A stretch of 24,017 nucleotides of DNA. Source: a virus. A model generated the notes under the pieces. The model was not told the origin of the DNA and made no database searches. It was given only the letters and a program-made list of their open reading frames with translations. Of the stretch, positions 1 to 24,017 are shown one piece after another. The stretch's first letter is position 1. Each line of letters begins with the position of its first letter. Location of the stretch: the IMG/VR virus record IMGVR_UViG_3300028589_000047, positions 1-24,017 of that record. One strand, written 5' to 3'. The translations under genes were made by a program, and so were the position numbers.

Positions 1-2
1 GA

Positions 3-596
3 TCAGAGCTTTTCTGTAATATTTTCACTTCAGACACAGAGGAGTTTTTCCAAGAGGCCCACAACGACGCGTTAATGTCACACGCTCTAGCACGACAGGG
101 CGCTTGGCGTGTGGCGTTGATGTCTCTTCGAAGCCTAATAGAAAATACTGTGTTTGGGTTATATTACTGCGAGCACCCTGTAGAGCTACAACAATGGTTG
201 AGCGGCGAGCACAAGTTGGGCTTTAGCGAAACAACTTCTTATCTATTGCGCCACCCAAAGCTGAAAGACTTAGATGATGCAATTACAGGAATTGAAATCT
301 TAAAAGCAGAATATGCAACTCTATCCAAGGCAGTTCACGGCTCTGCAAAATCATTCCGCATGTCTCGTGACGGGATTGTTACCGGCTTAAATTTAAATTC
401 GCCTGCTGATCTTGGAGCATGGAGCACAAGGGAAAAATCTACCATTACCGGTATAAATTTATTGCTTATATGCTTTTTTGCTGACCACATAAAAGGGGCG
501 GCACTACCAAACCTTAGAAAGTCGATCAGCTTGGCAATCCCAGTAACCAAACACCATGCCATCAAATCTGCACTTCAGGTAACACTTAGACATTGA
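3..596 (+). CDS. Partial AT-rich accessory gene of unknown function (5' end outside window)
   Basis: I do not recognise a named family. The reading frame is open to the window edge: 24 sense codons precede the first in-frame ATG at 75, and that ATG has no Shine-Dalgarno sequence, so the gene most likely starts upstream. The visible part is about 197 residues. It looks soluble and largely helical, with a Leu/Ile-rich start (SLRSLIENTVFGLYY), a YATLSKAVHGS motif in the middle and a hydrophobic helix-like stretch (GINLLLICFFADHI). The YxxLSxxVHG pattern recalls helical HEPN/DUF5677-like proteins, but no Arg stands at the usual RxxxxH spacing, so I claim no nuclease. Base composition is clearly more AT-rich than the phage structural genes, which suggests cargo acquired by transfer. 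It converges on the methylase gene and sits where P2 carries old/tin, so a lysogenic-conversion or phage-exclusion role is a reasonable inference only. Confidence 0.7.
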   Translation, partial: SELFCNIFTSDTEEFFQEAHNDALMSHALARQGAWRVALMSLRSLIENTVFGLYYCEHPVELQQWLSGEHKLGFSETTSYLLRHPKLKDLDDAITGIEILKAEYATLSKAVHGSAKSFRMSRDGIVTGLNLNSPADLGAWSTREKSTITGINLLLICFFADHIKGAALPNLRKSISLAIPVTKHHAIKSALQVTLRH

Positions 597-625
597 CGAC
601 CATCGCCCCAGAACCTTTTAGATTC

Positions 626-641
626 CTCCAGACTACTGGAG
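626..641. terminator. Small perfect hairpin between two convergent genes; possible weak terminator
   Basis: CTCCAG-ACTA-CTGGAG forms a perfect 6-bp stem with a 4-nt loop. It lies in the 92-bp gap between the 3' ends of the partial gene (596) and the leftward methylase gene (689). Neither strand has a U-tract directly after the stem, so it is not a canonical intrinsic terminator. Its place between convergent genes is the main argument. Confidence 0.35.
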
Positions 642-688
642 TCAAAACACGCTAAAAAGCGGCTTCGACTTCAGTAAATCTGTTACTG

Positions 689-1450
689 CTACCAGTTGAA
701 GAAAATCAGCTCATTGGCCGCTTTTCCACCGTTACCCCCCACCATGTGCCGGAACGGTACCTCCTTTAAACGAAGGCCCGAGAAAACTTCCCGAATCTGA
801 GGGTGATCATTGATCGAGATAACCATACGCCCCTTGATCGACGCCGCCAGCTCCGCCATCACCTGGTACTGATCGAAGTTGAAGCTACCAGGTGCATACC
901 CTGCTGTTTCCCAATAGGGCGGATCGAGATAGAAAAGGGTGTGCGGGCGATCGTACCGGCGGATGCATTCTTTCCAGTCGAGGTGCTCGATGGTGGTCCG
1001 GGCCAGCCGCAGGTGGGCTTCGCTCAACTTCTCCTCTATACGCAACAGATTCAGCCTGGGCGGCGATGTTGTCGCGGTTCCGAAGGTGCGGCCAGTGGGC
1101 TTGGCGCCGAAGCACTGCTGCTGCAGGTAGAAGAATCGCGCCGCCCGCTGAATATCGGTCAGCGTTTCCGGGATCTGCATGTTGGTCCATTCAAACATCT
1201 TGCGGCTGACCAGCGACCAGCGAAATTGCCGGACCAGCTCCTCCAGGTGATGTGCCACAACCCGGTACAGGTTGACAACCTCACCATCGAAGTCGTTGAT
1301 GACCTCGACATAGCTCTGCTCTTTCATGAAGAACAGCGCTGCGCCACCGCAGAACGGCTCGACATAGCATTCGTGCTCCGGGAACTCAGGCAGGATGTGT
1401 TTGGCCATGCGGCGCTTTCCGCCCATCCAAGGGAAAATTGGTGTAGACAT
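689..1450 (-). CDS. DNA adenine methylase, D12 class (N6-adenine-specific)
   Basis: The 253-aa protein has the alpha-class (Dam/D12) architecture. An N-terminal SAM-binding motif PWMGGKRRM is at residues 7-15, the VEPFCGGAALF motif at 30-40, an NDFDGEVVN acidic loop at 52-60, and the catalytic DPPY at 176-179. Such enzymes transfer a methyl group from S-adenosylmethionine to the N6 position of adenine. The target sequence cannot be read from the protein. On its own strand AAGGA (1457-1461) lies 6 nt before the ATG, which supports this start. It is co-directional with the terminase and portal genes but separated from the portal by 158 bp holding the candidate cos. No partner restriction gene is visible, so an orphan enzyme that protects phage DNA from restriction or alters regulation is the likely role. 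The long rightward reading frame across it is a shadow. Confidence 0.93.
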   Translation of the reverse strand: MSTPIFPWMGGKRRMAKHILPEFPEHECYVEPFCGGAALFFMKEQSYVEVINDFDGEVVNLYRVVAHHLEELVRQFRWSLVSRKMFEWTNMQIPETLTDIQRAARFFYLQQQCFGAKPTGRTFGTATTSPPRLNLLRIEEKLSEAHLRLARTTIEHLDWKECIRRYDRPHTLFYLDPPYWETAGYAPGSFNFDQYQVMAELAASIKGRMVISINDHPQIREVFSGLRLKEVPFRHMVGGNGGKAANELIFFNW

Positions 1451-1483
1451 AAGTGATCCTTGTCTCTGCTATTGGATTCGCTT

Positions 1484-1517
1484 AGGCTTCGCCCCCCTGC
1501 GCAGTGGGGCGAGGCCT
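1484..1517. repeat. 12-bp near-perfect inverted repeat next to the candidate cos
   Basis: Arms AGGCTTCGCCCC (1484-1495) and GGGGCGAGGCCT (1506-1517) pair at 11 of 12 positions, and the one mismatch can be a G-U wobble in RNA. The 10-nt spacer contains the self-complementary octamer CTGCGCAG. It lies in the 158-bp non-coding stretch between the portal 3' end and the methylase start. No U-tract follows on either strand, so a DNA-level role such as terminase recognition is as plausible as termination. Confidence 0.7.
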
Positions 1518-1526
1518 TGGGTTGGA
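1508..1526 (+). other. cos: Candidate cos (cohesive-end) site
   Basis: GGCGAGGC at 1508-1515 matches the first eight bases of the 19-base P2 cohesive end (GGCGAGGCGGGGAAAGCAC, from memory). It lies in the same orientation and the same place: just beyond the 3' end of the leftward portal gene. It also overlaps the right arm of a 12-bp inverted repeat. The remaining 11 bases do not match P2, so the exact cut positions are unknown and the 19-base extent is copied from P2. The call rests on position plus the octamer. Confidence 0.45.
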
Positions 1527-1608
1527 TCACTCGGAATGCTCGAGTGGTACGACGTCGAGCTGGTGTTGACGCACCGGCTCGTCGCCTCGTTTATTCAGTG
1601 CGCGGGTT

Positions 1609-2616
1609 TTACTTCCCCTCTCCAAGCTCAAAAGGCTTGAAGCGAATAACTTCCTCGCCCAGCCATTCGTTGATTTGCAGCAGGCGCGCCTGCAGCGGCT
1701 CCAGTTCGTTCAGCCCCCAGACTTGAGCAGCTTCGCGCATCGAACCAAAGCCCCCCGAGTTCTGCGGTACGATGCCCATCAGTTGGGGATAAATACGCAA
1801 AGCCGCGAGCAGATCGTCACGACTGATGTTCTTGATCGAACCGAAGTCATCCTTGGCCGCGACCTCACTGATTGGGATCAGTTGGATGCCGTCTTTCTTC
1901 CCGCCAGGTGCGTACATGAAAAGGTTGCGGAAGTTGCCCGGGCCTTTGCTGCTCTTCATGGCACCGCGCAGGTCAGTGACGAAGTCCTCGTTCTGCGCCG
2001 CGTCGGTCATGTAGAGAATGAAGCCGGCATGACTGCCGTTCTGGTAGTACTTGCGCCGGAACAAAGTCGCCGCTTCGTTGAGTAGGGCGCTCTGCAGTGC
2101 CGAAAGCCACTCAGGTAATCCATAGATCTCCTGGTTGATATCGGCCTCCCGCAGATGGCAGATGCTGTCTTTGCGAAATTCGTGCTCGTCGCGCCAGCCA
2201 CGCACCTGAAAGTAACTCCCCTCCTCGATGCCACGACGCACAAACTTGGCCATTGCCGGCAACAACCCCAACGCCTGACGAAGCATGTTGTCGCGCTTTT
2301 CCAGGTAGGTATTGCCACACCAGATGAAATCCAGGGCAACCTGCTCGAAGGCCTGGCGGCTCAGCAGTTTGTGCGGGATGAAAGTCCGCGCCAGCGCATT
2401 ACGTTTGAAGTTCAGCCCCGATTGCAGGTACACACTGGCCCGGGTCGACTTGGCCAAACCATCCAATGACAGCGGCGGCTCATACCAGCGTCCGTTCGAC
2501 CAACACTCCAGGTAATCCAAAATCTCGCGGCCATCGAGCACCGGCACCGGATCGCCGAAGGTGAATGCATGGGCTTGACTCTGTGCAGGCAGCGCCTCAA
2601 CCAGATCGGTAGTCAT
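1609..2616 (-). CDS. Q: Portal protein (P2 gpQ family)
   Basis: The 335-aa protein matches the phage portal family of P2/PBSX type. It forms the dodecameric ring at one capsid vertex through which DNA is packaged and to which the tail attaches. Recognisable parts are the N-terminal FTFGDPVPVLDGREILDYLE segment, a central ALDFIWCGNTYLEKRDN stretch and a C-terminal LRIYPQLMGIVPQNSGGFG/AAQVWGLNELEPLQ block. I chose MTTDLVEALP as the start: its ATG (2614-2616) overlaps the terminase TGA by one base, and GGAGA (2624-2628) lies 7 nt upstream on the coding strand. A longer frame back to 2697 only adds residues shadowing the terminase gene. It is transcribed leftward with the terminase, as in P2. Confidence 0.96.
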   Translation of the reverse strand: MTTDLVEALPAQSQAHAFTFGDPVPVLDGREILDYLECWSNGRWYEPPLSLDGLAKSTRASVYLQSGLNFKRNALARTFIPHKLLSRQAFEQVALDFIWCGNTYLEKRDNMLRQALGLLPAMAKFVRRGIEEGSYFQVRGWRDEHEFRKDSICHLREADINQEIYGLPEWLSALQSALLNEAATLFRRKYYQNGSHAGFILYMTDAAQNEDFVTDLRGAMKSSKGPGNFRNLFMYAPGGKKDGIQLIPISEVAAKDDFGSIKNISRDDLLAALRIYPQLMGIVPQNSGGFGSMREAAQVWGLNELEPLQARLLQINEWLGEEVIRFKPFELGEGK

Positions 2617-4373
2617 CAACAAATCTCCATGATGCCGGTATTGGCAGCGGTCTGCCCTTCCAGCGGCTCGTTGTGCAGAGCGTGGAACAATGCCCACGCC
2701 AAGTCGGCGTGACCGGTTTCGTCATTACGTCCGGCCGTATAAGTGAACTGCCGCCCTGAGGCGGTGATGGTCTTGCGGATGGCCATCAGGCTGGAGGCCA
2801 TGTCGGTCCAGCCGGCATCGAATTCCAGGCGTCCGTTTTTGATCACGTCGTATGCCTTAAGCACCAGACGGGTTTTCACTTCGGGCGAGTAGCTGAACGT
2901 GGTGACTGCCGGGAAGAATTGGCGCACCAGCTGGGCCACGCCGCTGCCCAGACCAGTGACGTCGACGCCGACGTAGGTCACCCAGTAACGCTTGGTCACC
3001 TGGCGAATGGCCTCAGCCTGCGCCGCGAAGTCCATGCCCCGGAACTGATGACGCTCGAGCACGCGGAACTTGCCGCCCGGTACCAGCGGCGGCGCCACCA
3101 CAATCAGCCCGGCGCTGTCGCCGGTTTCGGCCGGGTCGTAGCCTACCCAGACCTGCCGATCACCAAAGGGACGTGCCGCGAACGGTTTGTAATCCTCACC
3201 CCACTCCACCCAGCTATCGACCATACATGGCTGGAGCATTTGCAGCGGGAAGATCGAAGCGCCGTCGTCGACAAACTGGCACATCAGCAAATTGGCGAAT
3301 TGCTCGGGGTTGTATTCGAAGCGCAACTCTTCCAGGTCGAACAAATCGCAGCCACGTTGCTCGGCATCGAGGATCGTAACGATCTGTCGCCAGATACGGT
3401 CCTCGCATAGCTGGCCCTGCCCCAAGGCGTCGTGGCTCACATCCAGCTTCAGATGTTGGGCAGTCGGTTTGCCCTTGTTGAAACGCTCTCCGGTCCACAG
3501 CTTGTACGCTTCATGGGCCATGCTCGAAGGCGTCGAAAAGTAAGTTTTGCGCCAGTGTTTGTGCAGCGCCATGCCCGAGGCGACTTTGTTGAGCTCCTCG
3601 AATTTGTGGGTCCAGAAGAATTCGTCGAAGTAGAAGTTGCCCGATCTGCCCTGTGCCGTGCGGTAGTTGGTGCCGAGAAAATGCAGCTCAGCGCCGTTGG
3701 CTAGCACGATCGGATCACCCGTCAGCTGCCGGCCCAGCACATCGCTGACGAATGCCTGCATGTAGTTCTTGAACTGGTGGGCCTGAGCCTTGCTGGCGGA
3801 CAGGAAAATCTGGTTCCGCCCGGTCTTGAGCGCATCGATCAGGGCTTCACGTGCGAAGTAGTAGGTCGCACCGATCTGCCGACTTTTGAGCAGCATCCGG
3901 GTGCGCTGGTTCATCGAGCGGTACCAGTCAAGCTGATACTCAAAGCAACCGTCTCGAAAAGCCTCTTCAAGCTTCTCGAAGTCTTCCTCGGAGAAATCGT
4001 TACGCTTGGGTTGCTTCTTGGCTTCAGCGTTGCGCGCAGCCAATTTCGGATTGAGGTCGGTTTCGGTACCGCCGCCCTGGAAGCGCTGAATACGCGCCTG
4101 CCGCTCCAGTTGCCGATGCAGCAGGTCGATTTCCTTGAAGTCGCCCCCGGACTTGCCCTCCTTGAGGATCAACTGCACCAGGCGGGCTTCCAACGCGCCA
4201 CCAATGCGCTCGACGTTGTCCGCCCGGTCCCAGTCGTCGCGGGCCTTCCAGGAGTGGATAGTTTTCTCTTTCTCGCTCAGGAAGTCGGCGATATCGGTGA
4301 CGCGCCAACCCGTCCAGTACAAAAACTTGGCCTGGCGGCGAGGGTCCATCGGTGGGTGGGTGGCTTCATTCAT
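2616..4373 (-). CDS. P: Terminase large subunit, ATPase/nuclease (P2 gpP family)
   Basis: The 585-aa packaging motor cuts concatemeric or circular DNA at cos and pumps it into the prohead. An N-terminal helix-turn-helix-like segment (GWRVTDIADFLSEKEKTI, residues 22-39) fits gpP. A Walker A-like LLKSRQIGAT lies at 161-170 and Walker B FYFDEFF at 247-253. The C-terminal RNase H-like nuclease carries acidic residues D413 (GYDPAE), D471 (VGVDVTG) and D557 (TGHADLAW). The length is typical of P2 gpP. No convincing Shine-Dalgarno precedes the ATG at 4373. It partners with the small subunit at 6393-7100 and opens the leftward terminase-portal unit, divergent from gene O. Confidence 0.97.
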   Translation of the reverse strand: MNEATHPPMDPRRQAKFLYWTGWRVTDIADFLSEKEKTIHSWKARDDWDRADNVERIGGALEARLVQLILKEGKSGGDFKEIDLLHRQLERQARIQRFQGGGTETDLNPKLAARNAEAKKQPKRNDFSEEDFEKLEEAFRDGCFEYQLDWYRSMNQRTRMLLKSRQIGATYYFAREALIDALKTGRNQIFLSASKAQAHQFKNYMQAFVSDVLGRQLTGDPIVLANGAELHFLGTNYRTAQGRSGNFYFDEFFWTHKFEELNKVASGMALHKHWRKTYFSTPSSMAHEAYKLWTGERFNKGKPTAQHLKLDVSHDALGQGQLCEDRIWRQIVTILDAEQRGCDLFDLEELRFEYNPEQFANLLMCQFVDDGASIFPLQMLQPCMVDSWVEWGEDYKPFAARPFGDRQVWVGYDPAETGDSAGLIVVAPPLVPGGKFRVLERHQFRGMDFAAQAEAIRQVTKRYWVTYVGVDVTGLGSGVAQLVRQFFPAVTTFSYSPEVKTRLVLKAYDVIKNGRLEFDAGWTDMASSLMAIRKTITASGRQFTYTAGRNDETGHADLAWALFHALHNEPLEGQTAANTGIMEIC

Positions 4374-4420
4374 GACGCAGATGCTGCCGTCACGCGCGCG
4401 AAGCCCCTAACTCCGAGACC

Positions 4421-4439
4421 TGTAAAACTGCCAGCTACA
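4421..4439. promoter_or_regulatory. Dyad TGTA-N11-TACA upstream of the head operon; candidate late-activator site 1
   Basis: TGTA at 4421-4424 and TACA at 4436-4439 flank 11 bases. It sits in the 155-bp non-coding region between the divergent genes P and O, 90 bp before the O start codon. The same dyad recurs before V and FI. P2-family late promoters carry an activator (Ogr/Delta) site TGT-N12-ACA near -55; here the equivalent spacing is N13. No clear -10 hexamer is visible. The rest of 4374-4528 shows only the O ribosome-binding site and GC-rich sequence. Confidence 0.55.
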
Positions 4440-4528
4440 AGCCCGCATCATTGCTCGCCGTGCGCGCGCTGCCGACCATGGCCTCAACGCTACCTGCCAC
4501 CGCAGCCAACGCATTGAGGCCTCTCACC

Positions 4529-5362
4529 ATGAAAAAGAAATTTCGCTCCAAGTGGACTCGCATCGCCGTCGAAGGCGCTACCACCGACGGCCGTCAGATC
4601 GAGCGCAGCTGGATCGAAGACATGGCCACCCAGTACAACCCCAACACCTACGGCGCCCGGATCAACTGCGAGCACATCAAAGGCTATTGGCCGGGTGGTG
4701 AATTCGGTGCCTATGGCGATGTTCTGGCCCTGAAGGCTGAAGAGGTCGATATCAACGGTGCCAAAAAACTCGCCCTGTTCGGCCAACTCCAGCCCAACGA
4801 CGCCCTGCTGGCCCTGAATAAGGCCGGGCAAAAAGTCTACACCTCGATCGAGGTTCAGCCGAAGTTCGCCGACACCGGCAAAGCCTACCTTGTGGGCTTG
4901 GCCATTACCGACACCCCGGCCAGTCTGGGCACCGAGGCGCTCTCGTTCAGCGCCCAGCACGGCACCCTCGCCAGCCGAAAAGTCCACTCGGACAATCTGT
5001 TTACTGCCGCCGAAGAGGTCGCACTGGAGTTCGAAGAGGTCAGCGAGCAACCCCAGGTGTTCGCCGGTCTCAAGGAAAAAATGAACGGTCTGTTCGCCCG
5101 CCTCAAAGGTAAGGACGACGCCGACCAGGAGCAATTTGCCGAACTGGGCACTTTGATCAGCCAGCTGACTGATGCAGTGGGCAGCACGCTCGACGCCAAT
5201 GAAAAAGCCCAATCCGATCTGCAGGCGCTGACTGGCAAACACGATGCGCTTGCAACGAAGTTTGCAGACCTCGAAGCCAAGCTCGGCAAAACCGCTGATC
5301 ACAGCCAACAGCATCGCCCTCAGGTCACGGGTGGCGAAAACCAGGTGCTGACCCAGTTCTGA
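4529..5362 (+). CDS. O: Capsid scaffolding protein / prohead protease (P2 gpO family)
   Basis: The 277-aa protein combines an N-terminal serine protease with a C-terminal scaffold. P2 gpO uses Asp19, His48 and Ser107. The matching residues here are D20 (TTDGRQIERSW), H49 (NCEHIKGY) and S106 (KVYTSIEVQ), so the protease looks intact. Residues from about 195 on are charged and helical (LGTLISQLTDAVGSTLDANE, then KHDALATKFADLEAKLGKT), as expected for the scaffold. The start MKKKFRSKW is supported by GAGG at 4516-4519, 9 nt upstream. A longer frame from 4451 has no such signal and would run into the promoter region. It opens the rightward head gene block and should process itself and the capsid protein N. 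Confidence 0.95.
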   Translation: MKKKFRSKWTRIAVEGATTDGRQIERSWIEDMATQYNPNTYGARINCEHIKGYWPGGEFGAYGDVLALKAEEVDINGAKKLALFGQLQPNDALLALNKAGQKVYTSIEVQPKFADTGKAYLVGLAITDTPASLGTEALSFSAQHGTLASRKVHSDNLFTAAEEVALEFEEVSEQPQVFAGLKEKMNGLFARLKGKDDADQEQFAELGTLISQLTDAVGSTLDANEKAQSDLQALTGKHDALATKFADLEAKLGKTADHSQQHRPQVTGGENQVLTQF

Positions 5363-5387
5363 CCCCAGCCTTTCTTCGGAGAACCCT

Positions 5388-6389
5388 ATGCGTAATGAAA
5401 CTCGCCAGGCCTACACCGGCCTTCTGCAACAAGTCGCCAAACTCAACGGCGTCAGCTCAGCAGCGGAATCCTTCACGGTCACCCCTTCGGTGCAACAGAA
5501 GCTGGAAACCGCGATTCAGGAGGCCAGCGACTTCCTGAAAAAAATCAACATCATCGGCGTGGATGAAAAGGACGGCGAAGCCATCGTCCTCGGTGTTGGC
5601 AGCTCCATCGCTGGTCGCACCGACACCAGCCAAAAGGCCCGCACTCCGCGTGATGTAAATGCACTGACGAAAGACTCCTACAGCTGCAAAAAGACCGACT
5701 TCGACACTGCCATCCCCTATGCCCTGCTCGATGCCTGGGCCAAGTTTCAGGACTTCCAGGCACGCCTGTCTGGCGCCATCGTTGAGCGGCAGTCGCTCGA
5801 CCGCATCATGATTGGTTTCAACGGCACCAGTGCGGCCGCAGACACCAATCGCGCGACCAACCCGCTGCTGCAGGATGTAAACGTCGGCTGGATTCAGAAG
5901 TACCGTACCAATGCCCCGGAACGGGTGATGAGCCATGGTGCTGTCGCGGGCAAGGTCACGATCGGTGCCGGCGGCGACTACAAGACACTCGACGGCCTGG
6001 TCTATGACGCCATCCAGTTGCTCGACCCATGGCACCGCAAGCGCCCGGACCTGGTTGTGCTGGTCGATCGCAGCCTGCTGCACGCCAAATTCCTGGCCAA
6101 TATCGAAGGTGCCTCGGACAACGAGAACGAACTGGCAGCGTCTCAGATCATCGCCAAGGCTCGCCTCGGTGGACTGCCGATTGAAGATGCACCGTTCTTC
6201 CTGGACAAGGCGATCATGGTCACCACCCTGAAGAACCTGTCTATCTACTGGCAGATCAGTGCCCGCCGCCGTCACATCAAGGACGAGCCGGAGTGGGATC
6301 GCATTGCAGACTACCAGTCTTCCAACGACGCCTACGTCATCGAAGACTTCGGTCTGGGTGCTGTGGTCGAGAACATCGAAGAGGCATAA
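5388..6389 (+). CDS. N: Major capsid protein (P2 gpN family)
   Basis: The 333-aa protein is the HK97-fold P2-type capsid subunit. It begins MRNETRQAYTGLLQQVAKLNGV, like the family, followed by a Q-rich helical N-terminal arm that in P2 is removed by gpO. A conserved middle (DYKTLDGLVYDAIQLLD, then RPDLVVLVDRSLLHAKF) and a C-terminal RRRHIKDEPEWDRIADYQSSND segment are also family hallmarks. It lies 25 nt after the protease/scaffold gene with a GGAG ribosome-binding site in between, and is followed 3 nt later by M. Length is close to P2 N (about 357 aa). Confidence 0.96.
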   Translation: MRNETRQAYTGLLQQVAKLNGVSSAAESFTVTPSVQQKLETAIQEASDFLKKINIIGVDEKDGEAIVLGVGSSIAGRTDTSQKARTPRDVNALTKDSYSCKKTDFDTAIPYALLDAWAKFQDFQARLSGAIVERQSLDRIMIGFNGTSAAADTNRATNPLLQDVNVGWIQKYRTNAPERVMSHGAVAGKVTIGAGGDYKTLDGLVYDAIQLLDPWHRKRPDLVVLVDRSLLHAKFLANIEGASDNENELAASQIIAKARLGGLPIEDAPFFLDKAIMVTTLKNLSIYWQISARRRHIKDEPEWDRIADYQSSNDAYVIEDFGLGAVVENIEEA

Positions 6390-6392
6390 GCC

Positions 6393-7100
6393 ATGGCGCT
6401 CTCACTCGCTCAGCGCCACCGGCTCCGCGTTCTCGCGGAGCTGGAGGCCGCCGCCACATCCCCATTAACAAGCATGGCCGGTGCCACGGCCTACGAACTT
6501 CAATTGGCTCAGCTGCTGCAGGACCGGCTGCGCTTGAAAAACATTGAGGGCAATGAGCGCAAAGCCGCGCTCAAGATCGAGCTGCTGCCGACCTACGAAC
6601 CCTATATCGAGGGAGTCCTGGCTGGCGGTAACGGCGCCCAGGACGAAGTACTCACCACCCTGATGGTCTGGGCGATCGATGCCGGTGCATTTCCCAATGC
6701 CTTGAAGATCGCGACCTATGTGCTCAAGCACAACCTGATCATGCCCGACCGCTTTGCACGCAGCACTGGTTGCCTAATCGCCGAAGAGGTGGCCGAGGCT
6801 GCCCTCAAGGCGCAGAAAGCCGGCGGCGTGTTCGATCTGCAAACGCTACTCGACACCGAGCAACTGACGCGGGAGCGAGACATGCCGGACGAAGCCCGCG
6901 CCAAGTTGCATCTGGCCATCGGCCGGGCGCTGGCTGCACAGGTTACGGATGAATCCCCGACCGCCGAGCAAATGGAAACGCTCAGATCAGCGCGGGGAAA
7001 CCTCACTCGCGCGATTGCGCTGCACACCTCCTGCGGCGGCAAAAAGGATTTGGAGCGCGTTGATCGGCTCTTGAAGAAACACGCTGGCCCTGCCAGCTAA
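6393..7100 (+). CDS. M: Terminase small subunit (P2 gpM family)
   Basis: The 235-aa protein is the DNA-recognition subunit of the packaging terminase. It binds the cos region and hands DNA to the large subunit gpP. Family features are the ASPLTSMAGATAYEL-like N-terminal segment, the LMVWAIDAGAFPNALKIATYVLKHNL block and a helical C-terminus. The ATG is 3 nt after the capsid stop codon. Gene order N-M-L matches P2. No frame defect is seen. Confidence 0.94.
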   Translation: MALSLAQRHRLRVLAELEAAATSPLTSMAGATAYELQLAQLLQDRLRLKNIEGNERKAALKIELLPTYEPYIEGVLAGGNGAQDEVLTTLMVWAIDAGAFPNALKIATYVLKHNLIMPDRFARSTGCLIAEEVAEAALKAQKAGGVFDLQTLLDTEQLTRERDMPDEARAKLHLAIGRALAAQVTDESPTAEQMETLRSARGNLTRAIALHTSCGGKKDLERVDRLLKKHAGPAS

Positions 7101-7202
7101 CCGAGCGTTCCCACGCAACCCCGGCGGCTCGGGGCGGATCAGCGGTTGACTACTTACCGTCTGTGAAGCGCCGACCACCGCCGACCTATTCGAGCGACAA
7201 GC
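7101..7202. other. Structured 102-bp spacer between M and L
   Basis: This is one of the larger gaps inside the head gene block and has no gene. CCGAGC (7101-7106) can pair with GCTCGG (7127-7132). CCCCG (7119-7123) can alternatively pair with CGGGG (7130-7134), so two stems exclude each other. There is no U-tract. TTGACT at 7146-7151 resembles a -35 box but has no -10 partner. A role in RNA processing or in setting the level of L is possible but unproven. Confidence 0.35.
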
Positions 7203-7667
7203 ATGAGCGGATTCATTGCCGGCGGCATTCCAACGACCGCCTTCCCGATCGGCAACGGCACCTTCTGGCCAGAGATTGACGGCCAGCATTTGCGCGCCGC
7301 CATGCGTATCACTGATGCCGTCACTGACGATCGCCTGGAGGTCGCGACGGTCAACGCCATGATCGAAGCAAACCGGGAGCTTGCTGGCTACCGGGCTGCC
7401 CAGCAGGCCTTGGGCTTTGCCACTTTGGCCGACGTACCTGCCGAGCAAATCAAAGGCGAAAGCCAGCTGCTGCACCTCTACCGCCGAGTCATTTATTGCA
7501 GCGCGCTGGCCGAGCTGGTGGAGCGCTACAGCAGTTTTGATGCCACCAACAGCGGCGAGAAGAAGATCACCGAGGAAGAAAGCAGCGCCGACCAACTGCG
7601 TCGCGATTCGCGCAAGGCACTGCGCAGCCTCCTTGGTATCAGCCACACCACCGTGGAGCTGCTGTGA
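7203..7667 (+). CDS. L: Head completion/stabilization protein (P2 gpL family)
   Basis: The 154-aa protein caps the portal side of the filled head so that the tail can attach. It matches P2 gpL in the N-terminal SGFIAGG and FWPEIDGQHLRAAMRI segments, in the AAMRITDAVTDDRL block and in the C-terminal RRDSRKALRSLLGISHTTVELL. The ribosome-binding site before 7203 is weak (CGAGCG). The stop codon overlaps the start of X. Confidence 0.93.
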   Translation: MSGFIAGGIPTTAFPIGNGTFWPEIDGQHLRAAMRITDAVTDDRLEVATVNAMIEANRELAGYRAAQQALGFATLADVPAEQIKGESQLLHLYRRVIYCSALAELVERYSSFDATNSGEKKITEEESSADQLRRDSRKALRSLLGISHTTVELL

Positions 7668-7876
7668 TGCCCGCAGTGATCGCCAATCAAGGCGACACCG
7701 TCGATGCCATTTGCTGGCGCCACTACGGCCGTACAGCAGGCGTCACCGAGGCCGTGCTTGACGCCAATCCCGGGTTGGCCGACCTCGGCACGATCCTGCC
7801 TCACGGCACTCCGGTGCAGTTGCCGGAGGTGGCTCCCCAAGCAGAACAACGACAGATGGTGAATCTATGGGACTGA
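7667..7876 (+). CDS. X: Tail protein X (P2 gpX family, LysM-like)
   Basis: This is a 69-aa small tail protein with a LysM-like fold (NQGDTVDAICWRHYGRTAGV, ending in ILPHGTPVQLPE). P2 gpX is 67 aa and is needed for tail assembly. I start at the ATG at 7667, which overlaps the L stop codon in TGATG. A GTG one codon earlier (7664) is an alternative and would add one residue. About 60 bp with no firm gene separate it from the holin. Confidence 0.92.
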   Translation: MPAVIANQGDTVDAICWRHYGRTAGVTEAVLDANPGLADLGTILPHGTPVQLPEVAPQAEQRQMVNLWD

Positions 7877-7936
7877 CTCAACGCGTCCCCTCCCAGGGCA
7901 TTCACCAGCTTCCTACCCTCAACCTCGGACAGCGGA

Positions 7937-8260
7937 ATGATGCGCATGCCTGACAAACCGGACACCTGGGCCTGGCTCGCGACCTGGCTCGAACAAAACT
8001 GGTCTGCCCTCTACGCCGGCGGTTTGGCCTTTGTCATTGCGGCGCTGCGGATCATGTATGGCGGTGGCACCCTGCGCCGCGTTGCGCTGGAGGCCCCATT
8101 GTGCGGCGCCCTCGCTTTGGCTGGCAGCCATGGCCTGTCTTTGCTGGGAATTCCTGCAACAACCAGCCCGTTCTTCGGCGGCGTCATTGGGCTGCTCGGT
8201 GTTGAAGGCACCCGGGCGCTGGCCAATCAATTCTTCAAGCGCAAGGTGGACCAAGTATGA
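7937..8260 (+). CDS. Holin, lambda-type (three membrane segments)
   Basis: The 107-aa membrane protein forms inner-membrane lesions that release the endolysin and time lysis. Three hydrophobic segments can be seen: WSALYAGGLAFVIAALRIMY (about 22-41), APLCGALALAGSHGLSLL (about 53-70) and FFGGVIGLLGVEGTRAL (about 79-95). They are followed by a basic tail (FKRKVDQV). The N-terminal WAWLATWLEQNW and the central alternation match phage holins of the lambda family. MMRM offers starts at 7937, 7940 and 7946; none has a strong Shine-Dalgarno, so dual starts are possible. It overlaps the endolysin by 4 nt (ATGA). It occupies the position of P2 gene Y. Confidence 0.88.
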   Translation: MMRMPDKPDTWAWLATWLEQNWSALYAGGLAFVIAALRIMYGGGTLRRVALEAPLCGALALAGSHGLSLLGIPATTSPFFGGVIGLLGVEGTRALANQFFKRKVDQV

Positions 8261-9096
8261 CGAGCCTTCGCCATGGCGATCGCAGCCAGGATGTTCGCGT
8301 GCTGCAGCAGCGCCTCAATCTGGCCGGCGCCTCCCTGTTCGTGGACGGCTTGTTTGGTGATGCCACCGAGACTGCGGTGCGCGCCTATCAATCCAAGGTG
8401 GGGTTGGTCGCTGACGGTATCGCCGGCTCCAAAACCCTCGCCGCGCTGACCGGCACTGACTGCTCCGCGCTTCTGCGCCATGCCACGCTGACGGCGGCGA
8501 CGGTGCGCCTGGGCGTCGAACTGGCGGCCATCCTCGCCGTGAACGAAGTGGAGAGCCTGGGCGCGGGTTTCCTCGACAACGGCAAGCCCAAGATTCTCTA
8601 TGAGCGGCACATCATGTACCGCCGACTCGCCCATCCCCGCACACCAGAAGACGACGTGATTGCGCTACAGGCCCACGCCGATGACTTGGCCACCAGTCAA
8701 CCCAACCTGGTCAACCCGCGTGCTGGGGGATATGCCGGCGGTACAGCAGAACACCAGCGCTTGGCCCACGCCCGGCTCATCGATGACACCTGCGCACTGG
8801 AGTCCGCCAGTTGGGGCGCCTTTCAGATCATGGGCTATCACGCGGTACGCCTGGGCTATTCCAGTGTGCAGGACTTTGCCGCCCGCATGGCCAAGGACGA
8901 AAACGAGCAGTTCGAAGCCTTCGTGCGCTTCCTCGAGGCCGATCCGGCACTGCTGAAGGCGCTCAAGGCAAAAAAATGGACTGTGTTTGCCAAGGGCTAC
9001 AACGGCTCCGATTACCAACGCAATCTCTACGACATCAAGCTGGAGCGCGCCTATAAACGGCACGCCACCGGCTGTCCTGTACCGGAGGCCGCATGA
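8257..9096 (+). CDS. Endolysin: peptidoglycan-binding domain plus N-acetylmuramidase
   Basis: The 279-aa cell-wall hydrolase has an N-terminal peptidoglycan-binding (PGBD-1) repeat at about 5-65 (DVRVLQQRLNLAG, FGDATETAVRAYQ, LVADGIAGSKTLAAL). A muramidase domain (DUF3380/PF11860 type) follows at about 85-265. Within it, AVNEVESLGAGFLDNGKPK and ILYERH carry the conserved glutamates, and ASWGAFQIMGYH is a family signature. It should cleave the glycan strands of peptidoglycan once the holin opens the membrane. No signal peptide is seen, so it depends on the holin. It replaces the P2 endolysin K, which is a different domain type. Confidence 0.94.
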   Translation: MTSLRHGDRSQDVRVLQQRLNLAGASLFVDGLFGDATETAVRAYQSKVGLVADGIAGSKTLAALTGTDCSALLRHATLTAATVRLGVELAAILAVNEVESLGAGFLDNGKPKILYERHIMYRRLAHPRTPEDDVIALQAHADDLATSQPNLVNPRAGGYAGGTAEHQRLAHARLIDDTCALESASWGAFQIMGYHAVRLGYSSVQDFAARMAKDENEQFEAFVRFLEADPALLKALKAKKWTVFAKGYNGSDYQRNLYDIKLERAYKRHATGCPVPEAA

Positions 9097-9299
9097 TCGA
9101 TATCGACGCAGTGAAACGCTTGAACGTACAGGACGGCGATCTGCTGGTGGTGCCACCGGACAGCGATCAGCACGACATGGAACTGCTGATCAATGCGCTT
9201 TACGTCCTAATGCCAGGCCGCAAAGTCATAATCATTCGCGGCCCGGTGCAGCAGCTGGATGTCGGCGAGATGAACAAGCTCGGCTGGTACCGCGCATGA
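9093..9299 (+). CDS. 68-aa protein of unknown function in the lysis cassette
   Basis: I do not recognise a named domain. The protein begins MIDIDAVKRLNVQDGDLLVV and has an aliphatic core (MELLINALYVLMPGRKVIII), but the charge pattern gives no membrane segment or signal peptide. Its ATG overlaps the endolysin stop and its TGA overlaps the LysB start (both ATGA), so it is translationally coupled between two lysis genes. Coupling and position suggest a lysis-timing or accessory role, as for P2 lysA, but there is no visible homology to support that. Confidence 0.85.
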   Translation: MIDIDAVKRLNVQDGDLLVVPPDSDQHDMELLINALYVLMPGRKVIIIRGPVQQLDVGEMNKLGWYRA

Positions 9300-9739
9300 G
9301 CACGCTACGCCAGGCGCTGTATGGCTTCGCACTGCTTGGCGCTCTGGCGTTGCTGATTTGGAACCAGGAACAGCGGATAACCATCGCCAACAAGAACACC
9401 GAGCTGACAGAGAAAGAAGTCACGGCTGCCCGTGACGAGGCTGGTCGCAATCTGGCTACCGCGAATACTCTGCGCAACACGCTGCAACAGGAGCGCGATA
9501 CGCAGGCCAGACTGCGCACGCAGCAGGATCAACTGCGCCAGGGCCTGGCCAACCGCGAACGAACGATCGAGGCATTGAAACGTGAAAACACCGAACTACG
9601 TGATTGGGCTGACCAGCCTCTGCCTGATGCTGCTCGCCGGCTGCGCGAGCGCCCCGCACTCACCGGCGCCGACGCTTATCGTCAGTGGTTGTCCGGCCGT
9701 GGTGCCGTGCCACCTGCCGGCAACCGGACCGGAAAATAA
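9296..9739 (+). CDS. lysB: Inner-membrane spanin subunit (LysB/Rz-like)
   Basis: The 147-aa protein has one N-terminal transmembrane helix (about 6-22, LYGFALLGALALLIW) followed by a long charged coiled coil (about 25-100). This is the classic i-spanin layout, with the C-terminus in the periplasm. It pairs with the LysC lipoprotein to bring inner and outer membranes together in the last step of Gram-negative lysis. The ATG at 9296 overlaps the previous stop codon (ATGA). An upstream in-frame extension back to 8987 only shadows the endolysin gene. The LysC gene begins inside it in the +1 frame. Confidence 0.92.
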   Translation: MSTLRQALYGFALLGALALLIWNQEQRITIANKNTELTEKEVTAARDEAGRNLATANTLRNTLQQERDTQARLRTQQDQLRQGLANRERTIEALKRENTELRDWADQPLPDAARRLRERPALTGADAYRQWLSGRGAVPPAGNRTGK

Positions 9740-9848
9740 CGGCGCATTGCTCACTGACCAGGACCGCGCCGAGGCCGCTTGGGCAGACTGCGCCGCCCAG
9801 GTCGATACGGTTTACCAACACCAGGTGCAACATGAACAAGCCCGATAG
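9582..9848 (+). CDS. lysC: Outer-membrane spanin lipoprotein (LysC/Rz1-like), partly nested in lysB
   Basis: This 88-aa lipoprotein has a hydrophobic signal (YVIGLTSLCLMLLAGC) and a lipobox LAGC, giving Cys21 as the lipidated residue. The mature part of about 68 aa starts Ser/Ala/Pro-rich. It begins within lysB in the +1 frame and runs past its end, as in P2 lysB/lysC and lambda Rz/Rz1. The start is GTG at 9582, with GAGG at 9569-9572 nine nt upstream; a second in-frame GTG at 9600 is less likely. The last 17 nt overlap gene R. Confidence 0.9.
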   Translation: MKTPNYVIGLTSLCLMLLAGCASAPHSPAPTLIVSGCPAVVPCHLPATGPENNGALLTDQDRAEAAWADCAAQVDTVYQHQVQHEQAR

Positions 9849-10368
9849 TCTCCGCGCCCATCTGCTGGCCGCCATACCCGAACTCAAGCACAACCCCGAC
9901 CGCCTGTTGATCTTCATCGACAACGGCAAGATCCGCTGCACCGGGGCTGCCGGCCTTTCCTTCGAATATGCCTACGACCTGCAGATCATCCTGACCGACT
10001 TCGCCGGTCATCCCGACAGCGTGATGCTGCCACTGCTGGGCTGGCTGCGCGTGAACCAGTCAGAGCTGCTGGTCAACCTGGACAAGTCCGCCGACGGCAT
10101 CAAGTTTGAAGCCGATGTCATCGACCACAGCAAGGTCGACATGAGCCTGACCTTGCCCTTGACCGAGCGCGTCATCGTAAAGAAACAGGACGACGGCACC
10201 TTCACCGTCAAACATGCGGCCGAGCCGCAGTACACGCCCTACGAGCAGATCGAAGGCCCGATCCAGGTGTTTGCCGACGGCGTACTCCTCGCCGAATGGC
10301 AGTCGCCACAACCGACCGATGCCATGGCGTTGGTCAGCCCGCATCCGCAGCGCCCCGCCCATGAGTGA
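9832..10368 (+). CDS. R: Tail completion protein R (P2 gpR family)
   Basis: The 178-aa protein begins MNKPDSLRAHLLAAIPELKHNPDRLLIFIDNG, the typical P2 gpR start. Other family marks are CTGAAGLSFEYAYDLQIILTDF and the PLLGWLRVNQSELL block. gpR helps finish the tail end that joins the head. The ATG at 9832 lies inside the lysC 3' end. A longer frame back to 9685 only shadows lysC. The 3' end overlaps S by 8 nt. Confidence 0.93.
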   Translation: MNKPDSLRAHLLAAIPELKHNPDRLLIFIDNGKIRCTGAAGLSFEYAYDLQIILTDFAGHPDSVMLPLLGWLRVNQSELLVNLDKSADGIKFEADVIDHSKVDMSLTLPLTERVIVKKQDDGTFTVKHAAEPQYTPYEQIEGPIQVFADGVLLAEWQSPQPTDAMALVSPHPQRPAHE

Positions 10369-10816
10369 CCTGCAAGCCCTGGAGGACTGGGCCGGCCTAC
10401 TGCTGCACCGTATCGAGCCGTCAGCCCGCACGTCCTTGGCCAGGACCATTGCGCAACAGCTGCGCCGCAGTCAGCAGCAACGCGTCACAGCACAGCACAA
10501 CCCGGACGGCAGCCAGTACGCCCCGCGAAAGCAGCGTGACCTACGCGGCAAACAAGGCCGCATCCAGCGCAAACTGAAAATGTTCCGCAAGCTGCGCACC
10601 GCGAGTTACCTGAAGGCCCGGGGCGACAGCAACCTGGTCAGCGTCGGTTTCACCGGGCGAATTGCCCGCATCGCCCGCGTCCACCAGTACGGTCTGAAGG
10701 ACCGCGCCGAACGGGGCGCCAAGGATGTGCGCTACGACCAGCGGGAAGTGCTGGGCTTCACCGATGCCGATCTTGAATTGATCCGCGACACCCTGCTGGC
10801 CCACCTCACCCTGTAA
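10361..10816 (+). CDS. S: Virion morphogenesis / tail completion protein S (P2 gpS family)
   Basis: The 151-aa basic protein has LEDWAGLLLHRIEPSARTSL at its start, QQQRVTAQHNPDGSQYAPRK, and VGFTGRIARIARVHQYGLKD, all hallmarks of the phage virion morphogenesis (gpS/G) family. It acts with R at the head-proximal tail end. The ATG at 10361 overlaps the R stop by 8 nt. Its TAA stop lies within the left arm of the second TGTA-N11-TACA dyad, which closes this transcription block. Confidence 0.93.
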   Translation: MSDLQALEDWAGLLLHRIEPSARTSLARTIAQQLRRSQQQRVTAQHNPDGSQYAPRKQRDLRGKQGRIQRKLKMFRKLRTASYLKARGDSNLVSVGFTGRIARIARVHQYGLKDRAERGAKDVRYDQREVLGFTDADLELIRDTLLAHLTL

Positions 10817-10830
10817 CCACCCTCGCTACA
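10812..10830. promoter_or_regulatory. Dyad TGTA-N11-TACA upstream of the baseplate operon; candidate late-activator site 2
   Basis: TGTA is at 10812-10815 and TACA at 10827-10830, overlapping the S stop codon and 48 bp before the V start. The following GC-rich stretch includes GCTCGCGTGCGCG, similar to the sequence after site 1. If the dyad centre lies at -55 as in P2, transcription would start almost at the V start codon. That is tight, so the promoter geometry may differ from P2. Confidence 0.55.
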
Positions 10831-10877
10831 AGTTCTCCCGGCTGCGCTCGCGTGCGCGTGGCGCCACCATCGGCGGC

Positions 10878-11450
10878 ATGACCAATATCGCCGCCCTCTC
10901 CCGCCTGCTGGAAAACCTCATCCGCTACGGCACCGTTGCCGAAGTCCAGATGCAGCCGCCGCGCGTGCGCGTAAAAACCGGGGAACTGCTCACCGGCTGG
11001 CTGCCATGGATCGCCCTGCGCGCTGGCCTGGACAAGGACTGGGACCCACCCACCGAAAACGAGCAGGCCATTCTGTTCAGCCCCTCCGGACAACTCGGCA
11101 ACGGCGTGGCTCTGACTGGCGTTTTCAGTGACGAGCATGCAGCCAACGGTGACCGTGCCGGCCTGCACCGCCGCACCTACCGCGACGGCGCCGTCATCGA
11201 ATACGACAGCGTTGCCCATCACCTGCGCGCAGTCCTGCCCGAAGCCGGCACCACTGAGCTGATCAGTCAGGGTGGCATTCACATCGTCGGCCCAATCACC
11301 CATGAGGGCGACTACACCCAGACCGGCAATCAAAACGTCACCGGAAAGGTCACCGTCTCGGTAGATGTCGTCGCAGCCGGCATCAGCCTGGTCAAACACC
11401 TGCACGGCGGAGTGATGTCCGGCGGCGGCAAAACGGGACAACCGGAATGA
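10878..11450 (+). CDS. V: Baseplate spike protein V (P2 gpV family)
   Basis: The 190-aa protein forms the trimeric membrane-piercing spike at the tail tip. An OB-fold-like N-terminal part (about 15-90; VAEVQMQPPRVRVKTGELLTG, then LPWIALRAG) is followed by YRDGAVIEYD and a repetitive beta-helix part with regular glycines and valines. Near the C-terminus, H174 and H176 in KHLHGGV form the HxH motif that binds iron at the spike apex in P2 gpV. The start codon has no good Shine-Dalgarno. It opens the V-W-J-I-H block and overlaps W by 4 nt. Confidence 0.94.
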   Translation: MTNIAALSRLLENLIRYGTVAEVQMQPPRVRVKTGELLTGWLPWIALRAGLDKDWDPPTENEQAILFSPSGQLGNGVALTGVFSDEHAANGDRAGLHRRTYRDGAVIEYDSVAHHLRAVLPEAGTTELISQGGIHIVGPITHEGDYTQTGNQNVTGKVTVSVDVVAAGISLVKHLHGGVMSGGGKTGQPE

Positions 11451-11791
11451 ACAGAGACACCGGCGGCGCCATCAATGACCAGGACAACATCATTCAGTCC
11501 ATTGCCGACATCCTGACCACGCGCATTGGCACCCGGGTGATGCGCCGCGAGTACGGCAGTTTGTTGCCCGAGCTGGTGGACCATCCCTTCAACGATGCCA
11601 CGCGCCTGCGCGTGTATGCCGCTACTGCAATGGCCTTGATGCGCTGGGAACCGCGGATCAGCCTCAGCCGCGTGCAGTTCAGCGGCGTCAGCCTGCAGGG
11701 GCAGGTCGTATTGGAACTGGAAGGCATCGAAGTCGACAGCAACAAGCAACACAACCTGAGTATTCCGCTGCAACTGGGGGCTAGCGTATGA
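11447..11791 (+). CDS. W: Baseplate wedge protein W (GPW/gp25 family)
   Basis: The 114-aa protein carries the gp25-like signature (ADILTTRIGTRVMRREYGSL followed by LPELVDHPFN). It is a lysozyme-like-fold baseplate wedge component that nucleates sheath assembly, as in T4 gp25 and type VI secretion TssE. The EYGS motif is present. It overlaps V and J by 4 nt each. Confidence 0.95.
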   Translation: MNRDTGGAINDQDNIIQSIADILTTRIGTRVMRREYGSLLPELVDHPFNDATRLRVYAATAMALMRWEPRISLSRVQFSGVSLQGQVVLELEGIEVDSNKQHNLSIPLQLGASV

Positions 11792-12699
11792 ACACCTTTG
11801 TCCCGATCGACCTCAGTCAGCTCCCTGCGCCTCAAATCGTTGAGCAGATTGACTTCGAGCTGATCTTGGCCGAGCGCAAGGCCTATGCCATCAGCCTTTG
11901 GCCGGTTGAAGAACAAGCGAAAATCGCCGCCCGCTTAGAGCTGGAGTCCGAGCCACTGACCAAGCTGCTCCAAGAAAATGCCTACCGCGAAACTATCTGG
12001 CGCCAGCGCGTCAACGAAGGTGCTGTAGCCAACATGCTCGCCCTCGCCCAGGGTGCCGATCTGGAGAACTTGGCCGCCAACTACAATGTCGAGCGCCTGC
12101 TGGTCCAGGCTGGCAATCCTTTGGCCGTGCCACCGGTTCCCGAAATTCTGGAGAGCGACGACAGCTTGCGCGAACGTGCGCAGATGGCGTTCGAGGGCCT
12201 CAGCACCGCCGGCCCACGCAACAGCTACATCTTTCACGCCCGCGCTGCCGATGGCCGTGTGGCCGATGCCACGGCGGAGAGTCCAAGCCCTGCCGTGGTG
12301 GTGGTCACGGTGCAATCCCTGTTGGGCAATGGCAGCGCCGATGCGGCCTTGCTCGACATCGTCGAAGCCTACCTCAGCGACGAAGATCGCCGACCGGTGG
12401 CGGATCGCCTGACCGTGCAGAGTGCGGCCGTCCTGCCGTACCAGGTCAATGCCCGCTTGTACCTGAAAACCAATGGTCCCGAGTCCGAGCCGATCCTGTC
12501 CGCCGCCAACCAGCGCCTGCAGGCTTATGTGAATCAACGCCGCCGACTGGCCATGGAAGTGTCCGAGTCAGGCGTCCACGCCGCACTGCACGTCGAGGGG
12601 GTGCGCAAGGTCGAGCTGGACGGCTGGATCGATATCACCGCCACGCCTTACCAGGCTCCGTATTGCACCGAGATTACCCTCACGCAGGGGGTTGAATAA
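11788..12699 (+). CDS. J: Baseplate wedge protein J (P2 gpJ family)
   Basis: The 303-aa protein has the Baseplate_J layout: N-terminal helices (TFVPIDLSQLPAPQIVEQID), the conserved LALAQGADLENLAANYNVERL, then RAQMAFEGLSTAGPRNSYIF and HARAADGRVADATAESPSPA. Its beta-rich C-terminal half carries VRKVELDGWIDI. It forms the baseplate rim with I and W. It overlaps W by 4 nt, and its stop shares one base with the I start (TAATG). Confidence 0.95.
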   Translation: MNTFVPIDLSQLPAPQIVEQIDFELILAERKAYAISLWPVEEQAKIAARLELESEPLTKLLQENAYRETIWRQRVNEGAVANMLALAQGADLENLAANYNVERLLVQAGNPLAVPPVPEILESDDSLRERAQMAFEGLSTAGPRNSYIFHARAADGRVADATAESPSPAVVVVTVQSLLGNGSADAALLDIVEAYLSDEDRRPVADRLTVQSAAVLPYQVNARLYLKTNGPESEPILSAANQRLQAYVNQRRRLAMEVSESGVHAALHVEGVRKVELDGWIDITATPYQAPYCTEITLTQGVE

Positions 12700-13316
12700 T
12701 GGGCGCCGTGTCGTTGTTGCCGCGCAAGGCCAGCCAGCTGGAACACTTGGCGGCCGAGGCGCTCGCGCAGATTGAGCGCACGCCCATTCCGCTGCGCCTG
12801 CTGTGGAACCCCATGCAATGTCCGGTGGAGTTTCTGCCGTATCTGGCCTGGGCCTTTTCCGTGGATCGCTGGGACAGCAAGTGGACCGAAGCCACCAAGC
12901 GTGCCGCCATTCGTGCGTCGTATTATATCCACTCGCACAAAGGCACCATCGGTGCCCTGCGCCGCGTCGTCGAGCCATTGGGTTATCTGATCGAAGTGTT
13001 GGAGTGGTGGCAGACGGTCCCCGAAGGGGTGCCTGGCACCTTCGCCTTGAAGGTCGGGGTGCTGGAAACCGGCATCACCGATGAGATGTACCAGGAGCTG
13101 ACGTTCCTCATCGATGACGCCAAACCCCGCAGTCGGCACATGACAGGCCTGGCCATCAGCCTCGAAACGACCGGGCGCCTGTACATGGGCGCCGCGATCT
13201 ACGAGGGCGACGAAATCACCGTCTATCCGCCCACTCAGCGCGACATCGAAGTCACCGGCGTCATTGGCCGGGGCGGCCGCGACCACACCATCGACACCCT
13301 GGATGTATTCCCATGA
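12699..13316 (+). CDS. I: Baseplate protein I (P2 gpI family)
   Basis: The 205-aa tail protein I has the family core LRLLWNPMQCPVEFLPYLAW followed by AFSVDRWDSKW and SHKGTIGALRRVVEPLGY. In P2 it connects the baseplate wedge to the tail fibre. Downstream parts (ETTGRLYMGAAIYEGDEITV) resemble the fibre-docking end. It overlaps H by 4 nt. Confidence 0.94.
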   Translation: MGAVSLLPRKASQLEHLAAEALAQIERTPIPLRLLWNPMQCPVEFLPYLAWAFSVDRWDSKWTEATKRAAIRASYYIHSHKGTIGALRRVVEPLGYLIEVLEWWQTVPEGVPGTFALKVGVLETGITDEMYQELTFLIDDAKPRSRHMTGLAISLETTGRLYMGAAIYEGDEITVYPPTQRDIEVTGVIGRGGRDHTIDTLDVFP

Positions 13317-15262
13317 TCGACCAGACCTCTCAGTTTTTCGCCATCCTGACCAACATCGGCACCGCCAAGCAGGCCAACGCCGATGCCCTGGGCATCGCCT
13401 GGAACATCACCCAGATGGGCGTCGGCGATGCCAATGGAACGGACCCCATTCCGTCAGCAGCGCAGACCGCCCTGATTCACGAGCGTCGTCGTGCCCCGCT
13501 CAATCAGCTCAAGGTCGACCCCACCAACAGCGCAATCATCATTGCCGAGCAAGTCATCCCTGAAGACGTGGGGGGCTGGTGGATTCGTGAAATCGGTCTG
13601 TATGACGCTGACGGCGACCTGGTCGCCATCGCCAACTGCGCTCCGTCGTTCAAGCCACTGCTGGCACAAGGTTCTGGCCGCACGCAGGTCGTGCGGATGA
13701 ACTTGATCGTCAGCAATTCCAGCAACGTTGAATTGAAGATCGATCCCAGTGTGGTGCTGGCCACCCGCGCCTACGTCGACGCGAAAGTCCTGGATGAACT
13801 GAACAAGCTCGACAACAAGCAATCGGTGTTGGCGGCGACCACGGCCAACATCGCGCTGGCCGGTCTTCAGACGATCGACGGCGTGGGGGTGCCGGCGGGC
13901 GCGCGGGTGCTGGTGAAAAACCAAACCGTGCCTAAAGACAATGGTATTTACCTGGCAGCGGCGGCGGTCTGGACCCGGGCACCGGATGCCGACATCAATG
14001 CTGAGGTGACGTCGGCGCTGTTGACGTCGGTCGAACAAGGCACCACCCAAGCCGACACCCGTTGGCAGTTGATCACTGATGGTTTGATTGTCCTGGGCTC
14101 CACGGCGCTGACGTTCCAGAACGTGACGACCGGTTTTGCCCCGATCATCGCCCCGGCGCTGGTCAACCCCACGGGGAACACACCGCCACAATTCGACGCT
14201 TCGCTACGGCTGGTCACCTCCGCGTTCTTGAAACGCATGGGGCTTGAATACGGCGACTACACCAACTACTCGGCGTCGGCGGTCTTGACCTTCTCGGACA
14301 TCGGCAAAGTAGCGGCCTTTGCGGGTGGAGGGGCGATGGTGGCGACGCTGCCGGTGGGCGGTGGCACCATTCCACGCGGCGCGACCGTAGGCGTTCTCTG
14401 TGGTCTGGGCTCGCTGACTGTCACCTGTGACCCGTCGGAGCAGATCGACGCAATCAACTTCGTCGGTAACATTTCGCTGGCCCTGGGGGACACCGCCGAG
14501 TTTGTCCGCATTGGTAACTTGTGGCGTTTGATCGGCGGCACGGCCGCGCTCAAATACGCCGGCATCATGTCCGGGCCGAACTGGACTACGCCGGCGCAGT
14601 TCTCCAACGACAAATCCTTCCCTACCACCGAATACGTGCGGCGCCAGGGCCTGCAATATTCCAGTTACCTTGCGGTCACGGCCAGCACCCAGTTGACGTT
14701 GAACGAAGTGGGTGGGCTGACCAGTTTTTCCAGCGCTTCGCCGCTGGGCTGTACGCTTCCAGCGACCAGTACCATCCCCGCAACGGCGGCGGCGATTATC
14801 ACCGTCGCGAATGCCGGGGCGGGTTTGGTCACGGTGGTGCCTGGAGCGGGCGATACGCTCAACACGCTGAGCGGCGTGGTCGGCAACATCGTGCTCGGGC
14901 TGGGCGACACCGCCGAACTTCTCCGCCTCGGTGGCCAGTGGCGCCTAATCGGCGGCACGGTCGCGACGCGTTATTCCGCCATGTTCGCCGGGTCTAACGC
15001 GGTCAGCGGTTATCAGAAACTGCCCAACGGGCAGCAAGAGTGCCGGGGCACATTCACCTCCAACGTCACCCCAGGTGCAGCGATGCCGGTGACCTTCCCC
15101 CAAGGTTTCGGGCGAGTGGATGAAGTCATTGTGACGGCGATGAATGCCTCGACCACCACCACGTCGGCATGGGCTGATTCCCCGACTCCCTCAGGCTTTA
15201 ACGGACGCTGCAACATTGGCGGGGTGGTCTGTCACTACATTGCAAAAGGAACCTCGCTATGA
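13313..15262 (+). CDS. H: Tail fibre protein (P2 gpH-like), receptor-binding
   Basis: The 649-aa fibre shows modules. Residues 1-145 are the conserved phage tail-collar baseplate-attachment domain (MIDQTSQFFAILTNIGTAKQ, then GGWWIREIGLYDADGDLVAI). About 146-275 is a module common in fibres (LQTIDGVGVPAGARVLVKNQ, NGIYLAAAAVWTRAPDAD). Two related repeats of about 120 residues lie at 303-421 and 439-560, each ending WRLIGGT. A C-terminal tip at about 565-649 (GYQKLPNGQQECRGTFTS, then VTFPQGFG) resembles gp53-like receptor-binding ends. It should recognise the host surface, probably LPS or another envelope structure. It overlaps the assembly gene by 4 nt. Only the N-terminal third is P2-like; the rest is host-range-variable material. 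Confidence 0.9.
   Translation: MIDQTSQFFAILTNIGTAKQANADALGIAWNITQMGVGDANGTDPIPSAAQTALIHERRRAPLNQLKVDPTNSAIIIAEQVIPEDVGGWWIREIGLYDADGDLVAIANCAPSFKPLLAQGSGRTQVVRMNLIVSNSSNVELKIDPSVVLATRAYVDAKVLDELNKLDNKQSVLAATTANIALAGLQTIDGVGVPAGARVLVKNQTVPKDNGIYLAAAAVWTRAPDADINAEVTSALLTSVEQGTTQADTRWQLITDGLIVLGSTALTFQNVTTGFAPIIAPALVNPTGNTPPQFDASLRLVTSAFLKRMGLEYGDYTNYSASAVLTFSDIGKVAAFAGGGAMVATLPVGGGTIPRGATVGVLCGLGSLTVTCDPSEQIDAINFVGNISLALGDTAEFVRIGNLWRLIGGTAALKYAGIMSGPNWTTPAQFSNDKSFPTTEYVRRQGLQYSSYLAVTASTQLTLNEVGGLTSFSSASPLGCTLPATSTIPATAAAIITVANAGAGLVTVVPGAGDTLNTLSGVVGNIVLGLGDTAELLRLGGQWRLIGGTVATRYSAMFAGSNAVSGYQKLPNGQQECRGTFTSNVTPGAAMPVTFPQGFGRVDEVIVTAMNASTTTTSAWADSPTPSGFNGRCNIGGVVCHYIAKGTSL
14219..14575 (+). 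repeat. Tail fibre internal repeat, copy 1
   Basis: This encodes fibre residues 303-421. It aligns with residues 439-560 through matching landmarks: LKRMGLEYGDY versus VRRQGLQYSSY, VGNISLALGDTAEFVRIG versus VGNIVLGLGDTAELLRLG, and WRLIGGTAALKY versus WRLIGGTVATRY. The copies are clearly diverged, so the duplication is old. Confidence 0.75.
14627..14992 (+). repeat. Tail fibre internal repeat, copy 2
   Basis: This encodes fibre residues 439-560, the second copy of the module described at 14219. It lies directly before the C-terminal tip domain. Confidence 0.75.
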
Positions 15263-15852
15263 CGGTATGGGTTAAATGGTCGGATGAGGATCAGGCCTTT
15301 GTGTTTGCGGACGTCGACAACGGCGGCAATGAAATCAACCAGGCCGACTATGCGGCACTGATGCAAGGGCTCAGCGCCGGGATGATCCTGGTGGCTGATG
15401 AGCATGGCGCCCCGGTGCTGGTGGAGCCCCCTGAACCGATGATCTGGGCCAAGTGGATCGAGGAAGACCAGCGTTTCCTGTTCCTGGACAGCGACAACGG
15501 CGGGTTAACGATCACGCTGGAAGCGCATCGAGCCTTGCTGGAAGGGCAAGCCACTGGCCAGCGCATCGCGGCGGATGAACACGGGGCCCCGATGTTGGCG
15601 GCCCCCCAGGGTGCGACGCTGGCCGAGCAGGAGAGCGCCGAGCGGACCTGGCGCGACTTGCAACTGTCGTTGTCTGACGGCGTTGTCTCGCGTCATCGTG
15701 ACGAAGTGGAAAGTGGCCTGTCGACCACGCTCACGGCCGAGCAATACACCGCCCTGCAGCTGTACCGGCAGCAACTGCGCGACTGGCCGGAAAATGGCGA
15801 GTTTCCGCTGATCGATCATCGTCCGGCAGCACCCACCTGGTTGATTGAGTAA
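15259..15852 (+). CDS. Tail fibre assembly chaperone-like protein with duplicated N-terminal unit
   Basis: The 197-aa protein directly follows the fibre gene with a 4-nt overlap, the position of P2 gene G. The C-terminal part (about 125-197: ERTWRDLQLSLSDGVVSRHR, then LYRQQLRDWPENGEFPLID and PTWL) is the phage tail assembly chaperone type (PF16778-like). The N-terminal half consists of two units of 55 residues (3-57 and 62-116). They align without gaps at 27 of 55 identical positions, sharing W-K-W, DxDNGG and ADEHGAP. It probably helps the fibre fold or trimerise. It is not the Tfa type found with P2 itself. Confidence 0.85.
   Translation: MTVWVKWSDEDQAFVFADVDNGGNEINQADYAALMQGLSAGMILVADEHGAPVLVEPPEPMIWAKWIEEDQRFLFLDSDNGGLTITLEAHRALLEGQATGQRIAADEHGAPMLAAPQGATLAEQESAERTWRDLQLSLSDGVVSRHRDEVESGLSTTLTAEQYTALQLYRQQLRDWPENGEFPLIDHRPAAPTWLIE
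15265..15606 (+). repeat. Tandem 55-residue duplication inside the fibre assembly gene
   Basis: Unit 1 spans 15265-15429 and unit 2 spans 15442-15606, separated by 12 nt. The encoded units align without gaps (27 of 55 identical). Each ends in the invariant ADEHGAP block. Confidence 0.85.
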
Positions 15853-15864
15853 GAACTCACAACC

Positions 15865-15883
15865 TGTAGCCCCCGTCGTTACA
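15865..15883. promoter_or_regulatory. Dyad TGTA-N11-TACA upstream of the sheath/tube operon; candidate late-activator site 3
   Basis: TGTA is at 15865-15868 and TACA at 15880-15883, in the 107-bp gap after the fibre assembly gene and 77 bp before the sheath start. GCTCGC follows 10 bp downstream, then a GCGCGCGCGC tract, resembling what follows sites 1 and 2. It should drive FI-FII-E-T-U-D. No clear -10 hexamer is visible. Confidence 0.55.
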
Positions 15884-15959
15884 ACTCCCCGCGCTCGCTC
15901 ATCCGGCGCGCGCGCGGCAGCCTGTGCAGTGTCTTTCCACCACTGCGCAGGCAAACACC

Positions 15960-17132
15960 ATGGCCGACGAATACCATCACGGCGTGCGAGTCCTCGAAAT
16001 CTCTGAGGGCACGCGCCCCATTCGCACCGTTTCCACCGCTGTCATCGGCCTGGTCTGTACTGCCGAAGATGCTGATGCAACCGTTTTCCCCCTGGACACT
16101 CCTGTCCTGATCACCAACATTCAAGCCGCCATCGGCAAAGCGGGCACCGAGGGCACGCTGGCTGCCAGCCTGCAGGCGATTGCCGACCAGACCAAACCGG
16201 TCACCGTCGTGGTCCGCGTCGCCACCGGCGCCGATGATGCCGCGACCACCAGCAACCTGATCGGCACCACCACCGCCGCCGGCAAGTACACCGGCATGAA
16301 AGCCCTGCTCGCGGCCAAGTCGCGCTTGCAGGTCACCCCACGCATTCTCGGTGTGCCAGGTCTCGACACCCTGCCCGTGGCCACTGCGCTAGTGGCTATC
16401 GCTCAGCAGCTGCGCGCCTTCGCTTATGTCAGCGCTTCGGATTGCCAGACCAAGGAAGAGGCAACCGCCTACCGCGAGAACTTCAGCGCCCGCGAAGTCA
16501 TGGTCATCTGGCCGGACTTCCAGAACTGGAACACCGTTACCAACGCCCCCGTCACCGCTCCGGCCGTGGCGCGAGCGCTGGGTCTGCGCGCCAAAATCGA
16601 CCAGGAAGTGGGCTGGCACAAAACCCTGTCCAACGTCGCCGTCAACGGCGTCACCGGTATCAGCGCCGACGTATTCTGGGATCTGCAGAACACGGCCACC
16701 GATGCCAACTACCTCAACGGCAACGAGGTCACCACTCTGATCAACGAGGGCGGCTATCGCTTCTGGGGCAGTCGCACCTGCAGCGACGATCCGTTGTTTG
16801 CCTTCGAGAACTACACCCGCACCGCCCAAGTGTTGGCCGATACCATCGCCAACGCGCAAATGTGGGCCATGGACAAACCCATGCACCCCTCGTTGGTGCG
16901 CGACATGATCGAAAGCATCAACGACAAGTTCCGCGAAATGATCGCCGGCGGCTACCTGATCGGCGGCAGCGTCTGGTACCCCGACGACATCAACGACGCG
17001 ACCACGCTCAAGGCCGGCAAGCTGTACATCGATTACGACTACACCCCTGTGCCGCCGCTGGAAGACCTCACCCTGCGTCAGCGCATCACCGACCGTTACC
17101 TGGTCGACTTTGCCAGCCGCCTCAACAGCTAA
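15960..17132 (+). CDS. FI: Contractile tail sheath protein (P2 gpFI family)
   Basis: The 390-aa sheath subunit begins MADEYHHGVRVLEISEGTRP, the typical start of the family. Conserved blocks are VIGLVCTAEDAD, PVLITNIQAAIGKAGTEGTL, and the C-terminal GSRTCSDDPLFAFENYTRTA and YTPVPPLEDLTLRQRITDRY. It forms the outer contractile cylinder whose shortening drives the tube into the cell. I start at 15960; a longer in-frame start at 15924 has no family support. The ribosome-binding site (CAGG) is modest. A 7-bp hairpin follows the stop codon. Confidence 0.96.
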   Translation: MADEYHHGVRVLEISEGTRPIRTVSTAVIGLVCTAEDADATVFPLDTPVLITNIQAAIGKAGTEGTLAASLQAIADQTKPVTVVVRVATGADDAATTSNLIGTTTAAGKYTGMKALLAAKSRLQVTPRILGVPGLDTLPVATALVAIAQQLRAFAYVSASDCQTKEEATAYRENFSAREVMVIWPDFQNWNTVTNAPVTAPAVARALGLRAKIDQEVGWHKTLSNVAVNGVTGISADVFWDLQNTATDANYLNGNEVTTLINEGGYRFWGSRTCSDDPLFAFENYTRTAQVLADTIANAQMWAMDKPMHPSLVRDMIESINDKFREMIAGGYLIGGSVWYPDDINDATTLKAGKLYIDYDYTPVPPLEDLTLRQRITDRYLVDFASRLNS

Positions 17133-17138
17133 CCCGGG

Positions 17139-17156
17139 CCTCCCCTCATGGGGAGG
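17139..17156 (+). other. Hairpin between sheath and tube genes
   Basis: CCTCCCC (17139-17145), loop TCAT, GGGGAGG (17150-17156): a perfect 7-bp GC-rich stem 7 nt after the sheath stop codon. No U-tract follows, so it is unlikely to be a full terminator. A 3'-end stabiliser or partial attenuator for the abundant sheath mRNA is more likely. Confidence 0.5.
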
Positions 17157-17189
17157 TAACCCTGCGCCAGCCGACCGGAGAACACCGCC

Positions 17190-17705
17190 ATGGCCCTGCC
17201 CCGCAAACTCAAGAACATGAACCTTTTCAACGACGGCAACAGCTACCTGGCCGTCGCCAAGTCCGTCACCTTGCCCTCCCTCGGCCGCAAGATGGAAGCC
17301 TATCGCGGCGGCGGCATGAACGGCCCGGTCAAGGCGGATCTGGGCCTCTCCGACGACGGCATTCAGCTGGAATGGAAAACCGGCGGCCTTGATCTGATCT
17401 CGCTGCGCCAGTTCGGCATGGTCAAGGCGGCCGGCGTGCTGCTGCGTTTTACCGGTGCTTTCCAGCAGGATGACACCGAAGAAATGAGCAGCGTGGAAGT
17501 GGTTGTGCGTGGCCGTCACGAGACCATCGAAATGGGCGATGCCCAGCCCGGTGAAGACACCGAGCACGGCATGACCACCACCTGCAGCTACTACAAACTG
17601 ATCGTCGACGGCGAAGAGATTATCGAAATCGATTTGCTCAATTTCGTTGAGAAGGTCGACGGCAAAGACATGCTCGAAGAGCAGCGCAAAGCCCTGGGTA
17701 TCTAA
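17190..17705 (+). CDS. FII: Major tail tube protein (P2 gpFII family)
   Basis: The 171-aa tube subunit has the family start MALPRKLKNMNLFNDGNSYL, followed by KSVTLPSLGRKMEAYRGGGM and the C-terminal YYKLIVDGEEIIEIDLLNFV. It polymerises into the inner tail tube whose length is set by the tape measure, and delivers the DNA. A CCGGAG ribosome-binding site lies before the ATG. Hairpins stand on both sides of the gene. Confidence 0.96.
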   Translation: MALPRKLKNMNLFNDGNSYLAVAKSVTLPSLGRKMEAYRGGGMNGPVKADLGLSDDGIQLEWKTGGLDLISLRQFGMVKAAGVLLRFTGAFQQDDTEEMSSVEVVVRGRHETIEMGDAQPGEDTEHGMTTTCSYYKLIVDGEEIIEIDLLNFVEKVDGKDMLEEQRKALGI

Positions 17706-17713
17706 CTCGAATG

Positions 17714-17729
17714 GCCCTCGATTGAGGGC
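17714..17729 (+). other. Hairpin between tube and E genes
   Basis: GCCCTC (17714-17719), loop GATT, GAGGGC (17724-17729): a perfect 6-bp stem 9 nt after the tube stop codon and 24 nt before E. No U-tract follows. It mirrors the hairpin after the sheath gene, and together they bracket the tube cistron. Confidence 0.5.
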
Positions 17730-17753
17730 TTACCCCACCTCCTGGAGAAAACC

Positions 17754-18101
17754 ATGTCCACACCTGAAACCGCAAAATCCACTGTGACCGCGCCTGAAGA
17801 GAACAAGCACGACGAAAACACCGTTGAGCTCGACACCCCCATCCAGCGCGGCAATCAACTCATCAGCACCATCACTCTGCGCAAACCTTGCGCGGGTGAG
17901 CTGCGTGGCATCCACCTGGCCGAGCTGCTGAACCTCGATGTAGCCAGCCTGATCAAGGTCATCCCGCGCATCAGCTCGCCTGGCATCACCGCCCCTGAAG
18001 CTGCCGGCATGGACCCAGCCGACCTGCTGGCCATCGGCGGCAAGGTCGTCGGTTTTTTGCTGCAGAAGCAGGCGAAGACGGATGCATCCCTCGTTGCGTA
18101 G
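17754..18101 (+). CDS. E: Tail assembly chaperone E (P2 gpE family)
   Basis: The 115-aa protein has an acidic, disordered start and the conserved core ELDTPIQRGNQLISTITLRK followed by PCAGELRGIHLAELLNLDV and SLIKVIPRISSPGI. It corresponds to P2 gpE, which with its frameshifted product E+E' coats the tape measure during tail assembly. GGAG lies 7 nt before the ATG. Near its 3' end the T6G heptamer (18053-18059) sits in register for a -1 shift into E'. Confidence 0.94.
   Translation: MSTPETAKSTVTAPEENKHDENTVELDTPIQRGNQLISTITLRKPCAGELRGIHLAELLNLDVASLIKVIPRISSPGITAPEAAGMDPADLLAIGGKVVGFLLQKQAKTDASLVA
18053..18059 (+). promoter_or_regulatory. Programmed -1 ribosomal frameshift site (T TTT TTG) for E+E'
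   Basis: The heptamer TTTTTTG is read in the zero frame of E as GGT-TTT-TTG, which is the X-XXY-YYZ register. A one-base slip continues at GCT (18059) and runs 17 codons without a stop, in frame with the E' ATG at 18110, to the TGA at 18227-18229. The same T6G sequence drives E/E' frameshifting in P2. The predicted fusion is 102 residues of E plus 56, 158 aa in total. A palindrome GGATGCATCC lies 20 nt downstream, but I see no strong pseudoknot. Confidence 0.88.
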
Positions 18102-18109
18102 AGGACGCC

Positions 18110-18229
18110 ATGGCCGATCTGGCCGTGGTCTTTCACTGGGCGCCAGCCGACATGGATCGGCTGGGCCTGCAGGAACTGATGGACTGGCGCGAGAGGGCGC
18201 GGGTTAGGAGTAGCGCCGATGGCCAATGA
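18110..18229 (+). CDS. E': Tail protein E' (P2 GpE' family, 39 aa)
   Basis: This short frame encodes a 39-aa protein starting MADLAVVFHWAPADMDRLGL and containing ELMDWRERA, which fits the small P2 GpE'-type domain. It is normally made as the C-terminal part of E+E' through the T6G frameshift. GAGGA (18101-18105) also lies just before its own ATG, so separate initiation is possible. The last 11 nt overlap the tape measure start. The fusion should bridge E to the tape measure protein during tube assembly. Confidence 0.9.
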   Translation: MADLAVVFHWAPADMDRLGLQELMDWRERARVRSSADGQ

Positions 18230-21200
18230 TCTACGACTTCAGGTATTGCTCAATGCCATCGACAAGGCCTCCGCACCGTTGCGGCAAATCAGCCAGGGCA
18301 GTCTCGAGACGGCCCGGGCGCTGAAGAGCGCCCGTGACCGCCTCAAGGAACTCAACACCCAACAGAAGGACGTCAGCGCCTGGCGCGAGCTGCAAGCCAC
18401 CAACCGTGAGACAGCGGCAACGCTGGAGGCCAGCAACGCCAAGCTGGGCGAACTCAGCCGCGCCACCGCCAAAGTGCGTCAGCAGCTGGCCCCCACCCAG
18501 GCGCTGGTCGAACAATCACGGCAAAAATTCGATGCACTCAAGGACACCCAGGGCGAGCTGAAGCGCGAACTCACCAGCTCACGCGATGCCCTTGGGTTGG
18601 TCCGTGATGAGTACGGCAAAGCACGAACCCAGATTGCAGCCCTCAATGCGGTGACCAGTCAGGGCAATTCGCTTACTGACAAACAGCGCATTGAATATGA
18701 GCAACTGACCACGGCTCAGCGAGCCAGAAAGGTTGAGCTCGACCAACTGGCAGCCAAAGAAAAAACCCTTTCCGAACGCTACACCACCGGCAATGCGCAG
18801 CTACGTTCCGCCCGTGCAGGGCATGCCAGTCTGCGCGAAGAGCTGCGCCGGCTGGAGCAACCGCACAAGGCCCAGCTTGCCCTGTTACGTCAGCAGACCG
18901 GCGAATCCAAACGGTTGGGCGAACAGTACGGACAGCAGAAAGCCAAGCTGGCCAGCCTCGCCGCACAGCTCAAAGAAGCGGGGATCAACACCAACACTCT
19001 TGGCGCGCACGAGCTCAAACTCAAGAGCCAAATTGACGCCGCCAACACCAGCATCGATACCCAAAGCAAGCGCATGGCTGCCCTGAATGCGCAGCAGGCC
19101 CGAGCAGCGAAACTGCGCGCGAACTTCGGCAGAAGTCGAGAGATGGTGGGAGTTACGGCAAGTGCGGGCGCCAGCTCTGTCGCCACCGGTGCGACCGCTG
19201 GGCTGCCGATTCTGGCAATGGTGAAGAATTATTCGAGCTTCGAGGACGCCATGGCCGGCGTCGCCAAGCAGGTCGAGGGCGCCCGGGACGACAACGGCAA
19301 ACTCACCCAGACCTATTACGACATGGGGGCAGCTATCAAGAAGATGGCGGAAAGCATTCCCATGGCAACCACAGACATCGCGGCGCTCGTGGAGGGCGGC
19401 GCGCGGATGGGCGTCCAGGGCAAGGACAACTTGCTCGAGTTCGCCCGCGTTGCGGCCACAGCGGCCACCGCTTTTGAACTGCCGGCCGATCAGATCGGGG
19501 AGAACCTGGCCAGAATCGCGGACCTATACAAATTGCCGATCAAAGACATCAGCCAGCTCGGCGATGCGATCAATTACCTCGATGACAATGCCAAGTCCAA
19601 GGGCGCAGACATTATCGACGTGATGCAGCGCACCGCGGGCATCACGGCCTCAGTGGGCATGTCGTTCAAGGATGCGGCGGCGTTGGGCTCCACCTTCTTG
19701 ACCCTGGGTGCTTCGGCGGAAGTCGCGGGCACGGCCACCAACGCCATGATCCGTGAACTGGCGATTGCAACGAAGCAGCCGAAGCGGTTCCAACAAGGAC
19801 TGGCGGCGGTTGGGTTGGAAGCGAAAGCTGTGCAGGATGGCATGGCCAAGGACGCCACCGGCACCATCCAGAAGGTACTGGAAGCGGTGAGCAAGTTACC
19901 CAAGGCTGAACAGCTTGGCGTTATGACTGAGCTATTCGGCAAGGAATACGGCGACGACGCCGCAAAGCTCACCGCCAACATCGGCGAGTACCGGCGCCAG
20001 CTCGAACTGGTGAACAGCACCAAGGGTGCCGGATCGATGCAAAAAGAAGGTGACATCAAAGGACAGCAGCTGTCAGCCCGCTGGCAAATGTCGCAAAACC
20101 GAATGTTTAACCTCAGCAGCGCCATGGGCGAAACGCTGCGACCAACCCTCATTGAGCTGGTCGACGGCTTTAACCGCATCATCGAGCGGGTGAACACCTG
20201 GGCAACTGAAAACCCTATGCTCGTCGCGAGCCTGCTGAAAGTCGCGGCAGGGATTGCAGCCCTGTCTGCTGGCTTCGGTGTCGTCGCACTCGGTATTGCC
20301 GGCGTGCTTGGCCCTTTCCTCGCTGTGCGTTTCGCGCTGTCCATGATGGGGCTGAAAATCCCCACGCTGCTGGGCTTGCTGAGAGTGCTGGCCGTAGCCT
20401 TCAGCGGTGGACTGGTAACTGCTATTCGCGCCGTCAGCATCGCCCTGTGGGGGCTGGCCGCCAACCCTGTGGCGCTGGCGATCGCTGCCATCGTGGCGGT
20501 ACTCGCCGGCGCCGGTTACCTCATCTACCAGAACTGGGACCAGGTGAAGCTGTACTTCGCCAATGCATGGACCGAGATCAAGGCCGGCTTCAGCGGCGGC
20601 ATCGGTGGCATTCTCACCACTCTGGCCAACTTCAGTCCGATTGGACTGATCTACCAAGCCTTTGCTGGTGTGCTGAGCTATCTGGGCGTGGATCTGCCGA
20701 CGCGCTTCACCGAGTTCGGCAACATGATCGTCAACGGCCTGGTCAACGGGCTCATGGCCGGTGCCGGGCAGATCAAGGACGCCATCACCTCGATCGGTGG
20801 CTCGACCATCGATTGGTTCAAAGAAAAACTCGGCATCCACAGCCCATCGCGGGTTTTTGCCGAACTGGGCGGCTTTACCATGGCCGGCCTGACACAGGGG
20901 CTGCAATCCGGTGAACAAGGCCCGCTGGATGCCGTCGCGCAAATCAGCAAGCAGCTCACCAGCGCGGGCTCGTTCGTGATGAATGCGATCTCCGGCCCAT
21001 CCTCGACGGGGGAGCCACGCACCCCAGCCGAGGCTGCCGGTGTGGCTCAAACGCTCAAGGCGGCGCAATCGACCATGCCCCCGACTGGTCCAGATGAGAG
21101 TGGCACAGGTGTTCTGGCGACGTTAGCCACTCTCGGCAAACAGATCACGGCTGCTGGCGCCATGGCATTGGGCGGCATGGCAGCGCCCGTCATGGCCATG

Positions 21201-21419
21201 GGCACGGCGGTAACTCCATCGGTTGAGATCGACAGCCGAGCCCCTGTCACACCACAGGCTGCCGTGACCTACGACAGTCACGACCACTACGAGATCAACA
21301 TTCCCACCACCCCGGGCATGGATGCCCAAGCCATTGCCCGCGCCGTGCGTGCCGAGCTGACTCGCATCGATCAGGAAAAATCCGCCCGCAAACGCAGCCA
21401 GCTGTCCGACCAGGAGTAA
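18219..21419 (+). CDS. T: Tail tape measure protein (P2 gpT family)
   Basis: The 1066-aa protein measures tail length and is injected ahead of the DNA. Residues about 10-310 are charged coiled coil. The conserved TP901-type core starts around 330 (YSSFEDAMAGVAKQVEGARD, then GGARMGVQGKDNLLEFARVA, and SLGSTFLTLGASAEVAGTAT-like residues). Hydrophobic segments run from about 667 to 807 (LLKVAAGIAALSAGFGVVAL, NPVALAIAAIVAVLAGAGYL). An IHSPSRVFAELGG motif around 875 is typical of tape measures. P2 gpT is 815 aa, so this tail should be longer. It overlaps E' by 11 nt. Confidence 0.95.
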   Translation: MANDLRLQVLLNAIDKASAPLRQISQGSLETARALKSARDRLKELNTQQKDVSAWRELQATNRETAATLEASNAKLGELSRATAKVRQQLAPTQALVEQSRQKFDALKDTQGELKRELTSSRDALGLVRDEYGKARTQIAALNAVTSQGNSLTDKQRIEYEQLTTAQRARKVELDQLAAKEKTLSERYTTGNAQLRSARAGHASLREELRRLEQPHKAQLALLRQQTGESKRLGEQYGQQKAKLASLAAQLKEAGINTNTLGAHELKLKSQIDAANTSIDTQSKRMAALNAQQARAAKLRANFGRSREMVGVTASAGASSVATGATAGLPILAMVKNYSSFEDAMAGVAKQVEGARDDNGKLTQTYYDMGAAIKKMAESIPMATTDIAALVEGGARMGVQGKDNLLEFARVAATAATAFELPADQIGENLARIADLYKLPIKDISQLGDAINYLDDNAKSKGADIIDVMQRTAGITASVGMSFKDAAALGSTFLTLGASAEVAGTATNAMIRELAIATKQPKRFQQGLAAVGLEAKAVQDGMAKDATGTIQKVLEAVSKLPKAEQLGVMTELFGKEYGDDAAKLTANIGEYRRQLELVNSTKGAGSMQKEGDIKGQQLSARWQMSQNRMFNLSSAMGETLRPTLIELVDGFNRIIERVNTWATENPMLVASLLKVAAGIAALSAGFGVVALGIAGVLGPFLAVRFALSMMGLKIPTLLGLLRVLAVAFSGGLVTAIRAVSIALWGLAANPVALAIAAIVAVLAGAGYLIYQNWDQVKLYFANAWTEIKAGFSGGIGGILTTLANFSPIGLIYQAFAGVLSYLGVDLPTRFTEFGNMIVNGLVNGLMAGAGQIKDAITSIGGSTIDWFKEKLGIHSPSRVFAELGGFTMAGLTQGLQSGEQGPLDAVAQISKQLTSAGSFVMNAISGPSSTGEPRTPAEAAGVAQTLKAAQSTMPPTGPDESGTGVLATLATLGKQITAAGAMALGGMAAPVMAMGTAVTPSVEIDSRAPVTPQAAVTYDSHDHYEINIPTTPGMDAQAIARAVRAELTRIDQEKSARKRSQLSDQE

Positions 21420-21424
21420 CCCAC

Positions 21425-21865
21425 ATGATGCTTGCCCTCGGCATGTTCGTTTTTAGCCTGCACACGGCTGCGTATCAGGAGATGCAACGCCAAACGGATT
21501 GGCGCCACCCCGGCAGTAGACGAATCGGTATCAACCCGGCCCGCCAGTTTCTGGGCCGGGGGGAGGATGCCATCACCCTCCCCGGCATCATCCTTCCGGA
21601 GTTGGCCGGTATTGTCTTGAGCCTGGACGTGCTACGCCAGATGGCTGACACCGGCAAGGCCTGGCCCATGGTCGAAGGTACCGGCCGATTGTGCGGACTC
21701 TGGGTGATCGACAACCTGACGGAAACCAGGACCATCTTCTTTTCCAACGGCGCCGCCCGGCGGATCGAATTCAACTTGAGCCTGAAACGCGTCGACGATG
21801 GTCGTATGGATCTGCTCGGAGCGAGCACCGGCGCCGGCTTGAACATTGTGAGGGGGCTCCTGTGA
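21425..21865 (+). CDS. U: Tail protein U (P2 gpU family)
   Basis: The 146-aa tail terminator-type protein begins MMLALGMFVFSLHTAAYQEM. It then has QRQTDWRHPGSRRIG, RGEDAITLPGIILPELAG, GKAWPMVEGTGRLCGLWVID and FFSNGAARRIEFNLSLKRVD, all conserved in gpU. AGGAG within the tape measure 3' end supports the start; ATG codons at 21425 and 21428 are equally possible. Its stop overlaps the GTG start of D. Confidence 0.95.
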   Translation: MMLALGMFVFSLHTAAYQEMQRQTDWRHPGSRRIGINPARQFLGRGEDAITLPGIILPELAGIVLSLDVLRQMADTGKAWPMVEGTGRLCGLWVIDNLTETRTIFFSNGAARRIEFNLSLKRVDDGRMDLLGASTGAGLNIVRGLL

Positions 21866-23118
21866 TCGATGCCGCGATTGCCCGTGTGACGGGCTACGTG
21901 AAAAACACCCTTGAACAGGCTCGTCGCGATGCCACCTATCCGGTACCGGCGTTTCGCTTGACCGTCGATGGCAACGACCTCGCACAGTTGATCAGTCCGC
22001 GGCTGATGAGCCTAGAGCTGACCGACAATCGCGGCATCGAGGCCGACCAGCTCAGCATTACGCTCAGCGACCACGATGGCCTGCTGGTCATTCCACCCAA
22101 AGGCGCGATCTTGCGGCTGTGGCTGGGCTGGAGTGATACCGGCCTGGTCGACAAAGGCACCTACACCGTCGACGAAACCGAGCACAGCGGCGCACCCGAC
22201 GTGCTCAGCATTCGCGCGCGATCGGCAGACCTGCGCAAGGGGCTCAAGACCAAACGCGAGCGCAGCTGGAGCAACACCACCCTGGGTGAAGTACTTGGAG
22301 CCATCGCCAGTGGCAATGGCCTCAAGGCCACGATTGCCGAAGCCCTGGGCGGCCTGCCCATCCTGCAGCTCGACCAGGCCAATGAATCGGATGCCAACCT
22401 GATCAGTCGACTGGGCGAAGAGTTCGATGCCGTGGCAACAGTCAAAGCTGGCTGCCTGCTGTGCATGCCGGCCGGCGGTGGCAAGACGGCCAGCGGCCTG
22501 GCACTGCCCCATATCACTCTGACCCGCGTCGATGGCGACCAGCACCGATACCTGCAAGCCGATCGCGACAGCTACGACGGTGTGCGGGCCTATTACTACG
22601 ACGTGAACAGTGCCAAGAAACAGGAAGCCATTGCCGGCGGCGGTGAAAACCTCAAGGACCTGCGCCATACCTACAGCGACCGGCAGTCGGCCCTGCGGGC
22701 TGCCCGGGCCGAGTTCAATCGTCTGCAACGTGGCAGCGCCACCCTGAGCTACACCCTTGCACGGGGCCGACCGGATCTGATTCCAGAGTTGACCTACACG
22801 CTCCAGGGCGTGAAGGCCGAGATTGATGAGATCATCTGGTATGGCGGCAACATCCAGCACAGCCTCAGCGCCGACAATGGCTACACCATGAGCCTGGATC
22901 TGGAAAGCAAACTGCCGGAGGACTCGGTGGAGGACTTGGCCGAGGAAAACAATGGCGAGTACACCGGGATCATCGCGTATTACCGCGACATACAAACAGG
23001 AAAAGAAAAATCCGTCTCGGCGGGAGATCAAACAAAGCCGAGACGGTTGACATGGCTATATGCAAGTGAAAGAACGGCTAAGAGGGCAGTAAATCGCGAG
23101 CTAAAAAAAATACAATAA
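21862..23118 (+). CDS. D: Tail hub protein D (P2 gpD family, late control D)
   Basis: The 418-aa tail hub protein relates to T4 gp27 and VgrG. It connects tube and spike. It starts at GTG (21862), overlapping the U stop as GTGA, with AGGGGG upstream; the frame extends further 5' but only as a shadow of U. Conserved parts are YPVPAFRLTVDGNDL, DQLSITLSDHDGLL, LDQANESDANLISRLGEEFD and the C-terminal tail GIIAYYRDIQTGKEKSVSAG then RRLTWLYASERTAKRAV. The last 130 nt turn AT-rich and include a perfect 10-bp inverted repeat. Confidence 0.95.
   Translation: MIDAAIARVTGYVKNTLEQARRDATYPVPAFRLTVDGNDLAQLISPRLMSLELTDNRGIEADQLSITLSDHDGLLVIPPKGAILRLWLGWSDTGLVDKGTYTVDETEHSGAPDVLSIRARSADLRKGLKTKRERSWSNTTLGEVLGAIASGNGLKATIAEALGGLPILQLDQANESDANLISRLGEEFDAVATVKAGCLLCMPAGGGKTASGLALPHITLTRVDGDQHRYLQADRDSYDGVRAYYYDVNSAKKQEAIAGGGENLKDLRHTYSDRQSALRAARAEFNRLQRGSATLSYTLARGRPDLIPELTYTLQGVKAEIDEIIWYGGNIQHSLSADNGYTMSLDLESKLPEDSVEDLAEENNGEYTGIIAYYRDIQTGKEKSVSAGDQTKPRRLTWLYASERTAKRAVNRELKKIQ
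23012..23046. repeat. Perfect 10-bp inverted repeat in the 3' end of gene D
   Basis: CCGTCTCGGC (23012-23021) and GCCGAGACGG (23037-23046) are exact reverse complements with a 15-nt spacer. It lies in coding sequence at the point where composition shifts from GC-rich phage structural DNA to AT-rich cargo DNA. TTGACA follows immediately (23047-23052), but with no -10 partner. Confidence 0.7.
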
Positions 23119-23119
23119 T

Positions 23120-23977
23120 CTAACGCTTTATTACACCTTCTTGGTAAGCGCGCCCAAGATATGAAAGCTTCTGCTTTTCGGCAGATGACTTCATCGAGGC
23201 TGAGTAACCAGCTTTAATTTTTACCATAGAAATCAATGGCCCAGCTATCAGCCCAAAATGTCCGGTATACATACTTTGAAAGGCGTCAATAACTGCCCCA
23301 GCACTCGCAGCTGCAACCAAAGCACCTCCGTCCAAATTAAAGCTAACAGACAGATCATAATTCGAAGTTAGTGCCCACTTCTCCTTAGTAACCACGCTAA
23401 CATCAGAAATAGACTTCCTCAAACCAGCCAAAGCTTTAGTTTTTGACAGGTTTTGATCTGGAGATTTCAGAATATCTAAGTAGAGATCATCAACCGCATT
23501 ATGAAGAGCATTGAGCTCATCCTTTCTTCTAAGTTTAAAATCAAGTAGATCCGCTACACTTACATCTCCCGAAGGCACGGGGAGTGAGTTCACCAACTCA
23601 AACTTCAAGCTGCGCTTCTCATCAGAATAAGCTTCCGGAAGTACTAACCTATCGCCTATTTGATGGATAACCCAGTCAACATCACTCTCATTACTCATGC
23701 GCTCATTGGCAATTTTTGCTTGTAAGTCCAGATAGAGCGCAGGCATCTGCGATGAGTGCCCCGAGAAGATTCCGGCAGGTCGCTCAACCACTCCACAATC
23801 GATCAACTCATCTTCATTATCCAAAACGACATGAACAATGTTGTTTGTAGGAAGTACGACCCTATCCCAATACATCGCGTAATATCGAACTTCCTCCGCA
23901 CTGATGCGACGTTCAATTGAAAAACCATCTTTCAGAGCCTTAACAATTTGAGCACTGGCAATTACACCACGTTCCAT
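23120..23977 (-). CDS. AT-rich accessory protein of unknown function (possibly DUF6236-like)
   Basis: The 285-aa protein has no function I can assign. The N-terminal MERGVIAS, the AEEVRYYAMYWDRVVLPTNN segment and the middle VADLLDFKLRRKDELNALHN resemble, from memory, proteins labelled DUF6236; this is tentative. A small-residue-rich hydrophobic stretch lies at about 216-253 (ALVAAASAGAVIDAF, FGLIAGPLISMV) and could be membrane-active, before a basic tail. On its strand GAGGTAG stands close before the ATG, so the start is well supported. It is transcribed against the phage late genes and ends 1 bp from the D stop. It is clearly AT-richer than its neighbours. This is the pattern of a lysogenic-conversion cargo gene with its own promoter, which would lie beyond the window edge. 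Confidence 0.85.
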   Translation of the reverse strand: MERGVIASAQIVKALKDGFSIERRISAEEVRYYAMYWDRVVLPTNNIVHVVLDNEDELIDCGVVERPAGIFSGHSSQMPALYLDLQAKIANERMSNESDVDWVIHQIGDRLVLPEAYSDEKRSLKFELVNSLPVPSGDVSVADLLDFKLRRKDELNALHNAVDDLYLDILKSPDQNLSKTKALAGLRKSISDVSVVTKEKWALTSNYDLSVSFNLDGGALVAAASAGAVIDAFQSMYTGHFGLIAGPLISMVKIKAGYSASMKSSAEKQKLSYLGRAYQEGVIKR

Positions 23978-24017
23978 ACAACTACCTCGCAGATTGATTA
24001 ATTACTCACTACCTTCC

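Follow-up and report, generated by a model that had tools for sequence, protein, structure and literature searches.

Background

Single-gene abortive-infection or exclusion proteins of prophages are solitary and accessory, and they lie beside other defence genes. The gene described here resembles them in being solitary, accessory, prophage-borne and placed beside defence genes, and it differs in that its product has no PADLOC match. In the P2-like phages of E. coli an accessory hotspot lies between gpA and gpQ; it spans about 1-5 kb between two conserved flanking genes, shows high turnover and carries many anti-phage systems (PMC9122126).

The present locus was found in the window, that is the whole stretch of DNA analysed (24,017 nucleotides, positions 1 to 24,017 of IMG/VR record IMGVR_UViG_3300028589_000047). 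The interval between late gene D and the repressor resembles the gpA-gpQ hotspot (PMC9122126) in its small size (414-3257 bp), high turnover and conserved flanks. It may also be similar in defence content, with PADLOC matches in 8 of 20 hand-picked proteins and no control region for comparison. It differs from the gpA-gpQ site in position, being the D-repressor interval; a counterpart of gpA-gpQ would be expected at the opposite end, at the portal gene (1609-2697), with its own cargo. That left end (3-596 (+) and 689-1450 (-)) holds, by the portal gene, a D12 adenine methylase and a partial gene that is AT-rich and matches DUF5677 below threshold. Literature searches, with most subscription papers and all preprints outside their scope, returned no paper on a D-repressor hotspot and none containing the term DUF6236, both absences being weak.

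Results and Discussion

The cargo gene and its setting

The features of the locus are as follows.

23120..23977, (-): DUF6236 cargo gene, 285 aa; open frame matching PF19749 (E 1.1e-40) and phrog_23128 over its full length (E 3.1e-55)
23985..23988, (-): GAGG ribosome-binding site, 7 nt ahead of the cargo ATG, read directly
21862..23118, (+): late gene D (tail/baseplate hub), left border of the exchange slot, placed by its tblastn matches to D genes annotated in Pseudomonas phages
22962..23118, (+): 3' tail of D, apparently replaced along with the cargo; identity to L005 and L006 is 64-74% in the last ~150 bases and GC falls here
23219..23335, (-): small-residue-rich hydrophobic C-terminal segment, codons 215-253; position conserved in 48/49 members, hydropathy not above shuffles, low model confidence

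The cargo gene is a single ORF with an ATG start, and it is a real gene. The frame is beyond chance because none of 2000 first-order Markov sequences of the region reached 285 codons, the longest frame being 216. The gene is convergent with D, whose stop ends at 23118, and the gap between the two is 1 bp. The GC content is 0.44 for the cargo gene against 0.60 for D, and at third positions 0.39 against 0.72; the fall in GC begins within the 3' end of D (~22962..23118). These results are in accordance with a preliminary description made from the letters alone, which had reported a 285-aa protein encoded antisense to the late genes with 1 bp between it and the D stop, a good ribosome-binding site and a distinct composition; coordinates and length agree. 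The carrier is a P2-like phage whose host is probably Pseudomonas.

The transcription signals were also analysed. A scan of 22700-24017 yielded no sigma-70-like promoter, and the terminator-like sites there were at chance level. The record stops 40 bases ahead of the ATG, which leaves most of the promoter region of the window copy out of view. Just upstream of the DUF6236 gene, toward the repressor side, L176 and L116 have a GC-rich hairpin; at L176:4690-5060 and L116:7800-8000 it is accompanied by a small conserved ORF of ~50 codons, likewise on the repressor side of the cargo gene. Promoter scans at these two loci were near chance. The predicted hairpin fits a separately transcribed cargo gene.

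The D-repressor interval as an exchange slot

A search of viral contigs with the D protein gave 568 relatives, of which the best 80 were kept. The far flank of the slot in the relatives is the repressor with its conserved neighbours. Among these best 80, 59 had a repressor anchor, and their slot length ranged from 414 to 3257 bp with a median of 1247; 12 slots were short (<600), 20 middle and 27 long (>=1500). The other 21 loci were anchored by another gene (12) or ran off the contig (9). The slot ORFs across the 80 loci, taken from a mechanical caller and so including spurious frames, fell into 52 clusters, many of them unrelated. The D-repressor interval is an exchange slot with turnover.

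DUF6236 was found in the slot of only one of the 80 best relatives (L038, the same contig as L116), where it is 49% identical and has the same place and orientation. Among 398 Pseudomonas genomes, DUF6236 occurs anywhere in 5 and D in 57, and in two of these five (G001 and G313, the latter with the copy L176) the gene lies within the D-repressor slot. The preliminary description had proposed variation at this locus among relatives as a check, and the locus is indeed variable; strict linkage of the cargo gene to the late genes, which would have spoken against it, is excluded, the gene being rare beside D in the relatives. The moron trait of a cargo gene absent from close relatives and differing in composition was seen, and the gene is almost certainly accessory cargo of a P2-like prophage. 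In L038, L093 and L176, DUF6236 stands alone between D and the repressor-side genes and shares the orientation of the repressor; in the window it is antisense to the late genes.

Other contents of the interval were compared. In annotated P. aeruginosa phages it is occupied by a LuxR-type regulator (Dobby), a helix-turn-helix gene (Sirocco), or a cytosine methylase with a ParB-like gene (D14A). In one relative (L062:7352-10283) the D slot carries a DruM2-like cytosine methylase together with a gene that matches PD-Lambda-5_A in part. Twenty hand-picked slot representatives were scanned with PADLOC, with no control region alongside, and 8 of them matched at E <= 1e-5, the match of L022 being perhaps a coiled coil only; the matching clusters, L022 excluded, span 20 of the 80 loci. 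With locus numbers given as cluster sizes, the matches include KAP NTPases (PDC-S20, 11 loci; PDC-S49, 2 loci), FRG proteins (PDC-S15, 4 loci), caspase-like proteins (2 loci) and 2TM_IV proteins (2 loci), and a DNA cytosine methylase and a partial PD-Lambda-5_A-like protein were also present. The Pfam families NA37, DUF4747 and DUF6161 occurred among the scanned proteins. The remaining 12 of the 20 hand-picked proteins gave no PADLOC match at E <= 1e-5, and the slot therefore holds other cargo too.

Origin of the cargo and of the D tail

The D proteins of L005, L006 and L007 are 94-95% identical to that of the window, and the DNA of L006 is 93.9% identical across window 16248-21160. Their slots measure 439, 429 and 504 bp respectively, with no ORF of at least 80 codons in L005 or L006 and one of 105 codons in L007. 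L010, with a D protein 94% identical, carries a caspase-like gene as slot cargo instead. When D was compared with that of L005 in 100-base bins, eleven bins showed 90-98% identity and the last two 74% and 64%; a comparable drop at the end of D was observed against L006, L007, L008 and L010. The simplest reading is that the D tail and the cargo were swapped as one block, because identity of ~95% falls to 64-74% in the last ~150 bases of D.

A tree of 63 rows was built from 72 loci less 20 near copies or fragments plus 11 added. The slot labels were assigned by hand, those of L124 and L145 being uncertain, and the slot copies (window, L116, L093 and L173) formed one clade with support 97/84 and L117 as sister. 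Because the four slot copies share one clade, the DUF6236 gene probably entered the D-repressor slot once and then moved among related phages. Among these four the DUF6236 protein is 43-62% identical against 84-98% for D, that is, the slot copies of DUF6236 diverge faster than D. All four cargo copies have a third-position GC of 0.37-0.39, compared with 0.72-0.79 in D.

Protein family and selection

The two profile searches proposed in the preliminary description gave opposite outcomes. The match to Pfam DUF6236 was confirmed at 140.2 bits against a curated cut-off of 26.2, with protein residues 32-279 aligned on profile positions 75-322 of 324, and phrog_23128 was matched nearly in full (1-287 of 288); neither library assigns a function. 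Among defence profiles, no family of PADLOC-DB 2023 matched the cargo protein at E <= 1. The NCBIfam search with the cargo protein gave no match. A PDB sequence search with the cargo protein alone likewise found no match, and with the family profile it gave weak matches only (E >= 0.012). Because a scan of viral contigs with the single cargo protein returned no matches, a ten-protein alignment was used as query, and it revealed 72 loci, 23 of them in genome contigs and the other 49 in viral contigs.

Hand-chosen members were aligned (A2, 49 rows; A3, 38 rows). DUF6236 was matched by all 49 aligned members (E <= 0.1; best 1.6e-58). Residues D38, P133, P135 and F147 are invariant in 49/49, and K148, R151, E154 and L155 are kept in 48/49. 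A PD-(D/E)XK reading of D38 with D146-F147-K148, taken from this conservation, was dropped because K148 falls in the predicted helix 141-150, off any strand.

The dN/dS ratio was 0.03-0.11 in the seven computable family pairs, the dS of the window copy being saturated; as judged from these substitution ratios, purifying selection acts within the family. Two damaged copies were seen, one in an E. coli prophage interrupted by an IS5 element (L166:8001-10063) and one in Halomonas shortened by a stop (L105). Such copies are what a decaying, functionless passenger would leave. For the cargo gene this explanation is extremely unlikely, as the window frame is intact and both the low dN/dS of the family pairs and the four invariant residues stand against it.

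Predicted structure

The model of the window protein (mean pLDDT 81, pTM 0.81) predicted an alpha/beta domain at 1-135 and helices at 141-200, followed by low-confidence strands at ~217-247. The model of L127, an E. coli-type relative, is much alike over the first 200 residues, and its residues 204-269 are below pLDDT 50. The two models support the soluble N-terminal part that had been suggested earlier. The hydrophobic segment placed there at about 216-253 stood in position and not in strength. In 48/49 members the hydropathy peak begins 41-71 residues from the C-terminus, but the best 19-residue Kyte-Doolittle mean of the window protein, 1.42, was equalled by 1376 of 2000 shuffles. A mean of 1.6 was reached by 9/49 family members. 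On statistical grounds a transmembrane helix was rejected, since shuffles attain the same hydropathy. A membrane-acting mechanism of the cargo protein is considered rather unlikely, and hydropathy and models together neither support nor exclude a membrane-active part.

Foldseek gave no match below E 0.001 in PDB for either model or in BFVD for the window model. VIA-align returned Rossmann-like matches at background level over residues 1-212 of the window model and 1-177 of L127, the C-terminal part being barely covered. Any likeness to the CARF-domain effectors Csm6, Cad1 and Can2 would lie in this Rossmann-like N-terminal part; CARF chains turn up repeatedly when the two divergent DUF6236 models are matched, weakly, to known folds. 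The best CARF values for the window model were a Foldseek E of 0.035 and a VIA Z of up to 5.8 (96 residues, 3.7 A), and for L127 the VIA Z was 4.5 or less. However, Z values of 3.9 to 5.8 are within the background of the tool, other nucleotide-binding folds score equally, and no CRISPR context was noticed.

DUF6236 in other hosts and the alternatives

The family occurs at several sites. In enterobacterial lambdoid prophages, DUF6236 lies between the lysis and HNH/terminase genes, co-directional and inside the late region; one annotated E. coli prophage has it at this lysis/terminase site and a KAP NTPase gene elsewhere. In Klebsiella phage Mulock it is placed between the tail fibre genes and the integrase, and in two Vibrio phages it comes last, at the phage end past the late region. 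Twelve records of a plasmid collection carry it. A relative is present in 32 of 5426 E. coli genomes, although the DNA of the window itself, used as query, matched none in E. coli. Pseudoalteromonas genome G002 has three DUF6236 genes at separate places (L168, L171 and L172). In Pseudomonas genome G311 (L175 / L178) a distant DUF6236 and some D-like fragments share one strand and lie ~1.2 kb apart, and this locus is perhaps a decayed P2-like remnant.

The co-directional lambdoid copies lie within the late region, and expression in lytic growth is therefore possible. They favour a counter-defence or phage-fitness gene of lytic growth, which would shield the phage from host or satellite defences, and presence on plasmids would fit as well. 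The window copy is antisense to the late genes, however, and those of L038, L093 and L176 follow the repressor; a protein of 285 aa in two domains is also large against the usual small inhibitors. This role is considered unlikely for the cargo gene.

Ten hand-chosen neighbour genes were searched against PADLOC (nine also against Pfam), with no control region, and 6 of the 10 matched at E <= 1e-8, one was weak (E 2e-4) and three had no match. The matching neighbours comprise a PD-T4-5/AbiD-like HEPN protein, a TIR-TPR protein, PDC-S26 with PD-(D/E)XK, a type IIG MmeI-like enzyme, a C5 methylase and a D12 methylase. The gene of an MmeI-type IIG enzyme lies 55 bp upstream of one DUF6236 copy, and a HEPN/Abi-like gene 20 bp upstream of DUF6236 on an Acinetobacter plasmid and a related contig. 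The latter arrangement would suit a two-gene system in which DUF6236 is paired with a HEPN or other partner, acting for example as antitoxin or accessory subunit. The idea of a HEPN partner throughout the family was dropped because it is limited to the Acinetobacter plasmid lineage; no partner gene recurs across the 72 DUF6236 loci outside close copies, and the gene is alone beside D in L038, L093 and L176. A two-gene system is considered highly improbable.

On Acinetobacter plasmids DUF6236 also occurs near resistance or transporter genes. Together with the many slot proteins lacking defence matches, this is consistent with lysogenic-conversion cargo for a host fitness unrelated to phages, such as a stress or surface function. 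Against it, defence-type neighbours recur in unrelated hosts, and the family, often carried by mobile elements, is rare (5/398 Pseudomonas genomes). Such a function is considered rather unlikely.

Proposed role

The cargo product probably has an anti-phage role, protecting the lysogen from other phages, a reading whose probability we place somewhat above even; it is suggested because DUF6236 is found in the company of anti-phage genes across many bacteria and prophages. The idea of a defence gene in the preliminary description is supported by the defence-type neighbourhood only and not by any known defence profile.

For this anti-phage role, the following course may be proposed. The cargo gene occupies the exchange slot of a P2-like prophage, with late gene D on one side and the lysogeny repressor on the other. 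Its expression from the prophage, antisense to the late genes, is probable, and so is protection of the lysogen by its product against other phages; both the lysogen expression and the anti-phage action are what we infer. The subsequent steps are the least certain. The alpha/beta domain (1-135) and the helices (141-200) might sense a phage-made or phage-induced signal, upon which the flexible Gly/Ala-rich C-terminal part (~204-262) might change shape so as to oligomerise or enter the membrane, and the infected cell, or the infection, might be stopped.

Conclusion

The fullest form of the proposal is very unlikely to hold as a whole: DUF6236 would be a new single-gene anti-phage family with a CARF-like nucleotide-sensing domain and a C-terminal membrane-acting segment, carried at several prophage cargo sites, and the D-repressor interval would be a second, undescribed P2-like defence hotspot. 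The analysis flags the uncharacterised DUF6236 as a candidate anti-phage family, for which the relatives in E. coli genomes make a test set ready. The exchange point is visible inside D itself, and the D-repressor interval of Pseudomonas P2-like prophages would be a rich place to seek new defence genes, apart from gpA-gpQ.
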